In this document: piece by piece, positions 1 through 64,000 of the stretch | Position numbering within the stretch: the first letter of the stretch is position 1 | How the letters are laid out: each line of letters begins with the position of its first letter | Assembly: GCA_029262635.1 (NCBI GenBank) | Contig: JAJCZA010000024.1 | Span: 1 to 64,000, forward strand | Reading direction: 5' to 3' | Origin: Vampirovibrionales bacterium | GTDB lineage: Bacteria; Cyanobacteriota; Vampirovibrionia; Vampirovibrionales; Vampirovibrionaceae | Length of the DNA stretch: 64,000 nucleotides | The notes under the pieces: generated by a model | Database searches by the model: none | Told to the model about the DNA's origin: nothing | Seen by the model: the letters and a program-made list of their open reading frames with translations, nothing else | Made by a program: the position numbers and the translations under genes

Positions 1-20
1 GGTGTTGCTAACTATTTGAG
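1..20 (+). repeat. Left terminal inverted repeat of the IS1-family element
   Basis: GGTGTTGCTAACTATTTGAG. It pairs with 715-734 and shares the GGT start seen at IS1-family ends. Confidence 0.8.
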
Positions 21-675
21 AGTTTTAATGCAAAAAGTAATTTAAGGCTTGCGACGACCATTGATTTTGATTTTGAATAGCAAAATGTTTTCCGTCGAAA
101 TCTTGCTAAATAGTGACGGATACGAGAATTCATTCCTTCTACCGTATAGGTTTCTGCCTTGGTTTGTAGGTGAATTTCTGACGGGATGATGACTTCGTAA
201 GGTCGCCAATAATCACTGGTCACAACTAAAGGTTGCGTTTGCCTAACCCGTTTCCAAAGAGGCTTTAAAGTCTGTGAACCACGGCAACCTGCCTCGAAGT
301 CAATAACGGTGTTTCGTTCACGATCAACCGCAAGCCACAGCCAGAGTGTTTTACTCTTTTTTTAACAAAATGCCATAGCTCGTCAAGCTCCAAAACCTCA
401 ACAACAGCAGGCTTAATCGGTTTTGGCAAGGCATCAGCCGCCGCCTTAATCCACTTAAGTACAGCAACATTACTTACGCCTAATAGGCGCCCAATCGCTC
501 GAAACCCAAGACCCTCTAAATATAGCGATACTGCTTGTGCTTTTATTTCTGGCGAAAAACCTCTTGGGCTAAGTTTCACAAAAAGCCTCCCGCAGTTCTT
601 GCACTTCCTTCTCTGTTTTTTATTCTGAAAACCGGCTTTAACATTTTTACTCGATTGACAACAAGGGCAATTCAT
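8..675 (-). CDS. IS1-family transposase, made by -1 frameshifting (InsAB-like)
   Basis: The first part starts with an ATG at 675. It carries an InsA-like zinc finger (CPCC near residue 4, CKNC near residue 26), then a helix-turn-helix (GFRAIGRLLGVSN) and the first catalytic Asp in LELDELWHFV. At 357-363 there is a run of seven T on the plus strand (A7 in the message). Sliding back one base there joins the frame to the InsB half: TLWLWLAVDRERNTV, then SDYWRPY, then VEGMNSRIRHYLARFRRKT, which matches the IS1 end RIERHNLNLRQHLARLGRK in pattern. Without the shift the first frame runs out at 265. IS1 is known to use a -1 frameshift at an A-rich slip site, so the split is most likely programmed rather than damage. 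The element looks intact. Confidence 0.88.
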
Positions 676-714
676 AGTCTCTATCCTCTAAATAACACCT
701 AGAGAATATTATAT

Positions 715-734
715 CTTATTTAGTTAGCAATACC
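715..734 (-). repeat. Right terminal inverted repeat of the IS1-family element
   Basis: On the minus strand it reads GGTATTGCTAACTAAATAAG. It matches the left end at 16 of 20 positions and lies upstream of the transposase start. Confidence 0.8.
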
Positions 735-1199
735 AAAATAACTAACCCCTCTCTTCCTTTAAACACAATTCAGTTTTCAGGAAAAGCTTCTGCAGAAGAT
801 ATCGCTTTTATTAAGCAAGCCATTTTAGATTCAGAAGAATTAGATAACGAATTGACCGAAGCCGTTAATGCAAAAAACAGCCTAAGCCAACAATACCCAG
901 AGGATCGGGATATTGATAAAGTGGGGCAATTCATACTCAGTGAGCTTGAAGGAAGAATATTCGAAATAGGGTTAGCAAGAGATAAAAAGAAGCGAAGCGA
1001 CTACTTATTTAAATACCCCCGCTCTAATGAAACACGCCAAACATTTCAATTAATCAAATTCAACAGCAAAAGCTCTCTTTCAAAGCTAACTTACCAAAAA
1101 ATACAAAAAGAGATAAGGAAAAATCCGGCTTACTTATCACAACAGATGATTCTAATTAATGAAAAAGATATACTGGTTACCAGTAAAGTCTCTTGGTAG
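735..1199 (+). pseudogene. Orphan gene cut at its 5' end by the IS insertion
   Basis: The frame that ends at 1199 is open without interruption back through 735 into the IS end, and reads KITNPSLPLNTIQFSGKASA onward. The first in-window start candidates (TTG at 852) fall inside coding-like sequence without a good ribosome site, so the true start was to the left of the insertion. The protein is charged, Lys/Glu-rich and unlike any family I recognise. Its surviving early segment, TIQFSG, resembles the QFG motif of four other small orphan proteins in this window. A shorter product from an internal start is possible but not supported. Confidence 0.6.
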
Positions 1200-1231
1200 A
1201 TAGACCCTATATAGAGTCAGTATATATTAGC

Positions 1232-2491
1232 TCAAAACACCCGAATCAACATTTTATAAATGGCTTCGTTAAATCGCTTAGAGCTAAATTTTTCCTTTGT
1301 GGCGAGATCTTGATAATGGTCTTCCATTCGGGCCATCTGTTCATCAAAAATGCCGTAGCGCTTCAAGACGGTATCGGCATTTTTTACGCACCGTTGAGCC
1401 AACTCTGGTTCCTGAGACAGGCGAATAATACTCTGTGCTAGTTGATCCGGCACTGTGGCTAAATCTTTTAACGATATTCTAAGACCGCTCTCCTCATGGG
1501 TCACCACCTGATCGTATGAGGGCAGGTCGCCTACAATGACGGGTGTACCGCAAGCCATAGCGTCAAATAAGGTCACTGGCATGCCATCGGTTCTGGGAAT
1601 GGAAACCATCACGTCTGCCAAGTGATAATATAAGGGCAATTCCTCGTAGGGCACCTGATCCACCCAACGGACATGCCTTTCCAATCCCTGTTTAGTGATA
1701 GTCTGTTTCAGTTTTTGAACATAGGCAACCCGAACCGGATCGTTGGAGAAGGCGTCTTTTAAGAGGAAAATGGCCTCAGGAACCGTTTTCAGTACGTTGG
1801 GAATGGCGGCGACAATCAGGTCAATTTGATAAACAGGTGCTATTTGTCGGGGGCTCAACACCACGAAGGCATCCTCGGCGATATTTAGTTGTTGCCGTAG
1901 TGTTGAGAGTTTTTCTATGTTGGGGTGTTGATTAAACAGTGCCGCATCTGTTCCAATGGGAATCATTTCAATGGGCAAATTTTTTCCCGCCAGTTTTTGT
2001 GCTTCCCGCTGAAGGCTAGTATTAACAGCCGTGACCAGATCGGTCTGTTGTAAGGCTCCTTGATTCAGGGCTTTATCCCGCAAGAGGTGCATTTTATTTC
2101 GGTAATGCTCCGGGCGAAGGAAAATGTCTGACCCCAGGAGGGTGATGATCAGTGGATGAAAATTGGCCAGTGCCGCTGACCAACCCCGTTGATAAAGAAA
2201 AATGGCATGAAGGATATCGGGACGGAAATCCTCGATCACGTGTTGGATTTTTCTAGCACGTGCTTTAATCACATTGGTTTTGTTCGCTTTTTCCTTTCGG
2301 GCCAGTAGCTTATCCCGATTAGGCAAGGAAATCACCTTGACTCCATCAATTTTTCCGCCCTTATCAGCGAGGCAAATCACTTCATGCCCCTGTCTGGCAA
2401 AATAGTTTGTCCAGCGCTGAACATGGATATTCGAGGCGTCGGCCACATAGCAGAGCTTTAACTTTTTGGGTTGTGAGGAGGACATGGCCAT
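1232..2491 (-). CDS. Glycosyltransferase family 4 protein
   Basis: This is a retaining GT-B glycosyltransferase of about 420 aa, likely acting in surface polysaccharide or glycolipid synthesis in the cytoplasm. The N-terminal Rossmann domain starts KLCYVADASNIHVQRW. The GT1/GT4 C-terminal domain carries the nucleotide-sugar signature: YYHLADVMVSIPRTDGMPVTLFDAMACGTPVIVG, with the usual acidic residue replaced by TDG-MPVT at the E-x7-E position. ATG 2491 is preferred over TTG 2506; another ATG lies at 2485, and none has a clear ribosome site. It stands alone, convergent with the broken gene at 735-1199. The donor and acceptor cannot be told from sequence. Confidence 0.85.
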   Translation of the reverse strand: MAMSSSQPKKLKLCYVADASNIHVQRWTNYFARQGHEVICLADKGGKIDGVKVISLPNRDKLLARKEKANKTNVIKARARKIQHVIEDFRPDILHAIFLYQRGWSAALANFHPLIITLLGSDIFLRPEHYRNKMHLLRDKALNQGALQQTDLVTAVNTSLQREAQKLAGKNLPIEMIPIGTDAALFNQHPNIEKLSTLRQQLNIAEDAFVVLSPRQIAPVYQIDLIVAAIPNVLKTVPEAIFLLKDAFSNDPVRVAYVQKLKQTITKQGLERHVRWVDQVPYEELPLYYHLADVMVSIPRTDGMPVTLFDAMACGTPVIVGDLPSYDQVVTHEESGLRISLKDLATVPDQLAQSIIRLSQEPELAQRCVKNADTVLKRYGIFDEQMARMEDHYQDLATKEKFSSKRFNEAIYKMLIRVF

Positions 2492-2633
2492 TGGTTTTCT
2501 ATACAATTAAAAAGTATTAAAAATCGGATTCAGAAGTCCATAAAAATCCACTTTGATGATGGGGCAACAAGCCGATCGAGTCAAGGAGAGAGAACGAGAA
2601 GAGAGTAATATTAAAGAAGGAAGCAAAAAGCCC

Positions 2634-3050
2634 ATGATACAGTACTGGCTCATGAAAACCGAACCCGGCGAATATTCCTACGAAGATTTAGAGCGAGACG
2701 GTTGGACCCATTGGGATGGCGTACGGAATCATCAGGCCCAGAACAACATGAAGCAAATGGCCGTTGGTGATGAAGTACTGATTTATCATAGCGTGGGTCC
2801 CAAAGAGATTGTGGGCATTGCCCAAGTGTCTAAAAGGTCTTACCCAGACCCCACAGCCAAGCCCGGTGAAAAGTGGATCGTTGTGGATGTGAAACCGCTT
2901 AAAAAATTAGCGACTCCCGTTAAACTGGCTCAGATTAAGGCGACTCCTGATCTCTTGGAAATCCCTTTGGTTAAGCAGTCTCGACTTTCCGTTATGCCAC
3001 TGGAGAAGCCCATTTTTGACCAATTGGTTCAAATGGGGGGTAGCCATTGA
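2634..3050 (+). CDS. EVE domain-containing protein
   Basis: The 138-aa protein is a single EVE (PUA-like) domain: YWLMKTEPGEYSYEDL, WDGVRNHQAQNNMK, then GDEVLIYHS and KEIVGIAQV. EVE domains bind modified nucleic-acid bases, usually through the aromatic cage around the W and N residues seen here; the cellular partner is unknown. The ATG at 2634 is chosen because AAGGAAG stands about 10 bases upstream and the family begins at this point. The open frame extends further upstream to 2553, but that stretch (KEREREESNIKEGSKK) looks like read-through non-coding sequence. Confidence 0.88.
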   Translation: MIQYWLMKTEPGEYSYEDLERDGWTHWDGVRNHQAQNNMKQMAVGDEVLIYHSVGPKEIVGIAQVSKRSYPDPTAKPGEKWIVVDVKPLKKLATPVKLAQIKATPDLLEIPLVKQSRLSVMPLEKPIFDQLVQMGGSH

Positions 3051-3131
3051 AAGAGAAAAAAAGAGTAGTTACTTAGATTAGTAATACTAAAAAATTTATA
3101 ATTATTAAAAGCCTAACTCCCTTTCCTTTTT

Positions 3132-3149
3132 AGACGGAGTCGTCTTTTC
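3132..3149 (+). terminator. Short hairpin with T-run after the EVE gene
   Basis: AGACG-GAGT-CGTCT followed by TTTC. A five-base-pair stem only, so a weak terminator candidate. Confidence 0.4.
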
Positions 3150-3151
3150 TC

Positions 3152-3160
3152 TGCTAAAAT
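3152..3160 (+). promoter_or_regulatory. Extended -10 promoter for the phosphodiester glycosidase gene
   Basis: TGCTAAAAT, an extended -10 (TGn followed by TAAAAT), 30 bases before the ATG at 3191. The same nonamer precedes secD. Confidence 0.5.
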
Positions 3161-3190
3161 TTAAACAAGAAAGTAAGAGGTTTTGAGGTC

Positions 3191-4111
3191 ATGTTTCTAT
3201 TTTTTTACCGACCCCGTTCTGGTTTATTCCAATCCTTTGTCTCAGTCGCTTTGGGTTTAATGGCCCTGGCTGGATTAACGGGCATGGTGATGGCCTGCCA
3301 GAAAGATGAAGCCCCCCCACTGATTGAAAAAACTTCAGGCCGGCGCGTTTTTTTTCACACGAAATTTCCAGCTAGCTATATTCTTCGACCCGCTGTGGCA
3401 CCCTCTTTAAAAACCCTGCAAACTTTTGTTGAGTCTGACCATCCGGTTATGGCTATCAATGGGGGCTTTTTTGATCCTAAAAACGGAAAAACAACGTCTT
3501 ATGTTAGCACCGATGGCATTCATTGGCTTGACCCAAAGGAAAATGAACGGTTAATGGAAAATAAGAGTCTGGCACCTTATCTGGAAAAGGTTTTAAACCG
3601 TAGTGAATTTAGGGAGTACCAATGTGGTGGGGGAAAAACATATGATATTGTTCCTCATAACACCTTAACGCCTGAGGGGTGTCGTCTTGTATTCGCTTTG
3701 GGTGCAGGCCCGAAGCTGGCTCCAGAACTTTCTTCGGAAGTCGAGGGTTTTATGGATTTTGATTCACAGGGAAACATTATTCGGGATCCTGTTGGTATGC
3801 ACCGTCCCTATGCTCGAAGTGCTATTGGCATTACCGCCAAAGGAGAGGTGATTCTAGGTATGGGCGGTTTTTATCCTGGGGCGAGAACTTCTTCTATCCC
3901 TAAAATAAAGAGTTCTATTGGGTTCTCATTACCAGAAATAGCTGAGTTAATGAAAGAAGCAGGGGCTGTTAAGGTGCTGGCTCTTGATGGTGGGGGGTCA
4001 TCGGGATTTTACCACAGTAGCCGCTTTCTTTACGGAAAATATACAAAAGAAGGTAAGCCCGAAAAGCGCCTTCTTAAGTCGGTTCTCATGGTATTCCCTC
4101 CCCAAAAGTAG
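3191..4111 (+). CDS. Exported phosphodiester glycosidase family protein (NAGPA domain)
   Basis: The N-terminus has a hydrophobic segment ending in VMAC near residue 36, a possible lipobox, so the protein is probably an envelope lipoprotein. The rest is one NAGPA/DUF2233 domain: VMAINGGFFDPKNGKTTSYV, then YARSAIGITAKGEVILG, and LALDGGGSSGFYH near the C-terminus. In this family the conserved NGGFF and DGGGSS motifs form the active site, and known members uncover or cleave phosphodiester-linked sugars or exopolysaccharide. The substrate here is unknown. It precedes secD by about 105 bases that carry a separate promoter, so it is likely its own unit. Confidence 0.85.
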   Translation: MFLFFYRPRSGLFQSFVSVALGLMALAGLTGMVMACQKDEAPPLIEKTSGRRVFFHTKFPASYILRPAVAPSLKTLQTFVESDHPVMAINGGFFDPKNGKTTSYVSTDGIHWLDPKENERLMENKSLAPYLEKVLNRSEFREYQCGGGKTYDIVPHNTLTPEGCRLVFALGAGPKLAPELSSEVEGFMDFDSQGNIIRDPVGMHRPYARSAIGITAKGEVILGMGGFYPGARTSSIPKIKSSIGFSLPEIAELMKEAGAVKVLALDGGGSSGFYHSSRFLYGKYTKEGKPEKRLLKSVLMVFPPQK

Positions 4112-4141
4112 TCGATTTTTCCCTTGAGCGCTAACTTTTTG

Positions 4142-4150
4142 TGCTAAAAT
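4142..4150 (+). promoter_or_regulatory. Extended -10 promoter for secD-secF
   Basis: TGCTAAAAT, with TTGAGC at 4124-4129 as a poor -35 (15-base spacing). It lies 66 bases before the GTG of secD. Confidence 0.5.
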
Positions 4151-4216
4151 GACGCCTTAAAGTCGTGTTTGATTCAGTTAATGAATCTTGTTAAGTCTTG
4201 AGAGAGTCATTCTGTC

Positions 4217-5488
4217 GTGAATTTGTTTCAAAACCATAAAGTGACCCTGTTTATTGTAATGGCGCTATTATTGGCTTCCATTCTCGTTATGGTTAAAAAG
4301 CCGCCCACCTTGGGTCTGGATCTTTCTGGTGGCTCTCGGCTGGTGATTGAAGGGGTTTCTCCTAATAAAGATACCCCGGTTACTCCTGACTCGATGGATG
4401 CTTTGCGTAAAGTCATTCAGCTTCGGGTCGATTCAGCGGGTGTTTCCGAGACCGTTATTCAGGACTCTGGCGATAAGCGGATTATTATTGAGATTCCGGG
4501 TGAATATGACTCCGAAAAGGCCAAAGCTCGGATTGGCAAGGTGGGTAATCTGGAATTCAAACGATTCAAGCTGGGTGAAGATAAAATTAGTGGTGAGTGG
4601 GTGCCTTCAGGCATTAGCGGAAAAGATTTGGCAGAAGTCGATGTGGGCACTGCTTCGGATAATTCTTGGTCAGTGAATTTTACCCTTAATAAAGAGGGTG
4701 CCCAAAAGATGAAAAAACTCACGGAAGAATTAATCATCGGGAATCAGCCATTAGGCATCTTTTTTGATGGTGAGCAACAGTCTGCTCCATCGGTTCGTGG
4801 GGTTATTTCGGATCAAGGTCAGATTACTGGCAGCTATGCCTACGAAGAAGCGAAAGAAGTCGTGGATATCCTTAATGCGGGTGCGCTTCCACTGGATATT
4901 ACCTTTATTGAAGAGAGCTCAGTAAGCCCCTTACTTGGAAAAGCATCCATTAATCAAAGCTTTTTTGCGGGCTTAGGCGGATTGGTCGCGGTTCTTATCT
5001 TCATGGTGATTTATTATCGAATTCAGGGACTGGTTGCGAGTTTGGCGCTTGTTGTTTATACCTTCCTGACCTATGCCGCCTACAACCTTCTGGGTGTTAC
5101 GTTTACCTTGGCAGGTATTGCTGGATTCATTCTCAGTATTGGAATGGCGGTTGACGCAAACATTCTGATTTTTGAGCGGACCAAAGAAGAGATCAAACTG
5201 GGTCGTTCGTTGGGCAAGGCCATCGATATGGGCTTTGACCGAGCTTTTCCATCGATTTTTGACAGCAACACAACGACGATTATTACTTGTGTCCTGCTTT
5301 GGGTGCTTGGAACGGGCTCTGTTAAAGGCTTTGCCCTAACTCTGGCTATTGGTGTCCTTATCAGTATGTTCTCGGCCATCAATGTGACCAGAACCTTTAT
5401 GCACCTGATTCTAGGCAGTGGTCATGGAAAAATTACCAATCCTAGCCTGTTTGGTATCCGAGCCAATGAAATTGCCGAAAGTCGGTAA
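4217..5488 (+). CDS. secD: Protein translocase subunit SecD
   Basis: SecD works with SecF beside SecYEG and uses the proton gradient to pull exported proteins across the inner membrane. Visible features are the first membrane helix at residues 10-26, the LGLDLSGGSRLVIE motif directly after it, the periplasmic P1 region with IIIEIPGEYD, and five C-terminal helices containing the conserved GMAVDANILIFERTKEE loop near residue 312. At 423 aa it is on the short side for the family. The start is the GTG at 4217, preceded by GAGAG. It is followed 53 bases later by secF, evidently co-transcribed. Confidence 0.96.
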   Translation: MNLFQNHKVTLFIVMALLLASILVMVKKPPTLGLDLSGGSRLVIEGVSPNKDTPVTPDSMDALRKVIQLRVDSAGVSETVIQDSGDKRIIIEIPGEYDSEKAKARIGKVGNLEFKRFKLGEDKISGEWVPSGISGKDLAEVDVGTASDNSWSVNFTLNKEGAQKMKKLTEELIIGNQPLGIFFDGEQQSAPSVRGVISDQGQITGSYAYEEAKEVVDILNAGALPLDITFIEESSVSPLLGKASINQSFFAGLGGLVAVLIFMVIYYRIQGLVASLALVVYTFLTYAAYNLLGVTFTLAGIAGFILSIGMAVDANILIFERTKEEIKLGRSLGKAIDMGFDRAFPSIFDSNTTTIITCVLLWVLGTGSVKGFALTLAIGVLISMFSAINVTRTFMHLILGSGHGKITNPSLFGIRANEIAESR

Positions 5489-5541
5489 ATTACCTTTTAT
5501 TACCCCTGTTATGTTGGATATTACGGAAAAAGAAGCACATC

Positions 5542-6699
5542 ATGAGACCTTCCCTTAAAGCGAAAACAAAAAATAAAGCCGATGCCAGCAAGGAAAAGAA
5601 AATAGAAACGCCTTCCTATCTTAAGGCAGGCCCGATTGATATTGTAAAACACCGATTTATCTACATTTTTATTTCGGCTCTTTTTCTAATTCCCGGCCTT
5701 TTCTTTATTGGGCTTTCCATTATGGATACGTCGTACCACTCTCCCGTTCGGTTGGGTATCGATTTTACGGGGGGAACGATTCTGGATTATGCTTTTGATC
5801 AGAAAATTATTCAGAGTGACTTACCGGTTATTCGAGCACTGCTTGAAGAAAAAGGCTATCCTGGCTCGGTTATCCAGATTCAAGAAGCGAAAGAGCCTGT
5901 GGCTTCAACACCTCAACCGGCTAGTACGCCTTCTGACGAGTCGGAAACATCTAAAGCAACAGAGACGGCAGAAGTCGCAGAAACCGCTCCTGAGAATAGG
6001 GTGGCAACCCCTGAGTCAAACCTTGACGCCCTGACCAAAGTGTCTATTAGGACGAAACAGTTACAAGGGCAGGACCATCAGCTTATTGAAAAAGCACTTC
6101 AGGAAAAATTTGGCTCCCTGACTTTGCTCCAGAAGAACTCCATTGGTCCGACCTTAGCAGGCGAGCTTTTGACCAATGGTTTGCTGGCTTTATTGTTTGC
6201 CTATTTACTGATTGTGGCTTATCTGACGTTTCGATTCCAGTTTGATTACGCAGTTTGCGCCATGCTCGCCTTGCTCCATGACACGCTTTTTGTCTTTGGC
6301 GTGTTTGCCGCATTGGGATATTTTTTTCAGATCGAAGTCGACAGCTTGTTTGTTACCGCTATTCTGACCGTTGTCGGCTTTAGTGTTCACGATACTATTG
6401 TTGTCTTTGATCGGCTTCGAGAAAATGCTCGGGTACTTTACAGCAAAAAACTTCCTTTTGCGGATATTGCCAACTTGAGTGTTAATCAGACCTTGGCACG
6501 GAGCATCAACACTTCAGTAACTACGTTGATTCCTCTGCTCGCACTTTATTTCCTCGGTGGCGAAACCACCCGGTCGTTTATTCTCGCAATTATTCTTGGG
6601 GTTATTGTGGGCACCTATTCCAGTATTTGTGTCGCCAGCATGTTTTTAACCTGGTGGCGTTATCGGGAAGGCCAGACGATTGCTACTGCCAGAGCGTGA
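5542..6699 (+). CDS. secF: Protein translocase subunit SecF
   Basis: This is the partner of SecD in the accessory Sec complex. Residues 35-60 form the first membrane helix, followed by the family motif LGIDFTGGTILDY. The C-terminal helices carry VTAILTVVGFSVHDTIVVFDRLREN near residue 270, the SecF signature. Between them, at about residues 115-155, is a Thr/Ala/Glu-rich low-complexity insert (ATETAEVAETAPENR) that is not part of the usual SecF core and probably forms a periplasmic linker. The N-terminus has an extra basic stretch (KAKTKNKADASKEKK) before the first helix. Confidence 0.96.
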   Translation: MRPSLKAKTKNKADASKEKKIETPSYLKAGPIDIVKHRFIYIFISALFLIPGLFFIGLSIMDTSYHSPVRLGIDFTGGTILDYAFDQKIIQSDLPVIRALLEEKGYPGSVIQIQEAKEPVASTPQPASTPSDESETSKATETAEVAETAPENRVATPESNLDALTKVSIRTKQLQGQDHQLIEKALQEKFGSLTLLQKNSIGPTLAGELLTNGLLALLFAYLLIVAYLTFRFQFDYAVCAMLALLHDTLFVFGVFAALGYFFQIEVDSLFVTAILTVVGFSVHDTIVVFDRLRENARVLYSKKLPFADIANLSVNQTLARSINTSVTTLIPLLALYFLGGETTRSFILAIILGVIVGTYSSICVASMFLTWWRYREGQTIATARA

Positions 6700-6731
6700 C
6701 GTTCTATAAACGTTATAGTAAGTGCTTCTTG

Positions 6732-6757
6732 AGAAAAACCGCCCAGCTAGTTTTTCT
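6732..6757 (+). terminator. Terminator at the end of secF, overlapping the convergent gene end
   Basis: AGAAAAAC and GTTTTTCT pair around a ten-base loop and are followed by TTC. It could serve both secF and, on the other strand, the gene ending at 6747. Confidence 0.55.
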
Positions 6758-7907
6758 TTCGGACCTTTTTAAACACGCTTTTTAGTAGTAAAGGGCCAAG
6801 TACTCGTTTACCAGCACTATGGAATTGCCGTTTTTTATAAAGCTGATGGGCGCTTGTGCCGTGTCGACTGTCAAAATAGCTCTTTCGGTCGAGGATTTGG
6901 ATCTCATAGGGCATAAAGAACCGGTTTTCCAGATGAGTGTCGGGGATCAGGGTTCGGATGAGTTGGCGGCAGGTGATATGAATCGATCGGTAGTCTGGTG
7001 AGCTGGCAGAGTTATGCTCAAACCCTTTGTCACCAGCGATTTCTGATTCAAAAGACTGGAAAAAATACTCCAAGTCCTTGAACCCTTTATCCCCAATTTG
7101 AATAAACTCCAATAGCGTATCGTAGTTCTCTCGAAATGTTTTTAAGTCAACAAGGGTATTGCGTGAACGGTTCGGAATCAAGTTGGGGAAGAGGACAACA
7201 TTCTGTTCTTGCAAAATCTGAATCGCTAAAACAGCTTCGGCGGGTGTGTTAGTTACAAGGCGAACCCCAATGAGGTCATATAAGCTATGGGCGGTAACTT
7301 CTTTCTTGCAAAGCAGTTTAATCAGTGCACTGGCCAGCGTTTTTTCCGGTTTGGTTTCAAACAGGTACAAGTGTAACGATTTTCCGGTTGCGCCTCGCAG
7401 AATAAATGTACCGTCCTCTTGTTTGTCGAGAATATCGTGAAAATTTTTCAGGATTTGCTTGCGGGCTACGTCCATCTGGCGATAGTAGAGTCCGTTTTGG
7501 ATATGTGCCAGCATGTGCATTGTTTTCAAAATAGAGCATGCCCAGTAACGTTCGGGCAGCGTATCTGAAGAGGCAATGACTAGTAGGTCCAGTGCGTCGG
7601 CAATATGTTGAAATGAAGTCGGTACACCTTCAGAAGCAAGTACATCGTCGCTTTCAAAAACCCAATCTCGTTTTTCACCTAAAAGATAGTTTTGGATAAA
7701 ATTGATGGCATCCGCATAAAATAAATGGACTTCTGCCGCATCTTCCGGGTGGTGCATATCATAGCCGTAGCTAAGGAGAAACTGATAAGCCTCTTCCCGA
7801 TTCTGAATGCCCATGGATGATAAATCAATAGAGGAAATCCCGTCAATAATGGCTTCAATGGATTCCCAGGGCATTTGTAGTGATTGAATATCCTGAATGG
7901 TGACCAT
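6747..7907 (-). CDS. RelA/SpoT-like nucleotidyltransferase-fold protein (TIGR04552-like)
   Basis: The C-terminal half resembles the (p)ppGpp synthetase domain in order of motifs: SLYDLIGVRLV near residue 215, DYRSIHITCR near 310, PYEIQI near 335 and SAHQLYKKRQ near 355, which parallel DLxAVRxx, GYxSIHT, ExQIRT and AAHWxYK of RelA/SpoT. The segment that should hold the catalytic FKDYIA-PK-NG motif is not recognisable, so synthetase activity is doubtful. The N-terminal 180 residues are helical and unlike the HD hydrolase domain of SpoT; no HD motif is present. I recall similar proteins under the name TIGR04552; this is from memory and not checked. The ATG at 7907 has GGGGAT upstream. Confidence 0.65.
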   Translation of the reverse strand: MVTIQDIQSLQMPWESIEAIIDGISSIDLSSMGIQNREEAYQFLLSYGYDMHHPEDAAEVHLFYADAINFIQNYLLGEKRDWVFESDDVLASEGVPTSFQHIADALDLLVIASSDTLPERYWACSILKTMHMLAHIQNGLYYRQMDVARKQILKNFHDILDKQEDGTFILRGATGKSLHLYLFETKPEKTLASALIKLLCKKEVTAHSLYDLIGVRLVTNTPAEAVLAIQILQEQNVVLFPNLIPNRSRNTLVDLKTFRENYDTLLEFIQIGDKGFKDLEYFFQSFESEIAGDKGFEHNSASSPDYRSIHITCRQLIRTLIPDTHLENRFFMPYEIQILDRKSYFDSRHGTSAHQLYKKRQFHSAGKRVLGPLLLKSVFKKVRKKN

Positions 7908-8126
7908 TGATAATATCCCCAAAAAACGTTCTGTCCATAATACAAATAAATGGGTACGGCTTACACGATAGGTTTCGGCTAAAAAGCAGAAATATTCAGT
8001 ATTTCAAGAGAAAGATTTACGATTTGAAACGATTTTAGCTTTTTAAAAAATGGGTCGTCCAACTCCTAAAAATCCCCATCTTGTTAAACTCTCTTTTATT
8101 ATAGCCCATATGTTTGACAAAAAAGG

Positions 8127-8155
8127 TCGTCAGCTTTTTAAATGTCACCTATAAT
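8127..8155 (+). promoter_or_regulatory. Promoter candidate for the small exported protein
   Basis: TATAAT at 8150-8155 with a poor -35 (TCGTCA) 17 bases upstream. The rest of 7923-8237 is AT-rich and shows no gene. Confidence 0.4.
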
Positions 8156-8237
8156 TAGGATAGGTTCTCTATGAGGATCCCTTATACTGAACACAAAGGA
8201 ATTCAACCCGTAATCTGTTGAGGTCATTGAGAGTTAT

Positions 8238-8531
8238 ATGAGTATCTATCCCACCCAAAAACACTGGTTGTTTGCGTTAGCGCTTTGCGTGATGGCAAGT
8301 TATCCGGGCGTTAGCGCCGCTTATGCGCCTGAACATTCTCTTTTGGAAATTAAAGGTTTTTCTCCAGAAACGGTTAATATTATTGAGACTCAAACCGATC
8401 GGATGGAATGGAAAAGACCTTCGCCACCAGAGCGGCCCCCTTCTAAACAGTTTTTGCGTAATGTTTTTATCAACGACTGGACAGGCAATTTTGACCCGTT
8501 TGGTTCCCATATCCTTCGAGAACGCCAGTAG
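8238..8531 (+). CDS. Small exported protein of unknown function
   Basis: The 97-aa protein begins with a signal peptide (hydrophobic core WLFALALCVMASYPGVSAAYA, cleavage likely after SAA or AYA near residue 31). The mature part is about 65 residues with a proline-rich patch (RPSPPERPPSK) and an aromatic tail (FINDWTGNFDPFG). It has no cysteines in the mature part and no motif I recognise. GAGAG precedes the ATG and a strong terminator follows, so it is a complete single-gene unit. Confidence 0.7.
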   Translation: MSIYPTQKHWLFALALCVMASYPGVSAAYAPEHSLLEIKGFSPETVNIIETQTDRMEWKRPSPPERPPSKQFLRNVFINDWTGNFDPFGSHILRERQ

Positions 8532-8558
8532 TTCTATCATTCCTGTTTTAAGCGCAAT

Positions 8559-8595
8559 AAAAAGCCAGTGAACTCTATGAGTTCACTGGCTTTTT
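8559..8595. terminator. Strong bidirectional rho-independent terminator
   Basis: AAAAAGCCAGTGAACT and AGTTCACTGGCTTTTT are perfect complements around a five-base loop. A-run and T-run flanks let it work on both strands, ending the exported-protein gene (+) and the small gene at 8622-8774 (-). Confidence 0.92.
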
Positions 8596-8621
8596 AAATG
8601 TTTATTTAACGAGAAGCCTGA

Positions 8622-8774
8622 CTAGAGCAAGCCGTTTAATAGTAAAATACCTTGAGCGCCCAGAAAAGCCTCTTCCGACTGTTCACCCGATGAGAGTGTT
8701 TCTCTGGCAACTGTCAGCATTCGGTCGTTGCTAAACTTCTCAGTTAAAATGTCTGCGTGATCAAATTGACTCAT
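8622..8774 (-). CDS. Small protein of 50 aa, unknown function
   Basis: The ATG at 8774 sits eight bases behind an unusually good ribosome site (GGGGAGGAAATCC). The product is acidic and soluble (SQFDHADILTEKFSNDRM at the start, ending GAQGILLLNGLL), with no signal peptide or recognisable motif. It shares the terminator at 8559-8595 with the convergent gene. The ribosome site and terminator make it a credible gene, although nothing about its role can be said. Confidence 0.65.
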   Translation of the reverse strand: MSQFDHADILTEKFSNDRMLTVARETLSSGEQSEEAFLGAQGILLLNGLL

Positions 8775-8991
8775 TGGATTTCCTCCCCTTGTGCCTATTG
8801 GCAACTTTTTTATTTCCCCAATATAAAAAGTGACAGATCAAAAATATGAAGTGATGTCGTTCTCTTAAGTGAATAAAAACCAATTCTCAGGTTCAATTGC
8901 GTTTTTGAAATGTTTCTTTACAGAAAGACTTAAATTTCTCCTCTCGTTATAATAGAGCTAACCTTTGTTTTGTTGAACCGATGAAAGTTTG

Positions 8992-9714
8992 ATGGTTTTG
9001 GAACTGAAAATTGCTCATTTATACCCGGATTTGTTGAATATTTATGGTGATCGAGGCAATGTGCTGGCTCTGTATCAGCGATGCCAGTGGCGGGGGATTC
9101 AGGTGTCTGTTACGGCGCTAGACTTAGGTGAAAAGGTTGATCCGGATGTGTACGACCTGTATTTTATGGGCGGCGGACAGGATGCTCAACAAGTTCTCGT
9201 GTGTGATGATCTTCATCAAACCAAAGCCACAGGGCTTCGGGAGGCCGTAAAGAATGAGGCGGTTTTTCTCACCATCTGCGGAGGTTATCAGCTATTAGGT
9301 CATTACTATAAGCCAATGCAAGGTAGGGAACTCAAAGGTCTTAGCCTGATTGACGCTTATACGGTCGCCGGTGAAAAGCGGTTGATCGGCAATATTGTAA
9401 TCCAGCGAGATGACTCAACCGTTGTTGGCTTTGAAAATCACAGCGGATTAACCCACTTGGGAGAGGGAGTGCGTCCACTGGGTCGAGTTATCACAGGCTG
9501 TGGTAACAATAATGACGACAAAACCGAAGGGGTTCATTCGGGTACCCTTTACGGCACCTATATGCACGGATCGCTCCTCCCTAAAAACCCAAAACTAACC
9601 GACGAACTGATTGAACAGGCTTTAAGGCGGCGCTATGGCGAAATCAGTCTTACTCCGCTTGATGATACTCTGGAACAATCTGCCCATGAAAGGGCGGTCG
9701 CTTTATCCTCATGA
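8992..9714 (+). CDS. gatD: Type 1 glutamine amidotransferase GatD-like (lipid II isoglutaminyl synthase subunit)
   Basis: GatD feeds ammonia from glutamine to MurT, which amidates the alpha-carboxylate of D-Glu in lipid II. The sequence has the family start LKIAHLYPDLLNIYGDRGN, the YFMGGGQD segment, the catalytic Cys in TICGGYQ near residue 95 and the catalytic His in GTYMHGSLLPKNP near residue 192. The 240-aa length is normal. The ATG at 8992 is preferred over the TTG just before it. It overlaps the next gene by four bases (ATGA). No murT lies beside it, which is unusual; a cobyric-acid-synthase-like amidotransferase role is the alternative, less likely at this length. Confidence 0.85.
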   Translation: MVLELKIAHLYPDLLNIYGDRGNVLALYQRCQWRGIQVSVTALDLGEKVDPDVYDLYFMGGGQDAQQVLVCDDLHQTKATGLREAVKNEAVFLTICGGYQLLGHYYKPMQGRELKGLSLIDAYTVAGEKRLIGNIVIQRDDSTVVGFENHSGLTHLGEGVRPLGRVITGCGNNNDDKTEGVHSGTLYGTYMHGSLLPKNPKLTDELIEQALRRRYGEISLTPLDDTLEQSAHERAVALSS

Positions 9715-11387
9715 AAAACTCAGTACCCTCCCAATGTTTCATGAAACAAACCGTCAGAACGCCAGCCTTTCTGTTGTGCTTTTTACTGTTTGTGGGTCTC
9801 TTGTTTCGCTTGTTATTTTTGGGGCATGAAAGTCTTTGGATGGATGAAATCAATACCCTGATGGTGACAACCACCCACGGTTACCCGTTGGCTATTTTTC
9901 CAGAAACCCAAACCGCTGAAGCTTTTTTCCAGAAACACCTAGCTTGGCAACCCATGGATTTTCACGTCTTGATGACCATGCTTCGCCAAAATGTTCATAT
10001 GCCCCTGTATTATATTCTACTCAACCCATGGCTTGGACTGTTCGGCCTGTCTGAATGGAGTGTTAGAGGATTCTCCGTTCTTTTTTCTATTCTGATGCTG
10101 GTTCCACTTTATTTTTTGGGCAATAGCCTAGAGGCTCCCAAGAGGACTCAAAAAGGGATTCTCGCACAGCCCGGCATATGGGCTGTTCTCTTTGCTTTAA
10201 CCAGTCCTTTTCAGCTTTATTACGCACAAGAAGCCCGTATGTATACACTGGCCCTGTTTTTTTCAGCTTTGTCCGCTTTAGGGCTTTGGAAGGTTTTATA
10301 TGCTGATACGTCAGACCGTCAGTCCTCAGTATTAACCAAAATCACGCCAACCCACTGGAGTCTGATTTACACCTTTAGTACGCTTGGCGGTATTTTTACC
10401 CACTATGTCTTTCTTTTTCAACTTCCCTTTCATGCTTTGTTCGGGCTTCTGGCTCTGATTCAGCAAGCCAGAAAAGGGCAATCCCACCGGTGGCATCTGT
10501 TTCTTCCGTTTGCGCTTCTTTTTGGGGTTGCCATCTGGTATTGGTATCCTGTTTACCTAGAGCAAAAATCGGGTGTGCTGAATGTGGGTGACCACTTTTC
10601 GGATGGCCGCATGAAGCCCTTGCGTTATCTGGGCGTTTTCTTCTGGGAACCGTTACTTGTACTGGCGGGAAACGTTCGAAACAGCTGGCTGTTTTATTTT
10701 CCCTTGGGGATCGGGCTTTTTCTTGCTTGGTTGATTCCTGCCCTTCGACAAATGTTTCGGACAGTTCAGCTAAAAACCCACGGATTCCTGCTTTGTGGCA
10801 TTATTCTTCCGTTGGCATTTCAGGTGGGTGTGGATTGGATTCAGGAAACCCATACCAGTACGATTATTCGTTACACATTACTCATTGCGCCTGCTGTTTA
10901 TCTGTTTCTGGGACTGGTTTGTGCTGAGCTAACCTTCAATAGATTCTGGCAAACCGTGCGTCACCCTATTTTAGGCGCTATGCTGACTATTGCCATTCTT
11001 ACGGTCTGGCCGGGGAGTCCTTTTCGCTACAAAGGAAAATTTGGCACTCGGGATAATGCCCGTTACTTGGCCGAAGAGCTTCAACCCGATGATTTGGTGA
11101 TAATCAACGGTCCACTGGCCGCGCCGTGCACATTGGCTTATTACCTCTATCAAGCCAAACCGGAACAACCGATGATTTACTGGCAGAAGCAATATCGTAC
11201 TCAAGGAGCTGTTCCCAAACCGACTCTGGAACAATTGGCTCCATACAATCGGGCCTGGCTGTTTAATTATCGAGGCGGTAAGAAGCGGGGGGTTTACATC
11301 CTGATGGATATTCTTAACGCGCATTATACCCTTGAAGAAAAAGCCCTTGGCCCCCGCCGCCGCCTGAATCGCTATCAATCACCTTAA
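9711..11387 (+). CDS. GT39/ArnT-like integral-membrane glycosyltransferase
   Basis: This 558-aa protein has about ten membrane helices. The first periplasmic loop carries LWMDEINTL near residue 43, with the catalytic Asp-Glu pair of GT-C enzymes, and NVHMPLYYILLNPWLGLFG near residue 95, the PMT_2 family pattern. Such enzymes move a sugar from a polyprenyl-phosphate donor to a lipid or protein on the outer side of the inner membrane. Its ATG overlaps the stop of gatD, so the two are translationally coupled. A periplasmic soluble C-terminal region follows the last helix. Its acceptor is unknown; coupling with gatD suggests cell-envelope work. Confidence 0.85.
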   Translation: MKNSVPSQCFMKQTVRTPAFLLCFLLFVGLLFRLLFLGHESLWMDEINTLMVTTTHGYPLAIFPETQTAEAFFQKHLAWQPMDFHVLMTMLRQNVHMPLYYILLNPWLGLFGLSEWSVRGFSVLFSILMLVPLYFLGNSLEAPKRTQKGILAQPGIWAVLFALTSPFQLYYAQEARMYTLALFFSALSALGLWKVLYADTSDRQSSVLTKITPTHWSLIYTFSTLGGIFTHYVFLFQLPFHALFGLLALIQQARKGQSHRWHLFLPFALLFGVAIWYWYPVYLEQKSGVLNVGDHFSDGRMKPLRYLGVFFWEPLLVLAGNVRNSWLFYFPLGIGLFLAWLIPALRQMFRTVQLKTHGFLLCGIILPLAFQVGVDWIQETHTSTIIRYTLLIAPAVYLFLGLVCAELTFNRFWQTVRHPILGAMLTIAILTVWPGSPFRYKGKFGTRDNARYLAEELQPDDLVIINGPLAAPCTLAYYLYQAKPEQPMIYWQKQYRTQGAVPKPTLEQLAPYNRAWLFNYRGGKKRGVYILMDILNAHYTLEEKALGPRRRLNRYQSP

Positions 11388-11441
11388 ACTTTGTAACAAA
11401 CCCAACCCAAGCAGGAACGCTAGAGAAAGTAGAAGGAGCCT

Positions 11442-11462
11442 TAAATAAAGCTAGCTGTGCTG
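11442..11462 (-). repeat. 21-bp dispersed repeat, copy 1
   Basis: It shares 19 of 21 bases with 59465-59485 (core AGCTGTGCTG preceded by TAAAGCY). Both copies lie just past the stop codon of a minus-strand gene. Confidence 0.5.
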
Positions 11463-11473
11463 GCCTGGCCTGC

Positions 11474-11493
11474 ATTCCCGCGAAAGCGGGAAT
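11474..11493. repeat. REP-like perfect hairpin
   Basis: ATTCCCGC-GAAA-GCGGGAAT: an eight-base-pair stem capped by a GAAA tetraloop, just downstream of the aminotransferase stop. It resembles the palindromic repeats common between genes in many bacteria (for example the dRS3 core of Neisseria). Only one copy is present here. It may also stabilise or end the aminotransferase message. Confidence 0.6.
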
Positions 11494-11506
11494 GACAATA
11501 AAAAGA

Positions 11507-12721
11507 CTAATGCGGTGTTAATGTTTGTCCGACACACTCTCGGAGTTTTAGGAGTTTTTGCCGAGCGATCTCTAAGGTTTCCGGGGTTTTGCTAAAGCAG
11601 AAGCGGACATATTTATGACCATCAGCTTTATTTCGGAAAAAACTGCTCCCCGGCACCACGGCCACCCCGATATCCTTAACTAAAAACTCGGCAAAGGCCA
11701 CATCCGTCTCATACCCAAAACCGGAAATATCCGTCAAGACATAGTAGGCCCCTTTAGGCGTGAAGTAAGGAATCCCGGTTTCATCAAGAATCCCTAGCAT
11801 GGTTTTTCGTTTTTCAGTATATGTCACAGCCAGTTCTTTGTAGTAGCTTTGAGGTAAATCCAAGGCTGCGACCCCAGCTCGTTGCAAGGGAGCAGGCGCA
11901 CCGACCGTGAGAAAATCATGAACCTTTCGAATGGCACCGGTCATTTCAACACTGGCTAAAATCCAGCCCACTCGCCAGCCGGTAACACTATATGTTTTGG
12001 AAAGCGCGTTTACGGTAACACACAGGTCTTCCATTCCCGGTAAGGTGTGCATGGCCACGTGTTTCTCGCCATCATAGAGAATGTGTTCATAAATTTCGTC
12101 GGTAAAACAAATCACACCCCACTTTTGGCAGAGTTCGGCGATAAAGGTGAGTTCCTCTCGGTCAAACACTTTACCCGTCGGGTTGTTCGGTGTATTAATA
12201 ATAATAGCTCGGGTCTTATTGTTAAAGGCAGCGGTCATCTCCTCTCGATTAAACGACCACTCTGGCGGATGGAGGGTAACATATCGAGGAACCGCACCGC
12301 ATAAAATAGAGTCTGGGCCGTAGTTTTCGTAGTAAGGTTCAAAGACAATCACTTCGTCACCGGGATCCACAATGGATAACATGGCTGAAGCCATTGCTTC
12401 AGTTGCGCCACAGGTGACGGTTATTTGTGTTTCCGGATCCACATCCATTCCTAGGTGCCATTTGGTTTTTCGGGCGATTGCGTCCCGTAGGGCCTTGTCG
12501 CCCCATGTGATGGGATATTGATTAATGTCGTCGAAAATCGCTTTAGACGCCGCATCCTTCAACGCCTGTGGGCAGGGAAAATCGGGAAACCCTTGCGCTA
12601 AATTGGTCGCCTTATGCTTACTGGCCAAGCGGCTCATTTCCCGAATCACCGATTCGGTAAATGCATCCGCTTTTTTCGATGTCCGTGTTCGGTTCAACAG
12701 ATTAACCAATTCAGCCGTCAT
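11507..12721 (-). CDS. PLP-dependent aminotransferase, class I/II
   Basis: This is a fold-type I aminotransferase of about 404 aa. It opens with ATNLAQGFPDFPCP, typical of the kynurenine/methionine/aspartate-type subgroup, then shows TCGATEAMA, INTPNNPTGKVF, FTDEIYEH and the PLP-binding Lys in ALSKTYSVTGWRVGW. The C-terminal Arg that binds the substrate carboxylate is in KYVRFCFSK. The ATG at 12721 has GAGGGTAAGGGA upstream. It follows the channel gene on the same strand after 75 bases. The substrate amino acid cannot be fixed by sequence. Confidence 0.9.
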   Translation of the reverse strand: MTAELVNLLNRTRTSKKADAFTESVIREMSRLASKHKATNLAQGFPDFPCPQALKDAASKAIFDDINQYPITWGDKALRDAIARKTKWHLGMDVDPETQITVTCGATEAMASAMLSIVDPGDEVIVFEPYYENYGPDSILCGAVPRYVTLHPPEWSFNREEMTAAFNNKTRAIIINTPNNPTGKVFDREELTFIAELCQKWGVICFTDEIYEHILYDGEKHVAMHTLPGMEDLCVTVNALSKTYSVTGWRVGWILASVEMTGAIRKVHDFLTVGAPAPLQRAGVAALDLPQSYYKELAVTYTEKRKTMLGILDETGIPYFTPKGAYYVLTDISGFGYETDVAFAEFLVKDIGVAVVPGSSFFRNKADGHKYVRFCFSKTPETLEIARQKLLKLRECVGQTLTPH

Positions 12722-12796
12722 AATAAATCCCTTACCCTCGACAAGTACGCCCGCATTATAAACGATTTCGGCCACAAAATAAAATCGGATCCAACT

Positions 12797-13654
12797 TTAT
12801 CCGCAGGCTGTTGGTTTTTCCAGTTTATAGCCGCAAAATTTACAATAAACAGCATGATCATCGTGCCCATCTCGGCCGCAGGCATCGCAAGCCTGCGTGT
12901 TGAGGTGAACTTTTGATGAGACCTTGCCCAGTTCGACGGAAACAATACCGGTTGGTACGGCGATAATGCCATACCCCATAATCATGACCAATCCCGCTAG
13001 GAATTTGCCCAGCATGGTCATTGGGGTGATATCACCATAACCAACGGTTGTTAACGTGACAATCGCCCAATAAATGCTAGTAGGAATACTGGTAAACCCA
13101 TGCTCGGGCCCTTCTATTAAATACATCAACGAGCCCACAATGACCACGAGGGTGAGTACGAAAAAAAGAAATACAGTAATCTTAGGCCGACTCGCCCGTA
13201 AAGCGCGTAGCAGCATACTGGCTTCTGAAAGGTAACGAGCCAGCTTAAAAATCCGAAAAATTCGTAACAACCGAAACACTCGAATCACAGCCAGAACGTG
13301 AGTTCCCGAAAACAGCAAACTTAAATAGGTTGGCGCGATGGCCAGCAAATCGATAACCCCAAAAAAACTAAAAATATAATTCCAGGGACGGCGGATACTG
13401 TATATTCTTAAAATGTACTCCAGGGTAAATAGCCCGGTAAAAATCCACTCAAAAGCGGTTAAGAGTTCGCCATAGGCTAAACTGATTTGTGACACACTTT
13501 CCAGCATAACCGCCAAGACGCTTAAAAGAATCACGACGAGTAATGCGATGTCAAACATTTTGCCTAAAGGGGTATCCGCTTCAAAAATAATCTCAAACAG
13601 CGTATACCTAAACCCGATACCCTTGGCCGGTTCTTCTCTATCCTGATTCCTCAT
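12797..13654 (-). CDS. Voltage-gated-type K+ channel with a C-terminal zinc ribbon
   Basis: The 285-aa protein has six membrane helices. The S4 segment carries regularly spaced arginines (RVFRLLRIFRIFKLARYL near residue 125), and the pore has the K+ filter TLTTVGYGDITP near residue 204. After S6 there is only a short tail, which contains a rubredoxin/zinc-ribbon-like knuckle: CDACGRDGHDDHAVYCKFCG (two CxxC pairs, residues 257-277). The core is that of Kch/KvAP-type channels of the inner membrane. The zinc ribbon replaces the RCK or cyclic-nucleotide domain often found in bacterial K+ channels. Confidence 0.92.
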   Translation of the reverse strand: MRNQDREEPAKGIGFRYTLFEIIFEADTPLGKMFDIALLVVILLSVLAVMLESVSQISLAYGELLTAFEWIFTGLFTLEYILRIYSIRRPWNYIFSFFGVIDLLAIAPTYLSLLFSGTHVLAVIRVFRLLRIFRIFKLARYLSEASMLLRALRASRPKITVFLFFVLTLVVIVGSLMYLIEGPEHGFTSIPTSIYWAIVTLTTVGYGDITPMTMLGKFLAGLVMIMGYGIIAVPTGIVSVELGKVSSKVHLNTQACDACGRDGHDDHAVYCKFCGYKLEKPTACG

Positions 13655-13754
13655 ACCCGTTATTTTACTATAACAGACCCCTTTGTAGGCCGTTTATTCT
13701 AAAAAATCACATTCTGACTCGATCTCTAAATCTTAAAGATACGCTTATAATATT

Positions 13755-13782
13755 TTGTTGATGCGATTCGTTATGTTAAAAT
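13755..13782 (+). promoter_or_regulatory. Promoter with extended -10 for the rightward 13.8 kb genes
   Basis: TTGTTG at 13755-13760 and TGTTAAAAT at 13774-13782 (spacing 16). This is the same TGnTAAAAT form seen upstream of secD and the 3191 gene. Confidence 0.5.
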
Positions 13783-13822
13783 AGGGAGGTTGGTTTAGTT
13801 AGACAAGGCGTTGGCTGAAGGC

Positions 13823-13996
13823 ATGATGATTAATTTTTTAAGCATGGCCACCGGTAAGGAAACCGAAAAATTTAAGAAGCAACGAGCCTCTTGGCTGGCC
13901 GGGTTCAAAACCTTTACGTATTCGGCTTCTGACACAACCGCCGGAAGCCATGGCAATGGAGACGTGTTTGTCCGCTCAACTGCTTCAGCCGATTAA
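13823..13996 (+). CDS. Small protein of 57 aa, unknown function
   Basis: The frame starts with two ATGs behind GAAGGC and follows a good promoter. The product is polar with an amphipathic first half (ATGKETEKFKKQRASWLAGF) and a Ser/Thr/Ala-rich tail. No motif is recognised. It lies 22 bases before the next gene and could be the first gene of a pair. The coding case rests on the promoter and position only. Confidence 0.4.
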   Translation: MMINFLSMATGKETEKFKKQRASWLAGFKTFTYSASDTTAGSHGNGDVFVRSTASAD

Positions 13997-14018
13997 AAGT
14001 AGATAGGGAGTCAGCGTC

Positions 14019-14558
14019 CTGAGATACGAGATTTCGGTTGATTACGATGAATCACTCATGAAGCAGGCCGCCTGGGTGCTAACGAAAAAGCACCTACCGC
14101 GATTGATGACTATTTTTCTGATTGGCGCTATGGCAGGAAGCCTTTTGTTTTTCTATGGCTCAGCCTTGGAAACGCCTTGGGTCCCTCAAGTGGTGCTTTC
14201 TCTGCTTTTGGGTGGGTTTATCGGCGTTTCTGTATTAGCCTTCTTTTTGCCTCTCATGATTTATTTTAAATCACTTTCTCAAAGTAAAAAAATGCTGGAA
14301 AAACTTACGGCGCCAACCTTTACGATGACCTTTGAGTTGGATGCGTTTCGGGTTCAATCGTCTTTAGCGGATTCCACTATCCAGTGGAGTGCTTTTCAAA
14401 AGCTCTACCCTGACGAACAAATCTGGCTTCTGTTTCCTAACTCGGCCAGTTATTTTGTTATCCCCACAAAGTCTTTAAGTGATGAGCTATCGGCATTTAT
14501 CTTGAGACAATTGGAAGAATGTCACGTTCCCATATGTCAATCGACCTTTAGTATTTAA
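14019..14558 (+). CDS. YcxB-like membrane protein, possible CTG start
   Basis: The first ATG (14058) would remove residues that look like the family's start (RYEISVDYDESL). The frame is open back to 14007, and the only start-like codon there is CTG at 14019, eight bases behind AGGGAG. Two membrane helices lie near residues 30-50 and 58-78, then a cytoplasmic domain with TFELDAFRVQSSLADSTIQWSAFQKLY and FVIPTKSL, the YcxB-like pattern. Function in the family is unknown. If the CTG is not used, the product is the 166-aa form from 14058. Confidence 0.6.
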   Translation: MRYEISVDYDESLMKQAAWVLTKKHLPRLMTIFLIGAMAGSLLFFYGSALETPWVPQVVLSLLLGGFIGVSVLAFFLPLMIYFKSLSQSKKMLEKLTAPTFTMTFELDAFRVQSSLADSTIQWSAFQKLYPDEQIWLLFPNSASYFVIPTKSLSDELSAFILRQLEECHVPICQSTFSI

Positions 14559-14561
14559 AAT

Positions 14562-14590
14562 CTTGGTTCGAAAAGAAAGTAAGAACCGAG
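14562..14590 (-). terminator. Terminator between convergent genes
   Basis: CTTGGTTC and GAACCGAG form an eight-base-pair stem (one G-T pair). On the minus strand it is followed by ATTTTAAA, so it mainly serves the cyclic-nucleotide-binding protein. Confidence 0.5.
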
Positions 14591-14594
14591 AAGC

Positions 14595-15059
14595 TTAATG
14601 GAAGAAGGTCATATAAATTTGATACGCTTCAGCGATTAAAACCCCTCCCAAAACGGCGGTAAGAAGCTTCTTAATAGTCGACTCAGCCTCCAGTTTCTTG
14701 AGCAGTGCAAGAGAATAGTCCTGAGATGTCCCTTCCAGACGTTTGTTCATGCTTTTTAGCATTTCTTGAATAATTGGTGATGACTTTTTGAGTTCTCTTT
14801 CAAGTTCTTCGCGTTGTATCACCTTAACAGTGACTTCGGATTTAGCAATGGCGGAGGCGGAACGAAATCCGGCATGATCGAAAATGTACATTTCACCAAA
14901 TACTTCATTGGGGCCCAGTTCGGCTAAGGTAATGGGGTTTTTTTGTCCTGTTTCTTTTCGAATAATGACGGACCCCTCAACGATTAAAAAGGTTTCATCC
15001 CCATAAATGCCCTCGGCAACAATTTTTTCACCGGGGTTAAATGATTTTAAGTCAGCCAT
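14595..15059 (-). CDS. Cyclic nucleotide-binding domain protein with a C-terminal membrane anchor
   Basis: The 154-aa protein is one cNMP-binding (Crp-type) beta-roll: KSFNPGEKIVAEGIYGDETFLIVEGSVII, then LGPNEVFGEMYIFDHAGFRSASAIA, which matches the phosphate-binding cassette FGExxxxxxxxRxAxxxA, with the Arg that contacts the cyclic phosphate. There is no DNA-binding domain. Instead a helix leads to a C-terminal hydrophobic segment (LLTAVLGGVLIAEAYQIYMTFF), probably a tail anchor. It is therefore a membrane-tethered ligand sensor rather than a transcription factor. The ligand could be cAMP or cGMP, but this is unproven. Confidence 0.85.
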   Translation of the reverse strand: MADLKSFNPGEKIVAEGIYGDETFLIVEGSVIIRKETGQKNPITLAELGPNEVFGEMYIFDHAGFRSASAIAKSEVTVKVIQREELERELKKSSPIIQEMLKSMNKRLEGTSQDYSLALLKKLEAESTIKKLLTAVLGGVLIAEAYQIYMTFFH

Positions 15060-15458
15060 AAGCGTGGTGCTTCCTTTATTGTGCGTATATGCGTATACAT
15101 GTATAACGGAGCATCGTAAACCATGTTGTCACAGAATATCATATTTTAGGAAGGTCGGTGGAACTATAAAGATGAACGTAACAGATTCTTTTAAGGTCGG
15201 TAAGTCAAAGCTATAACGGAAATAGGGTTTCTTTTATTTTAGCTACTTTATGGATGATATTGATGACTGTACGTTTTCCCTGCTTATTGCGCTTTTTCGG
15301 CGGCGCTCCTTTTTACTTTTTATAGCATTTTGACACGTCGTACAGTGGAAGATAAGGATGAATGGTTAGCTACCCTCTTTGCGGAATGGGAAAAGAATGC
15401 TTTGTCGTGCAAAGTCAGGTTCTAGAAGAAATTTTTAACCCGACCTAGGTAAACAGGC
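15060..15458. other. Region without a convincing gene
   Basis: Only very short frames are present. Two fragments in different frames (MDDIDDCTFSLLIALFRRR from 15251 and TRRTVEDKDEWLATLFAEW ending at 15426) look protein-like and could be the two halves of a frameshifted small gene. No ribosome site or homology supports this. Confidence 0.3.
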
Positions 15459-15872
15459 TTATGAAGGCTGTTCAGACTTTTCAGCCTGAAAGGTTAATGA
15501 AGCTGAATTAATACAGTAACGCTGACCCGTCGGTTCAGGGCCGTCATCAAATACATGACCCAAATGCGCGCCACAAATCCGGCATAATACCTCAACACGC
15601 ACCATGTGATGACCGGTATCTTTTTGGGTTTCAATGTTTTCCTGGATAAAAGGTTGCCAAAAGCTGGGCCAACCTGAGCCTGAATCGTATTTTTGCTTGC
15701 TATGAAACAAAGGCGCTTTGCAACAAACACACTGGTAAGCTCCTGTGGCCTCATGCTTATTATACTTGCCCGTAAAGGCGCGTTCTGTCCCCTTATTGCG
15801 GGTAACTTCAAACTGGTCCGGGGTCAGTTCGGCTGCCCATTCGCCGTCAGATTTTCGAACAAAATCAGTCAT
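15459..15872 (-). CDS. msrB: Peptide methionine (R)-S-oxide reductase MsrB
   Basis: MsrB repairs the R form of methionine sulfoxide in proteins, using thioredoxin. The 137-aa chain has the zinc CxxC pairs (YQCVCCKAPLF and VLCRICGAHLGHVF), the SGSGWPSFWQP segment and the catalytic Cys in RYCINSASL near residue 122. The zinc-binding form is complete. The ATG at 15872 opens with TDFVRKSDGEWAAELTPDQF, the family's normal start, although no strong ribosome site precedes it; the frame runs further upstream into sequence without family similarity. Confidence 0.95.
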   Translation of the reverse strand: MTDFVRKSDGEWAAELTPDQFEVTRNKGTERAFTGKYNKHEATGAYQCVCCKAPLFHSKQKYDSGSGWPSFWQPFIQENIETQKDTGHHMVRVEVLCRICGAHLGHVFDDGPEPTGQRYCINSASLTFQAEKSEQPS

Positions 15873-16067
15873 AATTAAGAGAGCTGGAATACAGCGAGTC
15901 CTTGCAATATTCTTACGTAAGTAAAGAGGAAAACAGACTAAGAATAGTATATCAGAAAAAATTAACAGGTCTGAATGTTCGGTAGGAATTGTACCTTGGA
16001 ACAGAAAGTAACCTATAATAATAGAACGATTAAGCATATTTAAAGAAAAAAGGTTTTACACAGAGGA

Positions 16068-16718
16068 ATGGAACTGCCTGATTCTTGTGAAGGATTTCAC
16101 TTCCGCTACTTTTCGGCCGATGAACAAGGTGAACCCATCGAGGTTGAACCGTCGGTGGATTCGTTACGGGCTGAGGAGGTTATCCTTGATCGGGTGGCTC
16201 TCATCCTGAAAAATCGCCCCGATATCATGCGCCAATTAGCTTGCATGGAAAACGCAATGGAAATTCACTTATATCAGGACGAAGGCTTTAAAGATCTGGA
16301 CATGGAACTGTACTTTATTGGTCGGGTAACGGTTGATGGGGATGAGGTCATTATGGAGTTGTCCACGGATGAGGTTTTATACGGTGGAAAGCTGGCCTCG
16401 GATGTACTAGATATTGTTGGTCATGAGTTGGTTCATGTGATTGATTTTCTTGATGAACTGGATGGCCAATTGCCGGGCTGGCCCGATGAAACGCTGGAGA
16501 CATTCAAGAAAGCCCGGACGGTGGAGCAACAGAGGATTCGAGAAAACACGTCGTTTATGCCCGGCTATGGGCTGGTGAATGATGTGGAATTTCTGGCTGT
16601 TTTAGGCGAATCTTTTTTTAAACAGCCGGAAGTGGTTCGAAAGGAAAATCGAGCACTTTTTGACGCAATGAATGGCTTCTTTAAACTGTCTTCGGACGAA
16701 TGGGCGGAGTTAGCCTGA
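16068..16718 (+). CDS. M90/MtfA-like zinc metallopeptidase
   Basis: The 216-aa soluble protein carries HELVHVIDFLDELDG near residue 119, an HExxH zinc site, and a later NDVEFLAVLGESFFKQPEVV near residue 175 that supplies the third ligand and the MtfA-type signature (EFFAVxxExFFxxP). MtfA of E. coli is a cytoplasmic aminopeptidase that also binds the repressor Mlc. The substrate here is unknown. It is followed after 22 bases by a Fur-family regulator and then a carbonic anhydrase, all in the same direction and all zinc proteins. Confidence 0.85.
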   Translation: MELPDSCEGFHFRYFSADEQGEPIEVEPSVDSLRAEEVILDRVALILKNRPDIMRQLACMENAMEIHLYQDEGFKDLDMELYFIGRVTVDGDEVIMELSTDEVLYGGKLASDVLDIVGHELVHVIDFLDELDGQLPGWPDETLETFKKARTVEQQRIRENTSFMPGYGLVNDVEFLAVLGESFFKQPEVVRKENRALFDAMNGFFKLSSDEWAELA

Positions 16719-16740
16719 AAAAACGGAAATCAACAACAGA

Positions 16741-17196
16741 ATGACCTTATACACTGAAAAAGCCTTATCCATTTTAAAAAATAGCGGGCTACGCATCACA
16801 AAGCCTCGCCGATTGGTGATTGAATTGTTGGCGAAAACAAGCCGATCCCTTTCTGCTTATGAGATTAAAGAGGCCTTGGATCAGGACGGGCATAAAGTCG
16901 ATACGGTTAGTATCTACCGGATCATTGACTGTCTTTACGAAAACCATTTGATTCATCGGGTGTTGACAACAGGTAAGGTGATGAAATGTAAGTTGGAAAA
17001 TGAACACGAGTGCGAACTGAATCAGTCGGATCATTGCCATCACTTTTTAATTTGCCAGCAATGTGGTTCGGTCGAGGAAGTCCACTGTCCGGGAATTGAT
17101 TCGGTGGTTTCTGCGATGGAAGAGGCCTCCGGGTATCGAATTAACCGACACTATCTGGAATTTTCCGGTATTTGTCCTCAGTGCAATTTGGTATAA
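16741..17196 (+). CDS. Fur-family metalloregulator (Zur-like)
   Basis: The N-terminal winged helix reads LRITKPRRLVIELLAKTSRSLSAYEI with the recognition region KVDTVSIYRIIDCLYE. The C-terminal half has the metal cluster HCHHFLICQQCG near residue 100 and a second CxxC (GICPQCNLV) at the very end, giving the structural Cys4 zinc site. The short spacing and Zur-type SVEEVHCPG after the first CxxC favour zinc sensing, but Fur, PerR and Zur cannot be told apart safely by eye. It lies in a run of zinc-enzyme genes, which fits a zinc regulon. Confidence 0.85.
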   Translation: MTLYTEKALSILKNSGLRITKPRRLVIELLAKTSRSLSAYEIKEALDQDGHKVDTVSIYRIIDCLYENHLIHRVLTTGKVMKCKLENEHECELNQSDHCHHFLICQQCGSVEEVHCPGIDSVVSAMEEASGYRINRHYLEFSGICPQCNLV

Positions 17197-17235
17197 TAAA
17201 AATTTATTAAAGAAGTAGAAAAAAGGATGATGGCT

Positions 17236-17906
17236 ATGACTTTACAGACAATGGCAATGAATAAGCTTATCAAGGGTGTTCAGCACTTTCAGGGATATGT
17301 ATTTAACGAAAAGCAGGCCTTATTTCAGTCTCTGGCCAAAGGGCAGGCCCCCAAGGTTTTATTTATTACCTGTTCTGACTCTCGAGTGGTTCCGGCATTA
17401 ATTACCCAAACGAATCCGGGGGAACTGTTTGTTATTCAAAACGCAGGCAACATTATCCCCCCCATGGTGCCTTACAAGGTGGGGTAGGGGCTTCCATCGA
17501 GTATGCCATTTCCATTTTGAAAGTCGAGCATGTGGTGGTGTGCGGTCATAGCCATTGTGGTGCTATGGGGGCTTTGTTGGATCGTCAGCACTTTGAAGAC
17601 TTGCCTGAAACGATTAAACAATGGCTTCATTTCGCGGAAACCACAAAAACCAGGGTGGATAGTGATGAAGAGTCTCGTAGCGAAGAGCAGACCATTGAAG
17701 CCTATGTGGATCAAAATGTATCCGTTCAGTTGAATCATTTAAAGACCCTTCCGTCGGTCGCTTCTCGAATGGTTCAGAAGAAACTGCAACTCCACGGCTG
17801 GGTTTTTCATATCGAAACCGGCGAAATAATGGTGTGTGATCCCGATTCTGGTCAGTTCTCTCCCTTTATGGATTATTATGCCCGTGAACGTCTGGCGACA
17901 ACTTAA
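17236..17906 (+). pseudogene. Beta-carbonic anhydrase with a one-base frameshift
   Basis: The enzyme would convert CO2 to bicarbonate. The first part carries LFITCSDSRVVPALITQ (zinc Cys and the CxDxR dyad) and runs to a TAG at 17485-17487. The second part, in another frame, carries EHVVVCGHSHCGAMGALL (zinc His and Cys). A run of seven C at 17458-17464 sits exactly where the frames part. With eight C the product reads IIPPHGALQGGVGASIEYA, the expected family sequence, so one C is missing here. All zinc ligands are intact otherwise. It may be a real loss, a phase-variable homopolymer or a base-calling error. AAAAGG places the start at the ATG at 17236; ATGs at 17227 and 17230 are alternatives. 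Confidence 0.85.
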
Positions 17907-17921
17907 TTTTTAAAGCGCATT

Positions 17922-19088
17922 TTAAAGATTGTTAATGGTTGCGGTATCCAGCACATGCTTTATTTGGGGCAAGGCCAGGGATAGAGCATGGTTTAATGCG
18001 CTCTCAGGCTCGTAAAGGGCTTCATTCAGGTTAAATTGGTCGTTGACCAGAGGAAAGACACGCACGTTATCAGGCAAGATCAGCCCGGGCTCCTGTTGAC
18101 CGCAAAAAATAAATACAGGTTTATCTTTTGCGGATTCAATTAAATAGCCGGTGGCTTTACCAGACAAAGACTGTGGATCCAGCTTGCCCTCAGTGGTAAT
18201 AATCAGCGAACTTTTCTCGATTTGCTCCGGGATTCCTAGAAAATCACAAAGCAATTGGGAACCCGGTAGAAGTTGGGAACCCGGAATATGGCACAACCCG
18301 AACGCCAGTCCGCCTGCGGCCCCTGAACCTGGGAGGAGAGAGAAGTCTTCTTCTAAATCTCGATGGAAGACTTCAGCAATACGGCTTAACTCCCGTTCAA
18401 GATATTCCATATCCGCTTCGCTGGCACCTTTTTGTGGCGCGAAAATAGGGACACAGCCCATTGGGCCTAGAAGCGAAGTGTTGACATCAGAGACGATAAC
18501 GACGTCTAGATTCTCTGGAAATGGTGAGGAAGGCGGAATAAGCTGATGAATGTGAACCAAGGCCGATGCGTTTAGTTTAAACTGAATCGGGTTATGATTC
18601 TTATTATAAAATCGGCATCCGAGCGCTTGTAGTGCCCCAACACCTGCGTCCGTAGACGCACTACCCCCCAATGTTACCAGAAGGGTCCATTTTTTATTAG
18701 GTGTCATTTGGGTCATATTCTGAGCCAGAAGAATGAGCTCACCCACCCCGTAAGAGGTGGCTTCCATAGGAGCTTTCTCCTTTTGAGGGAGTCGATTCAT
18801 CCCATGGGCCTGTGCCGCTTCAATAACAATGAGTCGGTTTCTCATATGAACAAGATAGGAGGCTTCGACAGATTGTTCAGGTAGTGGGCCGTTAACAGTG
18901 GCTGTGATATTCTGAAATTCCGAGTCACACCAGGACAAAATGGCTAATGTATCATCACCACCATCGGTAATCGGGGTTAGCTGGGACGAAAGACCTTGTT
19001 GAACCAAAAATTCAGTAATAATTGTTCCAGCCTTTAGCGCTGGGAGGGAACCTTTAAAACAGGCGGGAGCCACCAGAATATGGGCCAT
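17922..19088 (-). CDS. Glycerate kinase (type I, GlxK/GarK family)
   Basis: The enzyme phosphorylates glycerate to 2-phosphoglycerate. Family motifs are clear: the start HILVAPACFKGSLPALKAG, TPITDGGDDTL near residue 42, TLGGSASTDAGVGALQALG near residue 125, and GSGAAGGLAFG near residue 260. The 388-aa length is normal. The ATG at 19088 is chosen because the family starts there; longer in-frame versions to 19163 lack similarity. It is convergent with the carbonic anhydrase, with only 15 bases between stops, and divergent from malQ. Confidence 0.92.
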   Translation of the reverse strand: MAHILVAPACFKGSLPALKAGTIITEFLVQQGLSSQLTPITDGGDDTLAILSWCDSEFQNITATVNGPLPEQSVEASYLVHMRNRLIVIEAAQAHGMNRLPQKEKAPMEATSYGVGELILLAQNMTQMTPNKKWTLLVTLGGSASTDAGVGALQALGCRFYNKNHNPIQFKLNASALVHIHQLIPPSSPFPENLDVVIVSDVNTSLLGPMGCVPIFAPQKGASEADMEYLERELSRIAEVFHRDLEEDFSLLPGSGAAGGLAFGLCHIPGSQLLPGSQLLCDFLGIPEQIEKSSLIITTEGKLDPQSLSGKATGYLIESAKDKPVFIFCGQQEPGLILPDNVRVFPLVNDQFNLNEALYEPESALNHALSLALPQIKHVLDTATINNL

Positions 19089-19241
19089 GGGATTCTTTCT
19101 ATTTGCTTCGGCTGTCAGAATAATCATAGCAGACGATGGAAAACTCGGGGAAACATAGAACACTATCGATAGTCGCTTCAGCCTAGATGTGTTAATCTAT
19201 GTGTTGTTTTATTAGGCACGCTTTTTGGAGATTAATTTTCA

Positions 19242-21512
19242 GTGAACTCAATGAACCATGATGATTTTTATACTTTAGTGAAACGTTACGGCATGGATAC
19301 GGGTTACACCAATATTTGGGGGGAATATCAAAACGCGCCGGATGAAACATTAATCCACATTTTGAACACATTGGGTGTTTCCGTGAATGATGCACAGGAT
19401 AAGACGGCTATTTTAAGGGCCCTTCAACAATTCGATGACCAGCGATTAAACCAAATACTAGAGCCGGTTCTGGTCGTTCGGGAAAGCGATCATCCCATTA
19501 AGGTCAGGGTTCGCTTACCTAAGCAGGATACCTCTTGTGCCATTCAATGGGAACTGACAGAGGAAGTGTCAGAATCCACTGAAAAAGCCACGATTCATCA
19601 AGGCACCTTTATCCAAGATGATTTGCAATGGCAAACCAGCGGGACACTGGCTGACGGGACCGTCATTGACGAATATGACTGGGAAGTCCCGGTTGCATTG
19701 CCGTGGGGCTATCATTTGCTTTCATTCTTTAAAACGCCGGAAGGAAAAAAAGAACCCATGGCCGAAATGGCATTGATTATGGTGCCCAATCAATGCTACT
19801 CGCCGGATGCTCTTGAACGGGGAAGCCGAGTCTGGGGGCCGGCTGTTCAACTTTACGCTTTTCGATCCAAGCGCAATTGGGGCATGGGCGATTTTACGGA
19901 TCTGAAAAATGTGGTCTCATGGTGCAGCCAAAATGGATCGGGCATTGTGGGCCTGAACCCGCTTCATGAGATGTTTCCTCACCAGTCTCGTCATATTAGC
20001 CCTTACTCGCCTTCAACCCGATTGTTTCTCAATACTTTATACCTTGATATTGAAGCCATGGACGACTTTAATGAATGTAAAGACATTCAGGACAAAGTAC
20101 AATCCGAACCCTTTCAGTCGAGGCTCGCTCGATTACGGGAGCAGGACATGGTGGATTATGCTCAGGTGGCGGAGATAAAGCGCCCCTTAATGGAGCAACT
20201 TTTTGCCCACTTTGAAAAAGAACATTTAAATCAGAAAACTCAACGAGGTAAGGCGTTTCAGCAGTTTTTACAGGAGCAAGGACGTCCTTTATACCAACTG
20301 GCTTTATTTCAGGCCCTACAGGCGTTCCGTTACAAGAACGATATGCACCAGTGGGCGTGGCAGTCCTGGGGTGATGATTTCGCCTCTCCTTTGGCTAAAG
20401 GCGTTAAGGCATTCGAAGCCAATGAAACGCATCAAAAGCAAATCCAATACTATTTATACCTTCAATGGCAAGCTCATTTACAGTTAAGCGAAGCCAAAAA
20501 CGAAGCGAAGGCGCTCAACATGCCAGCAGGTCTCTATCTGGACCTGGCAGTGGGTAGCGATATTTCCGGAGCGGAAGTGTGGACGGACTCCGAGTTGTTT
20601 GCGCTGAATATGAATGTGGGATGCCCACCCGATGAGTGCAACCAGAAAGGCCAAGATTGGGGATTACCACCAATGATCCCTTCTCAATTGCGTGAACGAG
20701 CCTATACCCCGTTTATTCGGATTTTACGCCAAAATATGGCTTATGCGGGGGCTTTACGACTGGATCATGTGATGGGGTTAATGCGGCTATTCTGGATTCC
20801 AAAGGGTCAGCCGGGCACAAATGGTACGTATGTCCAGTATCCATTTGATGATCTGTTGGGTATTCTGGCGTTGGAAAGTCATCGGAACCAATGCATTATC
20901 ATTGGCGAAAATCTGGGGACAGTACCAGAACGCGTCCAAGAAAAAATGGATGAGTGGGGTATTTTATCCTATAAAGTATTCCTTTTTGAGCGTTATGCTC
21001 TGGGAACATTCAAACCAGCCAAGGATTACCCCAAAGAAGCGCTGGTTGCCCTGAGCACTCACGATTTGCCCACGATTCAAGGGTTTTGGGCCAGCGAGGA
21101 TATTCGTATCCGGGAGCAACTGAATCTCTATCCCAACGACGAGTTCCGGGTGGCTCAAATTAATAACCGGGTCGACGAACGGCAAGGCGTTCTTGAACTT
21201 TTACAACAAGAGAATCTATTGCCCGAATCATTAAAGGGCCAACTGGCGGAATCGATTCCCGATATCTCGCCAGAGTTGGTGTTGGCACTCCATGAGTTTC
21301 TGGCCCGGACGCCCTGTTCTGTTTTCATGGTTCAGCTTGAAGATTTATTCGATCAACGAAAGCAAATTAACTTGCCCGGTACCGTGGATGAATACCCAAA
21401 CTGGCAGCGTAAGGTTATGGCCGATTTAGAGGACTGGTCCTCGGATCCCCGAATGCAAAAACTATTGGAAAAAATGAAGCAAGCTTATGGCTCACTGGTA
21501 CAAACATCTTAA
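19242..21512 (+). CDS. malQ: 4-alpha-glucanotransferase (GH77)
   Basis: MalQ disproportionates malto-oligosaccharides and works in glycogen or maltodextrin turnover. The C-terminal GH77 barrel has SPYSPSTRLFLN, the catalytic Asp region LRLDHVMGLMRLFWIP near residue 503, GENLGTVPERV with the catalytic Glu near residue 552, and LSTHDLPTIQGFW near residue 605. The N-terminal 200 residues match the extra beta-sandwich of the longer MalQ type. GTG at 19242 is preferred because GGAG lies 11 bases upstream; an ATG at 19251 is the alternative. The 3' end overlaps the next gene. Confidence 0.95.
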   Translation: MNSMNHDDFYTLVKRYGMDTGYTNIWGEYQNAPDETLIHILNTLGVSVNDAQDKTAILRALQQFDDQRLNQILEPVLVVRESDHPIKVRVRLPKQDTSCAIQWELTEEVSESTEKATIHQGTFIQDDLQWQTSGTLADGTVIDEYDWEVPVALPWGYHLLSFFKTPEGKKEPMAEMALIMVPNQCYSPDALERGSRVWGPAVQLYAFRSKRNWGMGDFTDLKNVVSWCSQNGSGIVGLNPLHEMFPHQSRHISPYSPSTRLFLNTLYLDIEAMDDFNECKDIQDKVQSEPFQSRLARLREQDMVDYAQVAEIKRPLMEQLFAHFEKEHLNQKTQRGKAFQQFLQEQGRPLYQLALFQALQAFRYKNDMHQWAWQSWGDDFASPLAKGVKAFEANETHQKQIQYYLYLQWQAHLQLSEAKNEAKALNMPAGLYLDLAVGSDISGAEVWTDSELFALNMNVGCPPDECNQKGQDWGLPPMIPSQLRERAYTPFIRILRQNMAYAGALRLDHVMGLMRLFWIPKGQPGTNGTYVQYPFDDLLGILALESHRNQCIIIGENLGTVPERVQEKMDEWGILSYKVFLFERYALGTFKPAKDYPKEALVALSTHDLPTIQGFWASEDIRIREQLNLYPNDEFRVAQINNRVDERQGVLELLQQENLLPESLKGQLAESIPDISPELVLALHEFLARTPCSVFMVQLEDLFDQRKQINLPGTVDEYPNWQRKVMADLEDWSSDPRMQKLLEKMKQAYGSLVQTS

Positions 21513-21921
21513 ACCCAGCCTGATTTTATCTCTGGTTGCTGGAGTACTGCTTTTGCCGTTAACCGGTTGGTGTACGAAATGGATGGAGTTTGCCAGCGAA
21601 CAGGCAGGCCGCTGGGAGCGGATTTACTATATTGATGGGGATTCCATCAAGCTTGAGCGTCATGACAAAGCAGGCGATGAGCAAAACCTCTTCCGTTACT
21701 GGTATCGGGAAGAATATCTGGATCCGGCACGGCCTATTGATCAAGCCTTTTTAATGGAAGCCGACTGCGGAAAACGACGGTACCGCATTTTAAAATCCCA
21801 GAACTTGCCGGATGGCGCGCCCGCTCCCTGGCACGAAGAAGTGTGGTATATCGTAACAAACGCCCAATTATCGGGTGAGCTTCGGGCTTATGCTCATGTG
21901 TGCGGCATGCAGGGTCAGTAA
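21487..21921 (+). CDS. Small exported protein, surface-adhesin-E-like
   Basis: The ATG lies inside the end of malQ (26-base overlap), suggesting coupled translation. Residues 8-28 form a signal peptide (LILSLVAGVLLLPLTGWCT). The mature 115 residues follow the pattern of the small beta-rich surface-adhesin E group: ERIYYIDGDSIKLER, then a central FRYWYREEY strand, ADCGKRRYRIL, and a final Cys in YAHVCGMQ. The two mature cysteines could form a disulfide. The assignment is by pattern only and the function is unknown. Confidence 0.65.
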   Translation: MAHWYKHLKPSLILSLVAGVLLLPLTGWCTKWMEFASEQAGRWERIYYIDGDSIKLERHDKAGDEQNLFRYWYREEYLDPARPIDQAFLMEADCGKRRYRILKSQNLPDGAPAPWHEEVWYIVTNAQLSGELRAYAHVCGMQGQ

Positions 21922-21985
21922 TAAACTTACTGTACCAATTTAAATATTAAGTATTCATTTATTCCATTTAATAAACATAAGATTA

Positions 21986-21994
21986 TGCTATATT
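21986..21994 (+). promoter_or_regulatory. Extended -10 promoter for the non-coding RNA candidate
   Basis: TGCTATATT, of the TGn-TATATT form, places a start near 22001-22003. There is no good -35, which extended -10 promoters can do without. Confidence 0.5.
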
Positions 21995-22001
21995 AGAATC
22001 A

Positions 22002-22398
22002 CGGGGTTAAAAATCTGTTCCACCTCAGGCAATGATGGCCTGTAGAAAGAAAAAGTGATCAACGTTTTTTTAAACTCGGTTAGATCGGATGATTTTATCG
22101 TTTTCCCGAATGGATGCGGGTGTTTTTAGCAAGACCATGACGTGTCAATAATCACATTGACGAGACGTGCTTTCTCTTCTTATTTAGCTTCATGAAAGCG
22201 CACTCATCAATCCGTGTCGGGAGAACTGTTTCATGATTAGAAAAGCCAAGAGAAGAAGGCGCGATCCCGCTGATAGGATAAATCGATGGATGAGTGCGTC
22301 AATCGCCCGGTTATTCATTGTGAAAACAGCGTAATAAAACCAAAATAGGTGCGTAACATTCCACGTCGTCCGAGATAAACCTTCGGGCGATTTTTTTT
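22002..22398 (+). ncRNA. Structured non-coding RNA candidate, about 400 nt, unknown family
   Basis: There is no reading frame of note in this stretch, but it has its own promoter (21986-21994) and a terminator at the end. Inside are several stems: CAGGC/GCCTG at 22026-22042, GTCAA/TTGAC at 22144-22161, a long-range perfect ten-base-pair stem between 22199-22208 and 22289-22298 enclosing 80 nt, and GGTTATT pairing with AATAAAACC around 22309-22340. The length is like that of RNase P RNA or tmRNA, but none of their conserved blocks is present. It may be a lineage-specific RNA. Expression is unproven. Confidence 0.5.
22366..22398 (+). terminator. Rho-independent terminator of the non-coding RNA candidate
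   Basis: TCGTCCGA and TCGGGCGA pair (one G-T) around a nine-base loop, directly followed by eight T. Confidence 0.85.
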
Positions 22399-22462
22399 GT
22401 AAAAACTGCCATAAATGTCACTGGCTCAGGTCTTTTGCCAAAAATCTCTTTAAAAAATCTGT

Positions 22463-22491
22463 TTGACAGCCCAATCCATTCCACCTAACAT
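22463..22491 (+). promoter_or_regulatory. Promoter for the two small orphan genes
   Basis: A perfect -35 TTGACA at 22463-22468, a 17-base spacer and TAACAT at 22486-22491. Confidence 0.55.
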
Positions 22492-22526
22492 ATTACAATA
22501 ATAGTGAACTAAAAAGGAGAAAGCTA

Positions 22527-22868
22527 ATGCTTCCCTCTATTCAAACATCAAAACCTATCCAGTTCGGCATACGTCTTGATATTGAAGGGTTTGAGAGTAG
22601 ACAAGAACAAGACATCGCAAACTATTTAAGCAGTCATTTTAATACCTTACCCGATTCAGTCAATTTTACTGTCCGACCTGACGGAGACGATGGTATGAGA
22701 ATCGCTGTTCACAAAGATGTCGTCTCCGTTGCATATGCTCTTGTGAGAGACCTCTATAGTTCTTCTTTAGATGAAAGAATTCAAGAAACTATGGCAAAAT
22801 TAGAACAAGAATTACATCAAGCTTGTCTTGATCTTAATTTCTGGAGTCGGTCAGGAAAGGAATCTTAA
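22527..22868 (+). CDS. Orphan small protein with early QFG motif
   Basis: The ATG follows a strong ribosome site (AAAAAGGAGAAAGCTA). The 113-aa protein begins with a short polar lead ending in KPIQFGIRLD, then an alpha/beta-like middle (EQDIANYLSSHFNTLPDSV, VNFTVRPDGDDGMRIAVHKDV) and a helical end (LDERIQETMAKLEQELHQA). No signal peptide, cysteine pattern or known domain is seen. It shares its early QFG motif with the genes at 39322, 63195 and, as RFG or TFG, 22911 and 57940. It sits 42 bases before the next gene and is likely co-transcribed with it. Confidence 0.7.
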   Translation: MLPSIQTSKPIQFGIRLDIEGFESRQEQDIANYLSSHFNTLPDSVNFTVRPDGDDGMRIAVHKDVVSVAYALVRDLYSSSLDERIQETMAKLEQELHQACLDLNFWSRSGKES

Positions 22869-22910
22869 TCCTTTGCTGAGAAAATTTGAATAAATACTTA
22901 GGAGAATACC

Positions 22911-23186
22911 ATGCCCCTCAATATGCCACAAACCCGTTTTGGCGCTGTTTATAACAACCCATTAGCAATTCTTAAAACAGAAGAAGATTTTGAGCCTTTT
23001 TACGTTGGTAGGAAATTTTACTATGCTACAGATGATGCAAAAAGTCAGGATTTAACGACTATTCGCACGCTAAATGAAGATATTAGAGAGGCAATAAAAA
23101 CCGAAACAAATCAGAGGATTCTTAAAATTCAAGAAAAATCAGAAAGAGTACAAAAAGAACTCGCCGCCAAGGCCATTGATGGTTAA
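22911..23186 (+). CDS. Orphan small protein with early RFG motif
   Basis: The ATG follows TTAGGAGAATACC, a strong ribosome site. The 91-aa product starts MPLNMPQTRFGAVYNNP, has an aromatic middle (DFEPFYVGRKFYYATDDA) and ends in a charged helix (LKIQEKSERVQKELAAKA) that looks like coiled coil. No known domain. A decayed segment right after it (23220-23324) ends in a similar charged helix (SVKRELAVKV), as if the gene had once been duplicated. Confidence 0.7.
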   Translation: MPLNMPQTRFGAVYNNPLAILKTEEDFEPFYVGRKFYYATDDAKSQDLTTIRTLNEDIREAIKTETNQRILKIQEKSERVQKELAAKAIDG

Positions 23187-23219
23187 ATGGAATGAGCTTA
23201 TTAAGTATTACAACTCTTC

Positions 23220-23324
23220 TCACAAATAATTCCTTACCAAGGAAAGACTCTTGAGCTTGCCGCCTCCGAAGAATTAGAAAGCGTAAAAAGAGAACTTGCC
23301 GTCAAAGTAACGACTGGAAAATAG
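23220..23324 (+). pseudogene. Decayed tail of a gene related to the preceding one
   Basis: An open stretch of 34 codons without a start ends ESVKRELAVKVTTGK and a stop, resembling the end of the 22911-23186 product (ERVQKELAAKAIDG). Stops close the frame upstream. It is best read as the remains of a tandem duplicate. Confidence 0.4.
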
Positions 23325-23419
23325 CCCACATAGGCTAAACCAATTGGTTTTTGTTGTTTCATCAAATTTTCTGGTAAAGTATAAGTATGAATGGTTATTA
23401 ACATAGGACACCACATCTC

Positions 23420-23704
23420 ATGAATATGAAACTCGGTTTGCTTTTCTCTTTGGTTACCCTCATCGCGCTCTGTTCTGCAATCAATGCCTGGGCTGTCGAT
23501 TCCGTTGAACGGTTGGAAGTCCATGACGTGACCTGTGTAAAAGCCCGAAAGCGATTCCATGAAGAGGCTCGTCGGCAATGCATCACCGAGGGAAACCAAC
23601 TGCAAAGCTCTATCCCAAAAGAATGCGAAGCCGTTAAAGACCCTTACACCGGATTGGACCGTGTGGTTCAGCATGGTGAGGTGAAGTGCACCATTCGAAA
23701 TTAG
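23420..23704 (+). CDS. Small exported protein with four cysteines
   Basis: The 94-aa protein has a clear signal peptide (LGLLFSLVTLIALCSAINAWA, cleavage near residue 25). The mature part has four cysteines (VTCVKARK, RRQCITEG, PKECEAVK, VKCTIRN) that could form two disulfides. It is otherwise polar and unlike any family I recognise. It is convergent with the dipeptide epimerase gene, and the two overlap by four bases at their stops. Confidence 0.65.
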   Translation: MNMKLGLLFSLVTLIALCSAINAWAVDSVERLEVHDVTCVKARKRFHEEARRQCITEGNQLQSSIPKECEAVKDPYTGLDRVVQHGEVKCTIRN

Positions 23705-24759
23705 TGCGGGTTAAAACGAGAAATCACCCCAATGCCCGGCCGATCGGGAAGGGTGATCTCACTGCCTTTGAATAGAAGCCCTTCGTAAGGGTCGTTCGCA
23801 ATGAGCAGGCAGGCGTCGAGATCCGCATAATCAACCAACGGCGCAAGATGAGCAAAAGCCGTTACCGAAATAGAGGTTTCAGCAAACCCGCCTAGCATGA
23901 CTTTGAGGCCATGCTCCCGAGCCGCATAAATCATTCGTTTTGCCTCAGCGAGCCCGCCGGTTTTAGTATGCTTCAGGTTGATGGCGTGAAACAGATCGGC
24001 ACATCGAGGAACATCTTTCAGGGTATGACAGTTCTCATCCGCCATAATGGGGACGGCTCCCTCGCTTTTCAGACGAATATAATCCGAATCGGGCGAAGCC
24101 AGCTGAAGAGGGGCTTCAATAAACTCGATGCCCAATTCATAGAGCTTATCGCTTATAGAAAGCGCTTCATCAAGAGTCCATCCCGCGTTGGCATCCACTC
24201 GGAGCGTTGCTTTTGGGGCCATGGCTCGAATAAGCCGAAGAATTTCCAAATCGTCAGGACCGCCAAGTTTGATTTTCAGAACATCATAACCTCGCTCCAG
24301 AGCGATTTTTGTTTTATGTCGTACGGTTTCCGTATCAGCAATGCCAATGGTGTAAGAGGTTTTAGGAAGAGGCGTAGGCTCAAGCCTCCAGAAAGTATAA
24401 AGGGGCTGTTGTCGAATTTTCCCTACCAAATCATGAAAAGCGATTTCCAGCCCGGCTTTGGCGGCCATGTTTTCTGGGTATTGGGCCAGGCGTTGTTCGA
24501 GTTCCGGCAAATCCAGCGGATTGAGGCCTTCGAGTGCTTGCTCTTGAACTAATCGATCATAAAAGGCCATTACCGTTTGGTACGTTTCACCATAGAACGA
24601 AGACGGAACAGCCTCACCAAGGGCAAGTAAGGTTTCTCCCCGGTGCAGGTAGGTGAGTTCAACCCGAACCGTCCGGGCGACTGTTTTGATGCTTCTCGAA
24701 ATACCAAAGGGAAACTCCATGGGAAGTTCCATAAGGTGCCATGAAAATTGAAAAGTCAT
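23701..24759 (-). CDS. Dipeptide epimerase (enolase superfamily, L-Ala-D/L-Glu epimerase type)
   Basis: The protein has the muconate-lactonizing-like barrel. The catalytic Lys pair is in YDVLKIKLGG near residue 162, metal ligands are in LRVDANAGWTLDEA (Asp near 190), FIEAPL (Glu) and IMADENC (Asp), and the second Lys is in NLKHTKTGGLAEA. The DxD/E pattern near the C-terminal end (ADLDACLL) is that of dipeptide epimerases, used to recycle murein peptides. It is the last gene of the leftward run that starts with the acyl-CoA dehydrogenase fusion, 17 bases after the preceding stop. The exact dipeptide specificity is not provable by eye. Confidence 0.88.
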   Translation of the reverse strand: MTFQFSWHLMELPMEFPFGISRSIKTVARTVRVELTYLHRGETLLALGEAVPSSFYGETYQTVMAFYDRLVQEQALEGLNPLDLPELEQRLAQYPENMAAKAGLEIAFHDLVGKIRQQPLYTFWRLEPTPLPKTSYTIGIADTETVRHKTKIALERGYDVLKIKLGGPDDLEILRLIRAMAPKATLRVDANAGWTLDEALSISDKLYELGIEFIEAPLQLASPDSDYIRLKSEGAVPIMADENCHTLKDVPRCADLFHAINLKHTKTGGLAEAKRMIYAAREHGLKVMLGGFAETSISVTAFAHLAPLVDYADLDACLLIANDPYEGLLFKGSEITLPDRPGIGVISRFNPH

Positions 24760-24776
24760 TTATTTACTCTAACAGA

Positions 24777-27446
24777 CTATTTGGCAAGGCTCATGAGTAG
24801 GGCGGTCAGTTTGGCCATGAACCTTAAGGTAAGGGCATCCATGCCGGAGAGGGGTTTGCCATCTAGTGACCGGTAGGGTAATGAAGTTTTAGGACGAGAA
24901 GCCCGGAGTTCGTCTAGCGTTTTGGCCTTATCAGACGCTAACGAGTCTTCTCGAAGGGGTTTACCCGTTTTCAGAATATGGGCAATCCGCTTGCGGGTTT
25001 GGGGCGTTTTCATGAGAGAAAGAAAACATTCCCGCTCTAACTGCGCCACATCGTTTTCAGATAGTTCTTGAGTAACATACGTGTCGCCGCCCGTTAAAAC
25101 TTCTGCCAACGCGTCGGCCACCACCACGTCATGCCATGTGGCATCGCCCTTGGTATAAAAATCATCCAACGCCATATTCAGCGCCGCCCGACTGCTGAAT
25201 CCTGGCAGTTGAAACCGGGTTGGTTCTGGTGGGGTATAGTTTTCTACCATGGTTAAAATCCGGGCTTTGGCTTCGTAGAGCAATCGATCTGGGTTCATGG
25301 TGATATAATCGCCTTCTCGAAGCCAGTGTTTGGTGAATGCATCCTGAGCGGAGGTAGAAACGGAAAATTGAGGCATCAGGATCGCCTGAAACGCTTCTCG
25401 AACCGGTGGCACCGGACCGCCTTTAATTTTACCTGCTAACTGCCCTAGCTGGCAACGTTCCAGATAACGAACGCATCCACCCCATCCAGGGACAACGCCC
25501 ACACCACTTTCTACTAACCCCATATAGGTTTCACCACTGGCCTGAATCCCATCACAATGCAAGAGAATCTCACATCCGCCACCCAGAGCCATGCCGTTGG
25601 GTGCGCCAATAACGGGGAATGGGGCGTTTCTCATCGCGTTAAAAACGCTTTGACCTTGATAAACCAAAGTCTCAACTGCTTTATACATACGATTCTCAAT
25701 AACCGATGAAAGCAAACACGCTTTCATTATCGGGGTTTTCGCCAGTTTAAACCCAGCGTCAACCAGTCCTAAATTAGCGCCCAACGAGAAATTTTTAGCT
25801 TCGTTATAAATCACGAGTCCTTTATAAGGCGACTGCTCCAAGCTTAAGAGCTGAATGGTTTGGTTAAGAACCCATAAAGTCGAAGGATCCAGCGTGTTCA
25901 TCTTGGAATGAAATTCCAGGCAGACGATGCCGTCGCCAATGTCCCACAAACTGGCAGAAAAGTCGGTAATAAGTGGCTTGGAAGCTCGTTTGATGTCCGA
26001 CAATACCAATACACCTTCGTCTCGGACCCAAGGAGCATATTCAGCAGTGTGGGTTTTAAAATCAAACACCAATCGGCAGAGTCTGCCGTCGATTTCCTGA
26101 TAAAAAGGTCGGTTTTTTGCGATTTGCAAGGTCGGCGGCAGTTCGATGCCATCGGCTTTTACCCGATCACAAAACCATTGCATGCCCAACTGATCAATCA
26201 GCTCAAACGGCCCCCATTTGGCATTATATCCACCGTGGAGCGACCGATCAATATCCACAATGTCATCGGCGATTTCAGGGACAAGAGAGGCGGCGTACAG
26301 TAAGGTATCCCGCACCACGACCCAAGCAAATTGGGCCAAATTACCATCGTGTTCAAATACGGCACGCGGTCCGTGCTTTTTCGCGTTCTGGATATTCTTC
26401 AGCCGTAATTTGCCAATATCATAATAGTCATCGGTTTCCAGATTCAGGGCCTGCTTCTGCTTCGTGCCATTTTCGTTTTTTCGCATCCGATAAAATCCGC
26501 CTTTGGCGGATTTCCGCCCGCCCCGGCCATCGGAAAGTAAACGATGGATCAAGGCGAGGCCATGCTCATGGTCAAAGGCACAGAAGGGATCGTCATCGTC
26601 AATACCCTGAAGCAGACTTTCGGTCACATGGGGCAAAATGCCAATCCCAACCAGATCCAGCAGGCCAAAAATCCCTTCTTTTGGAAAACCAATTGGATGA
26701 CCTAGAACGGCGTCAGCTTCCTCGATTTTAATGTTTTTTTCAATGGTTTCCGTAATGGCTCGGAACATGAAATAAATGCCGATTCGGTTGGCGAGAAAAG
26801 CAGGCGTGTCATTGCAAACCAGCACGTTTTTTCCCAGTTTGGCATCGCCAAATTCTCGCATTATGCGAATGGTCTCTGGATCGGTCTCATCGCTAACCAC
26901 GATTTCCAATAGGTGCATGAATCGGGGCGGGTTGAAAAAGTGGGTAATAACAAAGTGTTTGCGAAAGGCGTCAGAGCGTCCTTCCACCAATGTTTTCAAT
27001 GGGATAGTCGAAGTGTTGGATGACACAATAGCATCGGGCTTTTTCAGGGCTTCAATCCGGGCAAACAAATCTCGCTTGATGTCGATATTCTCGATGACCA
27101 CTTCCACGATCCAATCGGCATCCCGAACGGCTTCGGCTAGATGGTCGTCAATATTACCCGGGGTCATCCTGCTTGCGTTATTGGGATTCATGAAGCCAGC
27201 GTTGAGCGGATCTTTAGCTGGAGTGGCTTTTAACATACGCTGAATAGCGGCTTTGGCGATGCCATTGCGGTCACCACCATTTTGAATAACCTCTTTGGGG
27301 ATAATATCTAGCAAATAGACATCAACCCCGGCATTGGTCAGATGGGCGGCAATGCCGGAGCCCATGGTGCCCGCACCAACGACCACGGCTTTTTTAATTT
27401 CTTCGCCCATATGAAAGGGAAACGTTTGTTGGCTTAAATCGGTCAT
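24777..27446 (-). CDS. 3-hydroxyacyl-CoA dehydrogenase / enoyl-CoA hydratase (FadN/FadB type)
   Basis: This bifunctional beta-oxidation enzyme hydrates the enoyl-CoA and oxidises the 3-hydroxyacyl-CoA with NAD. The dehydrogenase comes first, with the NAD-binding VVGAGTMGSGIAAHL near residue 22 and the FFNPPRFMHLLEIV segment. The crotonase domain follows at about residues 490-700, with GMALGGGCEILLHCDG and GLVESGVGVVPGWGG, so both catalytic Glu positions are kept. This order, dehydrogenase before hydratase, is that of Bacillus FadN and not E. coli FadB. Its ATG abuts the stop of the thiolase gene without a gap. Confidence 0.93.
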   Translation of the reverse strand: MTDLSQQTFPFHMGEEIKKAVVVGAGTMGSGIAAHLTNAGVDVYLLDIIPKEVIQNGGDRNGIAKAAIQRMLKATPAKDPLNAGFMNPNNASRMTPGNIDDHLAEAVRDADWIVEVVIENIDIKRDLFARIEALKKPDAIVSSNTSTIPLKTLVEGRSDAFRKHFVITHFFNPPRFMHLLEIVVSDETDPETIRIMREFGDAKLGKNVLVCNDTPAFLANRIGIYFMFRAITETIEKNIKIEEADAVLGHPIGFPKEGIFGLLDLVGIGILPHVTESLLQGIDDDDPFCAFDHEHGLALIHRLLSDGRGGRKSAKGGFYRMRKNENGTKQKQALNLETDDYYDIGKLRLKNIQNAKKHGPRAVFEHDGNLAQFAWVVVRDTLLYAASLVPEIADDIVDIDRSLHGGYNAKWGPFELIDQLGMQWFCDRVKADGIELPPTLQIAKNRPFYQEIDGRLCRLVFDFKTHTAEYAPWVRDEGVLVLSDIKRASKPLITDFSASLWDIGDGIVCLEFHSKMNTLDPSTLWVLNQTIQLLSLEQSPYKGLVIYNEAKNFSLGANLGLVDAGFKLAKTPIMKACLLSSVIENRMYKAVETLVYQGQSVFNAMRNAPFPVIGAPNGMALGGGCEILLHCDGIQASGETYMGLVESGVGVVPGWGGCVRYLERCQLGQLAGKIKGGPVPPVREAFQAILMPQFSVSTSAQDAFTKHWLREGDYITMNPDRLLYEAKARILTMVENYTPPEPTRFQLPGFSSRAALNMALDDFYTKGDATWHDVVVADALAEVLTGGDTYVTQELSENDVAQLERECFLSLMKTPQTRKRIAHILKTGKPLREDSLASDKAKTLDELRASRPKTSLPYRSLDGKPLSGMDALTLRFMAKLTALLMSLAK

Positions 27447-28628
27447 TTAGTTCAAAACTTTCGGGTTTTCAAGAATCATGGCCACGCCTTGCCCCCCACC
27501 AATACACATGGTCGCCAAGGCGTAACGTTTATTTAACTGCTGTAAAAGCCGGGCCGCCTTACCGGTTATTCTTGCACCGGACGCGCCAAGGGGGTGTCCC
27601 AAAGCAAGTGCTCCGCCATGGATGTTCAGTTTATCGATGGGGATCGTCATGTCCTGCCGCTCAAATTCCTGAAGCACGGACAGGCATTGGGCGGCAAAGG
27701 CTTCATTCAATTCAATGATATCCATGTCTGCCATGGTAAGACCCGCTCGGGCTAAGGCTTTTTTACTGGCTTCCACCGGGCCAATGCCCATAATCTCAGG
27801 CTCACAACCAGACGAGGCGAACGCCTTCAGGATAGCGATCGGAGACAGTCCACGGGTGTCAGCGTATTCTTGTGAGGTGAGCATCACCGCGGATGCACCA
27901 TCAGTATGGGGCGACGACGTTCCAGCGGTTACGCTGCCGTCTTGCTTGAACACGGTTTTCAGCCCCGCCAGCTTTCCCAGATTCGTATCTTTTCGAACGG
28001 CATCATCGAAGGTCAGTCCATTAATGGGAATAATCTCACTCTCAAAGTCATTTTCATCCTGCGCTTTGGCCGCTTTTTGATGAGAAATCATCGCAAATTC
28101 CTCTTGAGCCAACCGAGAAATTTGGTATCGCTCCGCTAAATTCTCGGCGGTAATACCCATATTGAGGAAGCCCTTGGCGTGACCGCCGTAAATTTTCGGG
28201 TTCAGCATCGGATTCCACCCGGCCAGCGGAATGCGGCTAATGGATTGCACGCCAGTGCAGATCATGACATCAGCTTCCCCCGCTAATATCGTGTTTTTGG
28301 CATCGGCGATGACATGCATGGACGAGCCACAAAAACGGTCCACGGTGACACCGCCCACAGTGTTGGGCAGGCCGGATTCCGGGTGAAGGACCACCAGACG
28401 GGCCATATTCAACCCCTGTTCAGCTTCCTGATGAACACAACCGGTGAGAAGGGTTTCCACATCGCTAGGCGATATGCTTGTCCGGCGAAGGAGTTCGCTT
28501 ACTAACACAGCCAGCATATCATCGGGCAGAACCTCGGCGAGTTGCCCCTGCTTATTGCGCCCCGAGTTGGGTTCCACGGCTCGCGCAAAAGGGGTGCGGA
28601 CGTATTCGACAATAACAGCTTGTTTCAT
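27447..28628 (-). CDS. fadA: Acetyl-CoA acyltransferase (thiolase)
   Basis: The thiolase cleaves 3-ketoacyl-CoA, the last step of each beta-oxidation round. It has the active-site Cys in VDRFCGSSMHVI near residue 94, the NEAFAAQ motif, the His in GGALALGHPLGASGAR and the second Cys in MCIGGGQG near the end. The 393-aa length is standard. Its ATG overlaps the stop of the upstream fusion gene (ATGA) and its own stop touches the next start, so the three are tightly coupled in translation. Confidence 0.95.
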   Translation of the reverse strand: MKQAVIVEYVRTPFARAVEPNSGRNKQGQLAEVLPDDMLAVLVSELLRRTSISPSDVETLLTGCVHQEAEQGLNMARLVVLHPESGLPNTVGGVTVDRFCGSSMHVIADAKNTILAGEADVMICTGVQSISRIPLAGWNPMLNPKIYGGHAKGFLNMGITAENLAERYQISRLAQEEFAMISHQKAAKAQDENDFESEIIPINGLTFDDAVRKDTNLGKLAGLKTVFKQDGSVTAGTSSPHTDGASAVMLTSQEYADTRGLSPIAILKAFASSGCEPEIMGIGPVEASKKALARAGLTMADMDIIELNEAFAAQCLSVLQEFERQDMTIPIDKLNIHGGALALGHPLGASGARITGKAARLLQQLNKRYALATMCIGGGQGVAMILENPKVLN

Positions 28629-31600
28629 GACAGTTGCTCCATGGAGTCCACGTGATTATCCGGATGCGAATTCGATTTTTTGAAATCCAGTACATTCTTA
28701 TTGCGTTCTTTTTCCTGTAACTGTTTCCAGTCGGGTTTGCCAACGGCGGTTTTCGGGATTTCCGCGGTGACAAATTCAATGTATTTGGGAAGTTCGAGTC
28801 GGCTCAAATCTTTTGAAATAAATGCTAGCAAGTCTTCCTCATCCATGGCGCCCGCGCTTTTAAGTCGGACAAATGCTTTAGCTGCTTCTCCAGAGCGAGG
28901 ATCTGGAACGCTGATAACAAGACACTCTGCCACAGCCGGGTGTTTAGCGATAGCTTGCTCGATTTGCGTGGGAAACACACTGTAGCCGTTAATAAGAATT
29001 AATCGCTTTTTTCGGTCTACAATGTGCAAGTAGTAATCCTCATCGAGATAGCCAATATCGCCGGTTCTCAGCCAGCCGTCCTGCAGAACCTGACGACTTT
29101 CCTCTTCCTGATTATAATACCCTTTCATGACTTGGGGGCCTTGGATGCAAATTTCACCGGTTTCACCCAGCTTCAGGGTTTGATTTGGGTTATCCGGGTT
29201 TGTGATTTTAATCCGGGTTTGAGGCAGGGGTAAGCCGACGGACTCGGGCTTATTTAATCCATAAGGCGGATTACTGGTTGCCACGGGAGCGGTTTCGGTC
29301 AGACCGTAACCCTGTTTAATAAGACCGGAACGTCCACTAGTGGATTCAAAGTCATCTACCAACGAATGAGGCAAAGCGGCGCCACCAGAAATGACCGTTT
29401 CTAGTCTTGATAAATCATAATGATCTGATTTTGGGTTCTCGCAGAGGGCTTGTAACAGCCGGGGTACGGCCGGAAATAGGGTGGGTTTTTTATCCTGAAA
29501 AGTTTTTAGGGTCTCTTTCATGTTGCGCGGATCGGGCAGAATTAACAACTCGCTTCCTATTTTCAGACAAGTGAGCATGGCGACAGTCATTCCAAAAATA
29601 TGAAAATAAGGAATTGAGGCTAAAACCCGTTCTTTTCCCGGTTCTAACAGGGCGCTGGAAGCCGGTTTGTTGCCTGAAGCTTTGAAATATTCTTCAATTT
29701 GGGTCACATTGGCCACTAGATTACGATGGGTAAGCATAGCCCCTTTAGGGCTACCGGTTGTACCACCGGTGTATTGCAATACGGCTAGATCGTCTGGTGA
29801 CAGGGTGACGGGTTCTAATGATTGATTCGTGTTGATTAGGTCTTTATACGAAATCACCGGAGATTTGAGGGGGTTGTCTCCAGTGGCTAGCTTTTCCTCT
29901 TCCGTTGGATGGGCAATCTGCGAATACTTGAAAATTCGGTAAGCGTGGGCTTTAAAGAAGGGCAGGCTGTCTTCCATGCGGCATTTAATGACATGGTCGA
30001 GGAGCCCTTCTTTCTGGAGTTGAACCGACTTTTCGTACATCTCCTTCAAGTCCATGGTCACCATAAAGCGAATGTTACTATCCTTTACCTGTACTTGCAG
30101 TTCACTTTTTGTATGCATGGGACAACAGTTCACCACCACGGCACCGGCTTTTAGAGCGGCAAAAAACATGATGGGATAATAGGGTGTATTGGGCATGTAA
30201 AGTCCGACCCGAGTGCCTTGGCTCACGCCAGCCGCCTGTAGACCGGCAGCGGCTTGATGGATTTGACGATTTATTTCCTCATAGGTGTATTTTTTACCCA
30301 TGAAGTCAATGCAGGTTTTCGATGCGTAGCGTTCAAAGGCTTCGTCCATCAAGCGAGTCAAATCCACGTTTGGGATATCAACGTTCCACCGGGTGCCTAA
30401 AGGATAATTTTTTTTTAGGCTATTTCCGTCGGCCAGGGCTAAGTTTTTGTCTTCAGCGGGCTTAGAGCGATCGAGAGAGAGATCAAAATCATCGACCTCA
30501 ACCACTTGGTGGCGAAGGGCTTCGGTAGCTTTCAAATGTTGAGCGTCGCTGCCGCTAATCAGACCTTTTTCAAGGGCTTCGGCAACAAGGGCCTCGGATT
30601 GTTTAGCGTTGAGCTGACCGTTCCGTTTAGCGTTTCGTAGTTTGAGCTCAATGGGTTCGGCCTGAACAATGGCGGTAAAGCATCGTTCCAAAAGAGTCAG
30701 GGCTTCGCTTTCTTTATCGGGTAAGTAGATGCCTTCGGTGAGGTCATCTCGAACCCTTCCGGGATTGTACAAGGTTTGAGCAACCTTACGCTCTAGCCGA
30801 TGAGAGGGGGGGGTAAACGGACGTCCTTTTGGGAAAACAATCCAGCGAAGCCCGACAGCCATAACCGGAAGGGGGAAGTTATTCAGCAGGCGATCTATGC
30901 TTTCTTCCGTCTGGTAAAGCAGTTGTTCACACGCCCACTCCATCAAGGGTTCATCTTCTTTCAGGCATCCGTTGGTGGAAAAGTGCCGGAGGGTGCAAGA
31001 TGTTAAATACAGGTAGCTCATGGCGTCGCCAAGTAGGGCGGAAATCCGTTCTTTTCGCTTAACAGCGGAACCCAAAAGCATTAGGATCATATCCGCTAGT
31101 GTGGCATACGCGGCGCACAGCCGATTCACGTGGCGGTAATATTTTTTCAGTTTTTTGGATTGTCTCGCACTTTCAGGAAGAGGGCTAAAGTGACCACTAA
31201 AGAGCCCATAAACAAAACTATTAACCGTGTTGCTAACGCTCAAACGGACGTGTTGGGCCATCAGGTCGCTAAAATCTTTCAACGCCTTTTTTTCGTCGTC
31301 TTGCAAGGCGGCTTCCATTTCTTTCAGGATGTAGGGATGAGAACGTACGGAGGCTTGCCCAAAGATAATTAGGTTTCGAGTTAGAATATTAGCCCCTTCT
31401 ACGGTGATGCCAATGGGCATGCCTTGATAGAGCGGGCCAATGAGGTTGCCCGGACCTTCGCAGATGGCTTTGCCGCCAAGGATGTCCATGCCATCATTCA
31501 CGACCTGACGACCGGATTCGGTGAGATGATACTTAAGGATGGCGGAAATAATGGTAGGATGCTCACCTCGATCTAGCATTTGCAAGGTCGCCAAGCGAGA

Positions 31601-32734
31601 AGCGTTCATCATGTAGGTCGTTCCAGCGATTCTGGCGAGAAACTCCTCGATGCCTTCAAATTTTCCAATGGGAAGCTTAAACTGTTTGCGAACCCGACTA
31701 TAGGCTCCGCTAACCCGACTAATCAGTTTGGCCGAACCCACAGATAGGGCAGGTAGAGAAACGGATCGTCCGACAGAGAGACATTCCATGAGCATTCTCC
31801 ACCCTTGACCGGCGTAGTCTTTACCACCAATAATATTTTCAATAGGAATCCACACGTCTTTCCCCTTAGTGGGCCCATTATGGAACGGAATGTTCATAGG
31901 GTTGTGACGTCGTCCAATAGTAACACCCGGTTGATCTGTTGGGATCAGGGCCAGTGTAATGCCATAATCATTTTTACTCGAATTTCCCAACAGGCCGTTG
32001 GGATCCTGAAGTTTAAAGGCGAGACCCAACAAAGTGGTGATAGGGCTAAGGGTGATGTAGCGTTTTTCCCAGCTTAGCAGGATGCCCAGTTGGCCATCCC
32101 GTTCGCAAACAACGCCGTGAGAAGTCATACTAGAGGCATCGGAACCGGCATTGGGTTCCGTCAAGGCGAATGAGGGAATTTCTTCGCCTTTAGCCAGACG
32201 AGGTAGGTAATAATCTTTTTGTTGTTGGGTGCCGTAGCGGGTTAGAAGTTCTGCTGGGCCAAGAGAATTGGGTACCATGGCGGTAACACAGGCCGTGACA
32301 CTTCGGCTGGCCAATTTTTGAATAACTTCTGAATGGGCGTGGGCAGAAAAGCCGAGGCCCTCGTATTTTTCCGGAATGATCATTCCGAAAAAGCCTTTTT
32401 CTTTCATAAACCGCCAGACTTCGACCGGCAGATCCTTGTCTTCGCTTCTAATTTTCCAGTCATCTAATAAAGCGCACAGCTCGTTGGTCGGACCATCGAG
32501 AAAAGCTTTTTCGGCTTCAGTTAATTGGGCCAGAGGCAGATCTAGCAAGTTATCCCAGTCGGGCGAGCCCGCTAAAATACTGCCCTCAAATCCGACAGAA
32601 CCCGACGAGAGGGCTTCCTTTTCCGTGTCGGATATTTTTACTTTTCGAGTGTCTTGAAACGCCTGATTTCTCAGGGGAAAGAGTAGGGTGTTAACCAAGG
32701 TTTTGTAGAACAGGTGGATCATCTGACTATACAT
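28625..32734 (-). CDS. FadE-type acyl-CoA dehydrogenase fused to a long-chain acyl-CoA ligase (FadD type)
   Basis: One unbroken 1369-aa frame holds two enzymes. Residues 1-760 are a FadE-like acyl-CoA dehydrogenase: hydrophobic N-terminus, GFFGMIIPEKYEGLGF, FALTEPNAGSD, the base Glu in GITVEGANILTRN near residue 446, and the FadE-specific C-terminal extension (DUF1974 type). After a polar linker, residues 776-1369 are an ANL-family ligase: YTGGTTGSPKGAML near 986, YGLTETAPV, DGWLRTGDIGY, VDRKKRLILINGY and the catalytic Lys in VGKPDWKQL near 1332. Activation of the fatty acid and the first oxidation are thus on one chain. AGGAAG precedes the ATG by eight bases. I know of no such fusion; no search was possible. 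Confidence 0.93.
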   Translation of the reverse strand: MYSQMIHLFYKTLVNTLLFPLRNQAFQDTRKVKISDTEKEALSSGSVGFEGSILAGSPDWDNLLDLPLAQLTEAEKAFLDGPTNELCALLDDWKIRSEDKDLPVEVWRFMKEKGFFGMIIPEKYEGLGFSAHAHSEVIQKLASRSVTACVTAMVPNSLGPAELLTRYGTQQQKDYYLPRLAKGEEIPSFALTEPNAGSDASSMTSHGVVCERDGQLGILLSWEKRYITLSPITTLLGLAFKLQDPNGLLGNSSKNDYGITLALIPTDQPGVTIGRRHNPMNIPFHNGPTKGKDVWIPIENIIGGKDYAGQGWRMLMECLSVGRSVSLPALSVGSAKLISRVSGAYSRVRKQFKLPIGKFEGIEEFLARIAGTTYMMNASRLATLQMLDRGEHPTIISAILKYHLTESGRQVVNDGMDILGGKAICEGPGNLIGPLYQGMPIGITVEGANILTRNLIIFGQASVRSHPYILKEMEAALQDDEKKALKDFSDLMAQHVRLSVSNTVNSFVYGLFSGHFSPLPESARQSKKLKKYYRHVNRLCAAYATLADMILMLLGSAVKRKERISALLGDAMSYLYLTSCTLRHFSTNGCLKEDEPLMEWACEQLLYQTEESIDRLLNNFPLPVMAVGLRWIVFPKGRPFTPPSHRLERKVAQTLYNPGRVRDDLTEGIYLPDKESEALTLLERCFTAIVQAEPIELKLRNAKRNGQLNAKQSEALVAEALEKGLISGSDAQHLKATEALRHQVVEVDDFDLSLDRSKPAEDKNLALADGNSLKKNYPLGTRWNVDIPNVDLTRLMDEAFERYASKTCIDFMGKKYTYEEINRQIHQAAAGLQAAGVSQGTRVGLYMPNTPYYPIMFFAALKAGAVVVNCCPMHTKSELQVQVKDSNIRFMVTMDLKEMYEKSVQLQKEGLLDHVIKCRMEDSLPFFKAHAYRIFKYSQIAHPTEEEKLATGDNPLKSPVISYKDLINTNQSLEPVTLSPDDLAVLQYTGGTTGSPKGAMLTHRNLVANVTQIEEYFKASGNKPASSALLEPGKERVLASIPYFHIFGMTVAMLTCLKIGSELLILPDPRNMKETLKTFQDKKPTLFPAVPRLLQALCENPKSDHYDLSRLETVISGGAALPHSLVDDFESTSGRSGLIKQGYGLTETAPVATSNPPYGLNKPESVGLPLPQTRIKITNPDNPNQTLKLGETGEICIQGPQVMKGYYNQEEESRQVLQDGWLRTGDIGYLDEDYYLHIVDRKKRLILINGYSVFPTQIEQAIAKHPAVAECLVISVPDPRSGEAAKAFVRLKSAGAMDEEDLLAFISKDLSRLELPKYIEFVTAEIPKTAVGKPDWKQLQEKERNKNVLDFKKSNSHPDNHVDSMEQLS

Positions 32735-32752
32735 GCGATAAACTTCCTCACT

Positions 32753-32788
32753 GATTCTTGAAGAGGCTTGTCAACAAATTCAAGAATC
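32753..32788. promoter_or_regulatory. Perfect inverted repeat upstream of the beta-oxidation operon
   Basis: GATTCTTGAA at 32753-32762 and TTCAAGAATC at 32779-32788 are perfect complements, 16 bases apart, ending 19 bases before the first ATG. AGAATC recurs twice more near 32857 and 32867. It may be an operator for a fatty-acid-responsive repressor or a leader hairpin. Confidence 0.5.
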
Positions 32789-32983
32789 CAACGACTAAAA
32801 ACTCATAGGGTTTCCAAAATGCAAAGGTGCTATTCATCATTTCGGTTTAAATCCGAGAATCTTTAAGAATCGATAGAATTTTCAGTCAAGCTTCCCCCAA
32901 TTTACCTATTTTAGAATGACCCTCATATCAAAGCCCTAAAAAGAACGAACAGTATATTGGTACTGTCTTTGTGACAGGAACCT

Positions 32984-32992
32984 TGTTATAAT
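32984..32992 (+). promoter_or_regulatory. Extended -10 promoter for the radical SAM gene
   Basis: TGTTATAAT, an ideal extended -10, 40 bases before the ATG at 33032. Confidence 0.55.
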
Positions 32993-33031
32993 GGCCCCTC
33001 TTCATTTGGTAGCAAAGATTAGGATCTTCCG

Positions 33032-35635
33032 ATGCCCGTTTCTGTAAAGATATCTCCTGCGAAGGGTCAACCCGTGGATATGGAACGGCTGGAAACCAAT
33101 GTTTTAAAAGAAGTGAATAAGCCTGGACGCTACATGGGGCTAGAAGAGGGAGCATACCGTAAGCCGTTTAAGCAAGCTAAAGTCCGTATGGTGTTTACCT
33201 TTCCGGACTTGTATGAAATTGGCATCTCCAACTATGGCATGAAACTCCTGTATAGTGTGGTTAATCAGCATAAGGATTACATGTGTGATCGGGCGTATGC
33301 TGTGGCCAAAGACATGAAAGAGAAACTGGCCGAGGAAGATATTCCCCTGTTTGGGGTTGAGAGCAAGGTGCCCATCAAGGATTTTGATCTGATAGCTTTT
33401 TCCCTTCAATACGAACTAAATTACACCACAATTCTTGGCGCGTTGGAAACAGCCCAAATTCCATTTCGCTCAGCTGACCGTTCCACGATGGATTACCCGA
33501 TTTTAATTGCTGGAGGGCCTGGCTCTGGTAACCCCATGCCCTTAAGTCCATTTTTTGACGCATTTATCATTGGTGATGGGGAAGAGGTGTTGATTGAGAT
33601 TCTGGATGTGATTCGGAATGCCAAACAAAAACGCCTAACCAAACCGGAGCTGATGGAACAGCTTTCTCAGGTTATCGGGGTCTATATTCCGGGTGTAACA
33701 GAGCGAGCGGAGAAACGGATTATTGACATCGCCGAGACTCAGGTAGATATTGCCCCACTGGTACCGTCAGTCGCATCAATCCACGACCGGGTAACCATTG
33801 AGGCCCGTCGGGGATGCGACCGTATGTGCCGGTTCTGCCAGCCCTGTTTCATTAATCTGCCAGTTAGAGAGCAAAGTATCGAGAACATCAAGAAAAACGC
33901 ACTGGCGGAACTTGAGAAAACAGGTTACGAAGAGTGCTCTCTTCTTTCATTGTCTATCGCCGATTACTCTTACTTCAAACCCTTGATTCTGGAAGTCGCT
34001 GATGTCTTAAAAGAGAAAAATGTGTCACTTTCTCTTCCCAGTCAGCGGGCTGATCGTTTCAGTACGGAAGTAGCGGAAGCCGTTCAAAGCATTCGAAAAA
34101 GCACCCTGACTTTCGCCCCAGAAGCCGGGACGGCTCGCATGCGAGATGTTATTAACAAGAACCTGAGCGATGACGAAATCATGAAGGCCGTCACTTCAGC
34201 CTATCAATCGGGCTGGAATAAGGTCAAACTCTATTTTATGATTGGCCTGCCCACGGAAACCAACGCTGATCTCGATGGCATTGCCGACATGATACGGCGG
34301 CTTCAGGCGGCGTGTCGGGAAATTCGTCGAGACTCTTCCCTGTCCATTAAAAAAGTGCTGGAAATCAACGTCACCCTTTCTAATTTTGTGCCCAAGCCCC
34401 ACACCCCCTTTCAGTGGTTTCCACAGGACTCCATGGCCATGATTAAAGAAAAACGCCAGTATATTAGACAGGCCTTTAAAGGCATTAAAGGAGTGAAACT
34501 GAACTTCACGGATCCGGAAATTAGCAAGCTGGAAGCCGTGATCTCTAAAGGTGGACCAGAACTAGCTGACGTACTAGAGTTAGCTTACCTGAAAGGGGCG
34601 TATCTCGACGCTTGGGATGAGATGGAACCCTTCCAGAAATGGTTCGAAGCCTTAGCGGAAAAGGGGTTTGAGCCAGAAAGCTACACTCGTGAGCGATTGG
34701 TAGACATTCACGACAATCTGCCATGGGATCCCATTGATATGGGGTTAACCAAGAAGTGGCTTCAGGCAGAATACGCTCGGGCAACAGAAGAAACCAGTAC
34801 AACCCCTTGCTTCGAGGAATGCAGTGTCTGTGGGGTATGTGCCACCTACAGCACCTGGCCCAAATTTATTGAGACACCTAAAACCCCACCCCGGCTAAAA
34901 GTAAAAACCGTTAAAGCCAGCACCGAGATTGTACTGCCTCAGATGAAAAAACCCGTAACCTGCAAGGTTCGGGTTGGGCTTCAGAAAGCACAGGGACTTC
35001 GGTTTATTTCTCACTTAGACTGGCTCCGACTCGTGTATCGAGCCATTATTCGGGCAAAAATTCCGGTGGCTTATAGTCAGGGTTTTAACCCAAAGCCCCG
35101 AGTGGCCTTTACACAAGCATTACCCATGTTTATGGAGAGTTACGGTGAGTACGTGGACATTGATCTCACTGAACCCATGGACAGAGTATGCGAAGCGCTT
35201 AACCGTTATTTACCCGAAGGAGGCAAAGCCACCGGTGAGGAACTTCTTCAAAGAAGTGCTCCAGGCTTGGCTAGAAGTATTGAAACGGTTTCCTACTCAG
35301 CTCAGGTTCCTGTTAAATACATCGATGAGGTGACTTGCCAAAACCAGGGCTTTAAGAGTAAAATAAAAGAACAAGTCGAACTCCTGGTCAACCAATCCAC
35401 GTTGCCAGTCGAGTGTAAGACAAAAAAAGCGACAAAAATCTTTGATATAGCACCTTACCTGGAGAATCTTCGGTTTGACGGAGAAAAGATCGTTCAGTTT
35501 GAGTTCAGGTTTCCCACACAACAAGAAGGTGACCCGGTTAACCTAAAACCGGAGTGGGTTTTATCTCTAATCCATCCTGAAATTCAGTGGAGCATCACTC
35601 GGACCGGGATGACATTAAAAGATTTTAAAACTTAG
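33032..35635 (+). CDS. TIGR03960-type B12-binding radical SAM protein with C-terminal DUF2344 domain
   Basis: The chain has a cobalamin-binding-like N-terminal domain, a radical SAM core with RRGCDRMCRFCQPC near residue 260 (CxxxCxxC, ligating 4Fe-4S) and, from about residue 650, a second domain starting KVRVGLQKAQGLRFISHLDW that matches the separate TIGR03936/DUF2344 family. In many bacteria the two parts are encoded together beside RNase E/G and ribosomal protein genes, which suggests RNA or ribosome modification; the reaction is not known. It is followed by RNase E/G in the same direction, as expected. The 867-aa length is typical of the fused form. Confidence 0.92.
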   Translation: MPVSVKISPAKGQPVDMERLETNVLKEVNKPGRYMGLEEGAYRKPFKQAKVRMVFTFPDLYEIGISNYGMKLLYSVVNQHKDYMCDRAYAVAKDMKEKLAEEDIPLFGVESKVPIKDFDLIAFSLQYELNYTTILGALETAQIPFRSADRSTMDYPILIAGGPGSGNPMPLSPFFDAFIIGDGEEVLIEILDVIRNAKQKRLTKPELMEQLSQVIGVYIPGVTERAEKRIIDIAETQVDIAPLVPSVASIHDRVTIEARRGCDRMCRFCQPCFINLPVREQSIENIKKNALAELEKTGYEECSLLSLSIADYSYFKPLILEVADVLKEKNVSLSLPSQRADRFSTEVAEAVQSIRKSTLTFAPEAGTARMRDVINKNLSDDEIMKAVTSAYQSGWNKVKLYFMIGLPTETNADLDGIADMIRRLQAACREIRRDSSLSIKKVLEINVTLSNFVPKPHTPFQWFPQDSMAMIKEKRQYIRQAFKGIKGVKLNFTDPEISKLEAVISKGGPELADVLELAYLKGAYLDAWDEMEPFQKWFEALAEKGFEPESYTRERLVDIHDNLPWDPIDMGLTKKWLQAEYARATEETSTTPCFEECSVCGVCATYSTWPKFIETPKTPPRLKVKTVKASTEIVLPQMKKPVTCKVRVGLQKAQGLRFISHLDWLRLVYRAIIRAKIPVAYSQGFNPKPRVAFTQALPMFMESYGEYVDIDLTEPMDRVCEALNRYLPEGGKATGEELLQRSAPGLARSIETVSYSAQVPVKYIDEVTCQNQGFKSKIKEQVELLVNQSTLPVECKTKKATKIFDIAPYLENLRFDGEKIVQFEFRFPTQQEGDPVNLKPEWVLSLIHPEIQWSITRTGMTLKDFKT

Positions 35636-35867
35636 AATCCCTTGTCGCTGTTAACCTCTAGCTAAAACCGATATGGGCGTGCCCTTATCATTTAACAGAT
35701 TTTTCAAAGGAATCTCCAACATTGCTCAATGACCTTTTGATACGTCATGTCTGCACAGGCAAGCACCTGCTGTGGACTGTTTTGATGAAATGAGACGTTT
35801 AAAAAGTTGAAAAGTTAATGAGCCGAAACCGATTTATAGAAACTTATTAAAAAGGATAACCAACCCA
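35636..35867 (+). other. Leader region of the RNase E/G gene
   Basis: There is no gene in these 232 bases. A stem-loop candidate (CACAGG-CAAGCA-CCTGCTGTG) lies near 35754-35775. RNase E controls its own message through its leader in E. coli, so a similar role is possible but unproven. Confidence 0.35.
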
Positions 35868-37925
35868 ATGGGAAAAAAACGAATTATTGTATCTGAGCGA
35901 GACAATATTGCTGCGCTCATGGAAGACGACAAAGCCATCGAATTTATTATTCACCGAGGCGATATGCTTTTAGGGGATGTCTATTTGGCTCAGGTCGAAA
36001 ATATTTTACCCAGCATTGACGCCGGATTTGTGAATGTGGGAGGCGATAAAATGGGCTTCCTCCACTCCAGCGATGTTCAGGGACGAGGTCCTTTGCAGGA
36101 TCGTTTAAAACCTCGCCAAAAGCTGGTGGTTCAGGTAATAAAAGAACCGACCGGCCATAAAGGGCCTCGGGTAACAACCAATATTAGCCTGCCTGGACGC
36201 TTTCTTGTATTGATGCCTCAATCCAAGGGGATTAGCATCAGCCGAAAAGTTGAAGAGCAAAAAGAGCGCTCTCGATTAAAATCCACGGTCAGTATGTTAA
36301 AGCCCCACGGTGTTGGCGTTATTATTCGAACCGAAGCCAACGGACAAAAAGAAGAAGATATCAAAGAAGATTTTGAAACCCTGCTGGAACGCTGGCAAAA
36401 TATTGTTGCGGCCGCCGATACAGCGACGCCACCCTCTATGCTTCACCGGGATCAAGATCTTTTGTATCGAGTTATCCGGGAAGTAGTGACTGAAGACGTC
36501 AGAGAGATTATTGTGGATACCGCTTTTGGTCAGCAACGAGCCCAACAACTGCTTCAGAACTGGAAAATGGAAAAAGAAGTCAAAGTTACTCTGCACGACG
36601 GCAAACAGTCTATTATGATTGCAACAGGTGTGGATCGGGAAATTAAAATGGCTCTGCAAACCAAAGTTCCCTTGCCCAGTGGCGGCTATCTCTACATTGA
36701 GCCGACAGAAGCGCTCGCAGTGGTGGATGTAAACAGTGGTAAATTTACCAGCCTGAAGTCTCAGGCAGAAACCATTCGACTAACCAACCTGGAAGCCTGT
36801 AAGGAAATCGCCCGACAGCTTCGTTTACGTAATATTGGCGGCATGATTGTCGTGGATTTCATCGATATGGAATCTCGGCCCGATCAGCTATCCATTCTAC
36901 AAGCCTTTGATTTAGAGCTAGCTCCCGATAAGTCAAAACCACAAATGGGTCAGCTAACGGATCTGGGACTGGTAGAAATGACTCGCCATCGACAGGGTCA
37001 AGCTCTTAGCGAAATTTTTTCAAAAAACTGCAAAACCTGCCGTGGAACCGGTCTGGAGAACGAAGAGTTCAACTGGGCTCCTCCCAATGTGGATGGTGAT
37101 CTACGCTCCGGGCGAGGCCAGTTTCCCTTTAAACAATCTAGAGGTGGGCGAAACAACGATAGAGACCGTTCTGGTGGTCGTAATACTCGTGGTGGGAGAA
37201 GTCAGGACGGCAAAACAGCCTCAACTTTGGATAATCGAGAAAAAAAAGAGGAATCGCCGGATAGTAAGCGACCTATTACAGAAATGATTAGAGAAAAAAC
37301 GTTTGAGGAGTTGGGCGTTCGTCATGCGGAGGCCGTTAAACTGGGACAAACTCCGGAACGAGCAAACAAAGCACTGGCACGGATTAATCCCCGCGCTAAC
37401 GACATTCAAACTTTGGTTGCCTCTATTGAGTCCGGTGAAGCGAAAGAGGTCCAAAACGAGGGTCAGGAAGCCGAACGAAATAATAGCAAAAACAGCCGTC
37501 GTCAATCCACCAACATCTGGCAATCTAGCGCAGGCGAGGAAAAGCGACGAATTCCAAATTTTGGGTTTGGTCCTAAAGTACTTGAGAAAAAAGAATTGGA
37601 AGCCGAGCGAAGCGATGCGCCGATTAAAGTAAAAACCGAAGATGAAATTCGGCAAAGTGAAACCATTTTTTCAACGGAAGACGAGTCAGATGAAGAAACT
37701 TTGGTTTTAAAAGAGGAGCGACGTGAGCGTCCTCGGCGAGGTCGGGGCCGTCCGCGAAAGGTGGAAGAGAATGAGGATGCCGAAGCAGAGCCTGCTGTTG
37801 CTGTCGGCTCTTCGAGTAAAGAAAATAGTCCGAGCGGCGAAGCGGAACAGCCGGAAGAAAAGCCCAAAAAGCGGCGAGGCCGTCCTCCTAAACGGGGCAA
37901 AGTCACTTCAAGTTCCGATGATTAA
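35868..37925 (+). CDS. Ribonuclease E/G
   Basis: This endoribonuclease cuts single-stranded AU-rich RNA in mRNA decay and rRNA processing. The S1 domain (residues 37-120) starts GDMLLGDVYLAQVENILPSI. Catalytic Asp residues are in VVDVNSGKF near 287 and VVDFIDM near 329, and the zinc link CKTCRGTG is near 388. After residue 410 comes a long disordered tail with RGG-like repeats (RGGRNNDRDRSGGRNTRGG) and two AT-hook-like cores, RGRPR at 626-630 and RGRP at 670-673. Such basic tails usually bind RNA or partner proteins. The start has AAAAAGGATAACC upstream and a terminator follows. Confidence 0.95.
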   Translation: MGKKRIIVSERDNIAALMEDDKAIEFIIHRGDMLLGDVYLAQVENILPSIDAGFVNVGGDKMGFLHSSDVQGRGPLQDRLKPRQKLVVQVIKEPTGHKGPRVTTNISLPGRFLVLMPQSKGISISRKVEEQKERSRLKSTVSMLKPHGVGVIIRTEANGQKEEDIKEDFETLLERWQNIVAAADTATPPSMLHRDQDLLYRVIREVVTEDVREIIVDTAFGQQRAQQLLQNWKMEKEVKVTLHDGKQSIMIATGVDREIKMALQTKVPLPSGGYLYIEPTEALAVVDVNSGKFTSLKSQAETIRLTNLEACKEIARQLRLRNIGGMIVVDFIDMESRPDQLSILQAFDLELAPDKSKPQMGQLTDLGLVEMTRHRQGQALSEIFSKNCKTCRGTGLENEEFNWAPPNVDGDLRSGRGQFPFKQSRGGRNNDRDRSGGRNTRGGRSQDGKTASTLDNREKKEESPDSKRPITEMIREKTFEELGVRHAEAVKLGQTPERANKALARINPRANDIQTLVASIESGEAKEVQNEGQEAERNNSKNSRRQSTNIWQSSAGEEKRRIPNFGFGPKVLEKKELEAERSDAPIKVKTEDEIRQSETIFSTEDESDEETLVLKEERRERPRRGRGRPRKVEENEDAEAEPAVAVGSSSKENSPSGEAEQPEEKPKKRRGRPPKRGKVTSSSDD

Positions 37926-37931
37926 TCGATT

Positions 37932-37965
37932 AAACGGTCTGACAGTTTGTCAGGCCGTTTATTTA
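37932..37965. terminator. Terminator after the RNase E/G gene
   Basis: AAACGGTCTGACA and TGTCAGGCCGTTT pair along 13 bases (one G-T) around a three-base loop, followed by ATTTAAA. It also overlaps the end of the convergent ferredoxin gene. Confidence 0.85.
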
Positions 37966-38339
37966 AATGTATAAGCCAATAATCGCTCAACTGGCTGATC
38001 CCCTATTAAATGCTCATCCACGATTTGCTCCACATCTTCGGGTTGAACCCCGTAATACCAGATACCCTCTGGATAAACCATGACAGCAGGACCCACAGCA
38101 CACAACCCAATGGAACCACTGGTACTAACCAAAATAGAACCTTCAAGACTTCCCCGCTTGCCATAAAGCAGGCCGCGCTCTTTAAGAACCTTCCAAAAAG
38201 CTTCGAGTGTCGCTTCGCTCTGGTTCTGACGACAAGCACTGCCTGTGCAGACCAGCACATGCCGGGTTAAATTAGCCTGAGTAACGGGTACTTTCGTTAG
38301 AGAGCAAGCATTGGGTTGACAAGCATCATGATGTTCCAT
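37959..38339 (-). CDS. Thioredoxin-fold [2Fe-2S] ferredoxin
   Basis: The 126-aa protein has the Shethna-type ferredoxin layout: VLVCTGSACRQNQS near residue 30 supplies the first two cluster ligands (C-x4-C), and SGSIGLCAVGPAVMVYPEG near residue 75 the second pair. In most relatives this second motif is GC-x3-C-x2-GP; here the first of the two Cys is Ser (GSIGLC). The Clostridium pasteurianum ferredoxin keeps its cluster when this Cys is changed to Ser, so the protein may still bind 2Fe-2S with a Ser ligand. An extra Cys pair lies at the N-terminus (ACQPNAC). Confidence 0.85.
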   Translation of the reverse strand: MEHHDACQPNACSLTKVPVTQANLTRHVLVCTGSACRQNQSEATLEAFWKVLKERGLLYGKRGSLEGSILVSTSGSIGLCAVGPAVMVYPEGIWYYGVQPEDVEQIVDEHLIGDQPVERLLAYTFK

Positions 38340-38433
38340 AGGCTCTATTATAACCTGTGTTAGGGAAGCTTATAAAGCCTGTTCTTGTTACACTGGCCTT
38401 AATTATAATCGTTATTGAGAAAGGGGAATTTAT

Positions 38434-38916
38434 ATGATGAGCGAAGCATTAACCGGAAAAGAAACTATCGGTGAAGCCATTGGCCGTATTGCCAGCGGTG
38501 TGTATATTATTACCGCTGAAGCGGGTGAGGAGAAAGCAGGCATGCTCGCTTCCTGGGTCATGCAAACTGGATTTGAACCGCCCACTATTTCAGCGGTCAT
38601 CCATCCGGACCGAGAACTGTATAAACTGATCGAGAAAACCGGCCGATTCACCGTTAATGTGATTAGTAAGGAAAACGGCAATTTGATGAAAGTCTTTTCC
38701 AAATACTCGCCGGATCAATTTGAACAGGTCGAATCAGTTTCAACTTATTGCGGTATTCAGCTTAAGGCGGCCATCGCCTCCATGGATTGTGTCGTGAAGG
38801 AGCGGGTTCATGTGACGGATCATGTGTTGTTTGTCGCTGAAGTGGTTTCGGGCATTATGCTTAATACGAATCTGGCACCCATGACTCATCTAAGAAAATC
38901 CGGGTTTACTTATTAA
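38434..38916 (+). CDS. Flavin reductase domain protein (FMN-binding, DIM6/NTAB type)
   Basis: The 160-aa protein is one FMN-binding split barrel: AIGRIASGVYIITAE near residue 12, then GMLASWVMQTGFEPPTISAVI and GRFTVNVIS. The sequence is close in style to the flavin reductase domain at the C-terminus of cyanobacterial diflavin flavoproteins, but stands alone here. It likely reduces FMN or carries electrons from NAD(P)H. AAAGGGG seven bases before the first ATG fixes the start, and a hairpin terminator follows immediately. The electron partner could be the ferredoxin encoded next door, though nothing shows this. Confidence 0.88.
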   Translation: MMSEALTGKETIGEAIGRIASGVYIITAEAGEEKAGMLASWVMQTGFEPPTISAVIHPDRELYKLIEKTGRFTVNVISKENGNLMKVFSKYSPDQFEQVESVSTYCGIQLKAAIASMDCVVKERVHVTDHVLFVAEVVSGIMLNTNLAPMTHLRKSGFTY

Positions 38917-38940
38917 CCAGCAGCCAGTATAGCTGGTTTT
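38915..38940 (+). terminator. Terminator of the flavin reductase gene
   Basis: AACCAGC and GCTGGTT pair around a ten-base loop and run into TTTT; the stem overlaps the stop codon. Confidence 0.75.
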
Positions 38941-38956
38941 CATTAAACTGGCTTCT

Positions 38957-39310
38957 ATGGATAAACCCATGATTAACCTTCGGATTAAAGATCAGACGAT
39001 TTTACTGGTGCCGGTGCGGGTCACGCCCAAATCTAGTATGGATCGTCTGATGCCTTATAAAGCAACGGATGAGTGGCTTCAGATTAAAGTAACGTCACCA
39101 CCGGAAGACGGAAAAGCCAATCAAGCGGTGCTTGAAGTTCTTGCTAAAGCCATCGACGTTCCTAAGCGATCTATTCAACTTCTCTCCGGTGAGCACTCCC
39201 GGCTTAAAGTGTTTGGCTTGCAAATAGACCAAAGTAACGATGAAATAATCCAAAAACTCTCCACTGCCATACAGGTGGAGAGTTCAAAAGTATTTCAGCT
39301 CACGGGTTAA
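38957..39310 (+). CDS. DUF167 (YggU) family protein
   Basis: The small protein follows the DUF167 pattern: LLVPVRVTPKSSMDRLMPY, then WLQIKVTSPPEDGKANQAVLEVLAKAI and VPKRSIQLLSGEHSRLKVF. The family is widespread, has a known fold and no settled function. The C-terminal 20 codons go beyond the usual end and contain a perfect DNA inverted repeat (39255-39284). Confidence 0.9.
   Translation: MDKPMINLRIKDQTILLVPVRVTPKSSMDRLMPYKATDEWLQIKVTSPPEDGKANQAVLEVLAKAIDVPKRSIQLLSGEHSRLKVFGLQIDQSNDEIIQKLSTAIQVESSKVFQLTG
39255..39284. repeat. Perfect inverted repeat within the DUF167 gene end
   Basis: AACTCTCCAC and GTGGAGAGTT, ten bases each, are separated by ten bases. It is in frame inside the coding end. 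There is no T-run, so a terminator is unlikely. Confidence 0.6.
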
Positions 39311-39321
39311 ATTATGAGTTA

Positions 39322-39768
39322 TTAATGGAGGTTTATTTTATTCTCTTCTACCGCTTGCATGCTTTCTAATATTTGCGTCGTTCTTATAGCCAATTCCGTA
39401 ACGAAATCTTCTTTTTGCATAGGAGGAACTATATCATCAGCATGTGCAAGCCTTAACATCATAGAGTCGCCAAGTTGTTGGAAAAGCAGGATGTATTTTT
39501 TGATAAATTCAATTGAGGGGTGAACATTACCCTCTTTATCTGTAACCGTAGCCTTGTTTTCATAAACGTAAGTCGGCTTTCTTCCTTTTTCCTCGATGGT
39601 GAAACCCTCTGGGAGTTTAACGGATTTAGCCGGTTTTTTCTCATGATTTCCGAATTGAGGACCGGGAAAAGAACGGATAGAGGTCACGTGATGGATTACT
39701 CCTTCGTCTGTAGACTGCGTTATGTTGTTGTTAACATTAAACCGACAAAAAAGAGGAGGTGCTGACAT
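39322..39768 (-). CDS. Orphan protein with early PQFG motif
   Basis: The 148-aa protein has a long polar lead, then FPGPQFGNHEKKPAKSVKLP near residue 34, a central strand-rich part (TYVYENKATVTDKEGNVHPS) and a helical end (LLFQQLGDSMMLRLA, TELAIRTTQILESMQAVEE). No signal peptide or known domain is seen. The QFG followed by polar and basic residues is shared with the other small orphan proteins of this window. No strong ribosome site precedes the ATG at 39768. It is convergent with the DUF167 gene. Confidence 0.6.
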   Translation of the reverse strand: MSAPPLFCRFNVNNNITQSTDEGVIHHVTSIRSFPGPQFGNHEKKPAKSVKLPEGFTIEEKGRKPTYVYENKATVTDKEGNVHPSIEFIKKYILLFQQLGDSMMLRLAHADDIVPPMQKEDFVTELAIRTTQILESMQAVEENKINLH

Positions 39769-39805
39769 GTTAAAGACTTTGTTACAAATACAGTTTTAAT
39801 TCTTC

Positions 39806-40579
39806 TCACGGTTGTCCGGCTTGAATCAACTGTATATAGCGCCAGATGGTTTTTTTGTCTGCTGGACTCAGAGCTTTATCTTGTTTCATTAGAAGAAAGC
39901 CTTCCTGATCAATCAGGGCGTAACTAGGCATGGAACGAAGCGAAAAGCTTTTTCGATATTTTTTAACCCCTTCCTCATCCAAGGTCAGTTCCACAGTCGA
40001 AAGGGTATCTGCATAGTTCTCTTCCAGAAGAGCGGTAAACCCATTGGCGTTTTTACAAGGGACACATTGTTCGTCGTGAAAAGAAACCAGTAAAAAGGGA
40101 TTTTGGCTGGTTTCAATGGCCTGAAAACCATCGCTTCGTCGTTTGGGCAATTTAACCGCTTTTGAAAGTCCTGTGGCCTTATACACCATAGTTTGAAGCA
40201 GAGAGGAGCTGATCAACTCTTCCATCTTGAAAATGAGCTTCCCCTCTTTGTCATACAAAAAATATGTTGGGGTCCCCGAAACCTCATACTGATGACTTAA
40301 TGACTTATTACCCAACGCCTCAATATCCAGGCGAACTAACCGCAAGTCCTGACCGGCTTCGCGCTCCAATCTGTTTATAATGGGCTCCATCCGCTGGCAG
40401 GTGTGGCACCATTGAGCGTAGAATTCCAGCAGAGTGGCTCGAGGAGCGCCGGTTTGAAAACGTTTGGGCAGAGTTTGGGGAACTTCAGCTCTTACGGATG
40501 CTGTGACCAGTAAGCTCATTCCAAATAGTAAGCCGGACAAAACAACCAAGAGTAAGAAGTGCGTTCGTTTGAGGATCAT
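39806..40579 (-). CDS. Exported protein with two thioredoxin domains
   Basis: A signal peptide or anchor (FLLLVVLSGLLFGMSLLVTA) is followed by two thioredoxin-like domains. The first has LEFYAQWCHTCQRMEP near residue 58 and the cis-proline in SGTPTYFLYD. The second has VSFHDEQCVPCKNANGF near residue 170 and SMPSYALID. Both CxxC sites are intact. The CHTC and CVPC pairs suggest a reductase or thiol-disulfide carrier in the periplasm. The 257-aa double-domain form is not one of the standard Dsb proteins, and its partner is unknown. Confidence 0.87.
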   Translation of the reverse strand: MILKRTHFLLLVVLSGLLFGMSLLVTASVRAEVPQTLPKRFQTGAPRATLLEFYAQWCHTCQRMEPIINRLEREAGQDLRLVRLDIEALGNKSLSHQYEVSGTPTYFLYDKEGKLIFKMEELISSSLLQTMVYKATGLSKAVKLPKRRSDGFQAIETSQNPFLLVSFHDEQCVPCKNANGFTALLEENYADTLSTVELTLDEEGVKKYRKSFSLRSMPSYALIDQEGFLLMKQDKALSPADKKTIWRYIQLIQAGQP

Positions 40580-40768
40580 TCGTTGATAAGCTCCTGCTTT
40601 ATTTCTTCAATAAAAGACTTGAGGTAAGAGGGTCCCCTTGGGTATGATAAAGAAGGACATTTACTATTGTATCGTACCGGATGTATCTATATGGGTATTA
40701 GAAGCGATTTTGTTTTCAGTCCGGCTCACTATTAATAGACAAGACGCTTCGGAAATGAGTTCGTTCCA

Positions 40769-41947
40769 ATGACAGACCAGAATAAACATTTACCAGAGAA
40801 TCAGATTCGGATCTTCGATACCACCTTGCGAGACGGGGAGCAATCGGCAGGTGCGGCTTTGACCAATAGCGAAAAGATGCAAATTGCCCGTCAACTGGCC
40901 AAACTCAATGTCGATGTCATTGAAGCAGGGTTTCCCTTTAGTAGCCCTGGCGATTTCGAATCCGTCCGGCAAATTGCCGCTGAGATTGAAGGTCCCATCA
41001 TTGCTGGATTGGCTCGTACCATGCCGGAGGACATTAATGCCGCCTGGGACGCAGTTAAGGTCGCTAAAAAACCCCGGATTCATACATTTATTGCCACCAG
41101 CGATATTCATATTCAGGCCAAATTTAAGAAAACTCGTGAGGAAATCCTAAACGTCGCCACGGACATGGTGACGCTGGCTGCCTCAAAATGTAGTGACGTC
41201 GAATTTTCTGCCGAGGATGCTGGGCGGACGGAACCGTTTTTTCTGTATAAAGTCGTAGAATCCGTCATTGACGCCGGGGCAACCACCGTTAATATCCCGG
41301 ATACCGTCGGCTATACCATTCCGGATGAGTTTGGCCGACTGATTAAAGGTATTATGACCAACGTTCCCAACGTGGATCAGGCCATTATTTCGGTACACTG
41401 CCACAACGATTTGGGCCTAGCTGTGGCCAATAGCATCGCTGGAATCCAGAATGGCGCACGGCAGGTGGAGTGTACCATTAATGGCATTGGTGAACGAGCC
41501 GGGAATGCCGCCATGGAAGAATTGGTAATGGCGCTAAAAGTACGCCCTCAATATTTTGAAGGGCTCTATACTAATATCACCACCGAACACTTCTATGAAA
41601 CCAGTCAGATGGTATCGGACTTAACCAGCCTGACTGTTCAGCACAATAAAGCAGTGGTAGGCAGTAATGCCTTTGCCCATGAGTCCGGTATTCATCAGGA
41701 CGGTTTTTTGAAGGGCCGGGACACTTATGAAATCATGCGCCCAGAATGGATCGGGTTGAGTGGCGCCAAATTACCGCTAGGGCCCCGTTCGGGCCGGGCC
41801 GCCGTTCGAGCTCGTCTGACCCGAATCGGCATTGAGCCAACGAATGAACAGATGATTGCCATTTTTGAAGCTTTTAAAAAATTGGCCGATGAGAAAAAAC
41901 GGATTGAGGACGATGACCTAAAAATGTTGTACAAAAAGGCCTTATAA
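40769..41947 (+). CDS. leuA: 2-isopropylmalate synthase without the regulatory domain
   Basis: LeuA condenses 2-oxoisovalerate and acetyl-CoA in the first committed step of leucine synthesis. The catalytic barrel is complete: [51 protein letters not shown] with metal His, [14 protein letters not shown], and [13 protein letters not shown]. The chain stops at 392 aa, just after the linker region ([12 protein letters not shown]), whereas normal LeuA is near 510 aa and ends with a leucine-binding domain. No remnant of that domain follows, since comEA starts five bases later. The enzyme may escape leucine feedback, or be a related synthase. Confidence 0.9.
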
Positions 41948-41952
41948 ACCAT

Positions 41953-42414
41953 ATGAGTTCAGTATTTTTAACTTTGGGACAGAAAATAACAGCAGGGGTT
42001 AAACCATTTTTTGCCGTCTGGGATCTAGCACTCATGATGGTGTTATCAGCAGGCATTCTGGCCATGTTCTTTTATATGCTCACGCCTCAACCGATTCTAT
42101 CCATTGAAATTTTAGGTGATCTCCAACCGCCGGATTTGTCTCGGGATTCGGCGGCAAACCCCTTTTCTGAACCTCCTCAGCCCCTCCAGGCTTTAAGTAA
42201 AAATTCTATTGAACCCACCCATCTGAACATCAATATCAATACAGCCAACGCTGTTGAACTAGAGCAATTACCAGGCGTTGGTCCGAAAATCGCCCGACGC
42301 ATTATTCAACACCGCCAGAAAAATGGCCGTTTTCAGGATCCAAAGGATCTACTGGAAGTCCGAGGCATTGGACCTAAAGGCTACTCCCAAATACGTCATT
42401 TTTTAGCTATTTAA
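41953..42414 (+). CDS. ComEA-like helix-hairpin-helix protein
   Basis: The protein has an N-terminal membrane helix (ALMMVLSAGILAMFFYMLTP), a spacer, and a C-terminal ComEA domain: LNININTANAVELEQLPGVGPKIARRII, then FQDPKDLLEVRGIGPKGYSQI, which is a tandem helix-hairpin-helix. ComEA binds incoming DNA at the membrane during natural transformation. It starts five bases after leuA and is probably co-transcribed with it, which has no obvious meaning for function. No other competence gene is near. Confidence 0.88.
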   Translation: MSSVFLTLGQKITAGVKPFFAVWDLALMMVLSAGILAMFFYMLTPQPILSIEILGDLQPPDLSRDSAANPFSEPPQPLQALSKNSIEPTHLNININTANAVELEQLPGVGPKIARRIIQHRQKNGRFQDPKDLLEVRGIGPKGYSQIRHFLAI

Positions 42415-42439
42415 TTAATAGCTATTGTTTTCTATTTTA

Positions 42440-43099
42440 TCAGGAGTATAACCCACGCAAGGCTTGGATGTCCTCAGGAGAAAGAACCGGATTTTTCCAG
42501 CCCTGATGATGCATAACCGACTGAGGGTTGCTAGAATGTTCCAACCCCAATGCATGGCCAAATTCGTGAAGAATAGTGGCCCGCAAGCGATTTAATTGTT
42601 GCGGGCCACTTAAGGTTTGATCAATAGCCGGATCCCGAAGCAAAGTAATGGTTACATGGGTAATCTCGTTTCGGTCGTTAACTGTACGCTTGGCATGGCC
42701 TACTTCGAATTCCCGTCCCTTGGTTGGTTCATCGCTCCAGTAAAGGTAAATGGATTCCTCTCCCGGTTGATGAGGTGGTGAATCCAATAGTATAAAACGA
42801 ATCACTCCTCCACTAGCAGCTTCCCATTCTCGGGCAACACTGTAGATAAAGCGAGCCATGCCGGTATCACCGTGTGTGTTGCTTTCAATTAGTACACTAA
42901 GTGGAATGGCCTGCATCGGCCAGCGAACCTGAGTAAATTGGGTTGAATCTTCACCGGCTTGCCATTGATCAATAGGCTGAAACCCCTCAACCATTTTAGG
43001 TAAGGTTCTAGCCCGTTCAACACCAGAGTGACTATTTAAAAAGGCGTTGGCAGCGGCTGATGATGATGGGGAATTTCTTTGATAACGATGAATTCTCAA
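42440..43099 (-). CDS. Matrixin-like (metzincin) zinc metalloprotease
   Basis: The 219-aa protein carries HEFGHALGLEHSSNPQSVM near residue 175, the HExxHxxGxxH zinc site and Met-turn of metzincins, in the order of matrixins (M10). The preceding half has WEAASGGVIRFI, typical of the matrixin core. No signal peptide is obvious, so export, if any, takes another path. The TTG start at 43099 is used because AAGGA stands eight bases upstream and the ATG nearby is out of frame. A 55-aa gene precedes it by 12 bases on the same strand. Confidence 0.87.
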   Translation of the reverse strand: MRIHRYQRNSPSSSAAANAFLNSHSGVERARTLPKMVEGFQPIDQWQAGEDSTQFTQVRWPMQAIPLSVLIESNTHGDTGMARFIYSVAREWEAASGGVIRFILLDSPPHQPGEESIYLYWSDEPTKGREFEVGHAKRTVNDRNEITHVTITLLRDPAIDQTLSGPQQLNRLRATILHEFGHALGLEHSSNPQSVMHHQGWKNPVLSPEDIQALRGLYS

Positions 43100-43111
43100 A
43101 TACGCATCCTT

Positions 43112-43279
43112 TTAAAGAGGTTCGTTGTCCTCAATCGGACGATGGTACTGTAATTCGCCAGAAATAATCTCGGTGAATTCATCCAAGAGGTCTCTGACAG
43201 AAGTCTGAACCGCAAGATTTGTTTTTTCATGACCTGAACCGCGGAAGTGCTGAGTGACCACCTGTTTGCCTTGACTCAT
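43112..43279 (-). CDS. 55-aa protein encoded just upstream of the metzincin
   Basis: ATG 43279 to TAA 43112 gives a 55-aa product starting MSQGKQVVTQHFRGSG and ending HRPIEDNEPL, with a helical acidic middle (SVRDLLDEFTEIISGEL). GAGAG lies just before the ATG and the stop is 12 bases from the protease start. It could be an inhibitor, chaperone or targeting partner of the protease, or unrelated; only position suggests a link. Confidence 0.55.
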   Translation of the reverse strand: MSQGKQVVTQHFRGSGHEKTNLAVQTSVRDLLDEFTEIISGELQYHRPIEDNEPL

Positions 43280-43455
43280 CTCTCGATGCTCCTAACTAAA
43301 AAATTTTACGACCGATTGAATGATTCACGCCTGTCATCATCAACCGAATGAGTTACTACTCTAGTTATCGAGCATCCCAAGGAAAACTTGAATTCAGGGG
43401 ACCGGAAATTTACAAACGGGCAAAAGCCGCTCTCATTAATCCAGGATTAGAGGGA

Positions 43456-46400
43456 TTAAGGAACCCAATCGAACGACTGAACGGACTTCGGATCATCCAG
43501 CGGACCTTCGATTTTCACCTGAAACCGATTTAATTTTTTGGCCCGTCCACCAAGGCCCGGCACATAGCCAACCCCCGGAATAAACGATGCTAGCCCGCCA
43601 CTTTCACTTCCTGGAATAAATCCTATTCCGGGCACAAAGCGAACCAGACTGCGCAGACTCAATTTCCCTAATTTACCCAAAACACCTGTCATATCCTGAT
43701 TCATGGAACCATGAACTGTTAAGTCCGCATCAGAATCAAGCAGGCGAATACGTCCTTCAATCAAGAGATCCAAATTTTCACCGTCCGAAAGCATGTCATC
43801 CGTGTGGGCCACACCCTCGGCAATCTTAAGGTTGCCTGATAATTCGGCGAAGTAATTAGTATTAAATGGGGAAAGCGCTCGAAAGATATTGTTCAAATTG
43901 AGTCCCAACAAACCGCCTCGAATGACGTTGGCGCCAGCCAGTAGGGTTTCTATTTTAGCGATGGCGGGAAGTCGCCCGTCGGTAATGGCAAACTGCATCG
44001 TCCCATTGGCATTGTTCATCAAGTTTTCGTCCTCCACGCCTTCCGTGGCAAACACAATATGACCGCTCAAATCACCAAAAATCTGGTTGGGGGCATTTAA
44101 CAGGGCTCGCGCCAACGCATTGGCCTTAACCGAAACAACATCAATGGTGGCGGATGTAAAATTGTTATTTTTCGGATTCATGGATAAATCAAGCTTAACC
44201 CGTCCGCCAGCCGTATCCACTTGTGTATCGATCAATTCAAAAAAACCGGAGCCGTTCAGGTTCATGGTGCCTTGAACCTGGTTGAAAATAATGTTGTCAT
44301 AAATGACTTCGGATAAAAAGAGCGTCGCATCCCGGAATTCAATGGGCACAACCGGATCCTCCGGTTTAATCGGACCGAAGAGAGGGATAACAAAATGTTT
44401 TCGAATCAGTCCTTCACCAATGTCTTTCACGTACTGTTCCCAAGCCGGCACCACAAAAAGGTCTCCGGTAATGGCCACTTTGGAGAGAGGAAGGGGATAC
44501 ATCATGGTATCCTCAATAAATCCCTTCATGGAAACAGAAACCCCCGGCAGTTTAATCGTGTGTAGATTAATTGTCCCATCCATTCCCGTCAATTGAATAT
44601 CCCCGGAAAGTTCACTGATCCTCAACGGAGGCAGATGAATCCGATCCAGTTCGATAGCGCCGACCAGTAGCATGTCGTCTTGATTATGACCGGAAAAGCC
44701 CAAGTCCAGATTTAACTGGCCATTAGCATTAAATGGTTCTTCAAACCACTCACCCAGTGATTGAAGTGTCAAGGATTCCGGTGTATAAACCTTCATGCTA
44801 AACCCACGCTTTTCTGGTGTCAGGGGATGCTCAATCAAGCCTTCCATTAGGATTTTACCCACTTGGTGGAGTGTAATGGCCGTGTCTTCCAACATTAATT
44901 GATGCCCTTGTTCATGGAGGTTAGCCTGAATATGAGCCAGTGGTTCACGGGCTAAGTCGTGTTTAGGCCAAATCTTCATATCCAAGTTGGCATCGGCTTT
45001 AAATGGTAGACGATTCCGGGCCGCTTTGGCCGGAAGCTGTTCCAATTTAGCATCCAAATGGTTTTCAACACGAAGGCGGCCCACATCAAAGGTTAATGCT
45101 TCTGAGCGCAATGAAGGGTGTCCTTTTTCGTCCAATTGCAATTTCATGTGGCCATTCAACTGGCTAATTTCTGGAAGATCCGTCCAGCTCAAACCCGCGT
45201 TTTTAAATGATAGATCCCCGAGAAAGCGTCCCGGTGTTATATCCGCTAGCAATCGAAATGTGCCGTCGGTCTTGTCCAGTGGGCGATAATTGAGTCCCAG
45301 CATTTTCTCAAAGTACGCTCGCTGGGAATTCAGCAGGCTAAGTGCTACGTTGCCTGTATCCACAGAAAAAGTGTACGTTTTAAACTTTTGAGAGGCCTTG
45401 CCCATCACATCGAATGCTAACTGCCCCAGCATACCGGTGGTCTTGGGGAAAGTAAGCTGGCCCGTCTCATCGAAATAAAGCCGCACCGGATCCAGAGTAA
45501 CGTGAACACCCAAATTCTCTGGACGAATACTTAACCCTTTCACATCAACGGTTCCCGACATCTGATTGGTCGATTCGATGGACTTTAGATTGCCTTGGGC
45601 AGTCAAATCGACGTTTACCTGTCCCATTAATGAGTCAAAGGCTTGAGCTTGCTTTAAATCCGGGAATTTTTGAAGGAGAAGCCCCACCTTCTTCAGGTCA
45701 ATATTGGGGCTGAGAAGGTGAAATTTATACGTTTCAAGTGATTGAAGGGTTTTTCCTTTCAGGTGTCCGTCCACCTGAAAATCAATGGGGCCAAGCTGGC
45801 CTTGAATCTCTTTTAGCTGAACCCCCGTCGGTTGGATGGATAGAATTCCACGAAGATCGCTAATTTTAGCTGGACTGGCTGAATCTACCGCATTAATCTG
45901 GTTTAATTGGATGCGTCCCGTCAAATTTGGGACATCAACCGTTCCAGCTAAGTGGAGCCGACTGTCCATCGTCCCAGAAAGGTTTATCCGTTCAGTCAAC
46001 GTCATGGGCCAATCTGTTTTTAGGGTATTAGACAGGATTTTAATTCCTTTGACCAATTCCGCCAACTGAAGTGATCTTCCCTGAAGCACCAAATCAAAGG
46101 CCTGTTTCTTCAGTTGATAAGTGCCGAACCATTGAAACCGCTGACCTTGAAAAAACCCGGAACTCTCGGTAAAAGATAGCGTTTTCCCTTCAAAATGGAG
46201 AAGGCTGTTGAGCTGATGAACAATTTCTTGTGCCGGATAGCGAATCGGATGAACCCCAACCGATTGGAATCGGGCCTGACCTTTTATTTCGGGTTCGGCA
46301 AGTAGGCCATCTGCCTTAATATCCATATTAAGATGACCTTCCAGCTCCATTTGTTTTATCTTCTCCAGAGGTAACGGGAGTTGAAAAATACTCCCAAAAT

Positions 46401-48057
46401 GGAGAAGAGTGAGCCGTAGGTCGTTTAAGTCCAGCTGACTGCTTTTCAGCCGCACCTTACTGAGAGTCTTGTCTTTGCGATGATATTGACCGTTAATCTG
46501 AAAAGGCGTGCCGTTGAGTTCTCCCCTGAGGTGGTTCAGGCGTACCCTTTGCTCCTCAAACTGAATCAGGCCATACAAGTGCTCAATGCCGCCGTCAATT
46601 AGCTCCCAGGTCACCCGATCTAGTTTTTGGTGTGTAAATGCCAGATCTTCCAGTTGGATAGCACCTTGAATAGCGGGCACACTCAAGGGACCGGTTAGAT
46701 GAGTATCAAATTTGATGAGTCCGTTGCTCTGGGCAAAAAGCTGCCCGAGTGGCGAGTCATCCGGCAAAACCCGGAGAAGGGAAATGGGTAGCATGGTGGT
46801 ATTGAGCGTAAGATCCAGTTGACTGTTACCCCAGAAAGGTTTTGCCTCGTCCTCTTTTTCCAGGATCTCCATGCTAAGCGAAGCGGGCAATTTTATATTA
46901 CCCGCCAGATCAAACCGATAGGGCTCCGATTCAATATGTATCAGAGTGTTATCTAGCTGTTGACGTTCTACAAGGCGAGTATTGGCTCTGAGCATGCCGG
47001 GTTCAAAGTCAAACGTATAATCACCCACCATCAGATGACTAGGCTCTAGGGCCTGAATTCCCAAACGAAAATGCTCGATTAATACGCCATAACTAGCCTG
47101 GGGCTTGTTCTGACGGTAATCAAACTTAAACGAGTCAATCATGCCTTCGCCCCGAAAGGGCAGGTTATATTGGACCAATAGTGCTTGCCATGCGGGGAGT
47201 GATAGATTTTTTAGATGAAGTTTCAACCGATGTAACGCCGTGAGATCCATTAACGCTTTCTCCGTTAGAAGCAAAGTGGTTTGGGGAATTTCCACTTCCA
47301 GCGTTAGCTCACCGAGTTTTTGTGGTTGGGTATTTGTGTTCTGTGACTCCTGAAACGAAAAGCCGCTATTGAGGCGAAGCCACAACGGAGTTTTCGATTC
47401 CAGATGTTGAAGTTCCAGCCCTTTGCCTATCACACGCCAAGCCGATTTTTGATCCAGCCATGAGCCAAGGGTCAAATGATGTTCGCGTATGATAAACGTG
47501 GTGTCACTTAGTCGTATAGGAGGTTTCGTTTTTTTGGCAGAGGTTTCACTCTTTTTTTCTGAAGCTCGAGAAGGGCTTGCTGTTAAAGGGTTTTTGGTCT
47601 CTTTTTCAGAGGAAACCAGTGTTCTATTAGGCTGAAAATCCTTGAGGTGAGGGTTTTTACTCAAATTAACGGATAGCTGACTTAGCTCTACTTTGCCCAA
47701 TTCGGGGGTGCCACCTACAATCATAGGCCAGTAGCGAAGGGTTGCCGTTAAGGTGGGTACGGAAACGACTTGTTTCACCTTCGAATCCAGAACATAAATT
47801 TCGGAAAATTGAGCCAGCGCACCTTCCCAACCCAACTTAACTTGTAAGTCACCAATTTTTAACTGCCAGCCTTTATCGGTCATTTGTTTTTCAAAAAATT
47901 CTTGGGAGGCGGTTTGTTCAATTTCCGTTTTAATGGCCGTCAGATCAATGATCCGCGGAATAAGCCACTCAACGCCCAGCACACCGCCCCATAGTAGCAG
48001 GCCGCCGAGCATCACCCTGAAGGCGACTTGAAAAGCCGGTTTACTTAAAACGCTCAT
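43456..48057 (-). CDS. Giant AsmA/TamB-like envelope protein
   Basis: A 1533-aa chain has one N-terminal membrane helix (VMLGGLLLWGGVLGVEWLI) and then a very long run of beta-strand-like sequence, as in the AsmA/TamB/YhdP proteins that form a lipid-carrying groove across the periplasm. The AsmA C-terminal domain is visible at about residues 1280-1480 (GDLSGHIVFATEGVEDENLM, NANGTMQFAITDGRLPAI). The end is FQVKIEGPLDDPKSVQSFDW, a typical AsmA-family close. Such proteins move phospholipid toward the outer membrane, so this supports a diderm cell. Which of the groups it belongs to is unclear. Confidence 0.88.
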   Translation of the reverse strand: MSVLSKPAFQVAFRVMLGGLLLWGGVLGVEWLIPRIIDLTAIKTEIEQTASQEFFEKQMTDKGWQLKIGDLQVKLGWEGALAQFSEIYVLDSKVKQVVSVPTLTATLRYWPMIVGGTPELGKVELSQLSVNLSKNPHLKDFQPNRTLVSSEKETKNPLTASPSRASEKKSETSAKKTKPPIRLSDTTFIIREHHLTLGSWLDQKSAWRVIGKGLELQHLESKTPLWLRLNSGFSFQESQNTNTQPQKLGELTLEVEIPQTTLLLTEKALMDLTALHRLKLHLKNLSLPAWQALLVQYNLPFRGEGMIDSFKFDYRQNKPQASYGVLIEHFRLGIQALEPSHLMVGDYTFDFEPGMLRANTRLVERQQLDNTLIHIESEPYRFDLAGNIKLPASLSMEILEKEDEAKPFWGNSQLDLTLNTTMLPISLLRVLPDDSPLGQLFAQSNGLIKFDTHLTGPLSVPAIQGAIQLEDLAFTHQKLDRVTWELIDGGIEHLYGLIQFEEQRVRLNHLRGELNGTPFQINGQYHRKDKTLSKVRLKSSQLDLNDLRLTLLHFGSIFQLPLPLEKIKQMELEGHLNMDIKADGLLAEPEIKGQARFQSVGVHPIRYPAQEIVHQLNSLLHFEGKTLSFTESSGFFQGQRFQWFGTYQLKKQAFDLVLQGRSLQLAELVKGIKILSNTLKTDWPMTLTERINLSGTMDSRLHLAGTVDVPNLTGRIQLNQINAVDSASPAKISDLRGILSIQPTGVQLKEIQGQLGPIDFQVDGHLKGKTLQSLETYKFHLLSPNIDLKKVGLLLQKFPDLKQAQAFDSLMGQVNVDLTAQGNLKSIESTNQMSGTVDVKGLSIRPENLGVHVTLDPVRLYFDETGQLTFPKTTGMLGQLAFDVMGKASQKFKTYTFSVDTGNVALSLLNSQRAYFEKMLGLNYRPLDKTDGTFRLLADITPGRFLGDLSFKNAGLSWTDLPEISQLNGHMKLQLDEKGHPSLRSEALTFDVGRLRVENHLDAKLEQLPAKAARNRLPFKADANLDMKIWPKHDLAREPLAHIQANLHEQGHQLMLEDTAITLHQVGKILMEGLIEHPLTPEKRGFSMKVYTPESLTLQSLGEWFEEPFNANGQLNLDLGFSGHNQDDMLLVGAIELDRIHLPPLRISELSGDIQLTGMDGTINLHTIKLPGVSVSMKGFIEDTMMYPLPLSKVAITGDLFVVPAWEQYVKDIGEGLIRKHFVIPLFGPIKPEDPVVPIEFRDATLFLSEVIYDNIIFNQVQGTMNLNGSGFFELIDTQVDTAGGRVKLDLSMNPKNNNFTSATIDVVSVKANALARALLNAPNQIFGDLSGHIVFATEGVEDENLMNNANGTMQFAITDGRLPAIAKIETLLAGANVIRGGLLGLNLNNIFRALSPFNTNYFAELSGNLKIAEGVAHTDDMLSDGENLDLLIEGRIRLLDSDADLTVHGSMNQDMTGVLGKLGKLSLRSLVRFVPGIGFIPGSESGGLASFIPGVGYVPGLGGRAKKLNRFQVKIEGPLDDPKSVQSFDWVP

Positions 48058-48176
48058 TATCAGTCCGTGTCTTCTAAAACAAGAAACTTAACAGCTCACA
48101 AAAGGTGTCTGCTGGTTTGCATACTATTTTACCCTTAAAGTCGTAGGAAAACGCTGAAACACGACAAGGTGAAACA

Positions 48177-48407
48177 CTATTTAACGGAAGAAGCGGCTTC
48201 GGCCTTCTCTTTTTCATCCGTCACCCCAGACAATTCTTCCGTTACGTCCCGAGAAGCTTTTTTGAACTGACGAACCCCGTCACCCAAGGCACCAAATACT
48301 TTGGGTAATTTACCCGGCCCAAACAAAATCAACACAATAACAAAGAGAACAAAAATTTCCATGGGCCCTAAGCTGGGCAAGAAAAGTAGATAAGGAGGAA
48401 GGGACAT
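48177..48407 (-). CDS. tatA: Twin-arginine translocase subunit TatA/TatE
   Basis: The 76-aa protein has one N-terminal membrane helix (IFVLFVIVLILFGPGKLPKVFG, with the FGPGKLP hinge conserved) and an amphipathic helix (LGDGVRQFKKASRDVTEEL), then a charged tail. TatA oligomerises to open the path for folded proteins. AAAGG lies eight bases before the ATG. No tatC is in the window. Confidence 0.95.
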   Translation of the reverse strand: MSLPPYLLFLPSLGPMEIFVLFVIVLILFGPGKLPKVFGALGDGVRQFKKASRDVTEELSGVTDEKEKAEAASSVK

Positions 48408-48533
48408 GACAGGTTTCCTTTGATTTATGGGGCCTAACTATCGTTTAAAGGGTGTCTTGTGGTATATTCATAGCATAGACACAAGTAAAAATGAACGGGT
48501 CTTGAATCAATCTGTAAAAAGAGAAATGATTAG

Positions 48534-49037
48534 ATGAAGAATCATCAAGCCATCGATATAGATGCTCGAGAAAAGCTATTTCAAGACCTTCGGGGTAGAG
48601 GGTTCCGAATGACCCCTCAGCGCGAGAGCATTTTGAATATTTTTTACGAATTGCCCGATGGTGAGCACTTGAGCGCTGAAGAATTACATCAAATCCTTCA
48701 GCAGAAAAATGCGGGGATTAGTCTGGCCACAACCTACCGCACACTTAAGCTGTTTGTTTCCGTCGGTGTTTTACGAGAATTGGATTTTTCCGAGGATCAC
48801 AAACACTACGAACTGATTCACGAAAATGAAGTCCCTCACCATCACATTATTTGCGTCGATTGCGGTAAAACCGCTGAATTTGAGAGCCCGGAAGTTCAAA
48901 AGCTGGCCGAAAAGATCGCTCTAGAAAAAAAGCTCCAGCTCATTGACGTCCAGCTTAAAATATTCGCAAACTGTTTGCACATGGACCACGATACTTCTTT
49001 TCAGGATCATGACTCCATGAAAACCTTTACCCCCTAG
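48534..49037 (+). CDS. Fur-family transcriptional regulator
   Basis: The winged helix reads FRMTPQRESILNIFYELPDGEHLSAEEL with ISLATTYRTLKLFVSVG. The metal domain has HHHIICVDCGKTAEFESP near residue 102, as in Fur. The second CxxC of Fur/Zur is missing; the C-terminal segment is IDVQLKIFANCLHMDHD with one Cys, as in some cyanobacterial Fur proteins. Iron or peroxide sensing is likely. It is divergent from tatA and separate from the second Fur-family gene at 16741. Confidence 0.88.
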   Translation: MKNHQAIDIDAREKLFQDLRGRGFRMTPQRESILNIFYELPDGEHLSAEELHQILQQKNAGISLATTYRTLKLFVSVGVLRELDFSEDHKHYELIHENEVPHHHIICVDCGKTAEFESPEVQKLAEKIALEKKLQLIDVQLKIFANCLHMDHDTSFQDHDSMKTFTP

Positions 49038-49065
49038 GTTTTTCGACGAGACGCTTAAGGTCCGG

Positions 49066-49518
49066 CTAATAGACCGAAGGGTAATAAATTTCGTCATACT
49101 GAATGGGGAAAGCCGCCGGGATAATGGTAATGGGGTTTGCCAGGGTAGGGACTTCCATCCCGCCGAAAAGTGGGCGAAACTCAGCCGTTACCGTGGCTTT
49201 ATAACCAATAGTTATATTACTGCCCGATGTATTGGTAACGGGCACAATATCAAAAGCCGTATAAGTAATTTTAGCTTGTTCTAACCGGGATTTAATCTGG
49301 TCTTCTCCCAGAGTCTCATCCTGAAACACTGAGGCGGTATAGGCTCCATCGATGGCGGCCATTTTGGCCCCTTGATAGGTTTGCCAGACGCGTCCCATTT
49401 CGACGATTCCGAAAATAATCAGGATCAAAAAGGGAAGGGTCAACACCAACTCGACCAGGTTCTGACCTCGCTCACGTTTTCGAATCTTCTTTTTAAAATC
49501 ATAAACAAGATTTAGCAA
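49066..49518 (-). CDS. TadE-like pilus assembly protein
   Basis: The 150-aa protein shows the TadE pattern: ERGQNLVELVLTLPFLILII near residue 17, with the Gly/Glu of prepilin-like processing, then GIVEMGRVWQTYQGAKMAAIDGA. The rest is a strand-rich extracellular domain. TadE-type pseudopilins belong to the tight-adherence (Tad) pilus system; no other tad gene is in the window. Confidence 0.85.
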   Translation of the reverse strand: MLNLVYDFKKKIRKRERGQNLVELVLTLPFLILIIFGIVEMGRVWQTYQGAKMAAIDGAYTASVFQDETLGEDQIKSRLEQAKITYTAFDIVPVTNTSGSNITIGYKATVTAEFRPLFGGMEVPTLANPITIIPAAFPIQYDEIYYPSVY

Positions 49519-49743
49519 TACTTATACTCTCTTTATTCAAGGCTTCCTTCTATTCTATTCATCCTATCGTCCTCTTTCCTCTGAGAATGCAGGAAAATCA
49601 TAAAAATTGTAATATTTATTTACTCGTTTGGCTTCTATAAGCCATTGACTTACGAAAACACCTTTCCCAATGGGGTGATTCAAACAAGTAAAAAGAAGGT
49701 CAAACCCTTTAGACTAAAAGACTGACTGTGCAAAGATCTCCAA

Positions 49744-51954
49744 TTAGCTCTGAGAATGTTCCCGGAGCACAGCGCCGACGATGGGCGTATTAATTTGCAT
49801 GACTTTTTTATTGGCTAGCAGAATCTGATCATCCGTTGCGTCACGTTCGACCAGCATTACTAAGGCGTCGGAGAAATTTTGAATCACATAGGAATCGGCT
49901 CCGGCAAGCAACGGCGGCGTATCAAAGAAAACCCAGTCATAATGTTCTCGCAGAACATGGATGAGTCCTTTAAATCCTGCTGAGTTTAGAAACTCGAACG
50001 TATTATCCAAAGCAACGCCTGCGTTAATATAATGCAGATCGGGATGAACATTCGTTTCTAAAAGGCTTTTCTGAACAAAGGGTGCCAGTTCATGGGTAGT
50101 GGCTTCTGGATTCCGTATCAAGGATTCTGAAATATCATTGATCAGCTCCGTTAAGCCTTTTTCGTAGTTCAGACTATGGCCAAAAACTTCATTGACGTTA
50201 GGGCGACCCAGGTTTGTATCAACAATCACAACACGATGACCGCTTTGAGCCATGCAGAGTGCCATGTTGGCCAACATATTGGCTTGCTCATTTGCCTGAT
50301 AGATCGAGGAGACGGCCAGACACTTATGTTCATGTAAGTTGGCCTGATGTTTCAGGTTTAACGCCAGAGTATGATAAGCCTTTAGGGTTGGAGCATGACC
50401 TGGAGAGGCCAGTACTTCCAGTGAATTACTCATTTTCATACTTTTCCATCGGCCTGCCGTCGACCACGGAATCAGAGCAAGTACAGGAATTTGCAAGCCT
50501 CGCTCCACAAACCGGGGACTAACCGTCTGGTTTTTAAACGTTTCGTAAGCAACCACAGCCAAAGCCGAGAGGATAAACCCGATACTGCCAATGAATAGAA
50601 CAATATGCCAGGGTTGCGGAAAAATAGGGTTGACCGGATCACTGGGTGGATCGTGAGGCTGAATAACCGCACTCAGACCCGTTAGCTGAATTTGAACTTC
50701 GGTCAGTTTTGCCTTAATTCGAGATAAAATATCTTCCAGATCTTTTCGCTTGAGAAGTAGCTCTGCGTAACGAACCTGAGTCGAAGGCAATTGAGACAAC
50801 TCTTTCTTCAATTCCTCGTCCTGCTTTTTAAATACCGCGATTCGTTTGAGAGAGGCAGCAGCTTCAGCCTCACGGGTCGCTAATCGTAAAACTAAATCGG
50901 AACGAACCCGATCTTTAATCACGCTATTATCATCAGATGAAACGGCACCCACTGTCTGAATTTGTTGGCTTTTAACATTTTCAATTAAAACCTGGATTTT
51001 TTTATCCAACTTAACCATCATGGGATTGGTTGGCGAATAGGTCAGAGACTTAACTTCGTAATCCTGTTGGGCCGAACTTAATTCATCCTGAAGTTTAATA
51101 AGAACTGAGTTTTGACCTCTGGCTACTGACTTTAAACCTTCTTTGGCTTTTAAGTTCAGTTGTCCTTCAAGTGCTGTCGCTTCACCCGAATAAGCATTGG
51201 CTAAAGCCTCGTTGTCTTTTATTTTTGTATTTAGCCCTTCCAGCTTTTCGACCAGAACACGACCTCGGGTATTGAGATCGACAATCTTATTTTTTTCCTG
51301 AAAGTTTTTAATATTATCATTGAGTTCTTCCAACTCATGGGTTTTCTTTTTCATCTGTTGAGCCAGTGTATTTTTTTGTTTGTCCAGCGGTTCACGCGTA
51401 ATTTCCAATGACTCGTTGACATAGACTTTTACAAATTCTTCTGCGATCACTTTAGCGTCCAATCGATCAGGGGCAATGACCGTAATTTTTATAAAATCAG
51501 TCCCTCGAACATGTTTGGCATCAAGCATACGCGCAATTTTTGAATGATGATTAACCGCATCTTTCCGGTTAATTTTAATTTTTCCGTCTGCCAAATCCTC
51601 TTTGATTTGTTTAAAAACTTTTTCGGCCAGACGTCTACTTCTTAATAACTCTTCCTGATTTTTATACGGGTTGCTCCGTGCGGTGTACCCTTGAAAGAAG
51701 GTGTTGCCGCTTCGATAGTTCGTCAGAATATTGGGAATATCGATCGGATTTAAAATGACGGTGGCTTCGGACTTATACCGCCCTGAGAAGACCGTTAACC
51801 CAAAAACAATCCCGATGATCAGGCAAAGCGCCGTACAAGCGACCACCACCTTAAAGTGTTTGGCCAATATATTGCGCACATACCCGAAATCGATTTCCAG
51901 GGTTTCGCTATCAAATACTTTATCTTCCATACCTATCAGATCATCAATACTCAT
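49744..51954 (-). CDS. Wzz/GumC-type polysaccharide co-polymerase with a P-loop-less BY-kinase domain
   Basis: The 736-aa protein begins with a Wzz domain and first helix (VVVACTALCLIIGIVFGLTVF), has long coiled coils (residues 190-400), a second helix near 480, and a BY-kinase-like domain. Walker A' (VVIVDTNLGRPNV near residue 576) and Walker B (DWVFFDTPPLLAGADS) are present. The Walker A, which should read like SSLPGEGKST, is SSIYQANEQAN: all glycines and the Lys are lost. The C-terminal Tyr cluster is also absent. It probably regulates chain length structurally, without kinase activity. Confidence 0.85.
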   Translation of the reverse strand: MSIDDLIGMEDKVFDSETLEIDFGYVRNILAKHFKVVVACTALCLIIGIVFGLTVFSGRYKSEATVILNPIDIPNILTNYRSGNTFFQGYTARSNPYKNQEELLRSRRLAEKVFKQIKEDLADGKIKINRKDAVNHHSKIARMLDAKHVRGTDFIKITVIAPDRLDAKVIAEEFVKVYVNESLEITREPLDKQKNTLAQQMKKKTHELEELNDNIKNFQEKNKIVDLNTRGRVLVEKLEGLNTKIKDNEALANAYSGEATALEGQLNLKAKEGLKSVARGQNSVLIKLQDELSSAQQDYEVKSLTYSPTNPMMVKLDKKIQVLIENVKSQQIQTVGAVSSDDNSVIKDRVRSDLVLRLATREAEAAASLKRIAVFKKQDEELKKELSQLPSTQVRYAELLLKRKDLEDILSRIKAKLTEVQIQLTGLSAVIQPHDPPSDPVNPIFPQPWHIVLFIGSIGFILSALAVVAYETFKNQTVSPRFVERGLQIPVLALIPWSTAGRWKSMKMSNSLEVLASPGHAPTLKAYHTLALNLKHQANLHEHKCLAVSSIYQANEQANMLANMALCMAQSGHRVVIVDTNLGRPNVNEVFGHSLNYEKGLTELINDISESLIRNPEATTHELAPFVQKSLLETNVHPDLHYINAGVALDNTFEFLNSAGFKGLIHVLREHYDWVFFDTPPLLAGADSYVIQNFSDALVMLVERDATDDQILLANKKVMQINTPIVGAVLREHSQS

Positions 51955-52226
51955 AATACAATACTCAGTTATTCTTTTGTAACGTAGCTTAGCAGTGGAA
52001 TGTGGTCGAATTTGTTCAGTTAATCAAATAATTAACTTGTCGTCTTCTTATCGTCTTCGATACGGTTTATTGTTTTCCAACGTCTTCTTTTTAATTTTTA
52101 TACTCAGTTTGACTAATTTATATATATACACGTTCATGTTCTATTAAACGGCATTCAGCTTCCCCTCTGTATCGTTTATTCAGATGAATTCAAAAGTTTC
52201 AAAAACATAAACCCGTTAAAAACTAA
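51955..52226. other. AT-rich intergenic region
   Basis: No gene or clear terminator is seen. It probably holds the promoter of the leftward Wzz gene. Confidence 0.4.
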
Positions 52227-52325
52227 TTTAATAGAGGTTTTCCCGGTATTTTTCCTTTAGAGCCTTTTGGATTCTTTGTTTATCCCCTACGTCAAACAGT
52301 GGATAACATGGCGCTCGGCGAACGA
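52227..52325 (-). pseudogene. Short decayed gene fragment
   Basis: An open stretch without a start codon translates as RRAPCYPLFDVGDKQRIQKA and onward to a stop. It looks like the end of a lost protein. No identity can be given. Confidence 0.3.
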
Positions 52326-52344
52326 TTTTCTATTTTCTTGTAAT

Positions 52345-52843
52345 TTAGTGGTATCGAATACCATAGTCAAACCCTTGCATTAAAATGAGTTGGTCACGCC
52401 CTTGCTCAGTCATATAAGGTAAAGCCTCTAAAAATGGGCTGGCTTTCTCAACGGCTTGAATCATGGAATGATCAAAACGACCATCACCGGAGGAGCGCTT
52501 AATTTCAATATCAACAGCTTCACCTTGAGAATTGATAACATAAGTAATTTCGCCTGCATGATTGCTCTTTTTTTTAGGTGGGTACCAGCCTTTTTTTTAC
52601 CCGTTTCACAATGTTTCCAACCAATTTATCAGCATCATCTCCAGAATGTTTTTGGGAAGGAATATTCTTTTGCCGAGAAGCTATTGAATGGTTGGGAGTA
52701 ATGGGAGCTTCGACGGATATATCCCAAATAACACGGGCTTGAAAGTTGTTTCGAGCCTCATCATATAAAGTTACGTTTTTCCCTTTGACGGTCCACGCAA
52801 TGGGAACTGCTGTTGAGTCAAAAGATTCCGCCGATGGTCGCGC
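52345..52843 (-). pseudogene. TonB/TolA C-terminal-like gene remnant with a frameshift
   Basis: On the minus strand, two open stretches join if one A is removed from the A8 run at 52591-52598. The joined sequence reads DADKLVGNIVKRVKKGWYPP, then HAGEITYVINSQGEAVDIEI and SMIQAVEKASPF, which follows the TonB C-terminal (TonB-family energy transducer or TolA) pattern. The 5' end is missing: a stop closes the frame at 52844-52846 with no start inside. So it is doubly damaged, by truncation and by frameshift. Confidence 0.6.
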
Positions 52844-53013
52844 TTATAATCGAAGCGGAGTTTGTGTTCTTTGTTATGGATATCCGGGATTTACATAAAA
52901 TGAATGGCGATGCGTCCGGCTTGACCAAAATGGCCCGGCGGATGAACGGAAAAACATATTGACACGAATAACAAATGAGAAAATCGTTGAAAAAACATGT
53001 TTAATGTTCCTTT

Positions 53014-54384
53014 TTATTCCGTGAGTTGAAGAACGTAGGAAGGAAAATTCCCGATTTCATCAGGTTTGGAAGTGAGGCCCGGATCTTTGGCCAAAATTTG
53101 GTGCGGGTAGCGGTAATACAAATTGGTCACTGCTTCCGATGTGCCCACGTCGGTTCGTCCGGTGGGACTTGGTGAACAGCTTCGGTTGCTTCGGCAAATA
53201 TTTGCCACATAGCCAGGGCGTTTCAGCACTCGGGCAATCTCATCGACCACTTGACGAATGTTATAGGCATATTCAATGACGCTAGCACCGTATACTAGCT
53301 TGAATCGATTATTTTCAAATGGCATGTGGTGCATATCACCTTTAAGTAGTAATCCCTCTTCGTCTCGCAGATCCAAACCAATGGTTTTGGGTAACCCTAA
53401 AATATTTCGGAAGAACAGCACTTCATCCACATAACGGGGGCCAAGAATTAACACCTCGTCCTCGGCCGTAATTCGCTTTTCCTGAATCAAACGAACCAGA
53501 GTTCTCAAGGTGAGGTGAAAATTATTTTCATAGCCATAAATCAGGGAAATATCCCGTTCTTCATATTTATCCGTCGCCTGCTCATTTACCGAACGAAACA
53601 ACGCCGTAGAAATATCCACATAACGCTGAGGGTTATCTGCGCAACGTAAAGAAACAAATTCATCCACCACATTCGAGGGCAGATACTTTTCTAGTTCCTG
53701 ACGCATTTCAAATCGAGCAGGTTTATAGGGGTGCTCAGAACCTAAAAGTTCTTTTAGCTGTTGGGGTAATTGCTTCTGTTCATAGGTTTCCAACGACCGA
53801 CCGCAGAGAATCCACAACGCTTTTAAAAAACGCTGGCTCTGTTTAGGATTAGTTAATCCGTTTTCGCCAATAAAGCGACTTTCAATAATAGGAACAATGT
53901 CGTCAATAAAATCGTAATCATACTGAAACACAATAAGCTTAGGATCCAGTAGTTGTTTTAACATGGCATGAATAAAACGAATGGGCGTCAGAGAAGTATT
54001 CTCTTCTTGAGTGTCCTCTTCGATTTCTTCGGCTAGATTAAGCCCTTCTAAAGCGGTTAGGACATCTGTTTGTGACGCGAGGGCATCACCCGTCAAAATT
54101 AATTGGAAAGCATGGATGACGACTTCGTTATTCTCTCGCAGGCTTTTTAATTTATCTAAAAAATATTCAGCCGAAAAATGAGTTAAAACAACTTGGCTTA
54201 AGACAGCGACATCGTTTTCAAAGCGCTTTTTAACGTTGAGTCCGTCGCGTTGTGCCTGTGTTAATTCATGATCTCGAAAGGTGCCTCGCTTTTTTGTCCA
54301 GGGACTCGCATAGGCATCTACCAGCATTTTTATTTGTCGGTCTTTTTTATTGATTTTGTGTTGGCGCTTTAGGGTGTTTAGCAT
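53014..54384 (-). CDS. SAM-dependent methyltransferase (class I) with a large N-terminal domain
   Basis: The C-terminal part is a Rossmann methyltransferase: DEVLILGPRYVDEVLFF near residue 310, KTIGLDLRDEEGLLLKGD, MHHMPFENNRFKLVYGASVIEYA and VVDEIARVLKRPGYVA. The N-terminal 280 residues are helical and unlike known domains. It ends in a compact tail. It lies 12 bases after the MsbA-like exporter gene and is probably in its operon; a role in capping or modifying a surface polysaccharide is likely but inferred from place only. Confidence 0.8.
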   Translation of the reverse strand: MLNTLKRQHKINKKDRQIKMLVDAYASPWTKKRGTFRDHELTQAQRDGLNVKKRFENDVAVLSQVVLTHFSAEYFLDKLKSLRENNEVVIHAFQLILTGDALASQTDVLTALEGLNLAEEIEEDTQEENTSLTPIRFIHAMLKQLLDPKLIVFQYDYDFIDDIVPIIESRFIGENGLTNPKQSQRFLKALWILCGRSLETYEQKQLPQQLKELLGSEHPYKPARFEMRQELEKYLPSNVVDEFVSLRCADNPQRYVDISTALFRSVNEQATDKYEERDISLIYGYENNFHLTLRTLVRLIQEKRITAEDEVLILGPRYVDEVLFFRNILGLPKTIGLDLRDEEGLLLKGDMHHMPFENNRFKLVYGASVIEYAYNIRQVVDEIARVLKRPGYVANICRSNRSCSPSPTGRTDVGTSEAVTNLYYRYPHQILAKDPGLTSKPDEIGNFPSYVLQLTE

Positions 54385-54396
54385 GATTGATATCCG

Positions 54397-56229
54397 TCAG
54401 GCTGGCGTCACTGATGCCAGTAGCTCAACCTGTTCCTCTTCTCGAAACTGCATCATATAAAGTTTGCGGTAAAGGCCCTCTTGGGCAACCAGTTCAACGT
54501 GAGGACCGGATTCCACAACGCGACCTTTTTCAATGACCAGAATCCGGTCGGCGTGTTTAATGGTGGACAACCGGTGAGCAATAACAATAACGGTTTTACC
54601 TTCCATCAACTCGCTGAGAGCTTCCTGCACCAAACGTTCGGATTCATTATCCAGCGCACTGGTAGCCTCATCTAAAATCAACAAGGGGGCGTTTTTTAAG
54701 AATGCCCGAGCAATGGCCACCCGTTGACGCTGACCGCCCGAAAGCAGGGAGCCTCGCTCACCAACCACAGTATCTAATCCGGCGGGTAGGGTTTGGATCC
54801 AGTCAGCCAGATGGGCTGATCGAGCGGCCGCCCAGATTTCTTCTTCCGTGGCATCGAGCTTACCCAGAAGAATGTTTTCTCGAATGCTTAAATCAAATAA
54901 AATATTTTCCTGAGAGACAACGGCCAGTTGGGAACGAATGTCGTGAAACGTCGTCTCCCGCATATCCACACCATTTATCAACACTTGGCCTTCGTTAGGG
55001 TCCATAAACCGGGGAATCAGATCCACCAGTGTGGACTTGCCTCCACCGCTAGGACCTACCAGCGCAATTGTTTCACCAGCATCCATGGTAAAGCTGATGT
55101 TGTTTAGCACTTGCGATTCACTGTTTTCATAGGTAAACGACACATTTTTAAATGTCAGCGAACAAAACTCGCCAAGCGGAATCGGCGCTTTCTCGCTGGA
55201 GGGCTCCAGAATTTCCGGACGCTTGTCCATCATCTCGAACACTCGTTCGGCAGGGGCCAAAATTACTTGTACCTTACCGATAATAGAACCCACTGTTTTG
55301 ACGGGTTTCAACATCATGGCCATGGCAACCAGGAAGGTCGTGAACTCGCCAGGAGACATGGTACCTTGCTCTATCTGCAAGGCACCCAGATAAAGAATCA
55401 GCCCCATGCCCAGTGCGCCAATCAACTGCATAATCGGCTTTAATAATACGCCAGCTTTATTGGCACTTAAAGAGACGTCAAACAGCCTGTCAAGCCCCTT
55501 ATTGAAGCGTTTTCTTATGTAAGCGATCCGCTCAAATGCCTTAATTTCCCGGACGCCATATAAAAATTCCGTAAAGATAATGATAATGTTGCTATTCAGA
55601 TCCCGGATTTCATAATCCAGTCGACGCAGTTTTTTGGAAATAAAATGGATGGGTAAAACAATAAACGAGATAATAAACACGGAAATCAAGGCAAACTGAG
55701 CGTTTTGATATAATAGAACACCGAGGAGAAAGACCATGGAAAACGACTGGATAACAAAGTCCTTCAAGTTGTTTACAATAGCGGCTTGAAGCTTCATTGT
55801 ATCCACGTAAAACCGGGAATAGACATCGCCAGTGGCGTTTTTCTTGAAGAAACTCAAATCCAGCCGGGTCAAATTAGCAAACAACTCTTTTCTAATATCT
55901 CGACTTACAGCTTGACTAAGCTTAATCGAGGTGTAGTTATTAATATACAGAAAGAAGCCTTCCAATAAGGCCACCGCAACCACCCCGATTGGAACAAATT
56001 TAAGGATCGTAAAATCTTGATTTTTTAGAAGGTAATCCACCAAAGGGCCAATAATCAGCGCGAGTAATCCGCCAACAGCGGCCAAGGGAATGGCGGAAAG
56101 CAGGGTGAGAAAAAATAGATGACGGTAGGGCTTAAGGTAGCCTAATAGCCTAAAGTACGTATCCCGGTCAGCTTTTAGTAATTTCCATAACATTAGTGTC
56201 AAAAACTCAATTATTGGCTTGGGCATCAT
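54397..56229 (-). CDS. MsbA-like ABC exporter (lipid or polysaccharide flippase)
   Basis: The 610-aa half-transporter has a six-helix membrane domain and a C-terminal ATPase. ATPase motifs are complete: Walker A GPSGGGKSTL near residue 390, LSGGQRQRVAIARA and Walker B LLILDEATSALD, with the switch His in IVIAHRLSTI. It most resembles MsbA and the lipid-flippase group. The start is one of two adjacent ATGs (56229/56226) close to GAGAGG. It is divergent from the capsule-type gene at 56360. Confidence 0.92.
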   Translation of the reverse strand: MMPKPIIEFLTLMLWKLLKADRDTYFRLLGYLKPYRHLFFLTLLSAIPLAAVGGLLALIIGPLVDYLLKNQDFTILKFVPIGVVAVALLEGFFLYINNYTSIKLSQAVSRDIRKELFANLTRLDLSFFKKNATGDVYSRFYVDTMKLQAAIVNNLKDFVIQSFSMVFLLGVLLYQNAQFALISVFIISFIVLPIHFISKKLRRLDYEIRDLNSNIIIIFTEFLYGVREIKAFERIAYIRKRFNKGLDRLFDVSLSANKAGVLLKPIMQLIGALGMGLILYLGALQIEQGTMSPGEFTTFLVAMAMMLKPVKTVGSIIGKVQVILAPAERVFEMMDKRPEILEPSSEKAPIPLGEFCSLTFKNVSFTYENSESQVLNNISFTMDAGETIALVGPSGGGKSTLVDLIPRFMDPNEGQVLINGVDMRETTFHDIRSQLAVVSQENILFDLSIRENILLGKLDATEEEIWAAARSAHLADWIQTLPAGLDTVVGERGSLLSGGQRQRVAIARAFLKNAPLLILDEATSALDNESERLVQEALSELMEGKTVIVIAHRLSTIKHADRILVIEKGRVVESGPHVELVAQEGLYRKLYMMQFREEEQVELLASVTPA

Positions 56230-56359
56230 CCTCTCACAGCCTCAAAAGGAAGGAAAGGCAACAGAAATAAACCGATACATTGTAGAAGGAACGAGTAACG
56301 AGTTCAACTGTTCGCCTCTTCTTATATCATTAGAGGTCATACTTTACGGAGCCGGGGGA

Positions 56360-57730
56360 ATGGATTATGATGCGGGCATGTCAAATGCGTCACAACCCAA
56401 TGTAAAAACTTTGGTCTGGGGCTATACTTACGAGTTTGCCCCCATTATCGATTACCTGAAAGACCAGGGCGTCTGTGATGTGCGGGAATGGATAGGTACG
56501 GAAAAGCGGTGCACTTACTCCCGTAAGAATTTCATGGAACGGGATATGTCGTTTCCGTTTCAATCGCCGGTTCGATGTCCAGATTATTTATATGACGAAG
56601 TGGCCAAGGATTTTCGAACCTATCTGGAAATGGCGAATCGGCGAAATCACTTTGTGAATTATTACGCCTATACGATTTACGACTTTTTTAACCTGTTTCA
56701 TCAACAGTTGGACTACTTTTACCACCTACTCAGTTCCAACAAGATTGAACTGGTGATGATCGACACCATTACCCACTATGGAGAAGATCGCATTTTATAC
56801 ACACTGGCCAAGGCCATGGGAATTGATACAATTCTCATTTTTCCGACTCTCTTTCAGGAACGGTTTTTCTATGTGTTTGATGTGAATGATTTTGGGCATT
56901 TCTCTCAATTGCCTCAGTTGGAAGAACCTGAGCCGGGCCGGATTGACACCAACAAGAAGCTGGGTCAGTATCTGGGTTATCTAAAACAATATAAACCGCC
57001 CACATACAATCTGTTAGATGCCTCTAAAGAGTTTTTCAACGGCAAGCCTTATGCCTTTACCAAATATGCGAAGTATAAAAAATTCAAACAGAACCTGAAA
57101 AAAGTCACGGTGAATTCTGTTGATTTCAATACACCGTTTGTCTATTTCCCTCTGCATCTTCAGCCAGAAATGAGTAGTTGCCCGCTCGGGGATAAATACG
57201 TGGATCAACTGTTGGCATTGGAAACACTAGCAGAAATACTGCCGGATGGCTGGAAAATCTATGCGAAAGAGAATGTCCATCAAACGGAGTTTATGCGGGG
57301 CGAAATTTTCTATAACCGGCTGAAGAAAATCGACAAGCTGGTGGTGGTCCCTTCACACTTGAGTTCGCCAGAACTCATTGAAAAATCACAATTTACGGCG
57401 ACCATTACCGGAACAGCCGGGTGGGAAGCTATTAACGCTGGTAAAAAAGTGCTAGCATTTGGACGGCCCTGGTATTTAACGTTGTCTGGAGTCTCTTATT
57501 ACCGTCCCGGTATCACGGTGGAAGAGGTGCTGAACAATCACTTTACAGATGATGATTTACAAGAGTCCTTGCGTGTTCTGCTGTCTAAAGCGGGTCGAGG
57601 CGAAACCAGTCGTCTTTACACGAAAAAGGGAGACTTTGACGAAAAGGCCAACGCTCAGAAAGTGGGAGAATCCTTTACGAAGGCCATTTACCACTTGCAA
57701 CGTCTGAAACACCGGGAAGCGATTACTTAA
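56360..57730 (+). CDS. Capsule polysaccharide biosynthesis-type protein
   Basis: The protein has the pattern of the KpsC/Capsule_synth family: WKIYAKENVHQTEF, KLVVVPSHLSSPELIEKSQF and ATITGTAGWEAINAGKKVLAFGRPWY, where a nucleotide-sugar site lies in the final domain. Such proteins are glycosyltransferases of capsule or its lipid anchor. ATG 56360 has GGAG eight bases upstream; the open frame runs upstream to 56219 but overlaps the divergent exporter's start there, so the shorter form is preferred (ATG 56378 is less good). It is divergent from the exporter and methyltransferase and probably works with them. Confidence 0.78.
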   Translation: MDYDAGMSNASQPNVKTLVWGYTYEFAPIIDYLKDQGVCDVREWIGTEKRCTYSRKNFMERDMSFPFQSPVRCPDYLYDEVAKDFRTYLEMANRRNHFVNYYAYTIYDFFNLFHQQLDYFYHLLSSNKIELVMIDTITHYGEDRILYTLAKAMGIDTILIFPTLFQERFFYVFDVNDFGHFSQLPQLEEPEPGRIDTNKKLGQYLGYLKQYKPPTYNLLDASKEFFNGKPYAFTKYAKYKKFKQNLKKVTVNSVDFNTPFVYFPLHLQPEMSSCPLGDKYVDQLLALETLAEILPDGWKIYAKENVHQTEFMRGEIFYNRLKKIDKLVVVPSHLSSPELIEKSQFTATITGTAGWEAINAGKKVLAFGRPWYLTLSGVSYYRPGITVEEVLNNHFTDDDLQESLRVLLSKAGRGETSRLYTKKGDFDEKANAQKVGESFTKAIYHLQRLKHREAIT

Positions 57731-57939
57731 AGTCAATCCAGTTAAACTTAAGGTACAAGAATTCCTCACAAGGATAAGCAACTTATTGACTTTTGTTATG
57801 CATATAGTAAATTGTGCTGCTTTTCCCACTTAAAGCTCTCAAATAATTATAAATTTTTGTAATGTTTTTTCCGCAATGATCAATGCTCATATTGGAGTGC
57901 TTTATATAAAGTAGGTTTAGGCAGATAAAGGAAATATCG

Positions 57940-58695
57940 ATGACCATTCAAACTCTAACCCAAGGCCCCGGTACATTTGGCCGGGAAGCAGCAGCACAAA
58001 AGGTTAAAAAAAATTCTGAAGAGAAACCGAGTGCTTTAAAAGTAATGATGCGATATGCAACTAAGTCATTCCCTTCCGTTGTTTATGCACCACTTGAAAG
58101 TCTTGGTACCGATAGTTTTTACGATAATTTGTTTGGCTATACAGAAGAGAAAATGGCTTGGTTTGATACGGATGGTTCAAATAGTTGGAATCAAACAGAA
58201 TTTCATGCATCTTTATATTTAACCGTAAAAAATTCATTCGACTCTATTTCCAATGGGCTTTCTTGGCTGGTTTCTAAAGAGACGGTAAATAACTCCCTCT
58301 GTAAAGGGGTGGCGAAAGCATCGGAAAAAGCTTTTTCCATTTTGGATCTAAATCACGACGGCGAAATTTCGGTTTTGGAAAGTGCCGTAGGGTATATTAC
58401 GTCCGATAATTCCAGCCAGCTCATCGCTGAGAAGTTGCGGGAAGGTGCATCTCATGGGTCTACTCCCGAACATAAACGTCAGGAACAGGAGGCAGAGGCA
58501 AAGAAAATTCTTGATAAATACCCCTCTCAATTCGATGGGAAAATAACAGATCAAGAAGCATCTGGTTTGTTTGAAGAGGGCTTCGATAAACGACCTGATA
58601 TGTCTCGTTTAATCCTTCAAGAGCAGATGGAGGCTCATCGTCTTGAAGCACGCTATATTGACTTTCAAAAACGAAAAGCCACTGAAGGGGCTTAA
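57940..58695 (+). CDS. EF-hand calcium-binding protein with early TFG motif
   Basis: AAAGGAAATATCG precedes the ATG. The 251-aa protein has two EF-hands: DTDGSNSWNQTEF near residue 75 and DLNHDGEISVLE near 135, with Asp/Asn at positions 1, 3 and 5 and Glu at 12. A third, weaker one (FDGKITDQEASGLF) lies near 198. The start QTLTQGPGTFGREAAAQK has a TFG like the QFG/RFG motif of the other orphan proteins. No signal peptide is visible, so it may be an intracellular calcium buffer or be exported by an unusual path. The function is unknown. Confidence 0.75.
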   Translation: MTIQTLTQGPGTFGREAAAQKVKKNSEEKPSALKVMMRYATKSFPSVVYAPLESLGTDSFYDNLFGYTEEKMAWFDTDGSNSWNQTEFHASLYLTVKNSFDSISNGLSWLVSKETVNNSLCKGVAKASEKAFSILDLNHDGEISVLESAVGYITSDNSSQLIAEKLREGASHGSTPEHKRQEQEAEAKKILDKYPSQFDGKITDQEASGLFEEGFDKRPDMSRLILQEQMEAHRLEARYIDFQKRKATEGA

Positions 58696-58736
58696 GCGTC
58701 TGTTTTAAATTAAAATAGGGTTCTCGTTATCCAACT

Positions 58737-59384
58737 TTACCGGCCGCTCAGAAAGATTTTTCTGGAAATGACCGATGGAAGGTAAGGGCAGCCCATGGCT
58801 CCTTCAGAGGGCAGGCGTTGGACGGCTGATGAATTATAATGCGGAATATAGCCTTGTCGCAGTGTCATTCGGGTTAGAATTCGTTTTTTTATGTGACGCT
58901 CAGCTTCCTCACCCGCTAAATCCATGGATTTAACTTCCAGTCCAATTTTTCGACCGGTTTGATTGTGGTACAAGTCCTTGCGTCGGTCTTTTAAATCGCT
59001 GGTCTCGATGCCTTCATCGCTAAAAAGAAAGTCAAAAAAGGCTTCCACGTATTCGTTGCCGCAAAAAAGCAGATCAGCCGGCTTCTCTCCTAGTTCGTAA
59101 GCCGCCAGCGCGGAGCCATAGATATGTTGGAAACCATTTATTTTTTGTCGCCACACAAAAACAGGAAGTTTTCTGCCCTCTCGTTCAAACATAAAATAAC
59201 CGCTACCATGAGCACCGGGGGGATGGAGCAGTCTTTTCTTGTAGGGTGGCTTTTCGGCCTGTAATGGCAACAAGTCACTTCGGCCAAACAGTTCGAGTTC
59301 AGCAACACTGACCCGCCAGAAAATGCTGGCAACATAAACAACGGGAAGCATAAGGACCAATAGAAATAAGGTTTTTATTTTCAT
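58737..59384 (-). CDS. Exported or membrane-anchored protein of unknown function
   Basis: The 215-aa protein begins with a membrane or signal segment (TLFLLVLMLPVVYVASIFW). The rest is soluble: GSGYFMFEREGRKLPVFVW, a Cys in LLFCGNEYVEAFF, DRRKDLYHNQTGRKIGLEVK near residue 138 and QGYIPHYNSSAVQRLPSEG at the end. The DLYHNQTGRKIG segment resembles a motif (DLYNNxxGRxIG) I have seen in uncharacterised secreted or toxin-associated proteins, but I cannot name a family. It is convergent with the EF-hand gene. Confidence 0.65.
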   Translation of the reverse strand: MKIKTLFLLVLMLPVVYVASIFWRVSVAELELFGRSDLLPLQAEKPPYKKRLLHPPGAHGSGYFMFEREGRKLPVFVWRQKINGFQHIYGSALAAYELGEKPADLLFCGNEYVEAFFDFLFSDEGIETSDLKDRRKDLYHNQTGRKIGLEVKSMDLAGEEAERHIKKRILTRMTLRQGYIPHYNSSAVQRLPSEGAMGCPYLPSVISRKIFLSGR

Positions 59385-59464
59385 ATTTTAAACTCACTTA
59401 ACTTTTTAAAAAGTAGTTAAACCAAAAAGAATTCTTATTGACGCAAAAGCCTCGTAAAAGTCTC

Positions 59465-59485
59465 TAAGTAAAGCCAGCTGTGCTG
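59465..59485 (-). repeat. 21-bp dispersed repeat, copy 2
   Basis: It matches 11442-11462 at 19 of 21 bases, on the same strand, and begins six bases past the valS stop. Confidence 0.5.
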
Positions 59486-59490
59486 ACGCC

Positions 59491-62157
59491 CTAGAAGCAG
59501 CTTCGTTGCTCTTCGAGGAGTTTAAGCTGTTTGTTAACCTCGTTGAGGCGAGTTTTGTTTTTATCGACCACGGCTTGCGGGGCGCGTTCGAGGAACTCGT
59601 AGTTGCTCATCATTTTATAGAGTTGTTCCTGTTCGTCTTTGAGGGTCGCCATTTTCTTGTCGAGCCGGAAGACCTCTTCCCCTACGTTGATTAGACCTTC
59701 CAGAGGCACTCGGATTCGACTATGACCAATGACGTTGGCGGCAGACTGGCCGGTGTGTTCATTGTCTTCAATTTTTTCCAGGATTTCCACCTGATCCAGC
59801 TTAACGAAATGATTTAGAATCTCGCTTCCGGCTTCGATGGCGTTTCGTTCGATGACTTCGGGCGCTTCTACCGTTAGATTCACCGGGGTGTGATGGGGCA
59901 CTTTATACTGTTGACGGATGTTTCGAACCGCTCGAACTGTTTCTAGCACAAAGTCAATTTGGGTATTAATGGCTGGGTTAATCAACGATTCATCCGCCTG
60001 CGGATAAGGTGCAACGGACACGGAGGAGTGGGTTTGGTGGGGCAGTTTCTGATAGATAGCTTCTGAAAGGTAAGGCATGATGGGGTGAATCAGCCGTACG
60101 GTACCACTAAGGACGTGGAGTAAAATACGCTTAGTGTTCATGACCTGCGCTGGATCCTTTAATTGCTTTTTGGCATATTCCACATACCAGTCGCAAAAGC
60201 CGTTCCAGATAAATTCGTACAGAACCTGCGTGACTTCACTAAATTTATACTCGCCGAGCAGGGTGTTTACCTCTTGAATAGCCTTATTATAGCGACTCAA
60301 AATCCATCGGTCCATTTGAGATAAGTGGTTCAGATCGATAGGCTGATTATCCACCGGGCCACCGTTTTCTTCCTTTTCGAGATTCATTAGCGTAAAGCGG
60401 GAGGCGTTCCAGATTTTATTAGCGAACAGTCGACCCAACTCCAACTTGTCTTTTGCCAGCTTAATGTCTTGTCCTCCATAAGTAATCAGGCTGGTTAAGG
60501 CGTATCGAAACCCATCACATCCATATTGTTCAATAGTTTCAACCGGATCAATGGTGTTTCCCTTCGATTTGCTCATCTTCTGGCCTTTTTCGTCCCGAAT
60601 CAGTCCATGGATATAAACGGTGTGAAAAGGCGATTTTCCGGTCATTTCATGACCGAACATGGTCATCCGGGCCACCCAGAAAAAGATAATGTCAAAACCG
60701 GTGACCAATACGTCGGTTGGGTAGAAGTCCTTCAAATCCTGAGAGGATTCATCCGGCCAGCCCATGGTAGAAAACGGCCATAAGCCGGAGGAAAACCACG
60801 TGTCCAGAACGTCCGGATCTTGCTGAATATTTTTAGACCCGCATTGCGCACAACTATCCGGGTCTTCTTTGGCGACAGTCAGCTCCTTGCAGTCGGTGCA
60901 TGTCCATGCCGGGATTTGATGCCCCCACCACAGTTGGCGGGAAATGCACCAGTCCTGAATATTTTCCATCCAGCGTAGGTAATCCTTCGTCCAGCGCTCA
61001 GGAATGAATTTGACTTCACCGTTTTCTAATGCTTTTAAGGCGGTTTGGGCCAATGGTTTTGTTTTTACGAACCATTGTTTGGAAAGCAGAGGTTCAATCA
61101 CGGCACCACTACGCTGAGCTCGTCCAACCCGGTGTTGATGCTCTGTTTTTTGAACCAAATAACCTTCTGACTCCAATAAGGCTTCTGTTTTTTCCCTTGC
61201 CTTAAAGCGATCCAGGCCGTGGATTTCTTCTGGAATAAAGTCCAGTGGCTTAATCGCCCCTTTTTCATCAATGCAAATAACAGAATCCAGCTTGTGTTTT
61301 AAGCCGATTTTGAAATCATTGGGATCGTGGGCAGGCGTGATTTTCAGTGCACCTGTACCGAAAGTTAGATCCACGTACTCATCACTAATGATGGGAATTT
61401 CTTTGTCGGTCAGGGGTAGACGAACGTTTTTACCGATAAGATCAGTGTATCGGGAATCTTCGGGATTGACGGCAACAGCCACGTCACCGTACATGGTTTC
61501 GGGACGAGTGGTAGCGACGATAATTTTTTGCTCACTGCCCACCACCGGGTAGGCGACTTCCCATAAGAAACTGGCTTCGTCGTGGTATTCGGTTTCAATG
61601 TCCGAAATAGCGGACTGGGACTCGGGATCCCAGTTAACAATGTATTCGCCTTGATAAATCAGACCTTTCTCATAGAGGTGGACAAATGCTTCTCGAACCG
61701 CTTTAGAACACCCTTTATCCAGCGTAAACCGTTCTCTTGTCCAGTCAGGTGAAACACCGAGTCGTCTTAATTGACCGGTTATGTTCCCTTTACAATGATT
61801 TGCCCAATCCCAAACCCGGTTGATAAAATCTTTTCGCCCTAAATCATGCCGAGTTTTCCCTTCGGCGGCTAATTGGCGTTCCACCACGCTTTGGGTGGCG
61901 ATGCCCGCATGGTCGGTTCCCGGCATCCACAGGGTTTTATCGCCCAACATTCGGTGCCATCGAATGAGAATGTCCTGAATCGTATTATCCAGTGCATGGC
62001 CCATGTGCAGGTTTCCAGTAACGTTAGGTGGCGGAATAACAATACTAAAGCACTGTTTGCTGTCTCTGTTCACCTCGGGTTTAAATAGCTGATTGTCTTC
62101 CCAGAACTGGTAGGTGCTGGCTTCAACGGATTGGGGTTCATAAGTCTTGGGTAGCAT
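59491..62157 (-). CDS. valS: Valyl-tRNA synthetase
   Basis: This class I enzyme charges tRNA-Val. It has PPPNVTGNLHMGHALD (the HIGH site) near residue 42, the editing domain (TTRPETMYGDVAVAVNP near 215), the KMSKSKGN loop near 530 and a C-terminal coiled coil (LDKKMATLKDEQEQLYKMM) that binds the tRNA. The 888-aa length is normal. AGGGA lies eight bases before the ATG. Confidence 0.97.
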   Translation of the reverse strand: MLPKTYEPQSVEASTYQFWEDNQLFKPEVNRDSKQCFSIVIPPPNVTGNLHMGHALDNTIQDILIRWHRMLGDKTLWMPGTDHAGIATQSVVERQLAAEGKTRHDLGRKDFINRVWDWANHCKGNITGQLRRLGVSPDWTRERFTLDKGCSKAVREAFVHLYEKGLIYQGEYIVNWDPESQSAISDIETEYHDEASFLWEVAYPVVGSEQKIIVATTRPETMYGDVAVAVNPEDSRYTDLIGKNVRLPLTDKEIPIISDEYVDLTFGTGALKITPAHDPNDFKIGLKHKLDSVICIDEKGAIKPLDFIPEEIHGLDRFKAREKTEALLESEGYLVQKTEHQHRVGRAQRSGAVIEPLLSKQWFVKTKPLAQTALKALENGEVKFIPERWTKDYLRWMENIQDWCISRQLWWGHQIPAWTCTDCKELTVAKEDPDSCAQCGSKNIQQDPDVLDTWFSSGLWPFSTMGWPDESSQDLKDFYPTDVLVTGFDIIFFWVARMTMFGHEMTGKSPFHTVYIHGLIRDEKGQKMSKSKGNTIDPVETIEQYGCDGFRYALTSLITYGGQDIKLAKDKLELGRLFANKIWNASRFTLMNLEKEENGGPVDNQPIDLNHLSQMDRWILSRYNKAIQEVNTLLGEYKFSEVTQVLYEFIWNGFCDWYVEYAKKQLKDPAQVMNTKRILLHVLSGTVRLIHPIMPYLSEAIYQKLPHQTHSSVSVAPYPQADESLINPAINTQIDFVLETVRAVRNIRQQYKVPHHTPVNLTVEAPEVIERNAIEAGSEILNHFVKLDQVEILEKIEDNEHTGQSAANVIGHSRIRVPLEGLINVGEEVFRLDKKMATLKDEQEQLYKMMSNYEFLERAPQAVVDKNKTRLNEVNKQLKLLEEQRSCF

Positions 62158-62379
62158 TGAGAAATCCCTGTATATGGTTGACGATGATTATCACAAGTTT
62201 GTTGAGAAATGTATTGTTTTTGAAGTTTAGAAGGTGTTGATTTATGGAATATAGTAAAATACCATTGCACGGTCGTCGCGCATCTTAAATGGAATATTTA
62301 CAAATGAGTTAGAGCGTGCGAATGATTATAGCAGAAGCCACTTCGTGCGCGTACTGATATTAACAACCACGGGGCCGCC

Positions 62380-63006
62380 ATGTCTTTTGAGCCGGATTTT
62401 AATGACGAAGAATTGAACGAAGATAAAGAGGATACTATGCCAGACCCGACAAATACCGTAGAAAAATCACCCGGCGTTTATGTTCGCGCCGGAGACTATC
62501 AGCCTCATGAGCTGGATATGCTCTGGTCGGGCTCTCGTCATTTTGCCAAAGAGGACCGTTCGCCGGTGGTGTTTACAATAGTTGGATTGGCGATTGGCGC
62601 TATTATCACCAGTGCTCTTTTCTTTCTGTTTAGTTCCAAGCCCGAAATTAAGGCTGGAGATGACAGCGAGCTAATTACTCCAATTGTGGACGAAACCAAG
62701 CTGGTTCCTGCAGCGGGTGATCCTATTCTGGGACCCGAAACGGTTCAATTAAATACCACAAAAGCAACCACGCCTACCGCAAAAACAGCAAAACCTTCAG
62801 TAAATCAAAGACCGACTTCTGGTGGTTCGACTTCGGCAGCCACTTATACGGTGCAAAATGGAGATACCTTAGAACAGATTGCTCGGCGCCATTACGGCTC
62901 CGGCACACCGGCCTTGATCCAAAAAATTAGCCGAGCGAATAATATGACTAACCCAAATGCTCTGAAAGTAGGGCAAAAACTGGTGATTCCGCCTAAAAAC
63001 TATTAA
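62380..63006 (+). CDS. Membrane-anchored LysM protein
   Basis: The 208-aa protein has an acidic cytoplasmic N-terminus, one membrane helix (FTIVGLAIGAIITSALFFLF near residue 63), a Thr/Ala/Lys-rich linker and one C-terminal LysM domain: ATYTVQNGDTLEQIARRHYG, ALIQKISRANN and LKVGQKLVIP. It probably holds onto peptidoglycan from the inner membrane. It is divergent from valS. No enzyme domain is present. Confidence 0.9.
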   Translation: MSFEPDFNDEELNEDKEDTMPDPTNTVEKSPGVYVRAGDYQPHELDMLWSGSRHFAKEDRSPVVFTIVGLAIGAIITSALFFLFSSKPEIKAGDDSELITPIVDETKLVPAAGDPILGPETVQLNTTKATTPTAKTAKPSVNQRPTSGGSTSAATYTVQNGDTLEQIARRHYGSGTPALIQKISRANNMTNPNALKVGQKLVIPPKNY

Positions 63007-63194
63007 TTGGCTTTTCGTTTTTTAAGATTTTTTATAAGATCGGTGTCACAAGTTGAACTGGTTTGGGTTTTAAATTTTTGACGACCATGATTCATATCAA
63101 ATGGATCGATTTGTTTGTCGAGTTACCCGCTGGTGGCCTGACTCAAGGTCTTCATCTCTGTGTATGTAAAAACAAGTGAAAGGTTCTCAAAACA

Positions 63195-63497
63195 ATGATA
63201 ACGCCGATACATTCTCCACAGTTTGGTTCAAGCGCTTCAAGCCCGTCTAATATTTCAAGTGATCAGCTGTTGAACTTTTATCAGAGGCAGGGAATTGTTC
63301 CTCCTACTAATAAACGCAATGCACCAGTGGTTACTTTACATGATTCGAGGTTGGGAACGCCTGTTAAAATTCCCACTCATGAGAAACAAGTACCCAATAA
63401 ACTCTTGAAAGACCATGCCAGAGCGCTTGGTATGACGATCAATGATTTTAAGCGAATTCTTGCGAACAAGCATTCCCGCTTTTCATTAGAGGGCTAA
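63195..63497 (+). CDS. Orphan small protein with early PQFG motif
   Basis: The 100-aa protein starts MITPIHSPQFGSSASSPS, then a short helix (SSDQLLNFYQRQGIV), a basic proline-containing middle and a helical end (LLKDHARALGMTINDFKRIL). It looks soluble, with no known domain. The early PQFG followed by Ser-rich sequence is the clearest match to the motif of the 39322 gene. AAAGG stands 12 bases before the ATG. Confidence 0.6.
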   Translation: MITPIHSPQFGSSASSPSNISSDQLLNFYQRQGIVPPTNKRNAPVVTLHDSRLGTPVKIPTHEKQVPNKLLKDHARALGMTINDFKRILANKHSRFSLEG

Positions 63498-63549
63498 GGT
63501 TTACTGTTATTTATTCTGTTAGAAGGCTGTGAAAAGGTAAACAAGCCGG

Positions 63550-64000
63550 GTGTTTAACCGCATAAGACGAAACTGGCAAAACCCTGAAATACGCCTTCTC
63601 TCCAGGCTCAGTGTCGGACATTTAATGACCGACGGCTTTGCCGGGTTTATGTTACCGCTGTTGCCTCTGTTCTCTCAAACCTTGGGGTTTGGGTTGGAGG
63701 CAACCGGATTTATTTTGATGGTCTCCAGTCTTACTTCTTCAGTGTTTCAACCGGTTTGGGGCGTGTTAACCGAGCGATACCAGCGTGTGAATTACATCTT
63801 AATCGGCCTGCTTGTGGCTATTAGCTGTATTAGCCTGATTGGCTGGAGCCCGAATTATTGGACCCTGATTATCCTTATCGGCTTGGGATATCTAGGGGTA
63901 GGCATTCTGCATCCCCGAGCCATGACATATGCCCATAGCCTGGGGAAATCAACGTCAGGGATTCGTCGCGAGAATCTGGTGATGAGTGTGTTTATTACGG
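63550..64000 (+). CDS. MFS transporter, cut by the window end
   Basis: A frame starting with GTG at 63550 (AAAGG about 11 bases upstream) runs open to the window edge. It reads RLSVGHLMTDGFAGFMLPLL, then GVLTERYQRVNYILIGLLV, with the first five membrane helices of a major facilitator protein. LMTDGFAGFMLPLLPLF is like the fosmidomycin-resistance/Fsr group of drug exporters. The 3' end is missing, so the group is only a suggestion. Confidence 0.8.
   Translation, partial: MFNRIRRNWQNPEIRLLSRLSVGHLMTDGFAGFMLPLLPLFSQTLGFGLEATGFILMVSSLTSSVFQPVWGVLTERYQRVNYILIGLLVAISCISLIGWSPNYWTLIILIGLGYLGVGILHPRAMTYAHSLGKSTSGIRRENLVMSVFIT

Follow-up and report, generated by a model that had tools for sequence, protein, structure and literature searches.

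In operons of the Bacillus type, FadN-FadA-FadE, the thiolase gene neighbours FadN. For E. coli, a 2022 review lists several open questions: whether FadBA has FadD and FadE as partners, the site of FadE in the cell and the role of its C-terminal domain (PMC9329746). In humans, ACAD10 and ACAD11 are described as acyl-CoA dehydrogenases with a second enzyme attached, one that supplies beta-oxidation (PMC11342911). Beta-oxidation genes receive only a brief mention in the genome paper on V. chlorellavorus (PMC4451040), and no description of a FadE-FadD fusion was found in the literature searched.

Here we describe such a fusion in a 2.99 Mb genome that belongs to genus g1 of the Vampirovibrionaceae. 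The window, i.e. the whole stretch of 64,000 nucleotides that was analysed, was scanned for open frames. On the minus strand, 28625-32734 forms a single FadE-FadD frame of 1369 codons from ATG to stop; the plus strand across the same positions, for which the original prediction gave no strand, is riddled with stops. Its central claim, that one unbroken frame joins a full FadE-type dehydrogenase to a full FadD-type ligase, has held up: this is a true fusion, and it heads a fad operon (Table 1). Because two full conserved enzymes recur at ~65% identity in sister genomes, sequence comparison excludes chance as the source of the 1369-aa frame. The chain has an expected mass of ~153 kDa and its halves of ~85 and ~65 kDa.

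Table 1. Features of the FadE-FadD locus (coordinates within the window).
Feature	Coordinates	Strand	Basis or remark
FadE-FadD fusion gene, 1369 aa	28625..32734	-	Open frame; Pfam and NCBIfam domains; same frame in 3 sister genomes
FadE half, residues 1-755	30470..32734	-	ACAD domains and ACDH_C; Glu446; no N-terminal transmembrane helices predicted
Joint, residues 752-776	30407..30481	-	FadE tail into the ligase's own N-terminus; predicted disordered
FadD-type acyl-CoA ligase half, residues about 763/777-1369	28628..30406	-	Domains; catalytic Lys1333
ATGA overlap, fusion stop/thiolase start	28625..28628	-	Same overlap between separate ligase and thiolase genes in L220
FadA-type thiolase, 393 aa	27447..28628	-	Domains; catalytic motifs
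FadN-type 3-hydroxyacyl-CoA dehydrogenase/enoyl-CoA hydratase, 889 aa	24777..27446	-	HCDH first, hydratase second
MR/MLE-family (dipeptide-epimerase-like) gene	23701..24759	-	17 nt downstream of FadN

The FadE half is a strong match to the NCBIfam FadE subfamily PRK09463 (NF007000), with 1018.2 bits against a cut-off of 600 and residues 33-752 aligned to model positions 5-722 of 726. Its Pfam matches are Acyl-CoA_dh_N (91-184), _M (188-283), _1 (309-456) and ACDH_C (PF09317, 463-750, 324.6 bits). The catalytic Glu446 (GITVEGANILTR; GITVEGAN motif) is present and is invariant across all complete copies of the fusion. Members of the FadE family are stand-alone chains, and here a ligase is attached. 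The first 60 residues reach a maximum hydropathy of 0.84, compared with 2.1-3.3 in four beta/gammaproteobacterial FadEs; on this profile the FadE half is without N-terminal membrane helices. An AlphaFold model of this half has a mean pLDDT of 83.8 and a pTM of 0.86, its top PDB matches are ACAD9 and VLCAD, and the modelled fold resembles these two enzymes.

The ligase half hosts AMP-binding (PF00501, 797-1207, 314.5 bits) and AMP-binding_C (PF13193, 1257-1333, 66.2 bits) domains, together with the motifs YTGGTTGSPKG (988-998) and DGWLRTGD and the catalytic Lys1333 (PKTAVGK). The nucleotide motif and the lysine are thus present, as had been predicted, although the name given to the former, ‘ATP-grip’, is a misnomer for what is the nucleotide motif of adenylate-forming enzymes. 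No listed NCBIfam match scores high enough for any named FadD equivalog or subfamily; the best is PRK05605 with 443.6 bits against a cut-off of 766. From these matches we classify this half as clearly a long-chain-type acyl-CoA ligase, FadD-like by family but not itself a named FadD equivalog. Its structure model is moderate (AlphaFold, mean pLDDT 62.6). Elsewhere in the class, genomes of family f6 have many AMP-binding matches within frames of ~1160-1180 aa. These are probably Aas-type acyltransferase-ligase fusions, and ligase fusions would therefore be common in the class.

Both junctions downstream of the fusion are as first claimed, with a thiolase after a 4-base overlap and an HCDH/ECH protein after a zero-base gap. 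The thiolase has its Cys, His and Cys residues. In the FadN-type protein the HCDH domain precedes the hydratase in the Pfam matches, and the catalytic residues are in place: the HCDH His and the two ECH Glu motifs (HFFNP, GGGCE, GLVESGVG). This protein scores 460.9 bits with the curated Staph_FadB model, below its cut-off of 999. The MR/MLE gene has no match at the operon loci of the sister genus and is probably outside the system.

The pathway from free fatty acid to acetyl-CoA was said to be contained in three polypeptides. It is indeed coded in this way, with ETF and ETF-QO required in addition for electron transfer. The genome has an ETF gene pair and one ETF-QO-like match, which is borderline (24.8 bits, cut-off 24). 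It also codes for two further fatty-acyl-CoA-ligase-like proteins and for several acyl-CoA dehydrogenases that are short, so other routes may exist alongside the fusion. A further dehydrogenase, of 816 aa, lies on the minus strand of contig C28 (L224:316-2766) and has a gap of ~185 residues between its middle and C-terminal domain matches, possibly a large insertion.

We have surveyed ten genomes from six genera of the Vampirovibrionaceae for the fusion. It is found in two of these genera, namely in our genome (g1) and in all five genomes of g5; genera g2, g3, g4 and g6 have neither the fusion nor a FadE of its type. Three of the g5 copies are complete frames of 1386-1421 aa. The copy in G008 is broken solely by a contig end, in that residues 1-498 close C25 and C79 opens with residue 490 and those after it; that in G009 runs off a contig. 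The genome G496, which holds a Vampirovibrio sp. MAG (L039), matches G008 in its contigs and coordinates. Thiolase and FadN trail the fusion in the same order at each of the three complete g5 loci, and the thiolase and the start of FadN are also present in G008. A frame split near codon 770 in other genomes had been named as the result that would count against a fusion. Within the family every copy is fused; the nearest relatives outside the Vampirovibrionaceae, from the Micavibrio order, carry FadE and ligase as separate genes.

Further afield, ACDH_C is found in 10 of 386 genomes sampled from the phylum and is fused in our genome only. Family f4 of the class has stand-alone FadEs of 764-832 aa, and the class members sampled outside the Vampirovibrionaceae show no fusion of this kind. 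Among 398 Pseudomonadota genomes there is no in-frame ligase extension in the best ~150 FadE matches, no FadE-ligase fusion is listed among 142 genomes of the Micavibrio order and 17 genomes of another family, and no record among 72,556 plasmids covers 80% of the fusion query.

The Micavibrio order, by which we mean the order holding the Micavibrio MAG L040/G493, carries the nearest relatives of all four genes (FadE, ligase, thiolase and FadN), unfused and clustered. We take this order to be the Micavibrionales, placed in the Alphaproteobacteria by GTDB; NCBI still places Micavibrio under Bdellovibrionota. The position of FadE in these clusters varies: it is head to head with the ligase-thiolase-FadN operon at ~50 bp in L228, ~2.9 kb upstream on the same strand in L229, and beyond the far side of FadN in L230 and L231. 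At the two closest of these loci the identities are 53-56% for FadE, 51-52% for the ligase, 58-64% for the thiolase and 47-56% for FadN, whereas FadEs of the same class as our genome are just 37-40% identical to the fused one. In FastTree phylogenies built on samples of top hits, the fused clade nests with proteins of the Micavibrio order, both for FadE (support 0.977, then 0.983) and for the ligase (0.932, then 0.966).

The simplest history of these sequences is an apparent lateral sharing of the fad cluster between the Vampirovibrionaceae and the Micavibrio order, after which FadE and FadD were fused in the former. The nesting, together with the absence elsewhere in the family, suggests the direction of transfer. 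Two other origins were considered and rejected. The adjacent fadE-ligase pairs of Nitrosomonadales/Gallionellaceae have a ligase that is only ~25% identical, and the same-class FadEs of family f4 are stand-alone, 37-40% identical and have no related ligase nearby. Some FadEs of the Micavibrio order have a split ACDH_C match, e.g. L229:10024-12600 (minus strand), the first stretch ending near profile position 158, which suggests an insertion in the domain. Both the Vampirovibrionaceae and the Micavibrio order are named for epibiotic predators.

How were the two enzymes joined? Stand-alone FadEs continue beyond the VDDF motif for a median of 16 residues, and ligases of the Micavibrio order begin with a stretch homologous to LALADGNSLKKNYPLG (‘LALADG..YP.G’), which reads LALADGDTINGFYPQG in L228 and ALANGESLPAHYPEG in L229. 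As the FadE ends and ligase starts match those of stand-alone proteins, the two were joined end to end, each at its natural terminus and with hardly any extra residues. The joint (752-776) is 20-26 aa long and shows 19-32% identity between the more distant copies, those of different genera. AlphaFold was run on the two halves separately, and pLDDT falls below 50 at 753-800 in the FadE model and at about 736-785 in the ligase model. We therefore describe the joint as a short, fast-evolving and flexible tether that is predicted to be disordered. Between the two closest complete copies, dN/dS is 0.016/0.474 for the ACAD region, 0.032/0.470 for ACDH_C and 0.035/0.451 for AMP-binding; by this measure both halves are under purifying selection.

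Taken together, we think it probable that the gene encodes a bifunctional beta-oxidation enzyme that arose by end-to-end joining after lateral sharing of a fad cluster with the Micavibrio order. Both activities would be expected from the domains and catalytic residues. The ligase half would convert fatty acid, ATP and CoA to acyl-CoA, the FadE half would oxidize this to trans-2-enoyl-CoA and pass the electrons via ETF to the quinone pool, and FadN and the thiolase of the same operon would complete each turn. This scheme does not require the intermediate to be handed over directly. In evolutionary terms, a fad cluster (FadE, FadD, FadA and FadN) would have been shared with the Micavibrio order by lateral transfer, and FadE joined end to end ahead of FadD in an ancestor of the two Vampirovibrionaceae genera. 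Some 20-26 flexible residues would tether FadE to a ligase expected at the membrane. The benefit, we infer, lies in a fixed 1:1 supply and in the recruitment of a helix-less FadE to the workplace of the ligase, the inner-membrane face.

A serious rival is near-neutral fixation: two adjacent genes from the same pathway became one and their product works, with no gain over the separate enzymes. We regard this as possible but as the less likely account. Both halves have kept their natural ends, the joint is flexible and unconserved, and in L238 the ligase bears a different N-terminal partner, so this type of ligase tolerates fusions. However, the fusion is intact in all genomes of the two genera that have it and no split has been seen.

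Substrate channelling, in which the ligase site passes its new acyl-CoA straight on to the FadE site within one chain at the membrane, seems unlikely to us. The covalent fusion has been retained in two genera under purifying selection, and for E. coli it is acknowledged as open whether FadD associates with FadE (PMC9329746), which both speak for this idea. Yet the FadE half has no predicted membrane helix, and most of its substrate comes from the FadN/thiolase side, with FadE acting for about seven turns per palmitate and FadD for one. The original prediction held that the fusion implies direct hand-over, and that FadE and FadD are normally in different places. Neither statement is supported. 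FadD is at the inner membrane and the location of E. coli FadE is described as unknown (PMC9329746); in our locus the joint is predicted to be disordered and is poorly conserved and fast-evolving, and FadD works once per fatty acid, FadE at every turn. Because palmitate needs one activation but seven dehydrogenations, hand-over is disfavoured as the main gain.

A bolder idea, which we consider quite doubtful, is a physical beta-oxidation assembly at the inner membrane: FadE-FadD would be its core, with FadA and FadN docked onto it, and intermediates would be channelled all the way from free fatty acid to acetyl-CoA. If true, the question of whether FadD and FadE join the trifunctional complex would have found an answer in nature, within a fad cluster common to two lineages named for predatory bacteria. 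It is very unlikely that the product functions as two proteins, with proteolysis in the exposed joint or an internal start freeing the ligase. The predicted disorder of the joint would allow for this, but in four genomes no start codon at the joint is both conserved and accompanied by a ribosome-binding site, and no conserved cleavage motif was seen within the joint. Finally, we give practically no credence to an assembly artefact or a frameshift read as a fusion, which is ruled out by the same frame, free of internal stops, in three other independent assemblies and by the agreement of two more genomes up to their contig ends.

The bifunctional enzyme that we favour unites FadE and FadD in nature, a ‘Rosetta-stone’ hint that both enzymes can work side by side, and offers a single protein for testing co-localisation and channelling. 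It is also a clear case of a catabolic cluster apparently common to the Vampirovibrionaceae and the Micavibrio order, with the fusion on one side only.

How does the locus compare with known systems? The stand-alone FadEs of E. coli and Micavibrio (PRK09463/PF09317 type) share the domain set, catalytic Glu and ACDH_C of our FadE half, which is ~48% identical to E. coli FadE and 54% to that of the Micavibrio MAG. They differ in that the fusion has a whole ligase on the C-terminus, and many beta/gammaproteobacterial FadEs have N-terminal membrane helices that our FadE half is predicted to lack. The FadD-FadA-FadN operons that occur unfused in Pseudomonadota and in the Micavibrio order (L216, L220, L228-L236) have the same types of ligase, thiolase and FadN in the same order, and L220 even has the same ATGA overlap between ligase and thiolase; unlike in the fusion, ligase and dehydrogenase are separate genes. 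The separate dehydrogenase is a PF12806-type ACAD in L216, L217, L218 and L220, and operons of the L216/L220 type have another ACAD after FadN, whereas L228-L231 and L238 have a separate FadE nearby.

L238 holds a different fusion at the same operon position, followed by a thiolase, FadN and the separate FadE. Its frame of 1408 aa (L238:4717-8940, plus strand; genome G1050, Pseudomonadota) has a weak acyltransferase match, an alpha/beta hydrolase and an acyl-CoA ligase of the same type as ours, and is perhaps a lipase plus ligase. This suggests that the N-terminus of this ligase type is a recurrent fusion point.

The FadN-FadA-FadE operons of the Bacillus/Staphylococcus type share the FadN-type HCDH/ECH order and the neighbouring thiolase with our operon, but their dehydrogenase is a different ACAD and is unfused. 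In the human ACAD10 and ACAD11 the partner is a kinase (PMC11342911), and here it is a CoA ligase. Lipopeptide synthetases also combine AMP-binding and ACAD domains in one polypeptide; a gammaproteobacterial example of 2864 aa (L223:635-9229, minus strand) runs through AMP-binding, ACAD, carrier, luciferase-like, condensation and second AMP-binding domains. In these biosynthetic proteins the ligase comes first, with a carrier protein and a condensation domain, and the dehydrogenase is not of the FadE/ACDH_C type. Compared with the FAAL-ACAD lipopeptide starters, our fusion has the ACAD before the ligase and no PP-binding domain. All of the parts are known, and a catabolic FadE-FadD fusion that heads a fad operon has no earlier example among the papers and genomes searched.
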